Of a stretch of DNA of 64,000 bases, positions 1-64,000 are shown in pieces. The stretch is from Halobacteriovoraceae bacterium (GTDB lineage Bacteria; Bdellovibrionota; Bacteriovoracia; Bacteriovoracales; Bacteriovoracaceae), in contig PASN01000018.1 in the NCBI GenBank assembly GCA_002711995.1, positions 1 through 64,000 on the forward strand, written 5' to 3'. The position numbers were made by a program, and so were the translations under genes. How positions within the stretch are numbered: the first letter of the stretch is position 1; every line of letters starts with the position of its first letter. The notes under the pieces are model-generated. The model saw nothing but the letters and a program-made list of their open reading frames with translations. It made no database searches and was not told the DNA's origin.

Positions 1-168
1 ATAGAACCACTTTTTTCTGCCCCCATAGGACCACTTATTTCTGCCCCCATAGGACCACTTTTTTCTGCCCCCATAGGACCACTTATTTCTGCCCCCATAG
101 GACCACTTTTTTCTGCCCCCATAGGACCACTTTTCTCTGCCCCCATAGGACCACTTTTCCCAGCCAAA
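1..168. repeat. Tandem 24-bp repeat, seven copies, inside mnmE
   Basis: Seven head-to-tail 24-bp units start at positions 1, 25, 49, 73, 97, 121 and 145. They differ at few positions: A/T or C changes in the T-rich part, and a diverged last unit. The array reaches the window edge, so the true copy number is unknown. Because 24 is a multiple of three, the array is in frame with mnmE on the minus strand and encodes an octapeptide repeat of the type SGPMGAEK / SGPMGAEI. There are no spacers, so it is not a CRISPR array. The near identity of units suggests recent expansion by slippage. Confidence 0.97.
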
Positions 169-1322
169 TTGCTAATATTTAAATTACCAAAAAGCTGTGC
201 GTTTAAATCTTTAAAGTTAAATTCGGATAGATTAACAAGCTCAGATTCATTCACTAGTGTTTGAAAGCTATCAATCGAGAAAAGGTTCTCCAGTGCATCT
301 TTAAACCCTTCCAGATCGGAATGGGTGACAATTACAACATCAAAGACAACATCATTTAAAATTTCAAAATATTTGGGATTAAATTCAAAAGGGTTAACTA
401 ATAAGATCTTTAGAAATCCACTCTCTACTAAATCTAGGGCACGCTTAACGCCCTCCATTTCAATTTTGTCTTTGGACTGACGTATACCAGCGGTATCAAC
501 AAGTCTAAAATTAATGCCCTCGAGATTAACCGTTTCAGTTATAAAGTCCCTGGTGGTTCCAGCGATATTAGTTACAATTGATCTCTCTTCGCCTAAAAGT
601 GCATTAAAAAATGTGCTTTTACCTGAATTGGGCTGTCCCACAAGAACAATTTCGGGATTTAATAATTTGGAACTATCTCCCCTAACTCTTCTTTCTAGAC
701 GTTTAATACTATCAATAAGCAATGAGAAACTTTCTTCTAATTGCCTATTCCCCTCCTCTTCACCAATGTCTTCCAAGAAATCAATTGATAGCTCAACACT
801 TGACCGGTGATTAAGATACTTCTTGTGCAAATCCAAATAGCTTTTTTGTAGTCCCCCATTCATTAAGGAAAAACCTTGTTGTAGAGAGAAAGCCGAATTT
901 GCATTTAATAATAGATCAAGGCCTTCGATTTGAGAGAGGTTAAGCTTTTTGTTTTTAAGTGCTCTATATGAGAATTCACCAGGCTGTGCCAATCGAAAGT
1001 TAGTTTCCTCTGTAAAAAGATCTAAAATCCTATCAACATTTAGGGTGTTCCCATGTACAGAGAGTTCTAGAACATTCTCTCCATTATAGCTGTTAGGCCC
1101 TTTGAAGAATACTGCCACCACCTGATCTACTAATTCACCATTGTGGATCAGATCGCAATAGTGTGCCTTTCTGGCTTTGATATTTTTTACTGGAATGGAA
1201 AGAAATTTGGAAAAGATACTAAGGTCTTTAAAGCCTGAAAAGCGGATAACCGCTATTGCACAGTTGGAAGTGTTCCCACTACTACAAGCTACAATAGGGC
1301 TATCATCATATAGAAATTGCAT
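1..1322 (-). CDS. mnmE: MnmE (TrmE) tRNA-modification GTPase, 3' end beyond window, with octapeptide-repeat C-terminus
   Basis: MnmE works with MnmG to modify the wobble uridine of certain tRNAs (cmnm5U). At least 440 codons are visible and the frame is still open at the edge. The N-terminal folate-binding domain covers about residues 1-120 and the helical domain follows. The G domain has G1 GQPNSGKST (229-237), G2 TTRD (256-259), G3 DTAG (276-279) and a weak G4 THSD (333-336) instead of NKxD. From residue 390 on, where the last helices and the C-terminal Cys-x-Gly-Lys motif normally sit, the protein becomes an SGPMGAEK repeat. The start ATG lies 2 bp after the yidC stop, consistent with coupling. 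Whether a normal C-terminus follows outside the window cannot be seen. Confidence 0.93.
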   Translation of the reverse strand, partial: MQFLYDDSPIVACSSGNTSNCAIAVIRFSGFKDLSIFSKFLSIPVKNIKARKAHYCDLIHNGELVDQVVAVFFKGPNSYNGENVLELSVHGNTLNVDRILDLFTEETNFRLAQPGEFSYRALKNKKLNLSQIEGLDLLLNANSAFSLQQGFSLMNGGLQKSYLDLHKKYLNHRSSVELSIDFLEDIGEEEGNRQLEESFSLLIDSIKRLERRVRGDSSKLLNPEIVLVGQPNSGKSTFFNALLGEERSIVTNIAGTTRDFITETVNLEGINFRLVDTAGIRQSKDKIEMEGVKRALDLVESGFLKILLVNPFEFNPKYFEILNDVVFDVVIVTHSDLEGFKDALENLFSIDSFQTLVNESELVNLSEFNFKDLNAQLFGNLNISNLAGKSGPMGAEKSGPMGAEKSGPMGAEISGPMGAEKSGPMGAEISGPMGAEKSGS

Positions 1323-1324
1323 CA

Positions 1325-2797
1325 CTAAACGCGTTTATAAACATACAGTTGCTGTGCCATACCCATAATCGTAGAAACTACAATATATAGCGTAAGACCT
1401 GCAGGGAAATCTTTCATAAATATGGCAAAAATCAGTGGCATAAATAGCATGACTTTTTTCTGCATTGGATCACTTACGGTAGATGGCATTAGTTTTTGAT
1501 TAAGCACCATCGCTAATCCCATCAGCACAGGTAAAACATAATATGGATCCTTTTCGGAAAGATCCTGAATCCAAAAGTAAAATGGAGCATCCACTAGTTC
1601 AACAGAGCTGTATAGAACCCTATAGAAAGCAAAGAAAACTGGCATTTGTAAAAGCATTGGTAAACATCCACCTAGAGGATTAGCTCCTGCACGCTTAAAT
1701 AGTGCCATAGTCTCTTGTTGCATCTTTTGCGGGTTGTCCTTGTACTTCTCCCTAAGCTTAGTAAGGTCAGGTTGAATTTCCTGCATCTTCTTCATTGATT
1801 TAAAGGATTTGTATTGAAGTGGAAACGTTAGCATTCGAATAATAATAGTAAGTAGAATGATAGAGATTCCGTAATTTGGGAAAATTGAATAGAAAAATTG
1901 TAATCCACGCAATATTGGAACTGCAATTACGGCCCAAATCCCAAAATCAATAGATTGCTGTAAGTTGTTTCCTAAAGCCCCTAAATGATCATATTCTTTT
2001 CTTACAAATATTTGTTGAAAATCTAAGTTAAGAGTCTTCTCAGGGCTTCTTAAAATAAAGGAGCCTGCTTCGTTTGTCTTGTAAACGAGCAGTTTTTTAT
2101 CTTTGAAAACATTGGCAAATAAATGATAATCGTTCTCTACGTTAGCGTAGCGAAGAGTAGCATCCCCTCTCTCATCACTTTCAAGCCCTAAGGTGTTAAA
2201 CTCGTCAGAATAATAGCCAAATTGTTTTTGAACCGCTCCACCCATGGCCATCAGACCACCTGGACCGTCTTCATCGATGCTTTCGGTGAATACGAATTTA
2301 TAACCAAATGGCTTTGAAGATGAAATTGAGTACTCAAGATACCCTTTATCGTTAACTGTTACTATGCCCGAAAGACCAACAGCACTTTGAAATTCAGCCC
2401 TGTCTTTCTCAACATTAATAAATTCGAAATTAATTGCTTCATACTCACCATTAAGAAGAAATTGAACAGTATTGTTTTTAGTAGTGAAGAAGTTTTGAAA
2501 TTTAGTTCCAGTCTCTTTGTAAGTGCCATCAACTACTGATAGTTGGCTATCAATAGTGTAACTATTAAGATTATTTTCCAGCGTTATCTCGCTTAAAGGA
2601 GCTTGTTTTTGGGTTGATTGAGATACTGTTCCAGTATTGGGCTTCTGAGCACTACTTTTGGTGTTCGTTTCAACATTTGTATCGGTAGAGTTTGCGGTTT
2701 CGTATGTTTGAGGTGGTGCGAAGAAATATTGCCATCCAAATAATATCAATCCTGATAGTACAACTGCTAATAAAGCCCGTTTCTGATCTTGTGCCAT
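1325..2797 (-). CDS. yidC: Membrane protein insertase YidC
   Basis: YidC inserts and folds inner-membrane proteins, alone or with SecYEG. This 490-residue protein has the Gram-negative architecture: an N-terminal membrane segment at about residues 7-26, a low-complexity Ser/Thr/Asn linker, a periplasmic P1 domain to about residue 280, then the conserved five-helix 60 kDa inner-membrane protein domain. Arg in PILRGLQFF is in the expected place for the conserved positive residue of the hydrophilic groove. The ATG is preceded by AAGGA at good spacing. It lies in the rpmH-rnpA-yidC-mnmE operon. The small yidD gene usually found between rnpA and yidC is absent; only 55 bp separate them. Confidence 0.97.
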   Translation of the reverse strand: MAQDQKRALLAVVLSGLILFGWQYFFAPPQTYETANSTDTNVETNTKSSAQKPNTGTVSQSTQKQAPLSEITLENNLNSYTIDSQLSVVDGTYKETGTKFQNFFTTKNNTVQFLLNGEYEAINFEFINVEKDRAEFQSAVGLSGIVTVNDKGYLEYSISSSKPFGYKFVFTESIDEDGPGGLMAMGGAVQKQFGYYSDEFNTLGLESDERGDATLRYANVENDYHLFANVFKDKKLLVYKTNEAGSFILRSPEKTLNLDFQQIFVRKEYDHLGALGNNLQQSIDFGIWAVIAVPILRGLQFFYSIFPNYGISIILLTIIIRMLTFPLQYKSFKSMKKMQEIQPDLTKLREKYKDNPQKMQQETMALFKRAGANPLGGCLPMLLQMPVFFAFYRVLYSSVELVDAPFYFWIQDLSEKDPYYVLPVLMGLAMVLNQKLMPSTVSDPMQKKVMLFMPLIFAIFMKDFPAGLTLYIVVSTIMGMAQQLYVYKRV

Positions 2798-2852
2798 TTA
2801 TGATTTTCCTTGATTAAGATTTCGCATTTTCTATCAAAGAATTTAAGAAAAG

Positions 2853-3209
2853 TCATGAATTGGAAATTAATTTAAATCCATTATTTAAGTCGGTTTCGAG
2901 CTTTAATAATGCATTCTCTACAGTCTTAAAGCGTCTTTTATTAAGAACAATAACGATATCTCTGTTTAGGTCCTTATAGTCACTATGACGAAAGAATTCC
3001 CTTATCTTTCTCTTTAAAAGATTTCTTTTAACGGCATTACAATTTTTTGATGAAATAGATATACCGATTCTGGTCTTACCGTCAGATTTTAAAGACGGTT
3101 TATGGAAAAACAAAAAAAGACCGCTTTTTGCAAATGAAGCATTCTCCTTTAGATACGAGAAGTCATTTGCACTAAGCAGTCTATTATTTTTTGAAAATTT
3201 GAAATTCAA
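2853..3209 (-). CDS. rnpA: Ribonuclease P protein component
   Basis: This is the protein subunit of RNase P, which helps the catalytic RNA cleave the 5' leader from pre-tRNAs. The 118-residue basic protein carries the family RNR signature as AVKRNLLKRKIREFFR and the usual N-terminal xxRLLSANDFSYL-type segment. Its start lies 4 bp after the rpmH stop without a clear Shine-Dalgarno, so translational coupling to rpmH is likely. The length is normal for the family. Confidence 0.96.
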   Translation of the reverse strand: MNFKFSKNNRLLSANDFSYLKENASFAKSGLFLFFHKPSLKSDGKTRIGISISSKNCNAVKRNLLKRKIREFFRHSDYKDLNRDIVIVLNKRRFKTVENALLKLETDLNNGFKLISNS

Positions 3210-3213
3210 AGAA

Positions 3214-3366
3214 TTATTTAGTTCCAGTGGTAACGCTTAAACGCTTTCTACCTTTCTTTCTTCTGGCCTTAATTACATTTTTTCCGCCAGGAGAGCTCAT
3301 TCTTTTAAGAAATCCGTGCTTTCTAAGTCTTTTTACTTTCTTTGGTTGCCAAGTTCTTTTACTCAT
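3214..3366 (-). CDS. rpmH: Ribosomal protein L34
   Basis: The 50-residue, strongly basic protein starts [19 protein letters not shown] and contains [10 protein letters not shown] near the end, which is the L34 pattern. It is a component of the large ribosomal subunit. The position (divergent from dnaA and first in the rpmH-rnpA-yidC-mnmE operon) is the classic origin-proximal arrangement. The start is the ATG at 3366; an AGGAAT-type ribosome-binding site lies just upstream on the minus strand. Confidence 0.97.
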
Positions 3367-3403
3367 ATGCAATTCCTATTTTTAAGTTCTAAAGGTTGTT
3401 ATA

Positions 3404-3430
3404 TTTATAGGATAAAGCGCTCTGGGTCAA
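3404..3430 (-). promoter_or_regulatory. Candidate sigma70-type promoter for rpmH operon
   Basis: On the minus strand, TTGACC (3430-3425) is followed by TATAAATA (from 3409). The spacer is 15 bp to TATAAA or 17 bp to TAAATA. It lies 38-64 bp upstream of the rpmH ATG, in the divergent interval with dnaA. This is a consensus match only, with no experimental support. Confidence 0.45.
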
Positions 3431-3480
3431 TATAAATGATTGAAATACTCCTAAAAATTTTTAAGTCTATTGAAATTGAC

Positions 3481-3509
3481 TTTTCCACATGCTAATTTCC
3501 TTTTCCACA
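3481..3509 (+). promoter_or_regulatory. Two DnaA-box-like sites upstream of dnaA
   Basis: Two copies of TTTTCCACA occur at 3481-3489 and 3501-3509, spaced 20 bp apart, immediately upstream of the dnaA ribosome-binding site. They differ by one base from the TTATCCACA consensus. DnaA is known in many bacteria to repress its own promoter through such sites, so autoregulation is a reasonable inference. The rest of the 171-bp rpmH-dnaA interval shows only the rpmH promoter candidate. Confidence 0.6.
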
Positions 3510-3537
3510 CACACAAGAGCTAGAGGGAAAACCAGTT

Positions 3538-5247
3538 ATGTCAGAGAATTTTCCAATCAATCACTTTTTTACACAAAAAAACGATAGTAATTTCAACAAC
3601 ATAAACCAAAAAGCAGACATTTTCGAAAAAGAACCAGTAGGAAATGACTTTTTAACAAGGTCATTCAACACAGCCGACCTAGGTGACAAAAATTTGACTA
3701 ACAGTCAAACAAATGACACCCAAAATGAAACTGAGATGGAGCTAGAAGAGCTAAAAAGCATTACCGATGAGATACTAGCTATTTTGAAAGACAATATTCA
3801 GCCTCATAAGTTCAAAACCTACTTCCAAAACACATTTACCGTGTCTTCTTTAGATGGCGACCATGTAGGTTTTTCAGTTACCACACCTTTCATAAAGAAA
3901 ATGATCGAGAACTTTTACTATCTTGCTTTAAAGCAAGCGGTCCAAGAGCTCTTAGGCTCTGAATACCAAATTTCCATTAATGTTATGAATAGTAAAAGAA
4001 GCTTATCATCTAACAATGCGAACATTCTCAATAGCGTAAATGAATCCAAAAAGATTAGCTTCACAGATGAAGTCTTTGGGAACACAAAGCCTCAAGAAAA
4101 GGTTTCAAACTCTGTAAGATCCACTTCTTTCAAAATTGGCAATCCACCTCAAACAAAGAATGAAATTATTGATGAAGTAAATAGTGAAGTTAGGAAAACT
4201 TTAAACAATAGCTTTGGACATAAAATTGATGGGAAAAAATCTTTTAGCAATTTTATTGTTGGTCCATCCAATAATATGGCACACGCTTTCTCTGTAGCAG
4301 TTGCAAAAGAGCCAGGAAGAGTTTACCCACAACTTTATATTTACGGGAATTCTGGCCTTGGAAAGACTCACCTACTGCATGCGATTTGCAATCATATAAA
4401 GGAAAGTAACCCTAGGTTTAGAATTTGCCTTACAACAGCCACTGACTTCATGTCTGAAATGATCATGGCCATTCAAAACAATAAATCAGGACAGGATAGA
4501 TTCGCTGAGTTTAGAAGGAAATACACTGACTTGGTTGACGTCTTAATAATTGATGACATACATGAGCTTCAAGGCAAGGCCAGAACCCAAGCTGAATTCT
4601 TTCATGTGTTCAATGAGCTGCAAGCTAAGAAAAAACAACTAATTTTTACCTCCGACAAGCCACCTAAGGAAATTGACAAGTTGGAAGATAGAATTAGAAC
4701 AAGGTTAAACTCTGCCCTATTAGTGGACATTCAACAACCTGACTTAGAGACGAGGATTGCAATTTTAAAGAAAAAGGCATTTGAGAAAGACATCTTTCTT
4801 GATGATGAAGTCATAAATCTAATAGCAAGCTCCGTTAAGAGCAACGTAAGAGAGCTCGAAGGCAAGCTTGTGAAGCTAGGAGCATATTCTGACTTAATGA
4901 ACGTTGACATCGACTTAGAAATCGCTAAACAACAGTTAAACCTACATAACTTTTCAGAAGAAAAGGTCTTAGACATTACAGGTATCACAGAGGCCGTAGC
5001 CGCCTATTTCTCCCTTCCTCTGGGCGACATTAGAGGAAAGACTAGAAAAAAAGAGGTTGCTCTTGCAAGGCATATAGCGATGCATATGAGCCATAAAATT
5101 TTAAAGCTCACTCTTGAAGAGATTGGAGACTACTTTGACAATAGAGATCACTCTACAGTCATACATGGTGTTAAGAAAATAGAGGACCTTTCCAAAAGGG
5201 ATTCTAAGATTACGCAACAGATTTATGAGATAGAATCGAAGTTGTAA
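3538..5247 (+). CDS. dnaA: Chromosomal replication initiator DnaA with long N-terminal extension
   Basis: DnaA binds origin boxes and opens the duplex. The 569 residues include domain I at about 68-140 (LEELKSITDEI onward), a linker, an AAA+ domain with Walker A GNSGLGKTH and Walker B LIIDDIH, sensor segments, and domain IV with the signature RDHSTVIHGVKKI. The first 66 residues, rich in Asn, Thr and Gln, lie before domain I and are not part of the usual family. The chosen ATG has an AGAGGGA ribosome-binding site. An internal ATG at codon 67 (3736) sits exactly at the domain I boundary but lacks a clear site, so the longer form is preferred. A strong terminator follows at 5273. Confidence 0.97.
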   Translation: MSENFPINHFFTQKNDSNFNNINQKADIFEKEPVGNDFLTRSFNTADLGDKNLTNSQTNDTQNETEMELEELKSITDEILAILKDNIQPHKFKTYFQNTFTVSSLDGDHVGFSVTTPFIKKMIENFYYLALKQAVQELLGSEYQISINVMNSKRSLSSNNANILNSVNESKKISFTDEVFGNTKPQEKVSNSVRSTSFKIGNPPQTKNEIIDEVNSEVRKTLNNSFGHKIDGKKSFSNFIVGPSNNMAHAFSVAVAKEPGRVYPQLYIYGNSGLGKTHLLHAICNHIKESNPRFRICLTTATDFMSEMIMAIQNNKSGQDRFAEFRRKYTDLVDVLIIDDIHELQGKARTQAEFFHVFNELQAKKKQLIFTSDKPPKEIDKLEDRIRTRLNSALLVDIQQPDLETRIAILKKKAFEKDIFLDDEVINLIASSVKSNVRELEGKLVKLGAYSDLMNVDIDLEIAKQQLNLHNFSEEKVLDITGITEAVAAYFSLPLGDIRGKTRKKEVALARHIAMHMSHKILKLTLEEIGDYFDNRDHSTVIHGVKKIEDLSKRDSKITQQIYEIESKL

Positions 5248-5272
5248 AAATTTTTAAACATTTTATATACAT

Positions 5273-5303
5273 AAAGCGGCTTACTTTAAGCCGCTTTTTT
5301 TTT
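5273..5303 (+). terminator. Rho-independent terminator after dnaA
   Basis: A perfect 9-bp stem (AAAGCGGCT, 5273-5281, with AGCCGCTTT, 5289-5297) has a 7-nt loop and is followed by a run of T. It lies 26 bp past the dnaA stop and separates dnaA transcription from the origin region. Confidence 0.9.
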
Positions 5304-5329
5304 ATTATGGATAGGCAAAATGGGTAGTC

Positions 5330-5700
5330 ACATCCCCTTTTCAACAAATCCACACTGTGTGGAAAACTTTTTTTGTAGAAAACACTTTTCCTTTTCCACA
5401 ATATGGAAAACTTGTTGATAAGTTGTATAAAAAAAACGAAAAGACATGGCGCTTTCAAATCAAATTTAATTATATGTTGAAAACTATGTGGATAAGGCGT
5501 TGAAAACTTTTTATTTAAGAGAAAATAATAAGAATATACGCGCTAAATAGATTTTTATTAGAAACTTTTCAAGGCAACCATGGAAAACTTCATACACTAA
5601 GTCACCGAATTTACTCACTTATCCCAACTTATTAACAATCCACATCTCTTATAATAATCAATTATATATATATATATAAAGATATATAAGAAAAGCTTCG
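5330..5700. other. Probable chromosomal replication origin (oriC)
   Basis: The 520-bp gap between dnaA and dnaN carries no gene. It has one perfect DnaA box (TGTGGATAA, 5487-5495, reverse orientation). Near matches are AAATCCACA (5346-5354), TGTGGAAAA (5358-5366), TTTTCCACA (5392-5400), TATGGAAAA (5402-5410), TTATCCCAA (5619-5627) and CAATCCACA (5636-5644). The 5346-5366 pair is an inverted repeat around CACACTGTGTG. An alternating AT tract at 5660-5690 is a good candidate unwinding element, placed next to the last boxes and toward dnaN. Gene order on both sides is the standard bacterial origin context. Exact borders are approximate. Confidence 0.85.
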
Positions 5701-5767
5701 CTAATCCTGTCTTGCAAAACTATTGTTTTTCGGCTTATAACCTGTATTGAAAAGGTAGAGTGACTTT

Positions 5768-6883
5768 ATGAAAATAAATATTAATTCAAGTGTTTTAAGA
5801 GATGGTTTAAACAAGGTTTTGACCGTAATTGATAAAAAGAATGCAAGACCAATTCTTACAAATTGCTTAATCAATGCTGAGAACGGAAGACTAGAGCTAA
5901 TTGCTACAGACCTTGAAGTTACAGCCAAGGTTATTTTAGATTCAAAAATTTCAGAAGACGGAAGCTTTTGCATTAATACAAAAAACTTTCATGAGATTCT
6001 AAAAGAGCTACCTAACGCAGATGTTGAAATGGATATTAATCAAGAAAATAATATCCTAGAACTTAGTTGTGAAAAAATTAATTACTCTCTTTTGATAACT
6101 AATTCTGATGAATATCCACAAGTTAACTTTGAAAATAGTGGAAAACCCTTTCAATTAAAATCTAGAGACTTCTCAAATATTATAGCAAAGACATCTCACG
6201 CGATCTCAAATGACGAGACTAGAATTAACCTAAACGGTATATATGCCCAACAGATCGATGGCAAATTAAGAACAGTTGCCATTGATGGACATAGACTTGC
6301 CCTTTTAGATGTGCATGACTTTCAATCTGATAATCAAAGCTTAATGGATGGAGTGATCATTCCTAGAAAGGGTATATCGGAAATTAAAAAGATTGCTGAT
6401 GCTTTTGCAGAAAGTACTCTAACAGTATCTTTGGATGAGTCATTTCTTTATCTTTCAGCGAATGATGAATATTTCCTCTCTGTTAGACTAATAGCTAGAG
6501 AATACCCTAAGTATCAAACTGTAATCCCATCTAAGACTTCTTATTCAATGATTGTGGATAAAAACGCCCTTTTAAATGCCGTTAAAAGAATCAAGATTCT
6601 ATCGAATGAGAAGACTAATGGAATAAAAGTTGGGGTTTCCAACGGTCTTTTAACAGTCTCAGCAAACCACCCTTCCCTAGGTCACGCTAAGGAAACTGTT
6701 CCTGTGGAATATGAAGGTGAAGAAATGGAAATTGGCTTCAATGCCAAGTATATGATTGAGTCGCTAATGGTTTTAGATGTTGATGAAGTTATTTATGAAT
6801 TCAACAACGAACTAAGTCCAGTTGTAGTCAGATCAGATGCTGAACCAGATTTTCTTGGAATAATAATGCCGCTAAAATTGTAG
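5768..6883 (+). CDS. dnaN: DNA polymerase III beta sliding clamp
   Basis: DnaN forms the ring that tethers polymerase III to DNA. The 371-residue length and threefold-domain pattern fit the family: MKININSSVLRDGLNKVLTV at the start, the AIDGHRLALLD segment in domain 2, and the C-terminal PVVVRSDAEPDFLGIIMPLKL-like tail ending in the MPL-x-L that closes the clamp. It begins just past the origin, and its stop is directly followed by the recF ATG with no spacer, so the two genes are coupled. Confidence 0.98.
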   Translation: MKININSSVLRDGLNKVLTVIDKKNARPILTNCLINAENGRLELIATDLEVTAKVILDSKISEDGSFCINTKNFHEILKELPNADVEMDINQENNILELSCEKINYSLLITNSDEYPQVNFENSGKPFQLKSRDFSNIIAKTSHAISNDETRINLNGIYAQQIDGKLRTVAIDGHRLALLDVHDFQSDNQSLMDGVIIPRKGISEIKKIADAFAESTLTVSLDESFLYLSANDEYFLSVRLIAREYPKYQTVIPSKTSYSMIVDKNALLNAVKRIKILSNEKTNGIKVGVSNGLLTVSANHPSLGHAKETVPVEYEGEEMEIGFNAKYMIESLMVLDVDEVIYEFNNELSPVVVRSDAEPDFLGIIMPLKL

Positions 6884-7984
6884 ATGGAGTTCTACAAGTT
6901 AGAGAAGTTACAAGTTGAAAATTTTCGAAACTTGAGCTCAGATACAATTGAATTTTCCCAGGCCATAAACTGTATCTTTGGCGAAAATGGAAATGGAAAA
7001 ACAAATATCTTAGAGGCAATATTTTTTCTCTGTAATAAGAAATCTTTCCGTAAAAATACGAGTTTTCCACAAATACTTAGCGTTGAAAGTGAAAAACCTG
7101 AAATATTATTTAATTCAGCTTGGCTCACAGACAACAATCAAAGGTTATCAATCTCTGGAAAAGTCTCTTCTGTTACCTCCTCATGGAACTTAAACTCTAG
7201 ACCTATCAAGTCAAAGCCTAAACTAGCTTCAGTCTTTATCAATCCATTTGATTCGTACGGCTTTCACACAACACCTTCATTTAGAAGGAACTGGGTTGAT
7301 CAGCATCTATCTTTGATATCTAAAGAATATAAGGATGTTTTAAGTAGATATAACCAGTCCCTAAAGTTCAGGAATCAGCTCTTATCCAAGAAACCCAGCA
7401 GTTACTTGCAACAGGTTGAGGCTATAGATGATCAACTGGCATATTACTCTAAGATTGTTACAGATTTAAGGATGGAGTTTGTTGAGCAATTAGGCCCTTA
7501 CTGCAAAATGACTTTTAAAATAATCTTCGAACAGGTTCATGATCTTCAGCTTCAACTGCAATCTGAGTTCATTGGATCCACCCAAGAAGAAATCCGTGAA
7601 TTTTATAGACAGAACTTAAAAAAGGACGACATTAATGGTCGCACAACCTATGGAATTCACTTGGATGATTATCTGTTTCTTTTCGATGGTTTCAATTCTT
7701 TTGAATTCTGCTCTTTAGGCCAACAAAAAATGAGCTATTTGAGCCTCATATTTGCCTATATAGAGCTTTTTAGATATAAATTTAGCTCCTACCCTATTGT
7801 GCTAATTGACGATGTTTCAGGGGAGTTGGATAGCCGTCGTTGGAAGAACTTAATTGAATACCTGGAAGCGAAAAACTTTCAGGTAATAATCACGACAGCG
7901 AATGAAAATTTTAAACAAGAATTGGAAAAAATAAAAAATTCCAACAAAATTTATGTTGATGGTGGATCAATAGGAAATCTTTAA
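6884..7984 (+). CDS. recF: DNA repair and gap-binding ATPase RecF
   Basis: RecF loads RecA at single-strand gaps together with RecO and RecR (recR is also in this window, at 46594). This is an SMC-like ATPase of 366 residues. It has Walker A GENGNGKTN near residue 35, the ABC-type signature region FCSLGQQKMSYLSL, Walker B PIVLIDDVSGELD, and the D-loop after it. The ATG touches the dnaN stop. Length and order (dnaA-dnaN-recF-gyrB) are typical. Confidence 0.97.
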   Translation: MEFYKLEKLQVENFRNLSSDTIEFSQAINCIFGENGNGKTNILEAIFFLCNKKSFRKNTSFPQILSVESEKPEILFNSAWLTDNNQRLSISGKVSSVTSSWNLNSRPIKSKPKLASVFINPFDSYGFHTTPSFRRNWVDQHLSLISKEYKDVLSRYNQSLKFRNQLLSKKPSSYLQQVEAIDDQLAYYSKIVTDLRMEFVEQLGPYCKMTFKIIFEQVHDLQLQLQSEFIGSTQEEIREFYRQNLKKDDINGRTTYGIHLDDYLFLFDGFNSFEFCSLGQQKMSYLSLIFAYIELFRYKFSSYPIVLIDDVSGELDSRRWKNLIEYLEAKNFQVIITTANENFKQELEKIKNSNKIYVDGGSIGNL

Positions 7985-10456
<2,472 letters not shown>

Positions 10457-10471
10457 GAGGATAGATAAAAA

Positions 10472-12937
10472 ATGAGCGACGAAAATAACAACACACCAGA
10501 TCACAACCATGGAAACATTGCTCCTCTTCTGATACAGGACGAGATGAGAGAGTGCTTTTTAGATTACGCAATGTCGGTAATCGTAAGTCGTGCTTTGCCA
10601 GATGTTAAGGACGGACTTAAACCTGTTCACAGAAGAGTTCTATATGCAATGCATATGTTGAACAACTATCATAATAAACCATTCTTAAAATCAGCAAGGG
10701 TTGTCGGGGATGTAATCGGTAAGTACCACCCCCACGGTGACTCAGCAGTTTACGGTGCCATTGTACGTTTGGCTCAAGATTTCTCAATGAGATATCCTGT
10801 TGTCGACGGGCAAGGTAACTTTGGATCCATTGATGGGGATAACGCTGCCGCAATGAGGTATACCGAAGTAAGAATGAAAAAGCTTGCTGAGGAAATGCTT
10901 AAAGACATCGATAAAGAAACTGTTGATTGGCAACCAAACTACGATGAAAAATTCTTGGAGCCAAGAGTCCTGCCTACTAAAGTGCCAAATCTCCTTATCA
11001 ATGGTTCAGCTGGTATTGCGGTTGGTATGGCAACGAACATACCTCCTCATAATTTAACTGAAGTTGTTAACGGTTTAAAAATTCTTTTGGATGAGCCAGA
11101 GACTTCAATAGACAGTCTAATGGAGGTGATTCCTGGTCCAGACTTCCCTACAGGAGCTGCCATTCACGGAACCTCCGGGATAAAGTCCGCATACCATACT
11201 GGAAAAGGTGTTATCCAAATTCGTGCTAAGGCCGATATTGAGATTCACGGGAAACAGGAAAGAGAAAGAATCGTAATCAACGAAATTCCGTATCAAGTTA
11301 ATAAAGCGAAACTTATTGAAAAGATTGCAAAGCTTGTTAATGACAAAGATCTAACTGGAATTAGTGATATTAGAGATGAGTCAAGTAAGCTCGGTATTAG
11401 AATAGTTATTGATATAAAGCGTGGAGAGCCTGCTAATATTATTCTAAATAAGCTCTATAAAATGACACAACTGCAGGTGTCCTTCGGTATTATATTCCTT
11501 TCAATCCATAATGGTCAGCCTAAAGTTATGAATTTGAAAGAGCAGCTTCAATGCTTTATCGACCACAGACGTGAAGTTGTTATTAGAAGGACCATGTATG
11601 AGCTTAAGAAGGCAAAGGCCAGAGCTCACATTCTGGAAGGACTTAAAACAGCTGTAGAAAATATAGACGAGATTGTTGAACTTATTAAAAAGTCGGAAGG
11701 CCCATCTCAAGCTAAGTCTAAGTTGATCGCCAATTATAGTTTATCTGACATTCAGGCCCAGGCAATTTTGGATATGAGGCTTCAAAGGCTTACTGGTCTA
11801 GAGAGAGATAAAATTATTGCTGACTATGAAGCAATAATGAAAGAGATCGCTAGACTTGAAGAAATTCTTGATTCCGAAGAGCTTATTAAGGGCATAATTA
11901 GAGAGGAGTTCGAAGAAATACTTGAGTCATACGGCGATGAGAGAAGAACAGAAATCATAGCGAAAGCAGATGAAATTCAAATTGAAGATCTGATTGCAAA
12001 TGAAGAAGTTATCGTAACAATCACTCACAAGGGGTACTTAAAAAGAATGCCGCTTGATACCTACAAAGCTCAAAAACGCGGAGGAAAAGGTGTGAAAGGA
12101 AGCGGTACCGAGGATGATTTCTTTACGAGCATCTTCACTGCCGAAACCCACGATCAGTTAATGTTTTTTACGGATAAAGGAACTGTCTACACCCTAAAAG
12201 TTTACCAAATTCCAGAGGGTAGCAGGACCAGCAAAGGAAGAAATATTGTCAATTTAATTCCTTTAAAACCCAATGAAAAAGTTCGTGAAATAGCGACTGT
12301 GCCAAAAGATTTTGAAAAGCACTATTTAGTTATCGCAACAGAAAAAGGCATCATCAAAAAGTCTAAGCTCTCTGAGTACTCTAATGTTAAACAGTCTGGA
12401 ATTAGGGCCATTAAAGTGCAAGATGATGATTCCGTTTTAAGCGTAAGAGTTACCGATGGCAGTAAAGACGTGCTAATGTGCTCTTCTTCCGGAAAGATTA
12501 TTAGATTTGCAGAGTCTGATTGTCGTCCAATGGGTAGAGTTGCCCAAGGTGTTAAAGGTATAACTTTAAATGACGATGAAAAAGTAATCGGAATGGAAAT
12601 CATCGAAGATGGCGTTGAAATTTTAAGTGTAACCGAAAGAGGTTATGGGAAACGCTCTTCTACTTCCGAATACAGAAAACAATCAAGAGGCGGCAAGGGT
12701 ATTATCGCCATGAAGTTGAACGACAAGACCGGAGAAATTGTTCAAATTAAACCTGTCAGCGAAAGTGATGATTTGATGATTATCACCAATAGTGGACAGG
12801 TTATCAGAACAAAAATTTCAGGAATATCACTTCTTGGCAGAAACACTCAAGGTGTTCGATTGATCAACCTTAAGGATGGCGAAGCGGTTGTGGCTGTGGA
12901 GAATATTCTAGACTCTGATGAAGAATCTGATAGCTAA
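10472..12937 (+). CDS. gyrA: DNA gyrase subunit A
   Basis: This is the breakage-reunion subunit of gyrase. The 821 residues contain the winged-helix region with [10 protein letters not shown] at 86-95, the catalytic Tyr in AAMRYTEVR, and a C-terminal beta-pinwheel. The GyrA-box in the pinwheel reads QKRGGKG, and a related blade motif is QSRGGKG. At the position equivalent to E. coli Asp87, in the quinolone-resistance region, the residue is Gly95, while the Ser83 equivalent (Ser91) is kept. The last 20 bp overlap the following lipoprotein gene. Confidence 0.98.
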
Positions 12938-13706
12938 CCTAATATTAATTGTTTTTATGTTGTCCGGTTGTGATTTCACCTCCGGACTCCATAAAGACAT
13001 TCTTAAAGCTCAAGAATACATCACAAATCAACAGTTTTCACAGGCCGTTGAGATTTACGAAGAAATTCTAAAAACCAAACCTTCTAAAACAATCCAAATT
13101 AAGATTAATTACCAACTAGGTGAAATTTACTCCCTTTATTTAAATGATTCTGGAAAGGCACTAAAGCACCTACAAAAGATTATTGATTCTTCAAATGAAC
13201 CTCTTTGGCAAAAGAATGCTATGGAAAAAATGGGAGGGATCTATTTTGAAAAATTTAAGAATTACTCCAAGGCCAGAAACGCCTATAAAAGTTTAATGGA
13301 TTTTTTGCCAAAGCTTGAAAAACAGGAATTTTACACGTTCCGGTATGCTCTTTGCGAATTTCATTTAAAGAATTATTCAATTAGTGACAAAATTTTTAAA
13401 AATTTGAGTAGGAATTCCAAAAGTGAAATTGGTATTGAAAGTTTCTACTACTTGGGTCTTGCAAAATTTTACGTAAAGGATTGGGACGCGGCTGTTAATT
13501 ATTGGTTTGAGTTTTTAAAAAGAGAAAAAAGAAAGGACAAAATTGTTCAAGCGAAATTTCTTATTGCTAACGCATATGAAAGCGCTGAAAAGTTAAAAGA
13601 GGCCTATAATATTTATTATTCAATAATTGGTGAATATCCAAATCCCGAGGTTATAGAGAACCGCTTAAATTCCCTTTATGAGAGAAGAGTCGCAAGGAAA
13701 AGGTAA
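12918..13706 (+). CDS. TPR-containing lipoprotein of unknown function
   Basis: The N-terminus [18 protein letters not shown] is a lipoprotein signal with lipobox LSGC, so the mature protein is probably tethered to a membrane facing the periplasm. About 240 residues of helical tetratricopeptide-like repeats follow (for example [39 protein letters not shown]), the layout of BamD/YbgF-like scaffold lipoproteins. No enzyme motif is seen. It overlaps gyrA by 20 bp and its last base is the first base of the next start, so it lies in a tightly packed run leading to the F0 genes. Its role is unknown. Confidence 0.85.
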
Positions 13707-13912
13707 TGGATAAAAACTTATTGGCCGTTATGGGCCTGGCACTGGCATTACCTACAAGCATTCTTGCAGTTGCAGCAGTTGTTTACCAATTGATAGAAAA
13801 AGAAATAATTGGAAATATGGCAGGGCTTGGAATCATTCTAGCCGTTATATTCAATATCTTCTTTCTGATGTTTAAGCATTTGCGAAAAAACAGAGAAAAA
13901 TCTGATGAATAA
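13706..13912 (+). CDS. Small two-helix membrane protein upstream of atpB (AtpZ/AtpI-like)
   Basis: This 68-residue protein has two predicted membrane helices (about 7-28 and 37-58) and a basic C-terminus ending KHLRKNREKSDE. Size, topology and position directly before another small membrane protein and atpB match the AtpZ/AtpQ-type accessory proteins that often precede F0 genes and may help c-ring assembly or Mg uptake. The sequence motif itself is too weak to prove the family. It overlaps the next gene by 8 bp. Confidence 0.7.
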   Translation: MDKNLLAVMGLALALPTSILAVAAVVYQLIEKEIIGNMAGLGIILAVIFNIFFLMFKHLRKNREKSDE

Positions 13913-14228
13913 AAGTATTTATACCGTACTATCCCTATTGAATTTTGGATCTATGCTCTATTTTACGAAAATGGACCCTATCTTCCCTATTGTAATTTTT
14001 TATCTAGGAGTATTGGTAAATCAGATTTTTCTAGTTCTTGGAGTTAATGCGTTAACAAATTCTCAGAAAAAATCTTTTCTTCTGGTTGTTAAATTCTTTA
14101 TTCTGGCCGCGGTCTTTGTTTATGCGATGCAAACAATGTCAGAACACTTAATAATATGTCTCCTAACCTACATATTTCAATTGATTATTCTTGCCTTTAG
14201 TATTAAAAGTGATAGTAAAAAAAATTAA
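13905..14228 (+). CDS. Small four-helix membrane protein upstream of atpB (AtpI-like)
   Basis: The 107-residue, very hydrophobic protein has about four membrane helices and a short charged tail (SIKSDSKKN). ATP synthase protein I (AtpI) has the same size, topology and place before atpB; AtpI assists assembly of the c ring. No invariant motif was found, so the call rests on topology and synteny. It starts inside the preceding small gene (8-bp overlap), and atpB begins 13 bp after its stop. Confidence 0.7.
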   Translation: MNKSIYTVLSLLNFGSMLYFTKMDPIFPIVIFYLGVLVNQIFLVLGVNALTNSQKKSFLLVVKFFILAAVFVYAMQTMSEHLIICLLTYIFQLIILAFSIKSDSKKN

Positions 14229-14240
14229 GGAAATATACCA

Positions 14241-15002
14241 ATGAAGATGTTTATAGCTTTGATTTCAGGCTTAATTTCAACCTCTGCTTTTGCTGCAGGT
14301 GGTTTCACTTGGTTAGGCGGAATTGCCCATAGCCTACATTTACCAGGTCACACAGTTACTTTTGCATTTGTATGCTTGTTGTTTTTAGTTGCAGGCTTCG
14401 TTTATAGAGCAAAAGCTTCTTCTATAGAGGCCGGAATAGTGCCAGATAGAGGAATGAGTTTTAGAAACGTTTTTGAGTCTTTTGGTGACTTTTTGTATGA
14501 TCTTGCAAAAAATATTATGGGCGAAAAAGACGCTAAAAGATATTTTACCCTTTTGATCACAATCTTTATGGTTATTTTCTTCAATAACCTTATTGGAATT
14601 ATTCCAGGATTTCTTCCACCAACAGATAATCTTAACACTACTTTGGCCATGGGTCTTTTCGTGTTCCTTTTTTACAATTATCAAGGGATTAAAGTGCAAG
14701 GTCTTGTTGGTCACATTAAGCACTTTTTAGGTCCTGTAATTGGCCTTGCGCCATTAATGTTGATCATTGAGTTGATCTCTCATGCTGTAAGACCTATCTC
14801 TCTTGGTTTAAGGCTTAAAGGTAATATGGAAGGTGACCACCTGGTTCTTTCTATTTTTTCTGACTTGGTGCCTTACCTAGTTCCAGTGCCTTTTTATGCT
14901 CTTGGAATTTTTGTAAGTTTCATTCAAGCATTTGTATTTACACTATTAACTATGATTTATATCGGAACCGCTGTTGAACACCACGATCATGGTGATCATT
15001 AA
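14241..15002 (+). CDS. atpB: ATP synthase F0 subunit a
   Basis: Subunit a forms the ion half-channels against the c ring. The 253 residues open with a signal-like hydrophobic segment (residues 1-18, ending AFAAGG) and contain the hallmark helix RPISLGLRLKGNMEGDH with the essential Arg in GLRL. The C-terminus is His-rich (EHHDHGDH). A second ATG lies two codons in (14247). An AAGGAAA ribosome-binding site supports the first region. Only a and c are here; the b, delta and F1 genes must lie elsewhere, a split arrangement known in other groups. Confidence 0.97.
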   Translation: MKMFIALISGLISTSAFAAGGFTWLGGIAHSLHLPGHTVTFAFVCLLFLVAGFVYRAKASSIEAGIVPDRGMSFRNVFESFGDFLYDLAKNIMGEKDAKRYFTLLITIFMVIFFNNLIGIIPGFLPPTDNLNTTLAMGLFVFLFYNYQGIKVQGLVGHIKHFLGPVIGLAPLMLIIELISHAVRPISLGLRLKGNMEGDHLVLSIFSDLVPYLVPVPFYALGIFVSFIQAFVFTLLTMIYIGTAVEHHDHGDH

Positions 15003-15032
15003 TCAGGTTCATTAACTTTAAAGGAGAATAAA

Positions 15033-15266
15033 ATGGAAGCTAACGCAATGTATGCACTATCTGCTGCTTTGGTACTAGGAATTGTTGGATTTGGTGGAGC
15101 TCTTGCTCAAGGTAAGACTGCTGCTGCAGCTCTTGAAGGAATCGCAAGAAACCCAGGTGCTCAATCTAAAATTCAAACACCAATGATTATTGGTCTTGCA
15201 CTAATCGAATCACTTGTTATCTACGCTCTAGTTATCGCATTTACTTTGGCTGGAAAGATAGCTTAA
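15033..15266 (+). CDS. atpE: ATP synthase F0 subunit c, sodium-type ligand set
   Basis: This is the proteolipid of the rotor ring, 77 residues in two helices joined by the ARNPGAQSK loop. The carboxylate is Glu59. Gln26, Ser60 and Tyr64 are also present, at the same relative positions as Gln32, Glu65, Ser66 and Tyr70 of the Na+-binding Ilyobacter tartaricus ring; the Thr67 position is Leu61. That ligand set suggests Na+ rather than H+ coupling, which is inference. A strong AAAGGAG ribosome-binding site precedes the ATG, fitting high expression, and a terminator follows. Confidence 0.97.
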
Positions 15267-15292
15267 TAATTTTTTAAATTTAAAAAACAAAC

Positions 15293-15317
15293 AACCCCGT
15301 GAATGCGGGGTTTTTTT
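15293..15317. terminator. Terminator between atpE and pdxA
   Basis: The stem AACCCCG (15293-15299) pairs with CGGGGTT (15306-15312) around a 6-nt loop and leads into seven T on the plus strand, ending the atpB-atpE transcript. The T run also overlaps the pdxA stop codon on the other strand, so the element sits exactly between the convergent genes. Confidence 0.88.
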
Positions 15318-16224
15318 ATTTCCAACTTATCACTTCTTCCAATAAATAGATCATTCCCTGATAGCTTGCTTTGTTTTTTCCGTACAGGTCAAAGGCCGTG
15401 CCATGGTCCACGCTTACCCTTCTAAAGGGCAAACCAAGCGTGAGGTTAATACCTGTTAGTCCATTTAATCTTTTGAATGGGGCCAATGCTTGGTCATGAA
15501 AAGGAAAAATGAACAATGTTGTATCTTTTTGTGCATTAAAAAGAATTGTATCGCCAGGAATTAGACCTCTTATTTTTAGCCCCGGATAAGCTTGTTCTAT
15601 TTCAATAACTACATCTTGAAGTTTAGAATCATATCCACTTATGATGCCATCCTCTCCACAATGTGGATTTAACCCTGCAATGAAAACTTCCTAAATCTGC
15701 TTTATTTTAAGGAAGTGATCAATACTGGCCTGTACCCTTTGTTTAAAATTTGATGGCGTGAGATTAGACTCTATATCTTTTAAGGCAATATGATCAGTAA
15801 GTAAGGCGACGTTGAAATGTGGCGCTACAAAGCTCATGATTACTGCTTGTTCTGGAAACATATGTCTCAAGTAGTCTGTATATCCTCTATAGACTCTATT
15901 ATTGCAGACAATCTGGTCTTTTGAGCTTGGTAGTGTCAACAATATATCATTGTTCTCCATCCTCTCTAGTGCGGTATTCAAACTGTCCGTTGTTTGGGAA
16001 AGGAGGGCTCCTACAAAATTCACTTTCAACTTATTTGAGAGAATCACCACGTGATCACGATCTATTTGGAAAGGTAAGTTTGAAAGAGTAAGGCACTCTT
16101 CAAGAGTGGACTTGTTGCAATAGAGAGTGAAGTGCTGCTGATGGGATTTTTTTAAACAAATAAAAGATTTTAAAAATATCTCAAGGCCAACTCCCCTCTC
16201 ATGTCCTTGAGTTACATGAATCAT
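15316..16224 (-). pseudogene. pdxA: pdxA (4-hydroxythreonine-4-phosphate dehydrogenase) interrupted by an in-frame amber stop
   Basis: PdxA oxidises 4-phosphohydroxy-threonine in pyridoxal phosphate synthesis. The frame starts MIHVTQGHERGVGLEI (ATG 16224; a TTG at 16230 is possible). All three metal-ligand regions survive: LLTDHIALKD, GLNPHCGEDG and FPFHDQALAPFK, plus the C-terminal SVDHGTAFDLYGK. One TAG at 15693-15691 splits the frame after DHFLKIKQI, and the family pattern resumes at once in the same frame with EVFIAGLNPHC. No shift is needed, so a single base change explains it. It is either a recent pseudogene, a sequencing error, or (least likely) read-through. The surA-pdxA order matches E. 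coli. Confidence 0.88.
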
Positions 16225-16226
16225 AA

Positions 16227-17144
16227 TCAAATATTTTCTAGAATATAATAATTAGACTCTTCACGTTCAAACCAATTCTCAATTATGGATTTGGATCTGC
16301 TCATAAAAAGCTGATTGTATATTTGTTCTTTCATTTTTAGAAATTCTTGCGATTCGGTAAGGTCTTTTGTTTTTACGTAAAACACATGAACAACACCATC
16401 GCGGATATAAGGTTTTGTAAATGCGCCCTCGTTGGTGTTTTTGAGAATCTTGCTGAGCTGGCTAGGAAGATCTTCCCCGCTTAACTTTCCTAAATCATTG
16501 GTCTCTATGTTGCTTAGCTCATTTGGAAGTTGTCCGGTCTTTTGGTACTCTTCTAGAACCACAGGAAGTCTTTTGACCTGTTGTTTGCTCAACTTTGATT
16601 CACTAATAGAAAAGTCGAGGAGATGATATTTAAAAGAAAGTGCGCTGTTATCTGATTTTAAGTTGTAGTAGAAGTTTTTAATTTCTTGCTCTGTTATGTT
16701 AACTAAAGGAACAATGACGCGAGTATTGAATAAATTATATTCCATCGCTTCTCTAATTAATTCAAAATACTCATTGAAAGTTAGGCCTTTAGACTCAAGG
16801 AAGTTTAAAAGATCGGATCTTTTTAGGCCAAGTCTTCTTTCTGTCTCATTAATCCTGGACTCCACGCTATCATCACTTATAACAAGACCCATTTCGGAAA
16901 GCTTATCTTTTATAATAAATTGCCTTTGTAAAAGATCTAGGACTTCTTTTTCAGAATAGCTCGTCTGGCTGTAGATTAATGGAGATATCTCCCTACGCGC
17001 TTCAACAGTACTTTTGACTCTACGAACCTCTGAGAGTGAATATACTTTTTCATTGATAACGCCAGCTATTTTATCCAATAGCTTGGCGCTTACAAAAGAT
17101 TGGGAAAATAATAAAACTAGGGCGCAGGAGAAGATTTTTTTCAT
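16227..17144 (-). CDS. SurA-like periplasmic chaperone
   Basis: This 305-residue protein has an N-terminal signal peptide (MKKIFSCALVLLFSQSFVSA) and the SurA N-terminal pattern KIAGVINEKVYSLSEV followed by a helical SurA_N domain. The C-terminal half resembles a parvulin domain but lacks a clear active-site signature, which fits a chaperone that delivers outer-membrane proteins to the BAM complex. It lies downstream of a second parvulin-type gene and overlaps or abuts pdxA, the same surA-pdxA pair as in enterobacteria. The family call is good; assignment as the true SurA orthologue is less certain. Confidence 0.85.
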   Translation of the reverse strand: MKKIFSCALVLLFSQSFVSAKLLDKIAGVINEKVYSLSEVRRVKSTVEARREISPLIYSQTSYSEKEVLDLLQRQFIIKDKLSEMGLVISDDSVESRINETERRLGLKRSDLLNFLESKGLTFNEYFELIREAMEYNLFNTRVIVPLVNITEQEIKNFYYNLKSDNSALSFKYHLLDFSISESKLSKQQVKRLPVVLEEYQKTGQLPNELSNIETNDLGKLSGEDLPSQLSKILKNTNEGAFTKPYIRDGVVHVFYVKTKDLTESQEFLKMKEQIYNQLFMSRSKSIIENWFEREESNYYILENI

Positions 17145-17150
17145 GTTTAT

Positions 17151-17966
17151 CTATTTTAAATTCTTTTTAAAGACTTTGATTTTAGCCTTTTTCTTAAGAT
17201 TGTCGAAATAGTTACCAACTATTTTATCTCTTTTAATATCATAGATAATCTTCTTGTACATGTCGGTATTGATTTGTTCAGCTGTTTTCTCACCTAAGAT
17301 TTTAACAATGTGAAACCCGTATTGAGTCCTGAATGGGCCAACAATTGTATCCTTCTTCTTACCTTTGATGTTTTCATAAAATTCAGGAGATAGCCTAGTG
17401 TGGGGCAAATAACCAAGATCCCCTCCATCAACTGCAGTTGAAGATTGTGAGTATCTTAAAGCGTAATCAACAAAAGTATCTGGTTTTTTAACAACCTCAG
17501 AATGAACTTTTACGGCCTTCTCATAAGATTTCTTCACATCTTCCTCTGTTGGAATTGCTGGAAGTCTAAAAAGGATGTGGGCTGTTCTGTATTCAGGGTG
17601 GTTTTTATAATATTGTTTAACTTCTTTGTCGCTAACTTTAATCTTCTTAAGCTCACCTTCAAGGTCTTTTGATATTTGAGCGTGATACAAAATATCGTTC
17701 ATCTTGTTAACAACTACAGGATCTTTATGAAGTTTGTTGGATCTCGCTCGATCGATGCCAATAATTCTATTTATAAGGTCGTCCAAGGATGACTCAAGAG
17801 TGACTTTCTTCTGGCCGCGAACAAATTTAAGGTTGTCTTGATGATATTTGTATAGAGTGGATTGTTTAATCTTTTTGCCGTTAACAATAGCGACAACTGA
17901 ATCATTTTTTTCGTTTGCAAAAGATAGGTTTGCAAAAAGTAAGCAAGCTGTAATTAAAATTCTCAT
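17151..17966 (-). CDS. PpiC-type parvulin peptidyl-prolyl isomerase, exported
   Basis: The 271-residue protein has a signal peptide (MRILITACLLFANLSFA) then VVAIVNGKKIKQSTLYK, a SurA/PrsA-like N domain. A full parvulin domain follows at about residues 125-230, with RTAHILFRL, ALRYSQSSTAVDGGDLGYL and GPFRTQYGFHIVKILG, the typical motifs of PpiC. It should assist folding of exported proteins in the periplasm. It ends 7 bp before the SurA-like gene, so the two work from one transcript, probably starting near 17970 or read through from mfd. Confidence 0.93.
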   Translation of the reverse strand: MRILITACLLFANLSFANEKNDSVVAIVNGKKIKQSTLYKYHQDNLKFVRGQKKVTLESSLDDLINRIIGIDRARSNKLHKDPVVVNKMNDILYHAQISKDLEGELKKIKVSDKEVKQYYKNHPEYRTAHILFRLPAIPTEEDVKKSYEKAVKVHSEVVKKPDTFVDYALRYSQSSTAVDGGDLGYLPHTRLSPEFYENIKGKKKDTIVGPFRTQYGFHIVKILGEKTAEQINTDMYKKIIYDIKRDKIVGNYFDNLKKKAKIKVFKKNLK

Positions 17967-18015
17967 TATAATGTTCCTGTGAATGAGGTTGAACTATACC
18001 TGTGTAATAAAAACG

Positions 18016-21000
18016 CTAACATGGATCGATTTGCTGCGCAATATGTTTTGAGAATTCTAGTAGAGTGGACGGCTCAACTATTTCAGCAAACTTGCACTGT
18101 ACACTGAAGTCGGGATTGATTTTGTATATCTTAGGTCTCTCCATGAAAAAGGCAATGACCTTGTCTCTTAGCTGACCTTTTTGCTCAAGCTCGTCCTTAT
18201 TAAAACCTAAGGTGATGATTTTCTTCCCTACTTTGACGCTTTTCAAACTAATGCGGGACAAATGAATGCGGCTTTCTAATATTAGGATTAAATTGCTCAA
18301 ACTTTGAGGATGAAGACCGTATATATCCTGTAACTCTTCACCAATAGATTCCAAACTCTCAACAGAGTTTGCGTTGGAAAGTCTCTTATAAAATTTTAAA
18401 CGACTCCCTGTGTCGGTAATATAAGTTTCTGGGATGTTGGTGTGAAATGGAGTTTGCATCTCTATAAGTTGTTTATGAGATATCGTTTCATTTTTGATTT
18501 CTGCAATGGCCTCTTGTAAGAGCTCCATGTAAAGCTCAAGACCTATATTTCCAATGTGACCGGATTGCTCGGCTCCAAGTATGTCCCCAGATCCCCTGAT
18601 TTCCAAATCAGATGTGGCCAGTGAGAAACCAGCGCCTATATCAGCATAGGTTTGTAGTGCTCTTAATCTTTTTGTTGCGACACTTGATAAAAGCCTATCA
18701 TGGGGAACCATAAAATAGGCGTAAGCTTTTTTATCAGAACGACCAATTCTGCCTCTAAGCTGATGCAGCTGAGATAGGCCATAGGTGTCCGCCCTATCAA
18801 CAATCATTGTATTGGCAGAAGGAATATCAATCCCAGACTCAATAATTGTGGTAGAGACAAGGACGTCAAATTTTCTTTCGTAAAATTGGGTAATGCGCTT
18901 TTCAAGTTCTTTTTCAGGCATTTGTCCATGAGCAAACATAACTCTCGCATTGGGAGAGAGCTTTTTAATTTTACCAGTAAACTCCTCCATATCATGGACT
19001 TTGTTATGAACAACAAAAACTTGCCCTCCTCTGGTGAGCTCCTTATCAATTGCTCTTTGCAATGTGACTGGATCTTCTTTAATCAAGTAAGTTTTAATTG
19101 ATTGTCTTTTTGGAGGTGGCGTTTGTATAAGCGAGAAATCTTTGATTCCAAGAAAAGACATTTGAAGTGTTCTAGGAATAGGTGTAGCCGTCATAGTAAG
19201 ACAGTCTATGTTCTGTTTTAAAGTTTTGAGTTTTTCTTTGTGTGACACACCAAATCTTTGTTCCTCATCAATAATCAAAAGTCCAAGATCTTGGAATTTT
19301 ACTTTGTCTGAAAGAAGCTTATGTGTACCTACAATAATATCTATTTTTACTTCTTCAAGATTGGCCAGAATCTGATTGGTTTCTTTTGTGGATTTAAACC
19401 TTGAGACGTATGCGATATTAACTGGAAAATCTTTAAAACGCTCAATCATTGTATTGTAGTGTTGAAATGCCAATACTGTGGTTGGGACGAGCACTGCAGT
19501 TTGTTTGTGATCAAGAACAGCTTTAAACGCTGCTCTCATCGCTATTTCCGTCTTTCCAAATCCCACGTCTCCACAGATCAAACGATCCATTGGCTTTTCA
19601 CTAGTCATATCATCTAGAACATCATGAATCGCTTTGATTTGGTCTTCTGTCTCTTCAAAAGGAAACTTTCTTTCAAAGTCTTCATAAATTTCATCAGGTT
19701 GAGAAAATCTAAAACCTTTCTTCAACTCTCTTTGGGCCTGGAGTTCAATCAGATCAAAAGCTAGTTTCTTAACCGATTTGGAGGCCCTTTGCTTTTCTAA
19801 GTCAAACTTCTTTGACTTGAGATTTGCAACTTTCACAGTTGCGGTGGAACTAGAATGTTTTTGAATTAAATCTAATTTATATACAGGCACATAAACTTTA
19901 TCATTGTCATGGTATTCCAAAACGATAAAGTCACCCTTTTGAGTGCCAAGTTCGATAGTTTCCATTCCAAGATACTTTCCAATTCCATGTGCCTTGTGAA
20001 CTACAAAGTCACCTACATTAAGGGATGCCAATTGGTCAGCAAAAACATCTTGAGTCTTTTTTGTTCTTTTCTTTGTCTTTGAAACTTTATGGATAAAAAA
20101 GTCTGATTCGGAAAGAAAGTAAAGTTGTTCGTTGGAGTATACAAAGCCAGCGCTAAGATCAAAGTTTAAAAACTTTATATGTTCCACCTTATTGGCGTCG
20201 TATGTTTTTAAAATATGTTTAATTTTCTCTAAGGTGGCTTCATTTTTATAAACTATCCAAACTTCTTTAGCATGTGCCTTTTCTAGAATGTTTTGGAAAA
20301 GGGCCTGGATAAAGTCTTTTTTGTTAGTTTTAGAGCTGACAAGGTTTGTATGACTTAAATATGTCTGTAAATGCTCTAGGTTGATATTTACCGTTTGCTC
20401 GTATTCATCATTTAAGTCAGTGCTAAAAGAAATGTCATTAATATTAAAACTTTCTACTTCGTGGGGAGTGTCAAAAAAATATAGATCTTCTGGGTTGGGG
20501 AATAGATCTTGAGAATCCTCTTGTTCTAAAGAAAGTTCATAAAGACCTGAGTATTCCTCTAAATTCAGATTAAACGATTTTAGTGCCTCTTCCTTGTTGA
20601 AGTAATGAAATGTAGAGGTATTGGACAAAAGTTTAAATAGAGATGTTACCTCATTAAAAAATAAAGAAAAAAACAGCGGGTAGTTTGGCGGAAAAGAGGC
20701 ATCGTCTAATTTGTCAAAAAAGCTATCTCTAAGTTCTCTTTTATATCTATGATTAAGTGGTGGCCTAGGAAGTTTACTTTTAAAGTTAGTAATATTTTCA
20801 GCGTTTATTGCCTGCCCGGACATGGGATAAACAGAAATTTGTTCCAAAGGTTTATTCTTATTCGTTCGCATTGTGGCAGGATCAATTTCAAAGATCTCTT
20901 CAATCATGTCGTCAAAATAATGTATCCTAAATGGATTCCCTGAAAGCGGGTACAAATCGAATATTTCACCCTTCTTTGAAAAGGTGCCAGGCTCTTCGGT

Positions 21001-21486
21001 TGAAGGCATTGATTGATATCCCATAGAAGTTAGCCTGGAAGCAAGATCTTCTGGTGAAATAATGTCACTTACTTCAATTGTTAAATTCCCTGTGGTGAAA
21101 AAACGTTGTTTCGGAACTTTAAGCATAATGGCGCTTAAAGTCGTTACAATTAAATAAGGCTGTTGGGTGTTGTGCAGCTTGTTTAGTGAAAGAAGCCTGT
21201 CGTTTAAACTTCTTTCAGAACAGAAAGCTCCACTGTATATGTTTTGACCTAAATCCGGATAATAAAGAGTTGGTTGAAAGGATTTAACTGAGGCGAAGAA
21301 CTTTTCTGCTTGTTCTTCATGCTCAAAAACATATACCTGATGCTTTTTATCACTTTTAATGGACTGTCTTATGAACTTTTCATACAGCAGAAACCATTGT
21401 TCTTCACTTACTCCGTTAATTGTGAAGCTGGTATCAGGATTAGATCTACGATGTTCCAGAATTTTAGATTCAAGTTTTAGTTTCAT
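18016..21486 (-). CDS. mfd: Transcription-repair coupling factor Mfd
   Basis: Mfd removes RNA polymerase stalled at lesions and recruits UvrA. The 1156 residues include an N-terminal UvrB-like module, the RNAP-interaction domain starting near LNVGDFVVHKAHGIGKYLG, and a RecG-like translocase. Its helicase motifs are Walker A CGDVGFGKTEIA, DEEQRFG (motif II), TATPIPRTLQ (III), SGIDIPSANT and QLRGRIGRS (VI). The C-terminal TRCF domain follows. The gene is the first of the minus-strand block and diverges from the membrane-protein operon at 21568. Confidence 0.97.
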   Translation of the reverse strand: MKLKLESKILEHRRSNPDTSFTINGVSEEQWFLLYEKFIRQSIKSDKKHQVYVFEHEEQAEKFFASVKSFQPTLYYPDLGQNIYSGAFCSERSLNDRLLSLNKLHNTQQPYLIVTTLSAIMLKVPKQRFFTTGNLTIEVSDIISPEDLASRLTSMGYQSMPSTEEPGTFSKKGEIFDLYPLSGNPFRIHYFDDMIEEIFEIDPATMRTNKNKPLEQISVYPMSGQAINAENITNFKSKLPRPPLNHRYKRELRDSFFDKLDDASFPPNYPLFFSLFFNEVTSLFKLLSNTSTFHYFNKEEALKSFNLNLEEYSGLYELSLEQEDSQDLFPNPEDLYFFDTPHEVESFNINDISFSTDLNDEYEQTVNINLEHLQTYLSHTNLVSSKTNKKDFIQALFQNILEKAHAKEVWIVYKNEATLEKIKHILKTYDANKVEHIKFLNFDLSAGFVYSNEQLYFLSESDFFIHKVSKTKKRTKKTQDVFADQLASLNVGDFVVHKAHGIGKYLGMETIELGTQKGDFIVLEYHDNDKVYVPVYKLDLIQKHSSSTATVKVANLKSKKFDLEKQRASKSVKKLAFDLIELQAQRELKKGFRFSQPDEIYEDFERKFPFEETEDQIKAIHDVLDDMTSEKPMDRLICGDVGFGKTEIAMRAAFKAVLDHKQTAVLVPTTVLAFQHYNTMIERFKDFPVNIAYVSRFKSTKETNQILANLEEVKIDIIVGTHKLLSDKVKFQDLGLLIIDEEQRFGVSHKEKLKTLKQNIDCLTMTATPIPRTLQMSFLGIKDFSLIQTPPPKRQSIKTYLIKEDPVTLQRAIDKELTRGGQVFVVHNKVHDMEEFTGKIKKLSPNARVMFAHGQMPEKELEKRITQFYERKFDVLVSTTIIESGIDIPSANTMIVDRADTYGLSQLHQLRGRIGRSDKKAYAYFMVPHDRLLSSVATKRLRALQTYADIGAGFSLATSDLEIRGSGDILGAEQSGHIGNIGLELYMELLQEAIAEIKNETISHKQLIEMQTPFHTNIPETYITDTGSRLKFYKRLSNANSVESLESIGEELQDIYGLHPQSLSNLILILESRIHLSRISLKSVKVGKKIITLGFNKDELEQKGQLRDKVIAFFMERPKIYKINPDFSVQCKFAEIVEPSTLLEFSKHIAQQIDPC

Positions 21487-21567
21487 GAATAAGACTTTTT
21501 TAATTCAATTTTCCATTATACACTATGCTAAGTTCTTAAAATAGCGATTTAAGTTAAAAGTAATAAC

Positions 21568-21861
21568 ATGGATGTTAAAAATTTTTCTATATTACTGGGG
21601 ATCATATGTTTGTTTTCCCTTTTTTTCACCTCTTTATTTGTGAGGCCTGAAAAAGAGTGGAGAAGAAAAATTTTTACCGAGGCGCAAATTAATTATAGAA
21701 ATTACTTATTAAGTCTATCCAACATTTTTCTAGGCGCAATTCTTTTTGATCATATATTCATAAATAGATTGGAGCTTGACCCAATAATTGTCTTCTCAAT
21801 ATTAGGTTTTTTACTTTACTCCAATCTTCCAGCATTCGGGAGAGGCAATGGTCGACTATAG
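21568..21861 (+). CDS. Unrecognised small membrane protein, first gene of complex I-like operon
   Basis: The 97-residue protein has about three hydrophobic segments (7-25, 47-62, 70-88) separated by a basic stretch (RPEKEWRRKIF). I cannot place it in a family; it does not show the NuoA signature. It opens an operon of tightly overlapping membrane-protein genes and overlaps the next gene by 14 bp, so it is probably a subunit or assembly partner of the same membrane complex. The 81-bp gap upstream, shared with mfd, must hold the promoter. Confidence 0.7.
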   Translation: MDVKNFSILLGIICLFSLFFTSLFVRPEKEWRRKIFTEAQINYRNYLLSLSNIFLGAILFDHIFINRLELDPIIVFSILGFLLYSNLPAFGRGNGRL

Positions 21862-22666
21862 CTACCTTTTAGGTGGAATGGTGTTAACTGCTTTCTTACC
21901 TATGATCTCAGCTTTTTTTTCTTTTTTGCCTAAACTATCACAGATTAGAAAGGGCACAGGGGTGGTTACCCAAGCAAACTTGGCTACGGCCAGGAATGTT
22001 GTTGGCAGTATTAAGTCTAAAGAGTGTGTATCTCTTGAAGTGTTTTTTATGTATATAACTCTGTCGGCCCTATCAACATATGCTTTCTCCTTTTTGTTTA
22101 AGGTTTTCACCTATAAGCTGTCTCTTGTTGCCACAGAACTATTTTTTACATTTACAGCTTTATTTACTTTTTCATCTCTTACAATATTTACATTGATAAA
22201 ATTTTATAAAGCAACGAGGGTTAATCTGGGTGAACAGGTGCAATATTCAGCGTTGGGTTTCACCTCACTATTGCTAGTTTTCACAAGCGCTGCGGCAGGC
22301 GGGCTAGAAAGAAGTTTTGACATTTTGGACTCAGTTCTAATTTTAGCATTCCAAGTAGTTCTTTATTTTTGTTTCTTAAGAAATATTGAAAGAAGAGATT
22401 TTTCCGATGCGTTCGAGTTTAGAGTTTTGTCCTGTACAAGAATGGCGCTAAATGCAAGTTTCATATCTCTAATACTAATTTCATCCAACCTCTTTTTAAA
22501 AAATGAGTTTTTTATAGCACTGTTGCTAAGCGTTTTATTTATTGAGGTTTTCATGAACGTTGTAAAGTTTGAATCGGTGGAAATGAAATCACATTATATT
22601 AATAAAAATATAGATAAGATCATTGTAAGCTTCCTTACAGTAGTTTTGGCTCTGAAGGTTATCTAA
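21848..22666 (+). CDS. Polytopic membrane protein, tentatively NuoH/HyfC-like
   Basis: The 272-residue protein has seven or eight predicted helices. After the first helix comes FLPKLSQIRKGTGVVTQANL, resembling the NuoH/HyfC segment where a basic R-x-GP-x-x-Q motif follows helix 1. The rest has the right length and helix pattern, but conserved acidic quinone-site residues are not evident. The resemblance is by eye. In complex I and group 4 hydrogenases this subunit joins the membrane arm to the peripheral arm, yet no such arm is encoded nearby. The ATG has a GGAGAGG site and lies inside the previous gene. Confidence 0.65.
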   Translation: MVDYSYLLGGMVLTAFLPMISAFFSFLPKLSQIRKGTGVVTQANLATARNVVGSIKSKECVSLEVFFMYITLSALSTYAFSFLFKVFTYKLSLVATELFFTFTALFTFSSLTIFTLIKFYKATRVNLGEQVQYSALGFTSLLLVFTSAAAGGLERSFDILDSVLILAFQVVLYFCFLRNIERRDFSDAFEFRVLSCTRMALNASFISLILISSNLFLKNEFFIALLLSVLFIEVFMNVVKFESVEMKSHYINKNIDKIIVSFLTVVLALKVI

Positions 22667-22667
22667 G

Positions 22668-23093
22668 ATGTTTGAATTATTTTTAGGGTTTCTAATTTTA
22701 ATTTTAGGTTTAGTGTCCTTTGGTGCTAAAAGTCTTAGGTTAGCCTTAGGTGCAGACCTCTGCATAAGTTTTTTAATGTTGATTTTATTATCCACTCACC
22801 TACCTGCTTCAACATCTCTGATAATATTCACAATTTTGGTGCTGTTCAATTTTTGCTATTTTACTTCAAAAAAGAAGAGCATACCCATAGCGAGAGTTGA
22901 AAGTAAAAATAAACCTATCAAAATCGCAAATTGGACAGTTGCTACAATTCTTCTGTCCATTCTAAGCTATTTTGTTTTCAGCTCTAATGACCTAAATGTT
23001 TCCTGGAATATTGTTCAGAAAGATCAATATAATATATTGCTTTCCATTTTTATTTTGGTCATGTTTTTTAGAGGAGGTCAAAAGTGGAATTAG
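22668..23093 (+). CDS. Small membrane protein, possibly NuoJ/HyfE-like
   Basis: The 141-residue hydrophobic protein has about five helices: two pairs separated by a basic stretch around residues 67-85 (TSKKKSIPIARVESKNK). Length and position, between an NuoH-like and an NuoK-like gene, match NuoJ in complex I operons, but the sequence alone is not diagnostic. The start is 1 bp past the preceding stop. It overlaps the following gene by 10 bp. Confidence 0.6.
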   Translation: MFELFLGFLILILGLVSFGAKSLRLALGADLCISFLMLILLSTHLPASTSLIIFTILVLFNFCYFTSKKKSIPIARVESKNKPIKIANWTVATILLSILSYFVFSSNDLNVSWNIVQKDQYNILLSIFILVMFFRGGQKWN

Positions 23094-23353
23094 TCTTATG
23101 TGTTCTACTACTTTTGGGTTTTCTCAATTTTTTTGGAACAAAATATGTTTCCAGTAGATATAAAGCTATAGTGTACTTTGGGCTTTTTTTGATCATCTTT
23201 AGCATCACAAAGGATCCAAATATTAAAAACTCTAGCAGTGAAATTGTTTACTTTTTTATAGCCGTCTCTTTACTAGGTTTTGGCGGACTCTATACTTATT
23301 TGTTTAAACATCAAAGCGAAAACCCCGAAGACTTAAATGATTTTGACGATTAG
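23084..23353 (+). CDS. Small three-helix membrane protein, possibly NuoK/MrpC-like
   Basis: The 89-residue protein starts at a GTG with a very strong GAGGAGG ribosome-binding site inside the previous gene. It has three helices and an acidic tail (SENPEDLNDFDD). NuoK and MrpC have the same size, three-helix topology and a polar tail after helix 3. The usual membrane-embedded Glu residues of NuoK are not clearly kept (one Glu lies in SSSEIVYFFI before helix 3). Treated as likely but unproven. Confidence 0.6.
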   Translation: MELVLCVLLLLGFLNFFGTKYVSSRYKAIVYFGLFLIIFSITKDPNIKNSSSEIVYFFIAVSLLGFGGLYTYLFKHQSENPEDLNDFDD

Positions 23354-24221
23354 CATTCTAACCTTCCTATTTCTTTTCTTGTTCAAGTCACGTGAAAATC
23401 TGGCAATGGCGATCTATTGTGGGCTACTTCCATTTGCGATGTATTTTGAGCAAACGGCTTTGTTCGGTCAGAGTATAGCTGTGGAGTTTTATTTAATAAG
23501 TATAACGACCATACTTCTAGCTTGTTCATTTGGAATCAAACATTACAAAGACATTTCTTTTCAATTGAAAAATGCAGCACCAATATTGCTGTTTTTGGGT
23601 TTGAGCTCAATACAAAGCGATCTTGCATATTTGATATGTATATTTGGTTTGTATCTTATCTTTTGTCATAACCAATATGTTAAGCTTGAAAAACCACTAT
23701 ACGATTATTGGCCTCTGTATTTATTATCAATTAGTTTTATACAAATTACACTTGAATATGGCCTTCCTTCGATTGGCTATGAAAAAACTGTGATTGTAGG
23801 CTTGCTGGTTATTGGCATTTTTCACAACCTATTGTTGCAAAGGCTGGAAAGATTTTTGATATGTATGGCCATAAGTTTATTAGCAATTAATGTTTTTGAT
23901 TTAAAGATCTCGGCCACAATAACTGTCTGGATATTTTTGAACATGATAGTGTTCTTAAAACTGAATAAGGATATTAGAGACAAAGTGGAAACCCATTGGA
24001 AGCATTACAAAAAACTTAAAGATATCTGCATCTTTTGGGAATTAAAAACAAACTTAAAACAAATGGATTTGAATAGGGCTTTAGTTAAAAAGGAAGAAGG
24101 AGATCAAAACTCAAAAAGTCTTTTTTTAGCCCATGACATTGAGAATATCCAGTTAATAAATCTAAAGGTATTGGTATTTATTGCAGCATTTGTTTTGTTT
24201 GTAACCTTAGGGAGCTTTTAA
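23337..24221 (+). CDS. Polytopic membrane protein of complex I-like operon, function unknown
   Basis: The 294-residue protein has about eight helices, then a cytoplasmic stretch of about 70 charged residues (KDIRDKVETHWKHYKKLK to QNSKSLFLAHD) and a final helix ending VTLGSF. The long polar loop before the last helix recalls the extended C-termini of antiporter-like subunits but is much shorter. No family motif is recognised. It overlaps the upstream gene by 17 bp and shares one base with the next start, so it is translated as part of the same unit. Confidence 0.7.
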   Translation: MILTISILTFLFLFLFKSRENLAMAIYCGLLPFAMYFEQTALFGQSIAVEFYLISITTILLACSFGIKHYKDISFQLKNAAPILLFLGLSSIQSDLAYLICIFGLYLIFCHNQYVKLEKPLYDYWPLYLLSISFIQITLEYGLPSIGYEKTVIVGLLVIGIFHNLLLQRLERFLICMAISLLAINVFDLKISATITVWIFLNMIVFLKLNKDIRDKVETHWKHYKKLKDICIFWELKTNLKQMDLNRALVKKEEGDQNSKSLFLAHDIENIQLINLKVLVFIAAFVLFVTLGSF

Positions 24222-25261
24222 TGCTTAATCTGTTATTTTTAATTGCAGGGATCAGCTCTTCAATAAAATCTCTGAGGGCGTGGAAACACTTTTATTTATG
24301 TGTTTTTGGAGTAGCTTCTCTATTTGCTTTTTATTTAACTTACGGTTATGAAGGGTACTCTTTAACGTGGGGTTCGGTGGTAAACGTTTCCATGCCTCCC
24401 AACTCCTATTCTCTTTACTTTTCTGTGGTTGTTATCCTCTCTTTAGGCTTTTTCAAGTTTAAGACTAAACAGGCCGCTGGAATAGCAATCTTAGCTCCTA
24501 TCGTGGTTCAAAACGCATCACTCTTATTGCTTGGGCTTGTCTTAATTTTAGCAGAGGCATTAGATAGAAATTATAGATCAATTCTTAGGGCCTTGTTCTC
24601 ACTTATTTTTGGTATATTATTTTTCTCTGAGACTGGAACGATTGCCTCTATTAATGTCTATGCTTATTTTGGCGCTTTTTGTTTAAGTGTACTTGCATTA
24701 TTTATAAATAATAGCTCAAGCTTAAAAAGCTCTTCAGGTAGTGCGATGTTTAACGCGTTACTTATCCCAGTTTTGATTGTGAAACTTGCACAGGCACTCG
24801 CCTTCTCAAGCACTCCTATTATAATTTTAGGATGTATTCTTCTTTGTATCATTTGTATAAACACATTTAAACAAAGTCTAAGCGTGTCGTTATCACTTGC
24901 CTCACTTTTAAGCTTGGCTTTTCTTAGTAGAAACTATGACCACTTTTTAGTGTTGATAGCTGCTGTTGGTACAATGCTTCCTTGGTTGGGAGAAAGAGTG
25001 GTTCTGGCCAATTATTTAAAAGCATTACCCTTTCTAGCTGTAAGAGTTGTTTTGGGTTTAATAATCTACATTTTGTTAAGAGTTATGTTTATATGGGACA
25101 TTACCCTATTTTCTTTATCCATTCTTCTGCTGTTTTTGTTATCCGGTACGATAAATAAAAGTATCTTCAATTTTGCAAAGAGTATCGAAGGAAGATCATT
25201 AACAGCCATCGTGGGTTTTATCTTTGTTTGTCTAACAGTTGGCGTGAGGAGCCTATTTTAA
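24221..25261 (+). CDS. Polytopic membrane protein, tentatively divergent antiporter-like (NuoL/M/N) subunit
   Basis: The 346-residue protein has about eleven helices. The stretch QNASLLLLGLVLILAEAL resembles helix 5 of proton-antiporter-like subunits, where a conserved Glu lies in a FLELxSL-type context. Further on, IVKLAQALAF and FKQSLSVSLSLASLLSLAFL resemble the helices around the lysine-bearing segment (KRLLAYSSI), but that Lys is missing. It may be a degenerate proton-channel subunit. This is similarity by eye only. Stop and start codons of neighbours overlap (TAATG). Confidence 0.6.
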   Translation: MLNLLFLIAGISSSIKSLRAWKHFYLCVFGVASLFAFYLTYGYEGYSLTWGSVVNVSMPPNSYSLYFSVVVILSLGFFKFKTKQAAGIAILAPIVVQNASLLLLGLVLILAEALDRNYRSILRALFSLIFGILFFSETGTIASINVYAYFGAFCLSVLALFINNSSSLKSSSGSAMFNALLIPVLIVKLAQALAFSSTPIIILGCILLCIICINTFKQSLSVSLSLASLLSLAFLSRNYDHFLVLIAAVGTMLPWLGERVVLANYLKALPFLAVRVVLGLIIYILLRVMFIWDITLFSLSILLLFLLSGTINKSIFNFAKSIEGRSLTAIVGFIFVCLTVGVRSLF

Positions 25262-26451
25262 TGGAAGTCTCTATCATTAATATTGTTTTTTTCCTGAATT
25301 GTGTTTTAGCTGCAATTCTAAGGAATTACAAAAAGGCCGTTGGATTGCTAATAGCAATGGTCAGTCTACTGTTTGTATTAATATATTTTGGATTTATTGG
25401 CTGGCAGGATAATTCATCACTTTTACTGGCATCTGGGGTCGGATTTTTCTATTTGTTGCATGAATTTCTTAAAAAGGAAGCAGGAGTCCAAAGGGAGTTA
25501 TCGATATTCTTTGGCTTTTTCCCATTATTATTAGTGACATCTTCAAACTTATTAACCTTTTCAGTTTTTTTATTTATTTTTGAAGCCTTTAAGGCCCTTA
25601 CCTGGTGGAATTCTAAGGGGGATGAGGCGAAGTGGCTTCAAAGACTCCAATATGTCGATAGCTTAAAGTTCTTCGTAATTTTCATATCTCTCTTTTTCGC
25701 AATGGTGTCTTTTGATCAGATTGAAATTCCAAGTAGAGTCCTGCCAGATAAGACAACATTAGTGGTGCTTGGTACTTGGTTTTTTCTAGGGACTCTATAC
25801 TTGGGTGTGGTTGATAGTATTAAGGACATGAAAAGAAAGATTCACAAATCTCATGAGTCAAACCCTAATCTTTTTATTGTGCTATCACATTGTTTTATAC
25901 CCCTGCTTGTGATGGTGAGAGTTCATGGGCTGATGGAAAATATGGATTTCGATCTTTATCAAGATGGACTGCGTTTAACATCAGTGCTTGTCTTTATGAC
26001 GATATTAAATGTTATTCTAGGTTTGAAAGAGCGTAATTCGAAGTATATAGAATACTATAAAATCATATTTCTACTCACAACTCTGTTATTTCTATTCTTG
26101 GGAGATTTCTCAATAGTTATGTTTATGACTTTGAATCTATTTTGCTCAAGCTTTGCTTATATTCTTGAAGTTAAAGATACCCCAAAGCTAAAACAGTTGG
26201 GTGGATTTCTACTAACACCATCCCCGTACTCCCCTATTTATATTTTTATCGTGTTTCATGCCTTTAACTACGAAGGTCCTTTAAACATTTGGTTGCGTGC
26301 CGTTATACTGGCAGGCCTGTTATTGGGCTATAATTTAAAAGGAAAGCAAACCGGTTCCTTATTGATGACTCGTAATTCCAGTGACTTATTGCCTGTGGCA
26401 GGGCTGGCCCTCTTTGTCTCAATCCTTTTTATTGCTAAAATAGCTTTATGA
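25261..26451 (+). CDS. Polytopic membrane protein, tentatively NuoN/MrpD-like antiporter-type subunit
   Basis: The 396-residue protein has about eleven helices. It is the member of the cluster most like Proton_antipo_M proteins: LLLVTSSNLLTFSVFLFIFE corresponds to helices 4-5 (S-x-NLLxFFVFLELxSL) with the Glu retained, followed by a loop and EAKWLQRLQYVDSLKFFVIF, resembling the EAxxKYF segment. The ATG at 25261 overlaps the preceding stop (TAATG); an upstream TTG would add eleven residues but is less likely. The four-base overlap ATGA leads into the TPR gene. Confidence 0.65.
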   Translation: MEVSIINIVFFLNCVLAAILRNYKKAVGLLIAMVSLLFVLIYFGFIGWQDNSSLLLASGVGFFYLLHEFLKKEAGVQRELSIFFGFFPLLLVTSSNLLTFSVFLFIFEAFKALTWWNSKGDEAKWLQRLQYVDSLKFFVIFISLFFAMVSFDQIEIPSRVLPDKTTLVVLGTWFFLGTLYLGVVDSIKDMKRKIHKSHESNPNLFIVLSHCFIPLLVMVRVHGLMENMDFDLYQDGLRLTSVLVFMTILNVILGLKERNSKYIEYYKIIFLLTTLLFLFLGDFSIVMFMTLNLFCSSFAYILEVKDTPKLKQLGGFLLTPSPYSPIYIFIVFHAFNYEGPLNIWLRAVILAGLLLGYNLKGKQTGSLLMTRNSSDLLPVAGLALFVSILFIAKIAL

Positions 26452-29400
26452 AAAAGTACCGAATTCGTCTCTTTGAAAAAAGGGTTATTGGTCCATTTAC
26501 ACTTGTTGAAATTAAATCCCTTTTTAACAAGTCCAGAATCACTGGCAAAGAGAAGTTTCAGGAATTCCCTGTAGGAGACTGGGTATCGGCTAATGAGATT
26601 CCTGAACTCAAACAACTATTCAGTAATGAGTTAGAAAGCGATCCCACGTTCGTAAGAAAACTTAGTGATTTCGGGTTCGAAACAAATACGAACAAAGACC
26701 TTTCTTTTCCGAAAGAGTTTGAGTTTGAAAATGAAGTTACCGCTATGACTCCGCTTAGTGCATCAGATGAGAAAGTTGAACCTTCCGAAGTGGATGAACC
26801 TGAAGATGAGGAGGAGAAAACCCAAATCTCTCGATTTAACAAAGAAGAACTGGAAGACTTTGATAAAACTAGAATCAACCCTTCAACCATCGAATATTTA
26901 GAAAGAGAAAAGCGAAAAAAAGCTGAAGAAGAGGCCAATAAAAAGAGAGAGAAAGAAAGAGAAGAAAAGGAAGAGGCTCCTGTTGATTATGATGCAGATG
27001 CTACACAAGTTGTATCCCTTAACGACTTAAAGAAAGAGTTGACTGAAGATGTTGAAAATAGCGAGAAAGAACTTGTTGAAGAAGCAGCTTATAAAGAGAA
27101 ACTAGAGGCCAAAAAGGAAAAAAGAAAAGCTAAAGTTGAAAAAGAGGAGCCGACAGAATCAACACCTGATAAGAAGAAGCCAATTGTAATTATAGCAGCT
27201 GTTGCAATCCTTGTTGTTTTACTTTTTCCCGATGAAAAGAAAAAGAAAACATCTAATAAACTGATCATAAAATATCCTGAGATATCTTTTCCCCAACAAT
27301 ATGAAAGTCCAGATAAGGAGAAGGCCAAGCTCCTTTTTCAGAAAGGAATGACAGAATATCGAAAAGGCGATTACAAATCTAAAATTAAGGCCTCAAAGTA
27401 TTTCAGATCATCTGTTGAAAACAGTTTTAAAAATAATCCTGCTTCATCCTGGCTCATTTTAACATACTCAGAACTGTTGCCTCATTCTGAGAACAAAAAC
27501 TATGATGCCAATAGGATTTTTAAGTTAATTCAGATCTTTAATTCAAACGCGTTAAAAGACCCCACTCTCGTAGCTGGAATGGCCCTTTTCTATCTTAATA
27601 TTGATAAGGCAGAGGCGGCGGTCAAAGTTGTTGAGAAATTTAACACCATAAAAACGAACAAGCCTACAATAGAACTCTTTTCGGTCTACCTCAAGTCACT
27701 ATTGGAAAGTGGTGATGCTCTTAAAGCAAAATCTGTAGAGCAAAAATTAAAAGGCGTGAAAAATAAAAGTCTTCTGGTCTATATAAATTTGTTTGACTAT
27801 TACAAATTTAAAAATGAATTGCAGCAAGCTGCCGACATCATTTTAGAAGCTGAGAAAAAGGGCCATAAAGAGACGGCACTCCTATTAAGAAAAGCCCATC
27901 TACTTTTGTATAACGAAGATTTTGAATCTCTGAGCGCACTCATGAAAATCGTTGCGAATAGAAGAGCTGAGAACTCAAAACTGTACTACTCTCGATACCT
28001 TGAATACAAAGCTCTCCTACATTCAAAACAAAGTGAACCGGCAAGAGCACTTGCTTCTTTTAAGAAAGCTTTGGAGATTAATGAGTCTCTCGAGCTTAGG
28101 TCAAGGTTGGCAGCCTTGGAAGCAAACTCTTCCAATGAAGTTAATGTTTTAATAAATGAAAGCAAGGCGGTTAAGCTCATTGCTGACTCTAAGTCTCACA
28201 TGGCAAGTGGCAATTTTAAGTTTGCTTTTAAGGACGCTTTAGAGGCTTCTAGACTTGCGCCAAATTATCTTCCCGCCCAACTGCATCTTGCTGGTCTTCA
28301 AATAGAAAAAAGTTTCTATGGTGAAGCTCTCAAATCATTGGAAAAACTTTATGATGAGCATCCCCAAAATCCAAAAGTTGTGTTCAAACTGATTGATGCA
28401 TACATTGAATCTTACAAGTTTCAAAAGGCAAAGAGGCTTATCAATATAATCTCAGCGTCAAAGATGAAGAGCCATCCAGATTACTTCTCAAAGAATGCCA
28501 AATACTATGTTTTCAAAGATGATTTCGTGCATGCGGTTGCTTGGTTGCAAAAGGCAATCAATATTAATCCATTAGATGATTACAACACCTTTCAACTTGC
28601 AAAACTATTCATAAAGTACAGAAAGTTTGAAAAGGCGAAAGTACTACTAAACAAGGTCATGGATTTGGATCCTGCAAATGTGGATTACCGTGTTGCCTAT
28701 GGCGAAATTGTATATGAACAGGAGGGAGCGAACTCGGCCATTGGCTACCTTTACGATGTGCTTGAAGACTTTAAAGATAATAGCAAGCTCTTAGGTGCTA
28801 TCGGTATCTACTATTATAAGAGTGGGCAGATTAAAATGTTTGAAACAACAAAAGAAAAACTACTCAAACTCCCTAGGACAGACGGTGCGCTTTTTGAGTT
28901 TTTGATCAAAGCCGCCAAACTTGATCAAAACAATGAAGCTGTTGTTGAATACTCGAAGGAACTACTCAAAATAAGACCTGGGGATTTAGAGGCAAGAATG
29001 TTTTTGGGACAAGTTTATATGGAGCTTTCAAACTACAAAGAAGCCCTTAAACAATTCAATATTATTAAGTCTAGGCTAAAAACTTATCCAAAACTACAAT
29101 TCTATATGAGTAAACTTTATTTACTTACTGATAATGTGAAAAAAGCGAAAATGCTCGCTAAAGGAGAAATTCAGGGAAACCCTGGTTCCACGCATGGATA
29201 TGTGCTTTTGGGCGATATCTTTAGAAAAGAGGGAAAGATTAATGAGGCTGAGAAGAATTACAAAAAAGCACAAAAGCTAAATCCAAAAAATGTGGATGTG
29301 CTGGTGGGCCTTGCTTACATAAACTTTGTTAAGAGCCAGTATGAGATAGCATTAGATCTTTTCATTAAGGCTAAAAGACTTGAACCTGGAAGGGCTGAAG

Positions 29401-29540
29401 TGTATAAGCTGTTAGGCGATGTCTATAGAAAGATTGCACAAAGCTCTCTGGCCATAGAGTCCTACAAAATGTTCCTTGAGCTTTCTCCCAACACAAGATA
29501 TAAAAAAGAACTTCAAAATTACATTCGTATGATGCAGTGA
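26448..29540 (+). CDS. GYF-like/TPR membrane-anchored protein
   Basis: The 1030-residue protein has an N-terminal GYF_2-like domain (residues 1-58; GPFTLVEIKSLF, GDWVSANEI). A 180-residue highly charged Glu/Lys-rich segment follows, then one membrane helix (about 244-260, IVIIAAVAILVVLLF) and about 750 residues of tetratricopeptide repeats. The TPR part should therefore face the periplasm and the GYF and charged part the cytoplasm. TPR arrays act as assembly or docking scaffolds. It starts in the ATGA overlap with the last complex I-like gene, which suggests a role in building or positioning that complex. serS begins 7 bp after it. Confidence 0.85.
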   Translation: MKKYRIRLFEKRVIGPFTLVEIKSLFNKSRITGKEKFQEFPVGDWVSANEIPELKQLFSNELESDPTFVRKLSDFGFETNTNKDLSFPKEFEFENEVTAMTPLSASDEKVEPSEVDEPEDEEEKTQISRFNKEELEDFDKTRINPSTIEYLEREKRKKAEEEANKKREKEREEKEEAPVDYDADATQVVSLNDLKKELTEDVENSEKELVEEAAYKEKLEAKKEKRKAKVEKEEPTESTPDKKKPIVIIAAVAILVVLLFPDEKKKKTSNKLIIKYPEISFPQQYESPDKEKAKLLFQKGMTEYRKGDYKSKIKASKYFRSSVENSFKNNPASSWLILTYSELLPHSENKNYDANRIFKLIQIFNSNALKDPTLVAGMALFYLNIDKAEAAVKVVEKFNTIKTNKPTIELFSVYLKSLLESGDALKAKSVEQKLKGVKNKSLLVYINLFDYYKFKNELQQAADIILEAEKKGHKETALLLRKAHLLLYNEDFESLSALMKIVANRRAENSKLYYSRYLEYKALLHSKQSEPARALASFKKALEINESLELRSRLAALEANSSNEVNVLINESKAVKLIADSKSHMASGNFKFAFKDALEASRLAPNYLPAQLHLAGLQIEKSFYGEALKSLEKLYDEHPQNPKVVFKLIDAYIESYKFQKAKRLINIISASKMKSHPDYFSKNAKYYVFKDDFVHAVAWLQKAININPLDDYNTFQLAKLFIKYRKFEKAKVLLNKVMDLDPANVDYRVAYGEIVYEQEGANSAIGYLYDVLEDFKDNSKLLGAIGIYYYKSGQIKMFETTKEKLLKLPRTDGALFEFLIKAAKLDQNNEAVVEYSKELLKIRPGDLEARMFLGQVYMELSNYKEALKQFNIIKSRLKTYPKLQFYMSKLYLLTDNVKKAKMLAKGEIQGNPGSTHGYVLLGDIFRKEGKINEAEKNYKKAQKLNPKNVDVLVGLAYINFVKSQYEIALDLFIKAKRLEPGRAEVYKLLGDVYRKIAQSSLAIESYKMFLELSPNTRYKKELQNYIRMMQ

Positions 29541-29547
29541 GGATCTA

Positions 29548-30822
29548 ATGTTAGATATTAAATTTATAGAATCAAACTTGAACACAGTTAAAGAAAATCT
29601 ATCAAAGAGAAACTTTGATGTTTCTGAAATTGATAAAATTGTATTGCTTAACACTTCAAGAAAAGAACTAACAACTAAGGTTGAAAACACCCAGGCCCAA
29701 ATAAAGTCTTTATCCAAAGAAATTGGTATGAAGAAAAAAAGTGGCGAGAGTGCTGATGACTTAATGAAAGAGGTTCAGTCTCTTAAGTCCTCCATTGAAG
29801 ATCAAAATACTAAGCTTGATGAAGTCAAAGAAGAACTTCAGCAAAAACTTGCTGGCGTTCCAAATCTACTTGAAGAAGATACTCCAATTGGCTCCGATGA
29901 AAATGAGAATGTGGAAGTAAATAAATGGGGTGAGCCCAAAGAGTTTTCTTTCGAACCAAAAGATCACGCTGACTTAGGTGAAGATCTGGGTATGCTTGAT
30001 TTTGAAACTGCGGCCAAGCTCACTGGTTCAAGATTTGTAGTATACAAGTCCCATCTTGCAAGGCTTGAAAGGGCCATAGCCAACTATATGTTGGACTTTC
30101 ACCTGGACAATGAATATGAAGAAATAATCCCTCCACTAATCGTAAATGATCAAACTCTTTATGGCACAGGTCAGCTTCCAAAATTTGGAGAAGATCTTTT
30201 TAAAATTGACGGCCGTCCTTGGTACTTAATACCTACTGCAGAAGTACCTGTAACAAACCTAAAGGCGGGTGAGATTTTTGATCCTAGTGAGTTCCCAATG
30301 AAATATGTTGCTTACACTCCTTGTTTTAGAAGTGAGGCCGGTTCATATGGTAGAGATACAAGAGGCCTAATTAGAATGCATCAATTTAACAAAGTTGAAA
30401 TGGTAAACATAATGCATCCAGATGAATCTGAAAAGGCCCTAACGGATATGGTTAGAAGCGCTGAGCAAATTTTGGAAAACCTTAAGTTGCCATACCGCAC
30501 AGTAAGACTCTGCTCTGGGGATATTGGCTTTGGTGCTAGAAAAACTTTCGACTTGGAAGTTTGGGTGCCGAGTCAAAAGAAATATAGAGAGATTTCTTCA
30601 TGCTCTAATTGTGGGGACTTCCAAGCGAGAAGAGCGAATATTCGATTCAAGAAGCAGGGCGAAAAACCTACTTTCGCACACACGCTCAATGGCTCTGGAC
30701 TAGCTGTAGGTAGGACTTTAGTGGCCATTATGGAGAATTACCAAAGAGAAGACGGATCGATTGAAGTCCCAGAGGTTCTTAGATCTTACATGGGTGGTGT
30801 GGAAGTTATTGCACCTAAATAA
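29548..30822 (+). CDS. serS: Seryl-tRNA synthetase
   Basis: SerS charges tRNA-Ser and tRNA-Sec with serine. The 424 residues have the N-terminal long coiled-coil arm (about 30-110) that reads the long variable arm of tRNA-Ser, and class II motifs: motif 2 FRSEAGSYGRDTRGLIR, then HQFNKVEMV, SSCSNCGDFQARR and motif 3 LNGSGLAVGRTLVAIMENYQ. A GGATCTA-type site lies upstream. Two tRNA-Ser genes begin 50 bp after the stop, so enzyme and substrates are neighbours. Confidence 0.98.
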   Translation: MLDIKFIESNLNTVKENLSKRNFDVSEIDKIVLLNTSRKELTTKVENTQAQIKSLSKEIGMKKKSGESADDLMKEVQSLKSSIEDQNTKLDEVKEELQQKLAGVPNLLEEDTPIGSDENENVEVNKWGEPKEFSFEPKDHADLGEDLGMLDFETAAKLTGSRFVVYKSHLARLERAIANYMLDFHLDNEYEEIIPPLIVNDQTLYGTGQLPKFGEDLFKIDGRPWYLIPTAEVPVTNLKAGEIFDPSEFPMKYVAYTPCFRSEAGSYGRDTRGLIRMHQFNKVEMVNIMHPDESEKALTDMVRSAEQILENLKLPYRTVRLCSGDIGFGARKTFDLEVWVPSQKKYREISSCSNCGDFQARRANIRFKKQGEKPTFAHTLNGSGLAVGRTLVAIMENYQREDGSIEVPEVLRSYMGGVEVIAPK

Positions 30823-30826
30823 ATCA

Positions 30827-30855
30827 TTGATTTCTTATAGCTTTGCTATTATATT
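30827..30855 (+). promoter_or_regulatory. Candidate promoter for the tRNA-Ser pair
   Basis: TTGATT (30827-30832) and TATATT (30850-30855) are separated by 17 bp, placing a transcript start about 10 bp before the first tRNA. This sits in the short gap after serS, so the tRNAs may be expressed both alone and with serS. Confidence 0.5.
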
Positions 30856-30872
30856 TTACACTACGTTTTTAT

Positions 30873-30962
30873 GGAAGTGTGTCCGAGTGGTCGAAGGAGG
30901 CAGTTTTGAAAACTGTTGAAGGTTTGCGCCTTCCGGGGGTTCGAATCCCTCCACTTCCGCCA
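30873..30962 (+). tRNA. tRNA-Ser(TGA)
   Basis: A class II cloverleaf with acceptor stem GGAAGTG/CACTTCC, anticodon stem GCAGT/ACTGT with loop TTTGAAA, and anticodon TGA at 30907-30909. It has a long variable arm, the T loop GGTTCGAATCC, and an encoded CCA at 30960-30962. It reads UCA and wobble codons. Confidence 0.97.
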
Positions 30963-30978
30963 TATTAACGTTATTCAT

Positions 30979-31067
30979 GGAGACGTGGGTGAGTGGCTGA
31001 AACCAGGCCCTTGCTAAGGGTCCGAACGTTCTGCGTTCCGCGAGTTCGAATCTCGCCGTCTCCGCCA
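30979..31067 (+). tRNA. tRNA-Ser(GCT)
   Basis: A class II cloverleaf with acceptor stem GGAGACG/CGTCTCC, anticodon loop TTGCTAA with anticodon GCT (31013-31015), a long variable arm, T loop AGTTCGAATCT and encoded CCA. It reads AGU/AGC. It follows the first tRNA-Ser by 16 bp and probably shares its transcript. Confidence 0.97.
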
Positions 31068-31072
31068 TTTTA

Positions 31073-31100
31073 AAAGCCCTTCTTTTGAAGGGCTTTTTTT
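31073..31100 (+). terminator. Terminator after tRNA-Ser pair
   Basis: A 10-bp stem AAAGCCCTTC (31073-31082) with GAAGGGCTTT (31087-31096) around a TTTT loop, then T residues. It ends the serS/tRNA transcript and may also serve the convergent glycosyltransferase gene. Confidence 0.9.
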
Positions 31101-31143
31101 ATGCACTTTGTAGGTTTTTAAAGAGCCAGTACCTTGTGAGTTT

Positions 31144-32538
31144 TTATTCTTTTATATAAATTGAGCTCAATCTACCTCCCCTATCTTCAGTATAAATCTT
31201 TAGGTAGTTATTGAGTTTTACGTGCTCCTTTAATTCTCTAGTTGCAAAGTTGTCTAACCAGTTCTCTGGAACAACGATAAATTTCGTTAACTTTAGCTTT
31301 GTTAGGCCCTTAACTCCTCCATGCCATCTAACCCTTAATGGTTCTTCAACATACCCCATATACGGTAGTTCAAAGTAATCTGTTAGCGGGTTTGTGGATA
31401 AAACTTCAGAACCAGGAGAGTTTTTCATTATTTGAGATAGTTTTATTGAAAGAGACTTTAAGTGCTCCGAGTGGAGCTTATTATTGTTAAGAGAATCGAA
31501 GTATTGAGCTCCTCCATGTATAGCCGAAAAAGCGATAGCAGTGCCTATTAAATAAGCAGATTTTTTAAATTTTATGGAGAAACACCTCAAGCACATAAAG
31601 GAAATAATATAGAGAGAGAGCATGTTTAAGAAAGTATTTCTAAGGGCAGTATCCAAATAAAAAGCGAAGAATCCTCCATGGATAATAAAGATAGTAATCA
31701 TTTGCTGAAAAAATTTGTTTTTATAGAGTTTCTTTTGAAAGAAAAGCGTCGCTAAAGTCGAGAAGATTAACAAAAAGAGGTTGGTTTGGTTTGATAAGTA
31801 GTTGTTATAAAAATACTCGAAAGCATGAGAGAGGTCCATTACGTGCATTGACCCTTCATTTTGATATACAGTTTTTGCTTGAGAATTTAGAAGTAGGGAC
31901 CCTTCTATAAGAAAGTGCCAAAAATAACATATTCCTAAAAAGAGAAGTCCTGGTAAAGAGGCAATGCAAGTTTTTAAGTTGGGAACAGTTAAAATTGCAG
32001 CGATTACAAAAACTAAAGCCGACTCCCTAATGGCCAGTGACACAAGTAGCCAAAAAGCAAAAAGACGATACCTTCCGGTGTTTAAGAATAATAAAGAAAT
32101 TATGCCAGATAGAGACATTGCAATTACTGGGTGAGAAATATGTGAGAATAGAACAAAATATTCATTCAGTGCAATTAAAGACATTAAAAACAAGATTTGA
32201 AAGTGCGATGAGAAACTTCTTCTTAAACAAAAGTAGAGTATGCTCATTAATGCGGAATTTGTGAAGATTGCGACAAGATGGGCTACGTGGTGAGTATGTC
32301 CAAAGATTTCAAAGAACAAATTGTTTATTAACAACCAACCAATAGGATGACCAAAAGTTTCCTGAATAGCGAATTTGAAGTTATCAAAAATGCCGCCTAT
32401 GGCATAGTATGACTCATCGCCAATCAGAGGTTGCGACACAAAATTTACCTTGATTGCGGCTATAATTATAAAAAGAATGAAAGTTTCTAAGTAGATTTTT
32501 TTATATAAGGCGAAATGGTGTTTAAGCTGATAAAACAT
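31144..32538 (-). CDS. GT-C family membrane glycosyltransferase (PMT/ArnT-like)
   Basis: The 464-residue protein has about eleven helices. In the first periplasmic loop lies GDESYYAIGG, the D-E motif of dolichyl/undecaprenyl-phosphate-mannose type transferases, followed by FGHPIGWLL (the equivalent of the HPP segment). Such enzymes move a lipid-linked sugar onto a periplasmic acceptor such as lipid A, a polysaccharide or a protein. The C-terminal 100 residues form a soluble domain. The acceptor cannot be told from sequence. A second, related enzyme lies at 38051. Confidence 0.85.
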   Translation of the reverse strand: MFYQLKHHFALYKKIYLETFILFIIIAAIKVNFVSQPLIGDESYYAIGGIFDNFKFAIQETFGHPIGWLLINNLFFEIFGHTHHVAHLVAIFTNSALMSILYFCLRRSFSSHFQILFLMSLIALNEYFVLFSHISHPVIAMSLSGIISLLFLNTGRYRLFAFWLLVSLAIRESALVFVIAAILTVPNLKTCIASLPGLLFLGICYFWHFLIEGSLLLNSQAKTVYQNEGSMHVMDLSHAFEYFYNNYLSNQTNLFLLIFSTLATLFFQKKLYKNKFFQQMITIFIIHGGFFAFYLDTALRNTFLNMLSLYIISFMCLRCFSIKFKKSAYLIGTAIAFSAIHGGAQYFDSLNNNKLHSEHLKSLSIKLSQIMKNSPGSEVLSTNPLTDYFELPYMGYVEEPLRVRWHGGVKGLTKLKLTKFIVVPENWLDNFATRELKEHVKLNNYLKIYTEDRGGRLSSIYIKE

Positions 32539-32588
32539 CAGAAAATGATCTTTTAAAGGAGCCTAGTTGGCAATATTTATTGATACTA

Positions 32589-32810
32589 CTAACTCTGAGT
32601 AAGTTTTTCTGTGATACTGTATTTTATGTCGGCCAATCTAACCACATCAAAGAAGCCGTCTCCCAAGAACTGAACTACAACCCTAATGTCGTTAGGGTCG
32701 TTGTCAAGCCATCTTACAAAAATGGCCCTTCTAAAGTTAACTTGGGAGTTTACTCCTCTATTGTAGCTAACTTCAACAATATTACCTTCTAATTTAAAGT
32801 TGTCTTCCAA
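32589..32810 (-). CDS. Small soluble protein of unknown function
   Basis: The 73-residue reading frame starts at a TTG with GAGGA six bases upstream. The sequence alternates hydrophobic and charged residues (AIFVRWLDNDPNDIRVVVQF) as in a small beta-rich domain. A 70-residue frame on the opposite strand covers the same DNA but has a less protein-like composition. It lies 50 bp upstream of the glycosyltransferase on the same strand. No family recognised. Confidence 0.5.
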   Translation of the reverse strand: MEDNFKLEGNIVEVSYNRGVNSQVNFRRAIFVRWLDNDPNDIRVVVQFLGDGFFDVVRLADIKYSITEKLTQS

Positions 32811-32884
32811 GGGTTTCCTCTTATGATGCTTAGGACTTTATAGATTTATTATATTCATTCTCAACATGGAGAACAACTTTATTA

Positions 32885-32930
32885 AACTTAAGGGGTGCTT
32901 AAGTTAAAAGCCGCACTGGGCGGCTTTTTT
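32885..32930. terminator. Two adjacent hairpins with T tract
   Basis: The perfect inverted repeat AACTTAAG/CTTAAGTT (32885-32905, 5-nt loop) is followed directly by AAAAGCCGC/GCGGCTTTT (32906-32928, loop ACTGG) and T residues to 32930. The second is a good intrinsic terminator in plus orientation, with a weaker T tract in minus orientation. The minus-strand gene ending at 32935 can use it. What plus-strand transcript it would end is not obvious. Confidence 0.7.
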
Positions 32931-32934
32931 GTCT

Positions 32935-33258
32935 TTACCAAGTACTATAGCACCTTTTGTCAGTAACAAATTTTTTAGTACTGTTGTAAATGAATGTGCA
33001 GCTACTATATGCATAGTGGATCATAAGTTTGTAATGATCATCGTTCTCTTCACGATATTTAAAGTAGTTGGGCATAAAGTTTAATTCCAAATCCAAATAA
33101 TTTTTTTCCTCGCAAAAGGAATCTAAAGATTCGTACTTAAGCACTTCTGTGACAGTGTGAGTTAAAGCTTCAACTTTTGCAGATTCTTTCATGAAGTGCT
33201 CGCACTCGTATGCTTGGGCACTGGTAATAGTCAGCATGAATAAAAGAATTAGTTTCAT
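32935..33258 (-). CDS. Small secreted cysteine-containing protein
   Basis: The start is set at the ATG at 33258, which has AAGGTGA upstream and begins a clean signal peptide MKLILLFMLTITSAQA; a longer frame upstream lacks support. The mature protein is about 91 residues with four Cys (YECEHF, SFCEEK, SSCTF, KRCYSTW), enough for two disulfides, so it is probably periplasmic or secreted. No family recognised. It diverges from the CYTH-YecM gene. Confidence 0.75.
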   Translation of the reverse strand: MKLILLFMLTITSAQAYECEHFMKESAKVEALTHTVTEVLKYESLDSFCEEKNYLDLELNFMPNYFKYREENDDHYKLMIHYAYSSCTFIYNSTKKFVTDKRCYSTW

Positions 33259-33349
33259 AGATTCACCTTTTTTAGATTTAACGTGAGTATCAAATTTGCT
33301 GGTGATAAGACTTGCATTGAGAGTTTGATATGTCAAACAGGTTTGTGTG

Positions 33350-33379
33350 TTGTCCCTTCTTCCTTAACTATTGTATAGT
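33350..33379 (+). promoter_or_regulatory. Candidate promoter for CYTH-YecM gene
   Basis: TTGTCC (33350-33355) and TATAGT (33374-33379) are spaced 18 bp apart, 34 bp before the ATG at 33413. Consensus match only. Confidence 0.4.
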
Positions 33380-33412
33380 CTTAGCTTCAATAATCTTGAA
33401 TTGGAGTTGTAA

Positions 33413-34435
33413 ATGGCTTTTCACGTAAACTTTGAGCTAAAAGCAAAGTCTAAAAATATAGAATGGATTAGAGATTATCTTAAAGAGAATTGTACTAGGA
33501 ATGTTGGAAAAGACTTTCAAAAAGATACTTATTTTTTAACTCGTAAAGGAAGGCTCAAGCTCCGTGAGGGAAACATTGAAAACTCTTTAATCTTTTACAA
33601 CCGGCCAGATCTAGATGGCCCAAAACAATCAGATGTAAATTTAGTGAGGCTCTCACCTGAGTCCGGTGTTAGAGAAACATTGCGCAAGGCAAATGGAATT
33701 AAAGTTGTTGTGAACAAGTCGCGAGAAATATTTTTCATTGATAATGTAAAGTTTCACATCGATGAGGTTGAAGGACTTGGATCCTTTATAGAGATTGAGG
33801 CAATTGATAGTGATGGGTCGTATGGTTTGGAGAAGCTTCAAAAACAATGTGATGAATATATAGGAATATTCAAAATTCAAAACGATGACTTTTTGAACAA
33901 CTCTTACAGCGACATGATTTTAGAATTAGGAAGAAATTTTAGGCACGAACTGGAGAAAGAATTTGAAAGCTTCACAAGCGTTGTGCATAAAGAACTATCT
34001 GAAAAGAAAGTCAATGTTGCGAGCAATCCGGACCATGCCTGCTTTCGTGTAAAAACTATGGAGGAATATTCAACCTTTAAAACAAGGTTTCAATTAATTG
34101 GAGATCTTTTAATTGAATCAATGGTGGGGGGAAGAATGATCTCAACCTTCAGGTTGCATTCACCACTTATCGGAAAGCACTATGAAACCGACATCTTGGA
34201 ATTGCCTCAACCCAAAGTTGGGACTGATTATGAAACTGGGTTTGAACACTTAGAATTTGTCATTGACTCAAGCTTTGAAAGCTTCTCTAACAGCCATCCT
34301 GATGTTGAATTCGATTGGAAGGGAACTCATAAAGATTTCAATCCTGAACTTAGAATGCAGCTTGGAAAATACTCTGTTAAATTTCATCATCAAACGCTCG
34401 AAAAAGTTATAGAGATAGAAAAGGCCACCGAGTAG
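33413..34435 (+). CDS. CYTH-YecM two-domain fusion protein
   Basis: Residues 1 to about 170 form a CYTH domain of the CyaB (class IV adenylyl cyclase/thiamine-triphosphatase) type: NFELKAKSK at the N-terminus, TYFLTRKGRLKLREG, SLIFYNRPD and GSFIEIEAID. These are acidic and basic residues of a tunnel that binds triphosphate and metal. Residues about 190-335 match YecM, a VOC-fold metal-binding-like family: NPDHACFRVKTMEEY, GRMISTFRLHSPL, ETDILELPQPK, TGFEHLEFVI and YSVKFHHQTLEKVIEIE. Both families are usually separate proteins. Activity is unknown; a phosphate-ester or nucleotide role is inference. Confidence 0.85.
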   Translation: MAFHVNFELKAKSKNIEWIRDYLKENCTRNVGKDFQKDTYFLTRKGRLKLREGNIENSLIFYNRPDLDGPKQSDVNLVRLSPESGVRETLRKANGIKVVVNKSREIFFIDNVKFHIDEVEGLGSFIEIEAIDSDGSYGLEKLQKQCDEYIGIFKIQNDDFLNNSYSDMILELGRNFRHELEKEFESFTSVVHKELSEKKVNVASNPDHACFRVKTMEEYSTFKTRFQLIGDLLIESMVGGRMISTFRLHSPLIGKHYETDILELPQPKVGTDYETGFEHLEFVIDSSFESFSNSHPDVEFDWKGTHKDFNPELRMQLGKYSVKFHHQTLEKVIEIEKATE

Positions 34436-34443
34436 GTGGCCTT
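34421..34443 (-). terminator. Hairpin between convergent genes
   Basis: A perfect 9-bp stem AAGGCCACC (34421-34429) with GGTGGCCTT (34435-34443) and loop GAGTA; the loop holds most of the stop codon of the plus-strand gene. On the minus strand the stem is followed by TTTTCT, so it best ends the lipoprotein gene starting at 35292. Confidence 0.7.
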
Positions 34444-34455
34444 ATGTAACCTTGT

Positions 34456-35292
34456 TTAAAGGTAGATGGCGTTTTCATCTAGTTCTGATTCAACTTTTTC
34501 GTTTTGTTTGACAGTTGGTTCTTCTGGAAATAAAGAGATTGGCTCAAAGACAAACCTATCCTCTTCGGCAGTCATTGCTCTGTAAAGTACTCTGCCCTCG
34601 TCTTCCAGTTTTAACCTTCCCAACTGGTAACCAATATATTTCGGCGTCGAAACTTCCACTGTGTATTCATCCACTATTCTCCAATCCACTCCGGCCTCGA
34701 ACTCTATGAAGTCGCCTATGTTGTCAGAGTTAAGCCCAATGTTGGTTCCTCCAATCTGTTGAATGCTAATCTTCATGCTATCAGTGATTAGGGCCTGAAT
34801 CACAAATCCAACATCATCCAAATAATCTTTGCATGTTTGTCTCATTCCCTCTTGGTACCAATCTGTTACATCTATTGAAGATAGGTACTCAATAGTTATT
34901 CCATTGAGCTCAATATTTACGGTATGCGCCTTGTTTAAACCAAGGCCTGCTGAGAATAAAGAAGTTCCAAATACTGTAAAACCCAGATTTCCTTGGAAGC
35001 TGTAGTTGTAAGTTCTATTAAAGTGCTGTCTGTCGTAGTTCCTAACGATATCATCTTCCGAAAAACATGAGTCAGAGGGAGCAATGTATGCTAAAGCGTT
35101 CGGCCTTCCAGCTAGCATTGTCCCTGTGCCGGAGGACTCTAAAGGATTTTCATAACCAATAAAACCATACTCACCCACAAGGCCGTTCAATGCGCTAATA
35201 GGATCATCAGTAATTGGTTTTTTACATGATTGCATAGACAACATGGTGAATGCTGAACATACAAGACTAATAGTTTTCTTTGTGGGATTCAT
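34456..35292 (-). CDS. Lipoprotein of unknown function
   Basis: The 278-residue protein has a basic start (MNPTKKT), a hydrophobic stretch and SMQSC as a probable lipobox, so it is predicted to be lipid-anchored. Two further Cys occur (DSCFSED, RQTCKDY). The middle part is beta-rich with Gly/Asn/Ser turns and the tail is acidic. The ATG has an AGGTCACC-type site. No family recognised. The 193 bp upstream to the next gene show no clear promoter. Confidence 0.75.
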   Translation of the reverse strand: MNPTKKTISLVCSAFTMLSMQSCKKPITDDPISALNGLVGEYGFIGYENPLESSGTGTMLAGRPNALAYIAPSDSCFSEDDIVRNYDRQHFNRTYNYSFQGNLGFTVFGTSLFSAGLGLNKAHTVNIELNGITIEYLSSIDVTDWYQEGMRQTCKDYLDDVGFVIQALITDSMKISIQQIGGTNIGLNSDNIGDFIEFEAGVDWRIVDEYTVEVSTPKYIGYQLGRLKLEDEGRVLYRAMTAEEDRFVFEPISLFPEEPTVKQNEKVESELDENAIYL

Positions 35293-35485
35293 GGTGACCT
35301 CCAGGCCTTTCAGGACGAAAGACAGTTTAGATTGCGTGCGAAGAATTTCGCGGGGAAAAATTAAGGTGTTTTTAAATTTATCGGATATTAATTAGGATGA
35401 AACCATAATAGCATAAAACTTACTAGAATGGTCAGTTTCCACTAAGAATAATTTAATTCTGTTTTATTTTAAGCTAGTTGGAATA

Positions 35486-36190
35486 CTATTTTTTTAAGTA
35501 TTTTAATACGAGTCGATCAATATATTTATCCTTTAAAAGCTTTTCGTTCGCTTCTTGGATTTTTTCAATTATTGAATGAGGCACTTCTTTGTTGGCGTAA
35601 AAGTAGTTGTATCTTGTATTAAGCACAAAGGGCTTGCCATGAGAGATTGATTTAAACTCCGGTTGAAGTTTTAAAAAATGAAGCGCTGGCTCAGAGACCA
35701 CAAATGCTTCTAACCTTTTCAAGTTTATCATTTTAAAACTCTGCTCATAGGAGTCTAAAAAGACTTTGTTCAAATAATTAACAGAGTCCAGCTCTTTGCC
35801 ATACTTTGCATTTCTAATTACTCCGACCTTTAGTCCTCTAAGATTTTCTAGCTCGACCACTTTCAAACCCTTGCGCGGAACAATTAGATTCTTAAAACCA
35901 AAACTCTTTCCCACTTGAATCGAGTTTGGAAGGGTCGGCCGTTTAAACATTATGGCAAAATCTAATTTGCCAAATGATACACCGTTAACCACTCTGGGAT
36001 ATGGCAGTTTGGAAAGGATAACAGGAACTTTTGCAAGCCTGAAGACCTCTTTAACATAGTCAATGTGGATTCCTCTTTGAGGGAGGCCCTTGAAAGCGAA
36101 AGGAGCTATATCAATGATTCCAACTTTTAACTGTTTTGACCAAAGAGTGAAAGGAGCTAAAAATACGATGAGGTATGCATACTTTATCAT
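35486..36190 (-). CDS. Periplasmic substrate-binding-like protein (SBP_bac_3 type)
   Basis: The 234-residue protein has a signal peptide (MIKYAYLIVFLAPFTLWS) and then the family 3 solute-binding fold: LKVGIIDIAPFAFKG, YVKEVFRLA, LDFAIMFKR, LRGLKVGVIRN, and a C-terminal helix of IIEKIQEANEKLLKD type. No ABC permease lies beside it, so it may sense or scavenge rather than feed a transporter here. The ligand (amino acid or other small molecule) cannot be told. Confidence 0.8.
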   Translation of the reverse strand: MIKYAYLIVFLAPFTLWSKQLKVGIIDIAPFAFKGLPQRGIHIDYVKEVFRLAKVPVILSKLPYPRVVNGVSFGKLDFAIMFKRPTLPNSIQVGKSFGFKNLIVPRKGLKVVELENLRGLKVGVIRNAKYGKELDSVNYLNKVFLDSYEQSFKMINLKRLEAFVVSEPALHFLKLQPEFKSISHGKPFVLNTRYNYFYANKEVPHSIIEKIQEANEKLLKDKYIDRLVLKYLKK

Positions 36191-36288
36191 TGTGGTTTAA
36201 TAATATGCTTTCTAGTATTTGTATTCAATTTTTAATGAGGCTGAACAAAATCACTACGTAATTGAAATTAATGCTTATTTTGTAAAAC

Positions 36289-36317
36289 TTGACATTAGAA
36301 GGGCTAAGAAGTATCAA
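36289..36317 (+). promoter_or_regulatory. Promoter for tRNA-Arg
   Basis: A perfect -35 TTGACA (36289-36294) with TATCAA (36312-36317) at 17-bp spacing, putting the start about 4 bp before the tRNA. Confidence 0.65.
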
Positions 36318-36327
36318 TTCTTATCAC

Positions 36328-36404
<77 letters not shown>

Positions 36405-36412
36405 TATCTTTC

Positions 36413-38005
36413 TTAGACTTTTTCCTCATCTTTCATTTCTGAAACAGAAGAACCTTCAAGTGGAAGCTCCACAATAATTTTTGCGTACGCTCCTTCCTCA
36501 CTCTCAATGTTTATTGATCCATTGTGTTGCTTGATGATTTCATAGGTAAGATACAGGCCAAGGCCAGTCCCACTTCCGGTTGGCTTGGTGGTAAAGAAGG
36601 GTTCCCAAATTTTATCTAAGTATGACTTCTCAATCCCTTTGCCGTTATCGTAGAAGCTTAAAACTAAATTTTCGGAGTTACACTCCCCTGAAACTTTTAT
36701 AAGTCCTTTATATGATGGATCAGACTTTTTACTCTTGTCCTCAATCGAGTGAAGTGCGTTTTCAAAAAGGTTTAACAAAAGTCTTCCGAAGTCATTGGCA
36801 AAAACTGGAGCCTTAATCTCATCTGCCAACAAGTTCTCGAAACACACATCTATATGTGCATTTTTCTTTCTAGATTTAAGGAGAATATTGAAGTTGGTGT
36901 CAATAAACTGTTTTATGTTCAGCTCTGTTTTCTCGGAATTCTGAACTCTCGCTTGGAGAAGCATGTTTTTTATAATGCCATTCATTCTTTCTTGGTTTTC
37001 AACTGCTATGCCCAGAAGGTTGTCCATTTGAGATTTAAATGCTGGATCCATTGTTTGGTTTTCTTTTATAAGGTCCTTAATCATTATTGATGTGTTTTGA
37101 CTGAGGTTTAAAGGGTTTTTTAGCTCATGCGCAATTCCAGCAGACAAGATGCCAAGTGAGGTTAGCTTTTCGTGTTTTAAAATTTGAGACTGCGCACTCT
37201 TAAGTTTTTCAACTAGGGAGAGCACTTCATCGTTCTTTTCCTTTAAGAGTTCGGTTTTGTTTTCTACAATTGCCTCAAGCACATCCTTATAGTTTTTTAG
37301 CTGCCTAATAAGGTCGTTGAACGCAGTTTGAATACTGTCGAATTCTTTTATTTCTTTAGATATCTTTAAGTCCACTGGCTTTGGATTTTTGGGATCAATT
37401 TCAGATATGTTCTCAACAAACTGGTTTAATGGGCCTTTAAGTTTATTGTTGATAAATAACAGTAGAATCATCCATAGAAATATAGTTTTAATAACTGAAT
37501 TGACTATTATTGGAACTACAATGTGGGAAAGTTGAGATAAAATTACGCTATTCCCACTATAAATATAGAGCTGTCCAATTTCTTCTTCATTGTCTTTCCC
37601 AATGTTTTTAGAGAGCTTCTTTTTGTAAACAAAGATCTGATTTGGGTTGAAAGCGGCATCAAAGATTGGCTTTGGCTCTTCTGTAACGTTGCCTGCTCCA
37701 TAAATCGTTTCATTCCTTACGCCTTTGACTGTGACGTAGGTGATTGCAGGAGATTTAGCGATCCCATCAATGATGGCCTTCGTTTGAACCTCATTAAACT
37801 CCCACAAGGAATTGGTAAGGGATTCGGAGAAGCTGCTTTCAATTTCTTTGATTTGGCCTTCAATATCAGACTTAATTTTAAAGTACTCAAGTCCGATTTG
37901 GCTCAAAGTAAGGATTGCGGCAACAGAAAAGTAGTAAAGAGTTATATACCTTATAACTTCAAAGGTAATTGAATTTTTTTCTTCTAATTGGGTACGGCGC
38001 TTCAT
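36413..38005 (-). CDS. Membrane sensor histidine kinase (orphan)
   Basis: The 530-residue protein has two membrane helices (about 19-40 and 162-186) enclosing a periplasmic sensor region, a HAMP-like linker, a coiled coil (about 240-280) and a HisKA domain with His293 in [12 protein letters not shown]. The HATPase_c domain has N-box [14 protein letters not shown]1 FYDNGKGI, F-box WEPFFTTKP and G2 GSGTGLGLY. The architecture is that of a complete two-component sensor, but no response regulator is encoded within several kilobases. The signal is unknown. Confidence 0.93.
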
Positions 38006-38050
38006 ATACTCATATTATATAGTAATTTTCCAAGTTCGTGACAAAAACAC

Positions 38051-39406
38051 ATGAAAAGAAGCCACCTAGTCTTAGTTTTTTTATCCGTATTGTTTATCTT
38101 CAATATTGTGCAGTCAGGCATGATGAGTTTGAGTCATGATGAAGCTTACTACTGGATTTACAGCCTATTCCCCTCTTGGGGCTATTACGATCATCCGCCT
38201 ATGGTTGCTTGGCTAATATCGCTGGGCACATTCTTTGGAAAAAGTGAATTTGCTTTAAGATTTCCATTTGCAGTTTTACAAATGAGCACTCTTTGGCTTC
38301 TATGGGATCTTGCGGAGCGAAAAAATTCCTTGGTTTTTACCTTATCCGTTTTAAGCATGCCTCTTATTATTGGAAGTGGTTTCTTGGCATTGCCAGATAC
38401 TCCTCTTCTTTTTTTCTCCACTCTCTTTTGGTGGTTGGCGATTAAATATGAAAGAAATGAAAGACCATGGCACATTGTCGCTCTAGGCCTGACAATTGCC
38501 TGTATGTTTTATTCTAAATACCACTCCCTTGTTGTGGTAATCCTTACAACAATGGCAATGCCCCAACTTTTAAAAAGAAAGAGCTTTTGGGCAATTGTAG
38601 GTTTGGTTGTTGTTTTATATCTTCCTCACATATTTTGGCAGCTAGATAATGACTTTGTAACATTTGATTTTCATCTAAATAAAAGATCTGAGAAGCATTT
38701 TGATATCAAAAATATCTTGGATTTCTTAGGTGGCCAGGCAGCATTGGGCGGTTTGATGGCCTTTGTTTATGGACTCTATAAGGTTGTAAAAACAAGGTTG
38801 GCCGGGAAAAAGTCTCTCTTATTCAACTCTTTGGGCTTTTTTCTTTTTGTCTTTCTTTTATCCTTTAGAAATAAAATTGAAGCCAACTGGACGGTCACTG
38901 CATTCGCATCATTGATTCCTCTTCTATGTTTATCAATAAACACAAAAAGAGATAAAATTATTTTCACGACTCTGTCCTCTGCCTCAGTAATAGCTCTTTT
39001 CGTTTTTAGAATTTCAATGATGTTAGATTCAAACTTCGAGTTCATGCCAAAGCGTCTGTCGGAAGTCCGTGGTTGGGACAAAAAGACTGAAAAAATTGTT
39101 TCTGTCTCAAATGGTGGAAGGATTGTGGCGGATACCTATCAAATGGCATCAAAACTTTCATTCTACACTGACCAAATTGTACCTTCCTTAGCGCTTGGAA
39201 GCAGAGAAAGTCAGTTCAAACTGCTGAATTTAGAAGAAAACATAGCACGAAATGAAATGGTCTCCTATGTGAGTGACGAAAGCTTTCCAGGTTCAATTAA
39301 AGTAGAAGTAGGCTATGGCGGTCCTCTGTACGTCTTGCCATTATTGCCTTTTGAAGAACTATTAAAGATGTATAATACAACTTATGAAGAAACTGTTCGA
39401 AATTGA
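38051..39406 (+). CDS. ArnT/PMT-like GT-C glycosyltransferase
   Basis: The 451-residue polytopic protein carries SHDEAYYWIYS and GYYDHPPMVAWL in its first periplasmic loop, the strongly conserved DEAYY and DHPP motifs of GT83/PMT_2 enzymes. These transfer a sugar from a polyprenyl-phosphate donor to lipid A or another envelope acceptor on the periplasmic side. About eleven helices are followed by a soluble C-terminal domain. It overlaps the next gene by 23 bp. It differs from the gene at 31144 and probably has another substrate. Confidence 0.9.
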   Translation: MKRSHLVLVFLSVLFIFNIVQSGMMSLSHDEAYYWIYSLFPSWGYYDHPPMVAWLISLGTFFGKSEFALRFPFAVLQMSTLWLLWDLAERKNSLVFTLSVLSMPLIIGSGFLALPDTPLLFFSTLFWWLAIKYERNERPWHIVALGLTIACMFYSKYHSLVVVILTTMAMPQLLKRKSFWAIVGLVVVLYLPHIFWQLDNDFVTFDFHLNKRSEKHFDIKNILDFLGGQAALGGLMAFVYGLYKVVKTRLAGKKSLLFNSLGFFLFVFLLSFRNKIEANWTVTAFASLIPLLCLSINTKRDKIIFTTLSSASVIALFVFRISMMLDSNFEFMPKRLSEVRGWDKKTEKIVSVSNGGRIVADTYQMASKLSFYTDQIVPSLALGSRESQFKLLNLEENIARNEMVSYVSDESFPGSIKVEVGYGGPLYVLPLLPFEELLKMYNTTYEETVRN

Positions 39407-40133
39407 TCTTAATGAAGATTATAAAAGCTCTCTTATTTCTCAATATGTCTTGACCGTCATAACTCTTTCCCTATTTCTCTTGGTTAGAACTCACGAGAGA
39501 AGTTTTATTGAGTTTAGCTTTTTATTTGAACTGTTTATTCTACTGGCCACTTTTAACTTTTATTTCAAGGCCCAAAAGCAAAGAAACTACTCCTTCTGGG
39601 GAATTAGCACTATATTGGGACTCTATATAGGCAAAATCGTTTTAAAATACACCTTCATAGACTACCAAGTTTTTATAATCTACTTAGGGTTCTTGGCGGG
39701 GATATTCCTCTTTATTAACTGTTACATAATGTCATCGCCAGTTTTCTTTCCTAGAGTTCAATGGTGGGAATATGACTTTCGCTATAGAGGGGATTTAAAA
39801 TCCTATATTAAGCTCCCTGATAAAATGATTGAGTCTAGAGTGACTGACCTTCGAAGGGATGCGGCCTGTGTTGAGTCTTTTGAGGCCCTAGACTTGGACA
39901 CCACTATTGATTTAGAAGTTGAGCATGAGGGAAAAGTTTATTTGGTCCCAGCTAAAATCAAGACGAGCAAGGAGTACGTTAAGGGACGCCCAATCAGATA
40001 TGGAATTGTGTTTGATCTTTCTGAGGAAGATTCAAAAAAAGAATTCAACGAATTAAAAAAGATATGGAATCAGAATAAAAAAGTTAAGATTCGAAAAAAA
40101 TTTGATCAGTTAAAAGAAAATGGATCTAGATAA
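39384..40133 (+). CDS. Membrane protein with C-terminal PilZ-like domain (tentative)
   Basis: The 249-residue protein has four helices in residues 20-120 and a cytoplasmic C-terminal half whose beta-strand pattern (MIESRVTDLRRDAACVESF, IDLEVEHEGKVYLVPAKIK, IRYGIVFDLSEEDSK) resembles PilZ. The canonical cyclic-di-GMP motifs RxxxR and DxSxxG are not cleanly present, so binding of the nucleotide is doubtful. It overlaps both the glycosyltransferase before it and tadA after it, so the three genes form one unit. Confidence 0.6.
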   Translation: MKKLFEIDLNEDYKSSLISQYVLTVITLSLFLLVRTHERSFIEFSFLFELFILLATFNFYFKAQKQRNYSFWGISTILGLYIGKIVLKYTFIDYQVFIIYLGFLAGIFLFINCYIMSSPVFFPRVQWWEYDFRYRGDLKSYIKLPDKMIESRVTDLRRDAACVESFEALDLDTTIDLEVEHEGKVYLVPAKIKTSKEYVKGRPIRYGIVFDLSEEDSKKEFNELKKIWNQNKKVKIRKKFDQLKENGSR

Positions 40134-40596
40134 AATAAATCATTACATGAAGCTTGCACTCATGGAGGCTGAACTTGCCTTCCATGAGGACGAAGTCCCT
40201 ATTGGCTGTGTTATTGTAAGCCCTCATGGTGAGGTGCTGGCCAGCACTCATAATCTCAAAGAACAAAACTCTGACGCTTGTGCCCATGCTGAATTGTTGG
40301 CCATTAAAGAGGCCGGGGAAAAATTAAAGGGTTGGAGACTAATAGACTGCTCACTCTTTGTCACACTTGAGCCCTGCCCAATGTGCCTCAGTGCCATACT
40401 GCAAGCACGACTTGGAAATCTTTATTTTGGTGCATATGACAAAAAAGGTGGAGCGATAAGTCTTGGCTACAATTTTTCCAAAGACAATAGGCTTAATCAC
40501 ACATTTTCTGTAATGGGCGGCATCAAGCACTTTGAGCTTTCTAGAATGCTTTCTAATTATTTTAGACAAAAAAGAAACCTGCCTCCCCTAAAATGA
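40120..40596 (+). CDS. tadA: tRNA-specific adenosine deaminase TadA
   Basis: TadA converts A34 to inosine in tRNA-Arg(ACG). The 158-residue protein has the deaminase zinc motifs HAELLAI (His and catalytic Glu) and PCPMCLSAI (two Cys), ahead of the usual YFGAYDKKGGAISLGYNF segment. It starts 14 bp inside the preceding gene. Its expected substrate tRNA is encoded at 36328. Confidence 0.95.
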   Translation: MDLDKINHYMKLALMEAELAFHEDEVPIGCVIVSPHGEVLASTHNLKEQNSDACAHAELLAIKEAGEKLKGWRLIDCSLFVTLEPCPMCLSAILQARLGNLYFGAYDKKGGAISLGYNFSKDNRLNHTFSVMGGIKHFELSRMLSNYFRQKRNLPPLK

Positions 40597-40602
40597 ATTT
40601 AC

Positions 40603-40631
40603 TTACCTAGATCACCGTGTTAATTAAAATT
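40603..40631 (+). promoter_or_regulatory. Weak candidate promoter for tRNA-Ser(GGA)
   Basis: TTACCT (40603-40608) and TAAAAT (40626-40631) with 17-bp spacing; the expected start is just before the tRNA at 40641. Confidence 0.35.
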
Positions 40632-40640
40632 ACTGGTTTG

Positions 40641-40729
40641 GAGGATTGGCCGAGTGGTCGAAGGCGCACGCTTGGAAAGCGTGTAAGGGGGCAACTCCTT
40701 CGAGGGTTCGAATCCCTTGTCCTCCGCCA
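40641..40729 (+). tRNA. tRNA-Ser(GGA)
   Basis: A class II cloverleaf with acceptor GGAGGAT/GTCCTCC (one G-U pair), anticodon stem CACGC/GCGTG with loop TTGGAAA and anticodon GGA (40675-40677), a long variable arm, T loop GGTTCGAATCC and encoded CCA. It is the third tRNA-Ser in the window. Confidence 0.97.
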
Positions 40730-40833
40730 TCTTTTTTCTAATTTACCCATTAAATTAAATGTTTAACATATGACAAGGCCTAAGACTTGCCTGAAATAAG
40801 ACTCTACTGACATTCTGTCTAAAAGGAGTCTTG

Positions 40834-41394
40834 GTGGAGTTGGTCGTTAAGTTGGACTATATCTTAATGGAGCTAATCAATGTTAATTTGACAGCTCATT
40901 TTCTGGATTCATTCTTTGTTTATTGGACAGATGTTCAAAAAACTCCTCTTTTTCAATTAGGGATTGTGCCTTTAATTCTATTTTTCATGATTAGACGTCG
41001 AGGAGCACTAATTGGAATCTCTCTATTTCTAACTACGATCATTTTAACAATGCTTTGCGACTTTATTAACAGTGAGCTCTTGAAAGAGTTTTTTCAAAGA
41101 GCAAGGCCGGATATGGTGAAACTTCCTTTTGAGTTGCAACAATATGGGGTGGGCTATGGAGGTTTCTCCTTCCCTTCTAGCCATGCAGCTGATTCATTCT
41201 GCATGGCAACTTTCATATCTTTGTATTTTCCAAAAATGGGACCTTATGTCCTTATTATGGCATTTTTAAATGCCTACTCCCGAGTCTATATTGGAGTGCA
41301 CTTCCCTTTTGATATTCTGGCAGGTGCTGTCTTTGGAGCCTCCCTTGCGTATGGTGCAAGTAAAATTTTTTCTCGGGTTAAGGCATTCAAATGA
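40834..41394 (+). CDS. Integral-membrane PAP2-type phosphatase
   Basis: The protein (186 residues from the GTG at 40834) has about five helices and the three acid-phosphatase motifs: KEFFQRARPD, FPSSHAADS and SRVYIGVHFPFDI. Members act on lipid phosphates such as undecaprenyl pyrophosphate, phosphatidylglycerol phosphate or phosphatidic acid. AAGGAG lies upstream; the GTG is better spaced from it than the TTG at 40831. The gene overlaps the next PAP2 gene by 4 bp (ATGA), so the two are translated together. Confidence 0.9.
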   Translation: MELVVKLDYILMELINVNLTAHFLDSFFVYWTDVQKTPLFQLGIVPLILFFMIRRRGALIGISLFLTTIILTMLCDFINSELLKEFFQRARPDMVKLPFELQQYGVGYGGFSFPSSHAADSFCMATFISLYFPKMGPYVLIMAFLNAYSRVYIGVHFPFDILAGAVFGASLAYGASKIFSRVKAFK

Positions 41395-42101
41395 GACTGT
41401 TTATTGTTTCATTTATTCTTTGTTTTCCATTGAATGCAAAGGAAGGTGCTTTGTCTTGGGTGTGGAATGAGCAGTTAAAACCCACCATAGATAACTCATG
41501 GACATCTGATGGAAAACTGATTCTGGGAGCCACTGCCGGTCTGACTATCCTGGCCAATGCCTATGATAAGAATGTTTATGAGCATAATGAAAGGAAAGAA
41601 AATTTATTGTTTAGCGATCAAACAGCGAAAGATCTAGGTGTTGCAGGCTCAGGAATGTTGGGGATTGGCATTGCTGCAGGCCAGCTGATTTGGGACCAGA
41701 AAGAGGGCCTAGCACACGCGCGAGCGATTTTTTTGACTTCTATAAGTCATGTAACCCTGGCCTTTCTGTTTCAAAGAGGAAGGCCAGGTGACCGAGATGA
41801 TTTTCTGCCTTTTAAATCATCTTTTCCTTCAGGCCATGCATCTAGTGCTTTTGCAACTGCGACATCTCTACATTTATCCTACGGACTTGATGTTGGTATA
41901 CCTGCCTATTTAGTGGCAAGTTCCATTGCTCTTGCGAGGGTGAGCGAGAACACACACTGGTTAAGTGACGCGGTGGCAGGAACAGGGCTCGGTATTTTTT
42001 GGGCCGTGGCGAGTCACAATGTAAAAAATGATAATAATTACTCCTTTACTCCTCTCATTCTCCCAGACGGTGTTGGGGCGATGGTTAATATAAATTATTG
42101 A
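41391..42101 (+). CDS. Exported PAP2-type phosphatase
   Basis: The 236-residue protein has a signal peptide (MRLFIVSFILCFPLNA) and PAP2 motifs FQRGRPGDRDD, FPSGHASSAFA and RVSENTHWLSDAVAG. It has fewer helices than its neighbour, so the catalytic domain is probably periplasmic or peripherally held. Two PAP2 proteins in a four-base overlap may act on the same envelope lipid in sequence or from different leaflets; that is inference. The substrate is unknown. Confidence 0.88.
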   Translation: MRLFIVSFILCFPLNAKEGALSWVWNEQLKPTIDNSWTSDGKLILGATAGLTILANAYDKNVYEHNERKENLLFSDQTAKDLGVAGSGMLGIGIAAGQLIWDQKEGLAHARAIFLTSISHVTLAFLFQRGRPGDRDDFLPFKSSFPSGHASSAFATATSLHLSYGLDVGIPAYLVASSIALARVSENTHWLSDAVAGTGLGIFWAVASHNVKNDNNYSFTPLILPDGVGAMVNINY

Positions 42102-42237
42102 TTTCACTTAATAACATGACCTTGATTATTCTTTCTCTATACTTGTTAGGAACGACCTTTGGGAAGAAAATTCACTATTGAATAAAAAACTTAAACAAAA
42201 ATCTCAAGTTCCGAAAAGCTATGTGGAGAATAATAAT

Positions 42238-42630
42238 ATGAAATCGAAATCCTTAATTTTTAACTTGTGCTTAATCTCCCTACTCTTGCCAGCTACAGGG
42301 TTCGCTGATGAATTTCACGTGAATTATCCGGATGTTGAACAAGATCAATTGGTGCCGTATCTAAAACAACAGAGGCTAAAAAAACATATCGATAAAGGTC
42401 AGCTCGAAGTCTATGGAGCAAGGAAAGTGACCCAGCAAAATGCCTCGGCAGAAAGTGTGAATTCTTTTTTTAATGAGGCAAAGGTGGACACTTCTAAAAT
42501 GGACCAGCTCGACAAGGACATGCTTTTTAGGGCCTTAAAAAGCTGGGAATTACAAAAAGTGATCTCTAATTTTGAAGGAAAAGTATCCAAAGAAAGCATT
42601 AAAAGAGCGTGGAAGTTGAGAAGGAAGTAA
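42238..42630 (+). CDS. Small exported protein preceding caspase-like gene
   Basis: The start is set at the ATG at 42238, which follows GGAG and begins a signal peptide (MKSKSLIFNLCLISLLLPATGFA). The mature part of about 107 residues is charged and helical (VPYLKQQRLKKHIDKGQ, LDKDMLFRALKSWELQK) and ends RRK. No family recognised. It abuts the next gene with no spacer, so it could be a partner or inhibitor of that protein. The 136 bp upstream hold no clear signal. Confidence 0.7.
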   Translation: MKSKSLIFNLCLISLLLPATGFADEFHVNYPDVEQDQLVPYLKQQRLKKHIDKGQLEVYGARKVTQQNASAESVNSFFNEAKVDTSKMDQLDKDMLFRALKSWELQKVISNFEGKVSKESIKRAWKLRRK

Positions 42631-44241
42631 ATGATGAGAATAATTTTTATAGGGGTATCTTTATTTTTTACTTTTATCTTTCCGTCCAGTGCTAAGTCCT
42701 GTGAGGTTCCCGAAGACACCAAAGAAACGGTCGTAATGACCGATTTCAACTTTATTCTACAAGAGGTTGAGACTGCTAAAAAAGCCGCCTGTGAGCAAGG
42801 CAAAAGATTTGTTTTGTTGCCATACGGTTATCAACGTCACAAAAAGCTTGGACAGTTAAGGGAAGAATTATACCGACTAAGAAACTATTACAGAAACTGT
42901 AAGGGTGGAAGTAAAAACCCTAGATGTTCTAGATTGAAGGAGAAACATAGTAAGGTTGTGGAAGATTTCACAGAGGCAACGAAATATATATCTAGAAGGG
43001 GCGGAAACGCTAAGGTTAGGGAGGAGCTTAAGAAGCTTGCCCAGGAAGAGCGAAAAATTACTTCGATCGTGATGTCTGGACATGACGGCTCTGGACATCT
43101 GTACGGGATGGCCGGAGATCTTTTAAAGAGTGATGTCACCGAAATATTAAGAAAAAGCTATGAGGGAAAAGAGAAGCTTTTAGATGACTTTAAATCCATT
43201 TATCTTTGGGGCTGTTACACAGCTACCAGAATTGAAGTGGATTGGTGGAAAAAAGAATTTCCCCAACTCGAAGTCATAGGGGGATTTCACGGCAGTGGAC
43301 CTTCAATTGGAAAAAGAGCGAGCACCGACATTCTTTACGATTTAATGAGTTCCGAAGACAAACTTACCAGTATTAAAGATAAAGATGAAATTGAAAGGGC
43401 CTTGAAAAACTTAGATGGCCTTCCTTACCTATTAAGCGGCATTTCTGTGAGCACTTGTGGAGAAGATTGGTATTTAAGCCGAAAAATAGATCCCCATAGC
43501 AAAAACGGCAGGCTTGTCACAACTTTTGGTCAAGGAGGAACGAGTATGTGCACAGTGGAAGAGAATGTGAAGATAAATGACGAATACCACGAAAAGTTCA
43601 TGGAATATTTCAATGGAAAGAAAGATCTTCCTGGAGAACTTAGAGCGATCTATAACCACGCAAGAGAATGGGAACACTGTAAAGATTATTGGCCGGACTT
43701 AAGTAAGGCCTTAGCTCCTGACCAGGTAGCTTTGCTGTTATTTTTTGATGGTGTGAAGGCCAACTTTTTCAATTCCTTCGAGGAAGAGATCTTAGAGTCA
43801 ATAGAAGCTCTTAAAGGTCTACCCATGAATGAATTGGATTACATAGGGCTAGATCTGAGTTTTTTTGATTGGCTGCCTAAAAAATTAAAATATGAAACTT
43901 CCAAACTAAAGCAGGGCGAAGAACACAAGGCACTTGAAAAGTTTACTTTCAATAATAGGGGGTTGCTAATGAGGCTACCTCGTAAGAAAGAGGACTTTGT
44001 GAAGCTTTCTAGAAAAGAATTGAACAGGTACAACAAGATGCTACACGAACTTACAAACTCTGATTTGGAGCTCTACCCAAGTGTGAACTCCCGCCTAAAA
44101 ACGTTAAGAAAACTCAAAAAGGCCTTGAACACTTACGCATACGGCCTGGACACGAATTGCATGAACATGCTGAGATGGCATGAAGACGAAGGGCATGACC
44201 TTTACCCGTCCTGGATAGAGGATTGCCAAATAGACTACTGA
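42631..44241 (+). CDS. Secreted protein with possible clan CD (caspase-like) His/Cys pair
   Basis: The 536-residue protein has a signal peptide (1-22). Two segments resemble the catalytic core of clan CD peptidases: ITSIVMSGHDGSGH (a strand followed by His151-Asp-Gly) and SIYLWGCYTATR (a strand followed by Gly-Cys195). In caspases, CHAT and related enzymes the catalytic His is followed by Gly and the Cys lies at a strand end. VIGGFHGSGPS follows as a third conserved-looking loop. The remaining 300 residues are helical and charged with Cys pairs that may form disulfides. Substrate unknown; the protease call is inference from motif geometry. Confidence 0.7.
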   Translation: MMRIIFIGVSLFFTFIFPSSAKSCEVPEDTKETVVMTDFNFILQEVETAKKAACEQGKRFVLLPYGYQRHKKLGQLREELYRLRNYYRNCKGGSKNPRCSRLKEKHSKVVEDFTEATKYISRRGGNAKVREELKKLAQEERKITSIVMSGHDGSGHLYGMAGDLLKSDVTEILRKSYEGKEKLLDDFKSIYLWGCYTATRIEVDWWKKEFPQLEVIGGFHGSGPSIGKRASTDILYDLMSSEDKLTSIKDKDEIERALKNLDGLPYLLSGISVSTCGEDWYLSRKIDPHSKNGRLVTTFGQGGTSMCTVEENVKINDEYHEKFMEYFNGKKDLPGELRAIYNHAREWEHCKDYWPDLSKALAPDQVALLLFFDGVKANFFNSFEEEILESIEALKGLPMNELDYIGLDLSFFDWLPKKLKYETSKLKQGEEHKALEKFTFNNRGLLMRLPRKKEDFVKLSRKELNRYNKMLHELTNSDLELYPSVNSRLKTLRKLKKALNTYAYGLDTNCMNMLRWHEDEGHDLYPSWIEDCQIDY

Positions 44242-44294
44242 TTATCTTGCACTGCATTTTGGCTAATATAAATCATCTAATTGATTTTGTGGAA

Positions 44295-44323
44295 TTGACA
44301 AGCAAACGGACCCCAACTATTAT
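44295..44323 (+). promoter_or_regulatory. Promoter of SRP RNA gene
   Basis: A perfect -35 TTGACA (44295-44300), 17-bp spacer and TATTAT (44318-44323). The start should fall at about 44330, exactly where the RNA helix begins. Confidence 0.75.
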
Positions 44324-44329
44324 GCTTAA

Positions 44330-44420
44330 CGGTGACGTCGGCGAGTATATCACTGGGAACTCCGCCAGGTCCGGAAGGAAGCAACGGTACCACGTTGTTA
44401 TGCTGCGCCGGCGTTGCCGC
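44330..44420 (+). ncRNA. ffs: Signal recognition particle RNA (4.5S type)
   Basis: The conserved apical part CAGGTCCGGAAGGAAGCAAC is present, with the GGAA tetraloop and the Ffh-binding asymmetric loop. A long terminal helix closes it: CGGTGACGTCGGCG (44330-44343) pairs with CGCCGGCGTTGCCG (44406-44419), using G-U pairs. At about 91 nt it is the small bacterial form without an Alu domain. It lies directly upstream of dnaX, a common gene order. Confidence 0.95.
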
Positions 44421-44510
44421 TTCTCAAAGCATCCCTTTTAAATTAAACTTACACTTATTGACATTGGTCTGCTGCTTATATACTTTGCGATAAGCATTGC
44501 GAGAGGATTT

Positions 44511-46268
44511 ATGGGGTATCAGGTTTTAGCCAGAAAATGGCGGCCAAAAACATTCAACGAGGGGATTGGACAAGACCATATTGCCAGAACTCTTCAAAAC
44601 TCAATTCTTAAAGAAAAGGTGGCTCATGCCTATCTTTTCACCGGAACAAGAGGTGTCGGAAAGACGACCATTGCTAGAATATTCGCCAAAGCAATTCGTT
44701 GCCAAAACTTAGACGAGAAAGGCAACCCTTGTCTTGAATGTGGTTCATGCAAGTCTATAGATCAAAGCAATGCTCTGGACTATGTTGAAATTGACGGTGC
44801 ATCCAATAATAGTGTCGACAATGTTAGAGAGTTGATCGAAAACGCTCAATATCTTCCGACAAATGGAAAGTATAAAGTATATGTGGTGGATGAGGTCCAT
44901 ATGCTTTCAACAAGTGCTTTTAACGCACTTTTAAAAACTCTTGAAGAGCCACCAGAGCATGTGATCTTTATATTTGCCACCACAGATCCTCATAAGCTTC
45001 TAGGAACAGTTTTATCTAGGTGTCAGCGTTTTGATTTCAAACATGTTGGAGATGAAACCCTTATTTCCCATATTAAGAAGATTGCTGAACTGGAAAATAT
45101 AGAATTTGAAAGCGAGGAGTCTGTAAGGATTCTTGCTCGTCAAGGAAACGGCTCGGTAAGAGACACCCTTTCTTTGATGGATCAGGCCTTAAGCTTAAGC
45201 GCTCAAGAGACTATTAGTGAGCAAACTCTTCTTCAATCCCTGGGGCTTGCAAGAGCGGACTCCATTAAAGAACTTGCAAGCAGCATCATTTTTAAAAATC
45301 CAGCTGAAGCTCTTAAGGTTTTTGATGAAATCACCTTAGATAGCGTTGAGCTTGGAAAACTATCCAATCAAATTTTGGACAAGGTTTTTGACGTCATTGA
45401 AAACATTGATGACTCAAACGCTCTTTCTCAAATTCTTACTGATGCTGTTGATATCGATACTGCTGAGATCATGTGGGTGTATGAAGTGTTGCTCAAGGAC
45501 TTTGAATGGGCATTGGACTCGTTAGACCCGCTAAGAGCTATGCGCTTTTCACTGTTAAAAGTTTGTAAACGTGATGAAATCGTCGGGCGTACAGAGACTC
45601 CAGTAAAAAAAAAAGTTAGCAGTCCAGTAGAAGCTGATAGATCTGAAGTAACATCTAACCAGGGTGAAGCTCCAGAAAAAGAAGAACCAAAAGCTGAAGA
45701 AGCACCAGTGGACATCAAGTCTGCGGCACGTTCTATGGCAGAGTCTCTTGATAAACCAGCAAATAAATCAGATGAGCCACAGCCTAATCCAGTTAAAGAA
45801 CAGCCTGAAGCTCCAAAGAGACACGTTCAGGCAGGTCCAAAAAATTGGCAAAACTTTTTAAAACATTTGATCGCAACGAATCGTTCCCTGGCCTTAAACC
45901 TTGAGCGTGCAAGGCTTTTGGGTGAAGTGAATGAAAACTCTACAGAAATAAACCTGGCCTTCACCGAGGGCGATAAAATTTTCTTTGATGTGCTCAATGA
46001 GCCCGAAAAGATGAAAAAGCTTAACAATGAGCTTTCTTTGTTTTTCACGGGGGAAGAGGCTGGAGGCCCAAAAGTTGTTTACTCCATCATTGATGAAGAA
46101 ACAAAAGAAAGAGAGAATCTTTACAGCAATGTAGAGATTGAAGAAAGAAAGATTCAGGCCTCTAAAGAAGAAAAAGAGGCGAAGATTAGAAGCAATAAAT
46201 TCATTAAGGAAGCACAAGAGCTTTTTAATGGAGAGCTTTCGAAAGTAATAATAAATAAAGACGAATAA
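44511..46268 (+). CDS. dnaX: DNA polymerase III subunits tau/gamma
   Basis: DnaX is the clamp-loader ATPase. The 585 residues have Walker A GTRGVGKTTIARIF, a zinc module (C-x8-C-x2-C-x2-C from RCQNLDEKGNPCLECGSC), Walker B VVDEVHML, the SRC arginine-finger segment VLSRCQRFDF, and domain III to about residue 360. After an A10 tract at codons 365-368 comes a Glu/Pro/Lys-rich linker and the tau-specific C-terminal part. The ATG is preceded by GAGAGGA. It starts the dnaX-ybaB-recR-roadblock-mglA run. Confidence 0.97.
   Translation: MGYQVLARKWRPKTFNEGIGQDHIARTLQNSILKEKVAHAYLFTGTRGVGKTTIARIFAKAIRCQNLDEKGNPCLECGSCKSIDQSNALDYVEIDGASNNSVDNVRELIENAQYLPTNGKYKVYVVDEVHMLSTSAFNALLKTLEEPPEHVIFIFATTDPHKLLGTVLSRCQRFDFKHVGDETLISHIKKIAELENIEFESEESVRILARQGNGSVRDTLSLMDQALSLSAQETISEQTLLQSLGLARADSIKELASSIIFKNPAEALKVFDEITLDSVELGKLSNQILDKVFDVIENIDDSNALSQILTDAVDIDTAEIMWVYEVLLKDFEWALDSLDPLRAMRFSLLKVCKRDEIVGRTETPVKKKVSSPVEADRSEVTSNQGEAPEKEEPKAEEAPVDIKSAARSMAESLDKPANKSDEPQPNPVKEQPEAPKRHVQAGPKNWQNFLKHLIATNRSLALNLERARLLGEVNENSTEINLAFTEGDKIFFDVLNEPEKMKKLNNELSLFFTGEEAGGPKVVYSIIDEETKERENLYSNVEIEERKIQASKEEKEAKIRSNKFIKEAQELFNGELSKVIINKDE
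45605..45614 (+). promoter_or_regulatory. A10 slippage/frameshift tract inside dnaX
   Basis: Ten consecutive A read GTA AAA AAA AAA GTT in frame. One extra A, or a -1 ribosomal shift, gives AGT TAG: stop after two codons. Loss of one A gives AAG TTA GCA GTC CAG TAG. Either ends the protein at about residue 370, right after domain III, the expected end of a gamma form. Confidence 0.7.
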
Positions 46269-46282
46269 CCAGGAGATTGAAG

Positions 46283-46594
46283 ATGGCGAATATTAATCAA
46301 CTCATGAAACAAGCTCAACAGATGCAATCTAAGATGGCCACGGCACAAAAAGAACTTGAGGCGCGAGAGGTTGAAGCTTCCTCAGGAGGCGGGATGGTGA
46401 AGGTTAAAGTGAATGGCAAGCAGGAGCTTCTAGAAATTAATATCGATAAAGAATGTGTAGATCCAAATGATGTAGAAATGCTTGAAGAGCTTGTGAAAAC
46501 TGCTGTAAATCAAGCTGTTAACGAGTCTCAAGAAATGGTTTCCAAGGCCATGTCAAAGATCACCGGAGGTCTGAATATACCGGGGATGCTTTAA
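46283..46594 (+). CDS. YbaB/EbfC family nucleoid-associated protein
   Basis: The 103-residue protein starts at the ATG at 46283, seven bases after AGGAG (an in-frame TTG at 46277 is less likely). It has the family pattern MANINQLMKQAQQMQSKM, then EASSGGGMVKVKVNGKQELLEI and a helical C-terminus ending GGLNIPGML. YbaB dimers bind DNA without clear specificity. The position between dnaX and recR is the standard order. Its stop overlaps the recR start (TAATG). Confidence 0.95.
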   Translation: MANINQLMKQAQQMQSKMATAQKELEAREVEASSGGGMVKVKVNGKQELLEINIDKECVDPNDVEMLEELVKTAVNQAVNESQEMVSKAMSKITGGLNIPGML

Positions 46595-47187
46595 TGGTTA
46601 AACTGCCTGAATCTCTTCAAGAGGTTGTAAAGTCTTTTGCAAAACTTCCTGGAGTTGGCGAAAAGACTGCCTTTAGACAGGCAATGTCCATGATTCAATG
46701 GGAAGCTGAAGATTTGGATCTATTTGCAAAGTCGGTTAGCGAGCTTCAGAACATAGGTTTTTGCAAGGGCTGTGGAGTCTTTTCTGATGATGAATTTTGT
46801 TCTGTATGCTCATCTGACGACCGTAAAGAAAATGGCGTGATATGCGTTGTGGAAAATATCTCTGACCTTTTGGCCATTGAAAAAAGCAATCAATTCGGAG
46901 GCCTTTACCATATATTAGGAGGAGTGCTAAATCCCCTCTTAGGCGTTGGCCCAGAGCAACTTAGATTAAGCGAACTCGCACAGCGTGTTGAAGAACTTAA
47001 TACAAAAACCGTCATCCTCGCTGTAAACCCTTCGGTTGAAGGTGATGCCACTTGTTCCTTTATTAAGCAGACATTAAAAGGTATAAACGTTGAAAGAATT
47101 GGTTTTGGAATACCTATGGGTGGAAGCTTGGAATATTTAGACTCATTAACCATCTCCAAGGCCTTGGAGAATAGAAAACAATTATGA
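46594..47187 (+). CDS. recR: Recombination mediator RecR
   Basis: RecR works with RecF and RecO to load RecA at gaps. The 197 residues have the helix-hairpin-helix KLPGVGEKTAFRQA, a four-Cys zinc motif (CKGCG, CSVC), a TOPRIM domain starting ICVVENISDLLAIE, and the C-terminal GIPMGGSLEYLDSLTISKAL. It overlaps the next gene by 4 bp. Confidence 0.97.
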   Translation: MVKLPESLQEVVKSFAKLPGVGEKTAFRQAMSMIQWEAEDLDLFAKSVSELQNIGFCKGCGVFSDDEFCSVCSSDDRKENGVICVVENISDLLAIEKSNQFGGLYHILGGVLNPLLGVGPEQLRLSELAQRVEELNTKTVILAVNPSVEGDATCSFIKQTLKGINVERIGFGIPMGGSLEYLDSLTISKALENRKQL

Positions 47188-47675
47188 ATCTATCCAAACT
47201 TGTTAAAGAGTTTTTTGTGGAGAACGAGTTCAACATGATCTCAGAAAGAGTCGCTCTTGTAAGAAGCGATGGGACCGTCCTCTATGCAAACTCTCTCAGC
47301 TCAATGGAGTCTTCAAATATTGGAGCCTTGGCAAGCGGGATTTGGCAGGCCGCCCAGTCTCTCACAGCTCTAGTAAACCAAGACACATCGGACAAACATT
47401 ATAGACTAGCGTTTGATACAAGCTCAGAGGGTATTTACCTTATTCCGACCGAATTAAACTCTGTTACTTGCTACCTATGTTGTATCTTTAAAGATCAGAT
47501 TAACCCTGCAAAGCTTAAACAAAACATGAGAAACATAGCCTTCTTGTTAGAGACGTATATTAGAGATGAGAGTGTTAACTCGTCTTTTCCATCTCAACCA
47601 AAAAATACTGGCTTTTTATTTGAAAACATTACTGATCAGGAAATGGATCAGCTGTTTGGATTCACAGGAAATTAA
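47184..47675 (+). CDS. Roadblock/LC7-like protein paired with MglA
   Basis: The 163-residue protein has the alpha/beta pattern of roadblock domains ([52 protein letters not shown]). In myxobacteria the roadblock protein MglB is the GTPase-activating partner of MglA. This gene lies 2 bp before an MglA-like gene and overlaps recR by 4 bp, so the same partnership is likely, though the sequence is divergent from MglB. Confidence 0.75.
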
Positions 47676-47677
47676 AG

Positions 47678-48271
47678 ATGTCTTTTGTAAATTACCATAC
47701 CAAAGAAATTAACTGCAAAATTGTCTATTACGGGCCAGGACTGGGAGGCAAGACAACTAACATTCAACATGTTTATCAAAAAGTGTCTTCCAAAGCTAAA
47801 GGGCAAATGGTTACTTTGAATACTGAAAATGAAAGAACATTGTTCTTTGATTTTCTACCGTTAGACCTAGGCCAGATTCGAGGCTTTAAAACTAGATTTC
47901 ATCTCTACACAGTGCCTGGACAAGTGTTCTACGAGGCCAGCAGAAAACTTATTCTGCGTGGAGTTGATGGCATCGTTTTTGTAGCTGATAGTCAGGTGGA
48001 GAGAATGGAGTCGAATATTGAGAGCTTGGAAGGCCTGAAGAAAAATCTTGCAGAACAAGGTCATGATATCGCAAAGCTTCCTATTGTAATGCAGTGGAAC
48101 AAAAGGGATCTTCCCAATATTGCTTCGACCCATGACATGCAACAAAAATTGAATACATTGGATGTACCAACTTTTGAAGCATGCGCTTTGAAGGGAGAAG
48201 GTGTGTTTGAGACTTTAAAAATGATTAGCAAACTTGTTCTTCTAAACATCAAAGGTGGATTGGAAGATTAA
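47678..48271 (+). CDS. mglA: MglA-like Ras-family GTPase
   Basis: The 197-residue protein has P-loop [10 protein letters not shown] (19-28), switch region with [12 protein letters not shown], the MglA-type VPGQVFY in place of DTAGQ, the guanine-specificity motif QWNKRDLP, and ALKGEGV. MglA controls cell polarity and gliding in Myxococcus and is needed for prey entry in Bdellovibrio. The start has AAAGATG spacing close to the preceding stop. Together with its roadblock neighbour it probably forms a polarity switch. Confidence 0.93.
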
Positions 48272-48281
48272 GGAGATTAAA

Positions 48282-48707
48282 ATGTCACTATCTAGTAAAC
48301 AAATTGCGTATCTCAAGGATCACATTCAGGCGGAAAGAGAAAGACTGCTAAACAGTTTTCAGGTTGATGAAGAAAAGTTTCAACTTGCAAGTGAAGACAG
48401 AATGGATGATGTTGACCAAGCATCTGCAGAGTATGAAAGAAGCCAAATGCTACGATTTAGAAACCGTGACATGTTTTATGCCAAAAAGCTTCTTCATGCG
48501 TTGGAAAAAATAGAAAATGGCGAGTACGGCGAATGTGAAGAGTGTGGTGAAGATATTCGCTTTGAAAGACTAAAAGCAAGACCGACAGCTGAGCTTTGCA
48601 TTGCCTGTAAAGACGAGGCAGAGAGAGCGGAGTCTGGCAATATTGTGGCAAAACAATCAAAGTCTTTGGGCAAACAAGTTAATATAGCCAAGGACTTAAA
48701 CGCATAA
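48282..48707 (+). CDS. DksA/TraR-type zinc-finger protein
   Basis: The start is at the ATG at 48282, after AAGGAGATTAAA (upstream TTG rejected). The 141-residue protein has a coiled-coil with tip residues DDVDQASAE, fitting DksA's DxxDxA tip that reaches into the RNA polymerase secondary channel, and a C-terminal four-Cys finger (CEECGEDI, CIACKDEAE). It probably modulates transcription initiation, perhaps with ppGpp. It follows mglA and its stop overlaps mtnP (TAATG). Confidence 0.92.
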   Translation: MSLSSKQIAYLKDHIQAERERLLNSFQVDEEKFQLASEDRMDDVDQASAEYERSQMLRFRNRDMFYAKKLLHALEKIENGEYGECEECGEDIRFERLKARPTAELCIACKDEAERAESGNIVAKQSKSLGKQVNIAKDLNA

Positions 48708-49549
48708 TGAAAAAGAGTTTTGGCTTTATTGGCGGTTCAGGCCTTTACAAACTTGATGGTGTAAAGGTCTTGGATGAAATTCTGGTGGACACTCCTTTTG
48801 GCAGTCCCAGCGACAAGGTTCTAAAGCTTTCCTTAGATGGTGATGAGTTCTACTTTCTTCCAAGACACGGTAAATCTCATTCAATCTCTCCATCTGATTT
48901 AAATTACAGAGCAAATATTTACGCATTAAAAAGCCTAGGTGTTGAGGTTTTAATTAGTGTTTCAGCCGTGGGGTCTCTAAAAGAGGAGCACGCGCCCACA
49001 AACTTTGTGCTGGTCGATCAGTTTATTGATTGGACTAAAGGCCTTAGGAAGAGAACGTTCTTTGAAAACGGTGTCGTAGGCCATGTGTCATGCGCTTATC
49101 CTGTAAATAAGAACCTCCAAGACAGAATAGCTAAAGTCATGGGCCAGACTGAGATAAAGCACTCAAAAAACGGCACATATGTCTGCATTGAAGGGCCACA
49201 GTTCTCATCTAGAGCAGAGAGCGAACTATACAGATCCTTTGGTGCTGATGTTATTGGAATGACCAATGTTCCAGAGGCCTACTTGGCCAAAGAGGCAGGA
49301 ATGGCCTATGCAACAGTTGCTATGGTCACAGATTACGACTGTTGGAAGGAAGAGCACTGTACTGTCGAAGAAATAATGAAAGTTATGGGACAGAATAATC
49401 AAAGCGCTCAAACCTTAACTAAACTTCTAGTGCCGTCTCTATCAAGTGATCCGATTCAGTTTGAAAAAGAAAATGCCTTTGCAGTCGTAACAGACCCAGA
49501 GGTCATTAATAAAGAAAATCAAGAGATTATTAAGGTTCTCCAAAGCTAA
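48707..49549 (+). CDS. mtnP: 5'-methylthioadenosine phosphorylase
   Basis: MtnP splits methylthioadenosine with phosphate, the first step of methionine salvage and a way to clear the by-product of polyamine synthesis. The 280 residues show GFIGGSGLY, LPRHGKSHSISPSDLNYRAN, IEGPQFSSRAES, VIGMTNVPEAYLAKEAG and TDYDCW, the MTAP rather than PNP pattern. Its stop overlaps the rsmH start (TAATG), so it sits where mraZ usually begins the dcw cluster. Confidence 0.93.
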   Translation: MKKSFGFIGGSGLYKLDGVKVLDEILVDTPFGSPSDKVLKLSLDGDEFYFLPRHGKSHSISPSDLNYRANIYALKSLGVEVLISVSAVGSLKEEHAPTNFVLVDQFIDWTKGLRKRTFFENGVVGHVSCAYPVNKNLQDRIAKVMGQTEIKHSKNGTYVCIEGPQFSSRAESELYRSFGADVIGMTNVPEAYLAKEAGMAYATVAMVTDYDCWKEEHCTVEEIMKVMGQNNQSAQTLTKLLVPSLSSDPIQFEKENAFAVVTDPEVINKENQEIIKVLQS

Positions 49550-50541
49550 TGGATCAAAACTACTCCGAACATTATTCAGTCATGTTAAGAGACTGCTTGC
49601 GCATTTTTGGTGAGGAGCTTGATGTGAACTCAACCTCTCCTATTGCTGATATGACTTTTGGAGCTGGTGGACATACTCTGGCCCTTGCAAAAGAGTTTTC
49701 AACAAGTGAAGTCTATTCGGTAGATCAGGACCCTGAGGCATTTGCCAATGGACAGAGATTAATTAAAGAGGGTGGACTTGAAGATAGAGTGCACCTTATT
49801 CACACAAATTTTACTAATTTTCCAGCTTGGTGGAGTGAGAACAAATCCAACAAACCTTTAAAGGGCGCAATGATGGATCTGGGAGTTTCTTCCCATCACT
49901 TTGACTCTTTTGAAAGAGGATTCTCATTTAGAGAGGACGCTCCTTTGGACATGAGAATGAACAATAGCGATGACTCAATTCCAACGGCAGCTGATATTTT
50001 GAATACATATTCAGAAGAAGATATAGCCAATATCATTTTTGAGTATGGAGAAGAGAGACTATCTAGGAGAATTGCTAAGAAAATAGTGGAGACGCGAGCG
50101 GAAGCACCGATAAAAACAACGAAAGAGCTTGAGAACATATGCTTTCACGCCTATCCGGCAAACATGAGGCATAGAAGACCACATCCAGCCACGAGAACGT
50201 TCCAGGCCTTGAGAATCTATGTAAACGCTGAACTAAAGGTACTTTCAGATACTCTACCAAAATTGTATGAATTGCTTGAGCCAGGCGGAGTTCTCATTGT
50301 AATCAGCTTTCATTCATTAGAGGATAGAATTGTTAAAAGGACCTTTAAAGAAATTTTCCAAACCGATAAAAATGCTGCTAAAATATTAACTAAGCGACCT
50401 TTAACACCTTCAGAGCTTGAGTTGGAAGAAAATCCTCGCTCCAGAAGCGCGAAGTTAAGGGCGATTAAGAAACTAGATCCAGGAGGGGTTGAATTTGGCG
50501 GCAAGAAAGAGAAGAAAAACAAGCAAGCGCGAAGAAAATGA
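49549..50541 (+). CDS. rsmH: 16S rRNA (cytosine-N4) methyltransferase RsmH (MraW)
   Basis: RsmH methylates C1402 of 16S rRNA. The 330-residue protein starts HYSVMLRDCLR and has the SAM motif ADMTFGAGGHTLALA, GAMMDLGVSSHHFDS, ERGFSFREDAPLDMRM, RHRRPHPATRTFQALRIYVN and VISFHSLEDRIVK. It is the first cell-wall-cluster gene here. It overlaps the ftsL start. Confidence 0.97.
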   Translation: MDQNYSEHYSVMLRDCLRIFGEELDVNSTSPIADMTFGAGGHTLALAKEFSTSEVYSVDQDPEAFANGQRLIKEGGLEDRVHLIHTNFTNFPAWWSENKSNKPLKGAMMDLGVSSHHFDSFERGFSFREDAPLDMRMNNSDDSIPTAADILNTYSEEDIANIIFEYGEERLSRRIAKKIVETRAEAPIKTTKELENICFHAYPANMRHRRPHPATRTFQALRIYVNAELKVLSDTLPKLYELLEPGGVLIVISFHSLEDRIVKRTFKEIFQTDKNAAKILTKRPLTPSELELEENPRSRSAKLRAIKKLDPGGVEFGGKKEKKNKQARRK

Positions 50542-50824
50542 GATAAAGCTTTTTTTTAGCAAGTACATCTTCACTTCCCAAACACTACCTTTCATTTTTG
50601 TATTCTCTGTTATGGGAATATTGTTTGTGTTGATTAGAATGAAGGGCATTGAACAAGACTACAAGTTTAACGAAGTTGCTAAAACTCTAAAAATAAAGCA
50701 AATCGAAAACAAAGAGTTAAAAGCAGATAGGGCAAGAATGCTTTCAGTTAAAAACCTAAAAGGCTTTGCAAAAAGGTTCAATCTAAAAGAGCCTGATGAA
50801 AAGCACATCATTATCATTCCATAA
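50495..50824 (+). CDS. ftsL: Cell division protein FtsL-like
   Basis: The small bitopic protein (109 residues from the TTG at 50495; another TTG at 50489 is too close to AGGAGGGG) has a basic N-terminus, one membrane helix (about 30-49, PFIFVFSVMGILFVLI) and a periplasmic coiled coil (NEVAKTLKIKQIENKELK). Size, topology and place between rsmH and ftsI fit FtsL, which with FtsB and FtsQ recruits and activates FtsWI. Sequence conservation in FtsL is always low. Confidence 0.85.
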   Translation: MAARKRRKTSKREENEIKLFFSKYIFTSQTLPFIFVFSVMGILFVLIRMKGIEQDYKFNEVAKTLKIKQIENKELKADRARMLSVKNLKGFAKRFNLKEPDEKHIIIIP

Positions 50825-52726
50825 ATGAAGGCCAGAGTTACGTTTACATTTTTTGTAATGTTATTCTTATTCGCAACAGTTGTTGTGAAAGGCTTTTATG
50901 TACAAGTGTTAAATAGGGATAAGTTACTGGCGTACTCACATAGCCAGATCGCAAGAGAAGTAAAAATTTATCCGCGCAGAGGACATATTCTAGACAGAAA
51001 CGGCTCACCTCTTGCTATTAATGTTCAAAAATACAATCTTTTTACCTTTGGAAAAGATCTAAGTCTTGTCAGAAAGGAATTAAAAAAGGTTAAGGAGGTT
51101 CTTCCGAACATAAACACTTCCAAACTTTATAAAAAGATAAAAAAACGTGGAAAGTTCACTTGGATTGCAAGAAAAGTTGAAATAAAGGATAAGCTAGCAA
51201 AAGAGTTAAAGGAGCTTAAAGAAGTTTTTATTGAGGCGCAACCGTCTAGACTTTATCCAAACAACGAACTTCTTTCTCAAACACTTGGCTTTGTGGGTAT
51301 GGACAATGAAGGACTTGCCGGGATCGAATACAACTTCAACGACAAACTTAAAGGCGAAGCGCAGATCCATAAATATTTTAAAGATGCGAAGGGAAGACCT
51401 GTTAAGCTAAAGAGCGCAATTGTCGAAAGCAAAGCTTATGATATCACCCTCTCAATAGATAAAGATATACAGGCCTCCTTGGAAGAGTTTTTAAAGGATG
51501 GAGTCATAAAACACAAGGCCAGGATGGGCGGAGCTGCTGTAATGGATGCTCAAACTGGCGAGATCTGGGCGATGGCAAACTATCCAACCTACGACCCAAA
51601 CAATGTTAGAAGAAAAGATAGGAACAATATCAAACTGAGCTTTGTCACAGATCCATTTGAACCTGGATCAATCTTTAAGACTTTTACTATCGCATCCGGA
51701 CTTAAAAACAACATCATTAAAGATGATACAAACTACTTTTGCGAACGTGGAAAGTTTAGAGTCGGTAAACACATTATCTCCGAGAGCGACAACAATCATG
51801 TATATGAGTGGCTTTCTGTCGAAGATATCCTAAAATATAGCTCAAACATAGGTACAACCAAGATTGCTTTTGACATTACCTATCCAACTCTAAAGCAAAC
51901 ATTGGATGAGTTTAAAATTGGCAAGAAAACGGGGATAGAACTTCCAGGAGAATCTCGAGGAATTTTGGATGATCAAAAAAATGTGTCCCCTATTCGTTTA
52001 AGCAATATTAGTTTTGGACAAGGAGTCGCCTCCACAGGCATTCAAATGTTGGCTGGCTATGCTGCGATTGCAAATGGTGGAAAGTATGTTTCCCCAACCC
52101 TTCTAAAAGTTGAAGATGAAGCTAAGGTTGAAAAGAAACGCATACTAAAAAAAGAAACAGCCGAAAAGCTTTCAGAAATGCTAGTTAAGGCCGTGCATGA
52201 AGGAACAGGGTCAAACGCTATTGTTAATCACTTTGAGATAGCTGGGAAAACAAGTACGGCACAAAGAGTTGATGGTGGAGGCGGATACAAGGGATATGTT
52301 TCCGGCTTTATAGGCTATCCCGTTAATGTGGATCGCAGATTTGTTGTTTTTGTCTATGTCGATGACCCTAAAAAAGGTTATTACGGAAATACTGTGGCCG
52401 CCCCGATTTTTCAAAAGATCGTAAAGAATATTCTTTTCAAAAGAAAAGAGTACAACACAATTGCCCGCACAAAAAAGGGCACATCAAGAAATATTGATCA
52501 TTTAAGGGCAAAGTACAGCTCTCGAAGAAGTCTTCGAAGAGGAACTATTCCAAACCTCATTGGATTGGACAAGGCCAGCGCTCAAAATATATTGGAAACT
52601 CTTGGAATAAAATATTCTCAAAGAGGTTTTGGAATTGTGAGTGAACAATATCCAGAGGCCGGTTCAAAGGCCTCAAAAAACACTGTAATGCGCTTGAAGT
52701 TTCAGGCACCTACGTATGAGCAATAA
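50825..52726 (+). CDS. ftsI: Division transpeptidase FtsI (PBP3-like) with PASTA domain
   Basis: FtsI cross-links septal peptidoglycan. The 633-residue protein has an N-terminal membrane anchor, the pedestal with RRGHILDRNGSPLAIN, and the transpeptidase motifs SxxK (EPGSIFKTFT), SxN (YSSNIGTTK) and KTSTAQ in place of KTG-T. A PASTA domain ends the protein (TIPNLIGLDKASAQNILETL). A C-terminal PASTA is usual in Gram-positives and in some deltaproteobacteria-like groups. The start directly follows the ftsL stop. Confidence 0.95.
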   Translation: MKARVTFTFFVMLFLFATVVVKGFYVQVLNRDKLLAYSHSQIAREVKIYPRRGHILDRNGSPLAINVQKYNLFTFGKDLSLVRKELKKVKEVLPNINTSKLYKKIKKRGKFTWIARKVEIKDKLAKELKELKEVFIEAQPSRLYPNNELLSQTLGFVGMDNEGLAGIEYNFNDKLKGEAQIHKYFKDAKGRPVKLKSAIVESKAYDITLSIDKDIQASLEEFLKDGVIKHKARMGGAAVMDAQTGEIWAMANYPTYDPNNVRRKDRNNIKLSFVTDPFEPGSIFKTFTIASGLKNNIIKDDTNYFCERGKFRVGKHIISESDNNHVYEWLSVEDILKYSSNIGTTKIAFDITYPTLKQTLDEFKIGKKTGIELPGESRGILDDQKNVSPIRLSNISFGQGVASTGIQMLAGYAAIANGGKYVSPTLLKVEDEAKVEKKRILKKETAEKLSEMLVKAVHEGTGSNAIVNHFEIAGKTSTAQRVDGGGGYKGYVSGFIGYPVNVDRRFVVFVYVDDPKKGYYGNTVAAPIFQKIVKNILFKRKEYNTIARTKKGTSRNIDHLRAKYSSRRSLRRGTIPNLIGLDKASAQNILETLGIKYSQRGFGIVSEQYPEAGSKASKNTVMRLKFQAPTYEQ

Positions 52727-54059
52727 AGTTCTTGAAATTCTTAATCGCTTTAGCATTGTTGAAAAAGTTCCAACAAAACTTTTAGGCATTGAGTGGAAAG
52801 CTCAGGAAGCGAAACAAACCGACATACTCTTCTATCACTTAAAAGATAAATCAGAGTCCTCCATTAACTTAATGAAAGAGCGTCTTAATGAATCTTCCTA
52901 CGGGATTGTCATATATAATTCTGATACGGACTTGAATGTTCCTGCAGGTCATAATCTTTCAGAAGCTGATCTACAAAAGGTTAAAATAGAGCTTCTAGAT
53001 GAGCTGTATCCTTTGCCTGATAAAAAATACATTGCCATTACTGGAACCAACGGAAAAACAACTACTGTGGATATTGTCTCCCAGTTGAGTGTCCAGATGG
53101 AACTAAATTGTTTAACTGTAGGCACCTTAGGCGCAAGAATAAATGGAGTGGAGGTTGCAAATTTCTCCCTAACTTCTCCTGATTTCATAGATCTTAGAAA
53201 AACAATTCATAGATTCAAAGATAAATTTGACATATGCGCTCTTGAAGCAAGCAGCCATGCGCTAGGCCAAGGAAGACTTGGAAACCTTCGGTTTGACGCT
53301 GTTGGATGGACAAGCTTTTCCCAAGATCATTTGGACTATCACAAAACAATGGAAGACTACTTCTGCGCGAAGAAATCTCTTCTTAACTTTTCAGATTCTA
53401 ACTTTATTGTTTCATCGAAGAGTAAAGAGCTTAAAGCTAGGCTTGGCGAGAGTGGCACCGAATTTAAGCTTGCCAAGCATCCTGAGCAGGCCTTCTTTAA
53501 AAGTGAGTTCAATCAAATTAATCTAGAGGTTGCTTTAGGCTGCTTAGAACGATCTGGTTTCGACACAACATCTTTAAACTTAAAAGAATTAACCCCTCCA
53601 CCTGGTAGGTTTAACACTATTGTTGACGGTGACAATGTGTTCATCATCGATTTCGCGCATACTCCTGATGCTCTAGAAAATATATGCAAGGAAGTTAAGA
53701 AAGCATTTAGTGATAAAAGCATTGTTTGTGTGTTTGGATGTGGTGGAAATAGAGATTCTTCAAAAAGACCCCTTATGGGTAAAGCTGCTTCTTCCTATTG
53801 TGACTATGTGATCATAACAACTGACAATCCAAGGTTTGAAAATCCGGACTCGATTATAGAAGATATTATACCTGGTGTTACTGCAGATTATAAAAAAATA
53901 ACTGATAGAAAAGAGGCCATATCTTACGCATTTAATAACTTTAAAAACAGTGCTGTGATTTTGGCAGGTAAAGGTCATGAACCTTACATAGATGTAAAAG
54001 GTGAGAAAAAACCATTTAGCGATGAGGGCACCTTAAAGGAATTAATAGGTAGAAGATGA
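52716..54059 (+). CDS. murE: UDP-MurNAc-tripeptide synthetase MurE, meso-DAP type
   Basis: MurE adds the third amino acid to UDP-MurNAc-L-Ala-D-Glu. The 447 residues have P-loop ITGTNGKTTTVDI, ALEASSHALGQGR, DHLDYHKTMEDYF with the carbamylated-Lys segment CAKKSLL, GRFNTI, and DNPR (in TTDNPRFENPD), the motif linked to meso-diaminopimelate. The N-terminal domain is shorter than usual. The gene overlaps ftsI by 11 bp and murF by 4 bp. Confidence 0.95.
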   Translation: MSNKVLEILNRFSIVEKVPTKLLGIEWKAQEAKQTDILFYHLKDKSESSINLMKERLNESSYGIVIYNSDTDLNVPAGHNLSEADLQKVKIELLDELYPLPDKKYIAITGTNGKTTTVDIVSQLSVQMELNCLTVGTLGARINGVEVANFSLTSPDFIDLRKTIHRFKDKFDICALEASSHALGQGRLGNLRFDAVGWTSFSQDHLDYHKTMEDYFCAKKSLLNFSDSNFIVSSKSKELKARLGESGTEFKLAKHPEQAFFKSEFNQINLEVALGCLERSGFDTTSLNLKELTPPPGRFNTIVDGDNVFIIDFAHTPDALENICKEVKKAFSDKSIVCVFGCGGNRDSSKRPLMGKAASSYCDYVIITTDNPRFENPDSIIEDIIPGVTADYKKITDRKEAISYAFNNFKNSAVILAGKGHEPYIDVKGEKKPFSDEGTLKELIGRR

Positions 54060-55441
54060 TTACTTATAATGAAATTTTGAATTTGCAGGGAATAGAGATA
54101 AAACACGGAGAGCTGAACGTTTCAGGTGACGAGTGTCCTGTAGTTTCAACGGATACAAGAACCATCAATTCAGGTGAAGTTTTTTTGGGTATTGATGGAG
54201 AGCGCTTTAGACCAATGAGGTTTCTATCCAAATTAGATGATTGCCCCCTAATTATCTATAACTACACAGAAGAGAACGAAGAATTGGTTAGAAAGAGCAA
54301 TCTATCTAGTCTGTTCTTGGGTGTAAAAGACAGCATTAAGTTTTTGCAAGACATATCCAGTAAAGTTGCTGAGAAGTTCGTTAATTCTGGGGGAAAGCTG
54401 ATTGCCATCTCTGGGTCCAATGGGAAAACTACCACTAAAGAGATGCTTTTCCATATTCTTAAGTCCTTTGAAGAGAGAGTCGTTTGCACCCAGAAAAATA
54501 ATAATAACCATATTGGTGTGCCTCTTAGCCTTTTACAGATTCGGCCAGGTGAGAAATATTGCATTTTGGAGCTTGGAAGCAATCATCCTGGAGAAATAAA
54601 AGTTTTATGCGACATCGCAAGGCCTAATATTGGAATAACAACCAATATTGGGGATACCCATCTAGAGTTCTTTAATAATAGGAAGAATGTTTTTAAAGAA
54701 GAGGGCTATTTATTCACTGCTATCAGCAGCAGTGAAGATCAAGCTAAACTGTTTTTTAAAAACGAGGATGATGAGTTTCTCGGCACACTGCCTAATGATG
54801 ACTTTGTAGTGAACTACGGAGAGAGCTCAGAAGGAATCGAAATTAAAAGAAGCTTTAATGAGGTCAAGGTTAAGATTGGCGAGGTCTCATACACTTTGAA
54901 AAACAAAAATATCACGGGTGAGCATAATTTTCTCAATTTAGGTTTGTCTTTTGGCATATCCAAAATGATTTCAACCGTTGGTGACAATGTTTTGATCGAG
55001 GCCTCCCAAAGCTTTGTACCTACCACGAATAGGTCACAGTGGATAAGTTATGAGGGTGTTGATATTTTTCTTGATGCATATAATGCAAATCCATCCTCTA
55101 TGCAGGCGGCCATTTTAGGCTTTAAACATGACTCAATCTCAAAAAACATCAGCCTCGAAGAAGTGCTGCTTATCCTGGGTGACATGAACGAGTTGGGACA
55201 GGGTGCGGCAACGCATCACGAAGAGCTTGGCAAATTTTGTAAAGCCCAAGGATGCAAGAATATCGTCTTTGTTGGAAATCACTCAAAAAATTTCAATAGA
55301 GGATTTGGAGGGAATGCTGTTGAGGTTAACTCATCAAAGGAGTTCTCAAAAGAGTTCAAGCGAGAGCTGTCCAAGTATAAGCGCGCATTTCTTAAAGGCA
55401 GTCGGTCTTTACAACTTGAGTCATTAGTGGATATAAATTAA
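54056..55441 (+). CDS. murF: UDP-MurNAc-tripeptide-D-Ala-D-Ala ligase MurF
   Basis: MurF attaches D-Ala-D-Ala to complete the pentapeptide precursor. The 461-residue protein shows the N-terminal VSTDTRTINSGEVFLGIDGER, P-loop ISGSNGKTTTKEML, TNIGDTHLEFFNN with the Lys-Glu pair after it, GEHNFLNLG, and LDAYNANPSSMQAA. All hallmark residues of Mur ligases are in place, unlike its cluster neighbour MurD. It overlaps murE by 4 bp. Confidence 0.95.
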   Translation: MITYNEILNLQGIEIKHGELNVSGDECPVVSTDTRTINSGEVFLGIDGERFRPMRFLSKLDDCPLIIYNYTEENEELVRKSNLSSLFLGVKDSIKFLQDISSKVAEKFVNSGGKLIAISGSNGKTTTKEMLFHILKSFEERVVCTQKNNNNHIGVPLSLLQIRPGEKYCILELGSNHPGEIKVLCDIARPNIGITTNIGDTHLEFFNNRKNVFKEEGYLFTAISSSEDQAKLFFKNEDDEFLGTLPNDDFVVNYGESSEGIEIKRSFNEVKVKIGEVSYTLKNKNITGEHNFLNLGLSFGISKMISTVGDNVLIEASQSFVPTTNRSQWISYEGVDIFLDAYNANPSSMQAAILGFKHDSISKNISLEEVLLILGDMNELGQGAATHHEELGKFCKAQGCKNIVFVGNHSKNFNRGFGGNAVEVNSSKEFSKEFKRELSKYKRAFLKGSRSLQLESLVDIN

Positions 55442-55468
55442 GTTTGAACTAAAAACTAGGAACTTTCA

Positions 55469-56545
55469 GTGTTTTACCATTGGCTATATCCCCTGTCTCA
55501 GGAATATTCATTTTTTAACGTTTTTCAATACATCACTTTTCGCTCATTTCTAGCGTTCTTTGTGGCCGCTGCGGTTTCAATATTTTGGGGTAAGCGTTTT
55601 ATAGCCTATATGAAGTTAAAGCAGTTTGGTCAGTCTATTAGAGAGGATGGCCCGCAGAGTCATTTGAAGAAGGCAGGGACACCCACTTTAGGTGGAGTTT
55701 TTATTGTGGGAAGTGTGCTGGCCTCAGTGGCCCTTATGGGCAACTTTGATTCGGCTCCATTCATATTGGCCCTTTTGGTCATGATTTCATACTTCTTGCT
55801 TGGCTGGTTGGACGACTATTTGAAGATAATAAAGAAGAATTCTGACGGAGTTTCCGCCAGGGGAAAGCTTGCTTGGCAATTTATTACCGCACTTTTGGCC
55901 GGATACTTTATGATAAAGCTAGATGTGGTCGACACCAATTTACACATTCCATTCCTTAAAGAGCCATTAGTGGATCTTGGATGGTTTTATGTGGTTTTTG
56001 CGAGCATTGTAATTGTAGGCTCTTCAAACGCAGTAAATCTAACAGATGGGCTTGATGGTTTAGTGACTGGTCCAATCATTACGAGTGCTTCAACCTTGGG
56101 TATCCTTGCATATGTTGCGGGGCATGTGGAAATCTCAAATTATTTATATATTCCTTATATTGAAAACGTGGGAGAACTGGTAGTATTGTCCGCGGCCGTT
56201 GTTGGGGCTAGTGTTGGATTTTTGTGGTACAACTCCTATCCTGCGCAGGTGTTTATGGGGGATGTTGGATCTCTATCGCTAGGTGGTTTACTTGGAACCA
56301 TAGCTGTTTTGACGAAAAATGAGATTCTTTTCGTGGTAATTGGCGGAGTTTTTGTAATGGAAGCTCTCTCTGTGATCCTTCAAGTAGGTTCATACAAGCT
56401 AAGGAAGAAGCGAATTTTTAAAATGGCGCCCATACACCATCACTTTGAATTAAAAGGATGGCCGGAGCCAAAGGTTATTGTTCGTTTTTGGATCGCAAGC
56501 GTTGTGCTTTCCATTCTAGCAATAGCAACATTGAAGTTAAGATAA
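55469..56545 (+). CDS. mraY: Phospho-MurNAc-pentapeptide translocase MraY
   Basis: MraY makes lipid I from UDP-MurNAc-pentapeptide and undecaprenyl phosphate. The 358-residue, ten-helix protein has KAGTPTLGG, LGWLDDYLK with the paired Asp, NAVNLTDGLDGL, FLWYNSYPAQVFMGDVGSL and APIHHHFELKGW. It starts at a GTG at 55469 with AGGA upstream. It follows murF by 27 bp and precedes murD by 12 bp. Confidence 0.96.
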   Translation: MFYHWLYPLSQEYSFFNVFQYITFRSFLAFFVAAAVSIFWGKRFIAYMKLKQFGQSIREDGPQSHLKKAGTPTLGGVFIVGSVLASVALMGNFDSAPFILALLVMISYFLLGWLDDYLKIIKKNSDGVSARGKLAWQFITALLAGYFMIKLDVVDTNLHIPFLKEPLVDLGWFYVVFASIVIVGSSNAVNLTDGLDGLVTGPIITSASTLGILAYVAGHVEISNYLYIPYIENVGELVVLSAAVVGASVGFLWYNSYPAQVFMGDVGSLSLGGLLGTIAVLTKNEILFVVIGGVFVMEALSVILQVGSYKLRKKRIFKMAPIHHHFELKGWPEPKVIVRFWIASVVLSILAIATLKLR

Positions 56546-56557
56546 TAAGGAGTTTGA

Positions 56558-57937
56558 ATGGAAAAATATCGTGGCAAAAAAGTACTGGTAGTTGGCCTGG
56601 GTAAAACTGGCTTCGCTCTTATCAACCTTTTTAACCAGCATGAATGTCAGATAAAGGTCACGGATATTAAGCCGATTTTTGATCTTAACAAGCAGGTAAA
56701 GAGACTTAAAAAGATAAATCCAACTCCTCAAATGACTCTTGGTGAGCATAAAGACGAGGACTTTATCGAGGCTGATGTTGTTGTATATTCTTCATCCGTC
56801 GACCCAAACCTTCCTCAGCTGCAAAAAGCAAAAGAGCATGGCGCAGAGGTTTTTGGTGAGTTTGCATTTGCTTATGAGAATTGTGACAAGCCAGTTATCG
56901 CGGTTTGTGGCAGCAAGGGCAGAACAACAATCGCTCATATGATTGGTTTTGCTTTGAAGTTAGATAAGAAAAACGTATTTGTGGGTGGAACAAACAGTGA
57001 GCCATTTTGCAACTTTTTGATGCTGCCAAACAAAGATGAGATCGACTACGTTGTGGTTGAAGTTTCTCCTTATCAGCTTCAGTCGATGGACAACTTTCAT
57101 CCTATCCTAGCTGTTTATCCTAATATTGAAGAAAAAGTTATTGAGGGCCGTTTCAAAACTGCTGGCGAATATATAGAAAACTCACTTAAAGTTTTGAAAA
57201 ACCTCAATCCAGAAAACTTTCTTATTGTTAACTTTGACAAGCTCTCCAGCAACTCAATGCTTAGAAATTCTGAGGCTCAAACCTTTTGGTATTCAAGAAA
57301 GTCTTTTGTAAAAATGGGCGTTCTATCTGAAATACAAGGAACCCATTTCCACGAGAAAAGAATTCACTCAAACATACACTATCACTCCGAATTTAGAGTG
57401 AGCAAAATGAGAATTGTGGGCCAAAACAACCGAGAAAACTTGCTTGCAGCTATTACTGCTTGCAAGGCACTGAAGGTTTCAGACAATTCTATTCAAACAT
57501 CTATAGAAAAATTTCCTGGAATTCCACATAGAATGGAATTCGTTATGGAGAAGAATGGCGTTAAATTTTACAATGATGCCAAGTCAGAAACTATGGATGA
57601 TCTAACGGAGACACTTTCAAACTTAAAGCCGCCAATCATTTTAATTGCTGGTGGAAGAGACACTGAGCAAAACTACGAAGGCTATGAGGATGTGATTCGC
57701 GACAAAGTTAGGCTTATGGTTTTGGTAGGTGAATGTAAGGAAAATATGAACCGCCTTATTGGCGATGCCACTCAAACTTTTTTAGTGGGCTCCTTTGACG
57801 AGTCAATTCTTCTTGCTTATCAGAAGTCGCGAACAGGAGACACTGTGATCTTGTGTCCAGGAAACGAGGCTACTGATATCTTTAGAGATTACGAGGAAAA
57901 AGGCAGCTACTTTAAAAAGCTGATTTTCCAACTTTAA
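56558..57937 (+). CDS. murD: MurD-like ligase with altered catalytic residues
   Basis: By position and overall fold this is MurD, which adds D-Glu to UDP-MurNAc-L-Ala. It has the Rossmann start VLVVGLGKTGFAL, EVSPYQLQSM, IPHRMEFVM and FYNDAKSE. However the P-loop reads CGSKGRTT with Arg122 in place of the nucleotide-binding Lys. The DHLD/His segment is replaced by NIEEKVIEGRFK, the carbamylated Lys of the YxxAK helix by Ser (GEYIENSLK), GxHNxxN by GQNNREN, and GGxDKG by GGRDTE. The 459-residue length is normal. Either the enzyme works with unusual residues or it is an inactive paralogue and the true MurD lies elsewhere. Confidence 0.85.
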   Translation: MEKYRGKKVLVVGLGKTGFALINLFNQHECQIKVTDIKPIFDLNKQVKRLKKINPTPQMTLGEHKDEDFIEADVVVYSSSVDPNLPQLQKAKEHGAEVFGEFAFAYENCDKPVIAVCGSKGRTTIAHMIGFALKLDKKNVFVGGTNSEPFCNFLMLPNKDEIDYVVVEVSPYQLQSMDNFHPILAVYPNIEEKVIEGRFKTAGEYIENSLKVLKNLNPENFLIVNFDKLSSNSMLRNSEAQTFWYSRKSFVKMGVLSEIQGTHFHEKRIHSNIHYHSEFRVSKMRIVGQNNRENLLAAITACKALKVSDNSIQTSIEKFPGIPHRMEFVMEKNGVKFYNDAKSETMDDLTETLSNLKPPIILIAGGRDTEQNYEGYEDVIRDKVRLMVLVGECKENMNRLIGDATQTFLVGSFDESILLAYQKSRTGDTVILCPGNEATDIFRDYEEKGSYFKKLIFQL

Positions 57938-57957
57938 TTGTTTATTGATGATTAATG

Positions 57958-58000
57958 CCATATGCTGTTAAAATCACTACAAGGTGTTAACAGCATATGG
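57958..58000 (+). promoter_or_regulatory. Perfect 14-bp inverted repeat over ftsW start
   Basis: CCATATGCTGTTAA (57958-57971) is matched exactly by TTAACAGCATATGG (57987-58000), with a 15-nt loop. The 3' arm contains the ftsW ATG (57997-57999) and the loop contains the likely ribosome-binding site AAGGTG. As RNA it would form a stable hairpin sequestering the start codon; as DNA it could bind a dimeric regulator. Confidence 0.85.
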
Positions 58001-59148
58001 TTACCAAATTAAAAAAATACTTCCTATTAGATGTCTCATTAATCCTAATTATTGGGATTATAATGGTTTACTCTTCTAGCTATATCTACGCTAAAGAGGT
58101 GATAGGCTCTTCCACGCATTTTCTTTTTAAACAGCTCACCTTTTTAATTGTTGGATCGGTATTTGCCTTTGTAATTAGTAAGACTAAGTTGGCCTTCTGG
58201 TATAAGCACATTTACAAATTTAATTGGGTGGCCACACTTTTGTTGGCACTGACTTTTTCACCACTTGGGATAAACATTAAGGGTTCTCAAAGATGGTTGT
58301 CTTTGGGTGGACTTAGCATTCAGCCCGGCGAGTTCGTAAAGTACACCCTCCTGTTTACAGCAGTCTATTACTTTCAAAAATTCAATACCTACTCAGTTGA
58401 AGAAAGAGCAAAGAAAGCGCTTTCGTTCATAGTTCCTCTAGGGATTTTAGTGGCACAACCAGACTTTGGAACATTCACAATCTGCTCTGTGATGATCGCT
58501 TTTGCATGCTTTTTAAGTGATTTTCCAAGAAAGTACTTCTACTCTATAGGAGCTGTGGGGATCGTTGGAATAAGTCTCATTTTAATTTCCGCACCTTATA
58601 GAGTGAAAAGACTTCTGACTTTTCTGGACCCATGGGCCGACCCACAAAATAGTGGGTTCCAAATTATTCAATCTTATTTGGCATTTGCAAACGGTCACTT
58701 TTTTGGACAGGGAATTGGGAATAGCAATGAGAAGCTTTTCTACCTTCCCGAGGCCTATAATGATTTTATCCTTAGTGTGTTGGGTGAAGAACTCGGTTTT
58801 TTAGGATTGTTGGTCGTTATTTCGCTGTTTGGCGCATTTATTTACCTTGGATTTAGACTGGCGCTCGCCGTTGGAAGCAAGGTTAATCAGCAACTTATAG
58901 CCTGTCTTATTTTTTGTATAAGCTTGCAGGCCTTCTTAAATATGGGTGTTGTTCTTGGATTGCTTCCAACAAAAGGATTGAATCTTCCATTTATATCTTA
59001 TGGAGGTTCTTCGTTGGTGGCAAATTTGGTTGCCGTGGGATTTATTTTTTCCGCATTAAACCCTAAGTCTCAAATTGTAGAAGAAACCGAAGAAAGTTCA
59101 TTTGCTTCCAGATCAAATTCAAATATTTACACCAGGTCTTATGAATAG
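57997..59148 (+). CDS. ftsW: Septal peptidoglycan polymerase FtsW
   Basis: FtsW is the SEDS-family glycosyltransferase of the divisome, working with FtsI. The 383 residues form ten helices with GIIMVYSSSYIYA, NIKGSQRWLSLGGLSIQPGEFVK, FLDPWADPQNSGFQIIQSYLA, GEELGFLG and LPFISYGGSSL, the SEDS signatures including the catalytic Asp region. Its start codon lies in the inverted repeat described separately. It overlaps murG by 8 bp. Confidence 0.96.
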   Translation: MVTKLKKYFLLDVSLILIIGIIMVYSSSYIYAKEVIGSSTHFLFKQLTFLIVGSVFAFVISKTKLAFWYKHIYKFNWVATLLLALTFSPLGINIKGSQRWLSLGGLSIQPGEFVKYTLLFTAVYYFQKFNTYSVEERAKKALSFIVPLGILVAQPDFGTFTICSVMIAFACFLSDFPRKYFYSIGAVGIVGISLILISAPYRVKRLLTFLDPWADPQNSGFQIIQSYLAFANGHFFGQGIGNSNEKLFYLPEAYNDFILSVLGEELGFLGLLVVISLFGAFIYLGFRLALAVGSKVNQQLIACLIFCISLQAFLNMGVVLGLLPTKGLNLPFISYGGSSLVANLVAVGFIFSALNPKSQIVEETEESSFASRSNSNIYTRSYE

Positions 59149-60196
59149 AATAGTTGCGATTGCTGCCGGCGGGACTGGTGGCCATATTAACGCCGCTCTT
59201 AGCATGGGCGAGCAGTTTAAAAAAAACGGGTATAGGCCCATATACTTTACCGGTACGAGATATCTAGATTTTCAGCTTTTTAAAGAATGTTCCGAAACAG
59301 TTCATCATCTAAAATCGAGACCTTTGCGATCTAAAAATCCATTTAGGATCCTTATCAATATAGGCATCAATCTAGGCGTGTTTATAGGCGTTCTTCTTCA
59401 GATGCTAAAGAAAAGACCTATGTGTGTACTGGGGGCTGGTGGATATGTTTGTGGACCAACAATGGTTGCTGCAAAAATTCTAGGAATTAAGTGTTATATC
59501 ATTGAGCAGAATGCTGTAGCAGGACTAACCAATAAATTGCTCGCAAAAATTTCAAGTTTAATCTTTGTAAACTTCGAAAACACCAAAGGCATTAGTAAAA
59601 CGAGTAGGGTTATTGTCTCTGGAAATCCGGTCAGAAGCTCTATAAAACATACACCTAACGAAGTTGGAGATGTTGTTAACATCTTGGTCTTTGGAGGAAG
59701 CCTTGGGGCAAAACAGTTAAACGATGCATTTATCTCTCTGATCCAAAAACAATGGAATATCAATCTCAATATCATTCATCAGGTCGGGAGAAACAACCTA
59801 AAAGAAGTTAGTCCAACAGCAAATGTGACATATGATCAGAAAGAGTACTTGGATAATATGGATGAGCTTTATAGTTGGGCTAATATCATTGTATCTAGGG
59901 CAGGAGCTTCGACCATTTCAGAGCTTCGAGTTGCTAAAAGACCTAGCATTCTTGTGCCTTATCCATTTGCAACCGATGACCATCAAACTCACAATGCGCT
60001 TGAGTTGAAAAACGAAGAATGTTTTTATGTTAAAGTGATTGATAATAAGCAGGTCATCGAAGGCATTGAAAGCGACATAAAAAACACTATTGAAGAAATT
60101 GTGGAAAAGAATCTATTTTCCCAATTTAAAGAATGCGCTAATGTCGACGCCAGCAAATTAATATATGAAAAAGTAATAAATAATGTACGGAATTAA
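59141..60196 (+). CDS. murG: UDP-GlcNAc transferase MurG
   Basis: MurG turns lipid I into lipid II. From the ATG at 59141 (preceded by AGGT; an upstream TTG is not needed) the 351-residue protein starts with VAIAAGGTGGHINAAL, the first G loop. It also has GAGGYVCGPTMVAA, IEQNAVAGLTN, FGGSLGAKQLN, the UDP-GlcNAc segment SRAGASTISEL and the basic-aromatic PYPFATDDHQTHNA. It overlaps murC by 14 bp. Confidence 0.96.
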   Translation: MNRIVAIAAGGTGGHINAALSMGEQFKKNGYRPIYFTGTRYLDFQLFKECSETVHHLKSRPLRSKNPFRILINIGINLGVFIGVLLQMLKKRPMCVLGAGGYVCGPTMVAAKILGIKCYIIEQNAVAGLTNKLLAKISSLIFVNFENTKGISKTSRVIVSGNPVRSSIKHTPNEVGDVVNILVFGGSLGAKQLNDAFISLIQKQWNINLNIIHQVGRNNLKEVSPTANVTYDQKEYLDNMDELYSWANIIVSRAGASTISELRVAKRPSILVPYPFATDDHQTHNALELKNEECFYVKVIDNKQVIEGIESDIKNTIEEIVEKNLFSQFKECANVDASKLIYEKVINNVRN

Positions 60197-61559
60197 TAAA
60201 AATCTTCAACTTCATTTTATCGGTATCGGCGGAATAGGCATGAGTGGCATTGCCGAGGTGCTTCTAAACCTTGGTTATAAGGTGTCTGGATCCGACCTAA
60301 ACAAGTCCCCTGTGGTAGGTAGACTTGAAGGGCTTGGCGCGCAGATTTTTCAAGGGCATAAAAAAGAAAATGTTAGGGATGCAGATATTGTTATATATTC
60401 ATCCGCTGTGGTTGCCACAAATCCAGAAGTTGTTGGAGCAAAAGAGAAGAAAATCCCAATAATTAAAAGAGCTGAAATGCTTGCTGAATTAATGCGCTTA
60501 AAGTTCGGAATCGCGGTGGCAGGATCCCATGGAAAGACAACGACCACAAGTTTTCTAGCTACAATTCTAAGCAGCCTAAATTTTAAACCTACGTATATTG
60601 TTGGTGGAGTTGTTAAAAACCTTGGAAGCAATGCAGGTATGGGCGAGGGTGAATATTTAGTGGCCGAAGCTGATGAGTCTGATGGATCTTTTCTTCACCT
60701 CAACCCTATAATATCGGTTATCACAAATATAGATAATGACCACATGGACTATTACAAGGATGAGTCCACCCTTGTTCAAGCATTTGTTGACTTTGCAAAC
60801 AAAATTCCATTTTATGGCCATCTTGTAATCAATGGACATGATGAAAAATTAGGAAAAAGCATAGGAAAGCTCAAAAGACCTTTCATAACGTTTGGAATTG
60901 AAGGCAAAGAGCTTGCAGTTGAAACCCTTGACTACACTGCAAGTGAACTCAAAAAAGAAGGGGAATTTCTAAGCTTCGTGTTGAATTGCGACAGCGAGTC
61001 CGGCAAATTTAGAATAAGGATGCACGGTGAGCATAACGCTCTAAATGCAATGGGAGCTATTATTGTTGCCCACAAGTTGGGCGCAAGCTTCAAAGATATT
61101 GCTCAATCGATTGAAGGCTTTGAAGGTGTGGGAAGAAGACTTGAGATCCTTCGAGATCAAGACAACGTGATGGTTATAGACGACTATGGCCACCACCCTA
61201 CTGAAATTTCAGCAACATTAAATGCCATTGAAAATAGATATGAGGACTGTGAATTAAACGTAATTTTCCAGCCCCATAGATACTCTAGAAGTAAAACCCA
61301 TTGGGAAGAATTTGTGGAAGTCCTAACTAGGGATTTTAATGTTTACATACTACCTATTTTTGCAGCTGGCGAAGAACCTATATCCTACATTGATTCGGAA
61401 GTGATGGTTAAAAAAATCAACGAGTCCGGAGGAAACGCTCACTATATTGATGACCTAGATAGTATGAAAGATAGTTTGGTGTCTAAATCTAACTCAAAGA
61501 AACTGTTCTTAACCCTGGGAGCTGGCTCTATTGGCCGTCAAATAAGAGAGTTGTTGTGA
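60183..61559 (+). CDS. murC: UDP-MurNAc-L-Ala ligase MurC
   Basis: MurC starts the stem peptide by adding L-Ala. The 458 residues have LHFIGIGGIGMSGIAEVL, P-loop VAGSHGKTTTTSFLATIL, EADESDGSFLHL, NIDNDHMDYYKD, RMHGEHNALNAMGA, DDYGHHPTEISAT and QPHRYSRSKT. All canonical Mur ligase residues are present, making a useful contrast to the MurD homologue. It overlaps murB by 4 bp (GTGA). Confidence 0.97.
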   Translation: MYGINKNLQLHFIGIGGIGMSGIAEVLLNLGYKVSGSDLNKSPVVGRLEGLGAQIFQGHKKENVRDADIVIYSSAVVATNPEVVGAKEKKIPIIKRAEMLAELMRLKFGIAVAGSHGKTTTTSFLATILSSLNFKPTYIVGGVVKNLGSNAGMGEGEYLVAEADESDGSFLHLNPIISVITNIDNDHMDYYKDESTLVQAFVDFANKIPFYGHLVINGHDEKLGKSIGKLKRPFITFGIEGKELAVETLDYTASELKKEGEFLSFVLNCDSESGKFRIRMHGEHNALNAMGAIIVAHKLGASFKDIAQSIEGFEGVGRRLEILRDQDNVMVIDDYGHHPTEISATLNAIENRYEDCELNVIFQPHRYSRSKTHWEEFVEVLTRDFNVYILPIFAAGEEPISYIDSEVMVKKINESGGNAHYIDDLDSMKDSLVSKSNSKKLFLTLGAGSIGRQIRELL

Positions 61560-62446
61560 CAGTTGAAGAGCTTTCAAAAATTCCAGGTGTGGATTTTTTA
61601 AAAGACACAGGCCTTTCGAGGTTTACGACCATAAGGCTTAAAGTTTTTGGTGATTTGGCAATTGTGTCTTACATTGAGGCATTAAAAAAAACAATTGCTA
61701 AGTGCCGTGAAAGTGAAACTCGCTACCACCTGCTTGGATGGGGCGCAAATCAAGTTCTATCCTCTTCCGATAATACTTTGTTTATTAAGCTTAAGTTTGA
61801 TCTCAACAGGGATGTGTTCAAGTCCGTTCAAGAAAAGTACACCTTACCGGCCTCAACTCCATTAAACGTACTACAAGGCCATGCCCAGAAATTTGGTTTA
61901 AAAGGTTGGGAGGTTATAACAGGTATCCCTGCAAGCCTTGGCGGGGCGATTTATATGAATGCGGGTACGGCACTTGGAGAGATCTGCGAGATAGTTGAAT
62001 CCGTAAGTATTCTCCAACCAGATGGGGAAATAAGAACTGAAAAAATAGGCCCAGAATCTTTTTCTTATAGAAAAAATAAATTTGTCAAAAACGGTGAAAT
62101 TATCATCGGCGCCACATTGATTCATAGAGGACAAGATCCTGAAATAGGCAGAAAAATTAAAGAATACATGTCCTTTAGAAAGAGAACACAACCACTTTCA
62201 AGCTTCAATTGTGGCTGTGTTTGGAAAAATTATGACCAAAACCACAAGGCCGGGCTTTTTATCGATAAACTAAAACTGAATCTTCTTAAATTCAACACAA
62301 TGGAAGTCAGTGACAAGCATTGTAACTTTTTAGAAAATAAGGGAGGCGCCAGTTTTGATGACTTCAAGGCCCTAATTGAGCTTTCACAGGAAGAATTGTT
62401 GCTTCATTCGGGAATAAAATTTGAATTAGAAGCCAAAATTTATTAA
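61556..62446 (+). CDS. murB: UDP-N-acetylenolpyruvoylglucosamine reductase MurB
   Basis: MurB reduces the enolpyruvyl group to make UDP-MurNAc, using FAD and NADPH. The 296-residue protein starts at a GTG overlapping murC. It has LLGWGANQVLSS (FAD domain), GIPASLGGAIYMNAGTA, SYRKNKFV and FRKRTQPLS. The catalytic Ser of the SxGSxFKNP motif is replaced by Cys (FNCGCVWKNY). The C-terminus is short with FELEAKIY. No ddl gene follows, as it often does. Confidence 0.94.
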   Translation: MTVEELSKIPGVDFLKDTGLSRFTTIRLKVFGDLAIVSYIEALKKTIAKCRESETRYHLLGWGANQVLSSSDNTLFIKLKFDLNRDVFKSVQEKYTLPASTPLNVLQGHAQKFGLKGWEVITGIPASLGGAIYMNAGTALGEICEIVESVSILQPDGEIRTEKIGPESFSYRKNKFVKNGEIIIGATLIHRGQDPEIGRKIKEYMSFRKRTQPLSSFNCGCVWKNYDQNHKAGLFIDKLKLNLLKFNTMEVSDKHCNFLENKGGASFDDFKALIELSQEELLLHSGIKFELEAKIY

Positions 62447-62455
62447 AATTTTAAT

Positions 62456-63205
62456 ATGAAGTTTATCACCGCGTTATTTTGCGCTCTATTACCCTTTGCT
62501 TCTTTAGCAAAACAACCACCTAGAAAACTACTAAGTGATGTCCAATACAAAACATACTTTGGAGCGTGTCCTTCAAAAGTTGCGGGTAAATTAACGCTTA
62601 CATTAATGAGAAAGTTTGAAGAAACCAGCTCTCTCGCCGCGGTAAAAAAGCTTATTATAGACAAGAAATTGGACGATAAACACTTCCTTTCTTCATACAA
62701 AATCTCTTATGACCCAAGTTTAAAACTTATTCGTTTCAACTTTGATTGCCCAAAGCCTGTGATGAAGGCCCAAATTTACAAAGAGAATGGGGAAGAATTC
62801 TACACAGCTGTTTTGGTTGATAGCGGGGAGTTTGTTGATCCAACTTACGAAGTTCTTTTGCGTTCAGAGAAGAAACTCAAAAAAAGCCTACCAAACCTAG
62901 CATTTCCGGTGGGGCTAATTGACACCGATATCCAAAAACAGATGACTCACCTAGCGCTTACCTTTGACCACTCTTTTAAAGACAGTCTTTCTGAAATCAT
63001 CCTAGATGACGATAAAAAGCTTACAATGATCTTTTCAATAAATAGAAGGCCTTCATCTGCATTTTTGGGAAAAGACTTCTGGAATCAAAAGGTTGAAAAG
63101 CTCGCAAAGGTCATTGAATACATGAAAAAGAAGAACACAATACCCGCCGTAATAAATCTTACAAATTCCAAAAAAATTGTTGTCAAGTTCTCTGACACAA
63201 TCTAG
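62456..63205 (+). CDS. Divergent FtsQ-like exported protein
   Basis: The gene lies where ftsQ should be, between murB and ftsA. The 249-residue protein begins with a sequence that looks like a cleavable signal (MKFITALFCALLPFASLAKQ) rather than the basic-cytoplasmic-tail plus membrane helix of FtsQ. The rest has alternating strand/helix segments and a C-terminal IEYMKKKNTIPAVINLTNSKKIVVKF, resembling the end of the FtsQ beta domain (DLRxxxKVVVK). A POTRA domain is not obvious. FtsQ by synteny; low similarity. Confidence 0.65.
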   Translation: MKFITALFCALLPFASLAKQPPRKLLSDVQYKTYFGACPSKVAGKLTLTLMRKFEETSSLAAVKKLIIDKKLDDKHFLSSYKISYDPSLKLIRFNFDCPKPVMKAQIYKENGEEFYTAVLVDSGEFVDPTYEVLLRSEKKLKKSLPNLAFPVGLIDTDIQKQMTHLALTFDHSFKDSLSEIILDDDKKLTMIFSINRRPSSAFLGKDFWNQKVEKLAKVIEYMKKKNTIPAVINLTNSKKIVVKFSDTI

Positions 63206-63289
63206 GATTAAATAATAAGGTGCAGTATGCGCCTGGCAGAATGACTCTGTTTCTATGTCTGAGTGATATAGTGAGAAAGGAATCTCATC

Positions 63290-64000
63290 ATGAACGAAAA
63301 AGACTATTCATTAGCTCTTGATGTCGGCACCACTAAAGTATGTGCTATTTTAGGCGCTCAAACCTCCGAAAATATTGACGGTTATGAGATTATTGGTGTT
63401 GGCTCCCACCCTAGCTACGGCCTTAAAAAAGGCTCAGTGGTAAATATTGATAAAACTGTAAGATCGATTAGATGTGCTATAGAAGAGGCCAAAATGATGG
63501 CCGGCCTATCTGAAATCAGATCTGCAACCCTTGGAATTGCTGGAAATCACATCTACTGCTTCAATAGTTCGGGTGTTGTTGCCGTAAAAGGCGAAGAAAT
63601 AACAAATGAAGACGTTGAAAGGGTTGTTGAAGCCGCTAAGGCGGTATTGATTCCTACTGATAGAGAAGTTCTTCATGTGATTCCTCAAGAATTCAGAGTT
63701 GATTCAACTAGCGGGGTAAAAGACCCTGTAGGAATGTGTGGTTCTAGACTTGAAGCTCATGTTCATATTGTCACTGGTAAAACTCCACTTATTCAAAACC
63801 TTATTAAGTGCGTTGAAGCTTCAGGCATTGAGGCCAAGGATATCGTGCTCCAGCCAATAGCTTCATCAAGGTCTGTTTTAACTCCCGAAGAGAAAGATCT
63901 TGGAGTTGTACTTGTTGATATTGGGGGGGGACAACTGATTTGGCCGTCTGGAAAGATGGAAGCCTCGCCCACTCTCAAATCATTCCAGTTGGCGGCAACC
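63290..64000 (+). CDS. ftsA: Cell division protein FtsA, partial, with frameshift in a G8 run
   Basis: FtsA is the actin-like protein that tethers FtsZ to the membrane. The reading frame starts MNEKDYSLALDVGTTKVCAIL with AAGGA upstream, and contains VVNIDKTVRSIRCAIEEAK, IGIAGNHI-type and EVLHVIPQEFRVD segments, the 1C and 2A features of FtsA. At 63923-63930 eight G follow GAT ATT. The raw frame then reads GGGQLIWPSG, but with one more G it reads GGGTTDLAVWKDGSLAHSQ, the normal FtsA phosphate-2 motif. So one base is missing, by error or by phase-type slippage. The gene runs off the window. Confidence 0.93.
   Translation, partial: MNEKDYSLALDVGTTKVCAILGAQTSENIDGYEIIGVGSHPSYGLKKGSVVNIDKTVRSIRCAIEEAKMMAGLSEIRSATLGIAGNHIYCFNSSGVVAVKGEEITNEDVERVVEAAKAVLIPTDREVLHVIPQEFRVDSTSGVKDPVGMCGSRLEAHVHIVTGKTPLIQNLIKCVEASGIEAKDIVLQPIASSRSVLTPEEKDLGVVLVDIGGGQLIWPSGKMEASPTLKSFQLAAT

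Follow-up and report, generated by a model that had tools for sequence, protein, structure and literature searches.

Complex I (NDH-1, Nuo) normally ranks among the most conserved membrane enzymes. An 11-subunit form without E, F and G occurs in cyanobacteria and in the archaeal Fpo. Here we compare with complex I and its relatives an operon found in the window, the whole 64,000-nucleotide stretch of Halobacteriovoraceae DNA that was analysed. The operon, referred to below as set 2, resembles complex I in its subunit set, in the gene order A-H-J-K-L-M-N and in its topology pattern. Its less eroded orthologues in other genomes match the complex I Pfam families, and B-, CD- and I-like partners are encoded elsewhere in the genome. 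The window set differs from complex I in the loss of the NADH module, the N2 ligands, the quinone-site His/Tyr and any Pfam match, in shortened L, M and N proteins, and in its extreme divergence. The 11-subunit form is represented here by set 1, a second group of membrane genes found in relatives. Set 1 shares with set 2 the loss of E, F and G and the separation of the membrane genes from B, C, D and I, but it retains the N2 and quinone motifs and evolves slowly, whereas set 2 does neither.

Group 4 NiFe hydrogenases (Hyf, FHL, Mbh) have a homologous membrane arm. Set 2 differs in being split over two loci and in its CD-like protein, whose listed matches include NuoD models and no hydrogenase model. 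Mrp shares the antiporter-like subunits, but its A-G arrangement is absent from the operon; a complete-looking Mrp operon lies elsewhere in the window genome (L006:10132-15624). We ruled out an origin from Mrp because that operon is separate. An origin from hydrogenase-4 was ruled out because CD matches NuoD and set-2 relatives have the NADH module; the kinship with hydrogenase-4 suggested by a sequence-only reading of the window thus gives way to complex I. We are confident that the operon is an eroded complex I set. That it forms the membrane arm of a duplicated complex I ("Nuo2"), retained as a non-pumping complex, is in our view the probable explanation, held less firmly than the identity itself.

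The operon in the window

Seven membrane-protein genes on the forward strand at 21568-26451 overlap or nearly touch, as the sequence-only reading had described, and all seven ORFs are present. They encode hydrophobic proteins of 97, 272, 141, 89, 294, 346 and ~395 aa, in that order, with roughly 3, 8, 4, 3, 7, 12 and 10 predicted helices. The gene mfd (18016-21486, minus strand) lies on one side, and a gene for a tetratricopeptide repeat (TPR) protein followed by serS on the other. The features are as follows (TM, transmembrane helices; the clade is defined in the next section).

21568-21861, + strand: NuoA-like, set 2; 97 aa, 3 TM, strongly eroded; first in the A-H-J-K-L-M-N order beside mfd; hhalign of the clade against eroded set-2 A, 89%
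21848-22666, + strand: NuoH-like, set 2; 272 aa, 8 TM; assigned by position and TM count; identity 30% to G001 and 15% to G002 of the same genus
22668-23093, + strand: NuoJ-like, set 2; 141 aa; set-2 J HMM, E 2.6e-7; hhalign to eroded J, 94%
23084-23353, + strand: NuoK-like, set 2; 89 aa, 3 TM; top match of the set-2 K HMM, E 1.3e-5
23337-24221, + strand: NuoL-like, set 2; 294 aa, ~7-8 TM; assigned by position, order and the graded length series, with no sequence-level match
24221-25261, + strand: NuoM-like, set 2; 346 aa; assigned by position and order only
25264-26451, + strand: NuoN-like, set 2; 395 aa, ~10 TM by hydropathy; top match of the set-2 N HMM, E 1.4e-6; structure model with broken helices
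26448-29540, + strand: TPR protein with a single TM; N-terminus weakly GYF_2-like (E 0.0057, below cut-off); flank marker

The NuoN-like gene most likely starts at the ATG at 25264, as opposed to the TTG at 25228 given in the ORF list. None of the seven proteins scored above cut-off against Pfam or NCBIfam, and a promoter and terminator scan of the operon gave the same result as shuffled sequences. The TPR gene was found in 113 of 129 family genomes and adjoins serS in many of them. We considered this TPR-GYF neighbour as a further subunit; genomes without set 2 (G019, G025, G070) still carry it, and it is probably not part of set 2. Searches of phage records with the TPR protein and of viral contigs with gene N returned nothing. 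Elsewhere in the window (47678-48271), a gene run after the DNA polymerase III gamma/tau gene includes a small GTPase of the Arf/Ras type (MglA-like).

Two tandem sets between mfd and the TPR gene

We located the corresponding loci of relatives by anchoring on mfd. In G001 (L005), from the same genus, the operon genes adjoin mfd with 25-44% identity, compared with 74% for mfd itself; this comparison excludes the last gene, before which the G001 contig ends. Additional genomes, from the same genus and from neighbouring genera, also carry the operon. Since it is kept beside mfd in these genomes, it is not a chance arrangement.

Most Bacteriovoracaceae/Halobacteriovoraceae genomes carry two tandem nuoA-H-J-K-L-M-N sets between mfd and the TPR gene or serS. 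Set 1 is a normal, conserved, full-size complex I membrane arm (A ~141, H ~397, J ~177, K 101, L ~725, M ~510 and N ~488 aa). Set 2 ranges across the family from normal through intermediate to unrecognisable. In G015 all seven set-2 proteins match Pfam: PF00507 (1e-27), PF00146 (4e-105), PF00499 (7e-29), PF00420 (2e-26) and, for L, M and N, PF00361 three times (6e-81, 2e-73 and 8e-38). The set 2 of G021, G029 and G032 resembles that of G015 where it is assembled, and intermediate forms occur in G023, G060, G034, G118, G063, G030 and G018. Pairwise search does not recognise set 2 in the remaining genomes, and in G019 and G008 it is absent altogether. Along this series the L protein falls from 675 aa (canonical, 17 TM) to 214 aa. 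The 214-aa L is found in G006 (L041, L120), where set 2 consists only of A, H, J, K and this protein; M and N seem lost and B-CD-I stay. One genome of Halobacteriovorax marinus has set 1 together with an eroded set 2.

The window contains an extreme eroded set 2. Its clade (G000, G001, G002, G094, G096, G097, G066, G016 and G059) has near-constant small sizes and all seven ORFs intact in about nine genomes; the NuoL-like protein measures ~270-296 aa in eight of the nine. Set 1 was not seen at the mfd locus in this clade. In a tree of the TPR protein (midpoint root, many forks unresolved), the three grades of set 2 (intact, intermediate, eroded) are interleaved among the genomes, so erosion probably proceeded in parallel.

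The gene order, whose conservation in relatives the earlier reading had proposed to check, is syntenic with the canonical set 2 of G015 and others. That reading was right in essence about a complex I-type membrane arm, although it overlooked A and one of L, M and N, the full set being A-H-J-K-L-M-N. It had named a lack of profile matches to complex I families as the outcome that would refute it; the window proteins alone give none, but their less eroded syntenic relatives match PF00507, PF00146, PF00499, PF00420 and PF00361 strongly.

Homology of the window proteins to complex I subunits

We compared profiles stepwise along the erosion series using hhalign. Set 1 matched canonical set 2 at 98.7-100% for all seven subunits, and canonical matched intermediate set 2 at 98.5-100%. 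Only H (97.7%) and N (81%) connected canonical with eroded set 2, and J (94%) and A (89%) connected eroded set 2 with the window clade, K reaching 43%. Direct profile-profile comparison of the window clade with the canonical subunits found nothing. When G000 and G001 were left out, the set-2 HMMs picked the correct window gene as the best among 326 window ORFs for J, K and N, giving these three weak profile support, and missed it for A, H, L and M. HMMs from sister genera alone recovered none of the seven. For window H, L and M there is no detectable sequence homology either to the canonical subunits, including canonical NuoH, or to the sister genera, and their homology is therefore inferred from position, order and topology. 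The assignment of each window gene to a subunit thus comes partly from its syntenic position and should be taken as putative at the level of the single gene.

An AlphaFold model of the window NuoN-like protein (pTM 0.65) had antiporter-like subunits of complex I, Mrp, MBS and formate hydrogenlyase as all of its best 50 PDB matches, with a best E-value of only 2e-3; canonical rows stood in its alignment, so the model is not independent evidence. The NuoH-like protein, modelled from eroded rows alone, gave a poor structure without any match. At the columns of the conserved Glu of TM5 and the Lys of TM7, TM8 and TM12, the NuoN-like proteins of the clade have no conserved charge, as far as a weak alignment allows these columns to be placed, and no new invariant charged residue was seen in the clade. 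The helix-5 Glu, put forward from the window alone as a conserved feature, is Q in gene M of G001, and in gene N the clade has various residues at this position.

The absence of sequence-level homology for H, L and M of the window clade led us to ask whether the complex I arm was displaced at this locus by seven fast-evolving, unrelated membrane proteins. However, dozens of genomes with graded intermediates share the gene number, order, orientation and topology pattern, and the profile matches of J, K and N, the NuoN-like model and the retention of the B, CD and I genes of set 2 also speak against it. We consider such a replacement highly improbable.

Soluble partners at a second locus

The window genome encodes one PF00346 protein (CD-like), on another contig, at a second locus that is marked across genomes by a lipoprotein gene and aat. 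In G015 and G032 this locus reads lipoprotein-B-CD-E-F-G-I, and in G015 Pfam recognises each Nuo subunit. Most other genomes have lipoprotein-B-CD-I; diverged E, F and G are retained in G007 and G074. The window genome has the lipoprotein gene, B (131 aa), CD (514 aa) and I (154 aa), followed by a fatty-acid desaturase gene, with E, F and G missing from the locus. Its CD matches NuoD (5e-49) and its I matches NuoI (1e-15). The window genome (96.4% complete) gave no match to PF00146, PF01058 or PF01512, and its PF00361 matches were Mrp-type proteins only. In G015 the set-1 soluble genes (B, C, D, I) form a locus of their own, for which no counterpart was found in the window genome. In most genomes the match of the set-1 NuoD (L087:8890-10053) to PF00346 is split into 1-171 and ~196-271, which looks as though the intervening positions were altered.

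The B protein of the window genome has HLTR at the N2 positions that read CCCC in G015. The N2 ligands are absent in all clade genomes that have a B gene and present in several other genera. In CD, the C-terminal core is conserved and NPSSFLSVG stands where the quinone site of NuoD has HPxxHG, with the His and Tyr lost; among the sequences aligned, the quinone His/Tyr motif is intact only in G015 and G032. The I protein retains both 4Fe-4S motifs (CVSCGLCVEIC and CVQCSLCEQVC; Pfam Fer4), and both CxxCxxCxxxC motifs are present in all eight clade I sequences, from seven genomes, at ~30% identity. The operon had been described as having no electron-transfer module; given that B, CD and I are kept with the I motifs intact, a remnant of such a module does exist, outside the window. 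The order of loss is the quinone site and the NADH module before N2, with the clusters of NuoI last in the window clade.

All 38 genomes that combine a membrane set 2 with a resolved soluble locus also have a CD-like gene (raw counts, uncorrected for kinship). Four genomes (G025, G070, G144 and G127) retain B-CD-I with no membrane set 2 at their mfd locus, so the coupling is strong, not absolute; in G019 and G008 both B-CD-I and set 2 are gone.

Three further observations concern this locus. The lipoprotein gene upstream of nuoB2 (L085:6424-7920) is uncharacterised, encodes ~9 Cys, occurs family-wide and stays in G019 and G008 despite their loss of B-CD-I. G096 (L173, L174) has two copies of the lipoprotein-B-CD-I locus, in an assembly listed as 9% contaminated. 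The desaturase gene (L085:10329-11414) directly follows the NuoI-like gene in the window genus, G094 and several other genera. We considered whether the I-like protein passes electrons to the desaturase and do not favour this, because the desaturase lies apart from I in several clade genomes and persists where I has lost its cysteines or is gone.

With the NADH module, N2 and the quinone residues gone, a normal redox-driven pump is very unlikely. We also weighed an enzyme that still translocates ions by an altered chemistry, with ferredoxin driving it through I, for instance, and different membrane charges in use. The two clusters retained in I, the four B ligands kept in several genera outside the clade and the conserved C-terminal core of CD would suit it, but the window clade has lost the N2 ligands together with the His and Tyr of the quinone site and the Lys residues canonical for antiporter-like subunits, and it shows no new invariant charge. 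We rate it as a distinctly unlikely explanation.

Selection and retention

Canonical set 2 has a pairwise dN/dS (NG86) of about 0.05, with values of about 0.03-0.13 in the genus of G015, similar to set 1. In other genera, eroded set 2 gives about 0.1-0.8 (mostly 0.15-0.6), and its alignments often have few gaps; these ratios are rough because synonymous sites are near saturation. Between G004 and G108, set 1 is 90-97% identical. The set-2 L proteins share only 34% identity, yet their alignment has 12 gapped columns and no frame is broken. We compared predicted helices with neutral simulations run to the same identity with stops purged. L has 13 helices against a neutral mean of 6.4 (maximum 11), N has 10 against 4.8 (maximum 8) and M has 8 against 4.5 (maximum 8). 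With helices above the neutral expectation and frames unbroken, ORF integrity and membrane character are selected there, and individual residues are hardly constrained. Both the ratios and the simulations cover relatives of the window genus, which itself has no close pair.

These results bear on the possibility that Nuo2 is merely decaying, being redundant with Na+-NQR and set 1, functionless now and undergoing loss in parallel lineages. Set 2 changes very fast, E, F, G, N2 and the quinone residues were lost repeatedly, set 2 is wholly gone in G019 and G008, and its M and N are gone in G006. The window genome has an NQR2/RnfD-type gene, and Na+-NQR has been reported from Bacteriovorax marinus (PMC4014512). 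However, the seven ORFs are unbroken clade-wide with near-constant sizes, dN/dS in sister lineages is below 1, TM content exceeds the neutral expectation, and both 4Fe-4S motifs of I survive at ~30% identity. Pure decay is possible, but it fits poorly because ten genes, their sizes, the membrane helices and the I motifs are retained; we consider it unlikely, if less so than altered ion translocation.

A retained, non-pumping Nuo2 as the probable explanation

Building on the observed synteny, graded erosion, ligand loss and retention, and on the selection that keeps ORFs and topology intact in relatives, we return to the retained non-pumping complex as our preferred explanation. Nuo2 would be a second, duplicated complex I of Bacteriovoracaceae/Halobacteriovoraceae, whose A, H, J, K, L, M and N subunits the operon would encode. 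In most family lineages E, F and G, its NADH module, are gone along with the residues of the quinone site; the window clade has additionally lost the N2 ligands of B, the canonical antiporter charges and about half of the L protein. What remains is a ten-gene set, the seven membrane genes and the B-, CD- and I-like genes at the second locus. We infer that Nuo2 would still assemble and be anchored in the membrane, without redox-driven proton pumping. The I-CD-B stub may act as a docking, electron-relay or redox-sensing platform, with the membrane arm mainly a scaffold. This role, in a complex with two 4Fe-4S clusters, is our favoured but tentative suggestion.

A literature search found no description of such an arrangement. 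The terms Bdellovibrio, Bacteriovorac-, degenerat- and remnant are all absent from a 2025 survey of complex I (PMC12361115). Complex I relatives of this kind escape profile-based surveys.

One copy of complex I has eroded past recognition in predatory bacteria and their relatives, yet seven membrane and three soluble genes are retained. The graded series at one locus acts as a natural dissection, showing which complex I parts can go, and in what order. The function of set 2 can be tested, because a genome of a named species, Halobacteriovorax marinus, has both set 1 and an eroded set 2. It is conceivable, though we put it somewhat short of probable, that the family as a whole turned a duplicated complex I to a non-respiratory purpose, as a ten-subunit pseudo-complex I that is retained for its architecture and its two 4Fe-4S clusters and evolves nearly free of sequence constraint. 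The finding suggests a respiratory enzyme that is turning into something else, family-wide.
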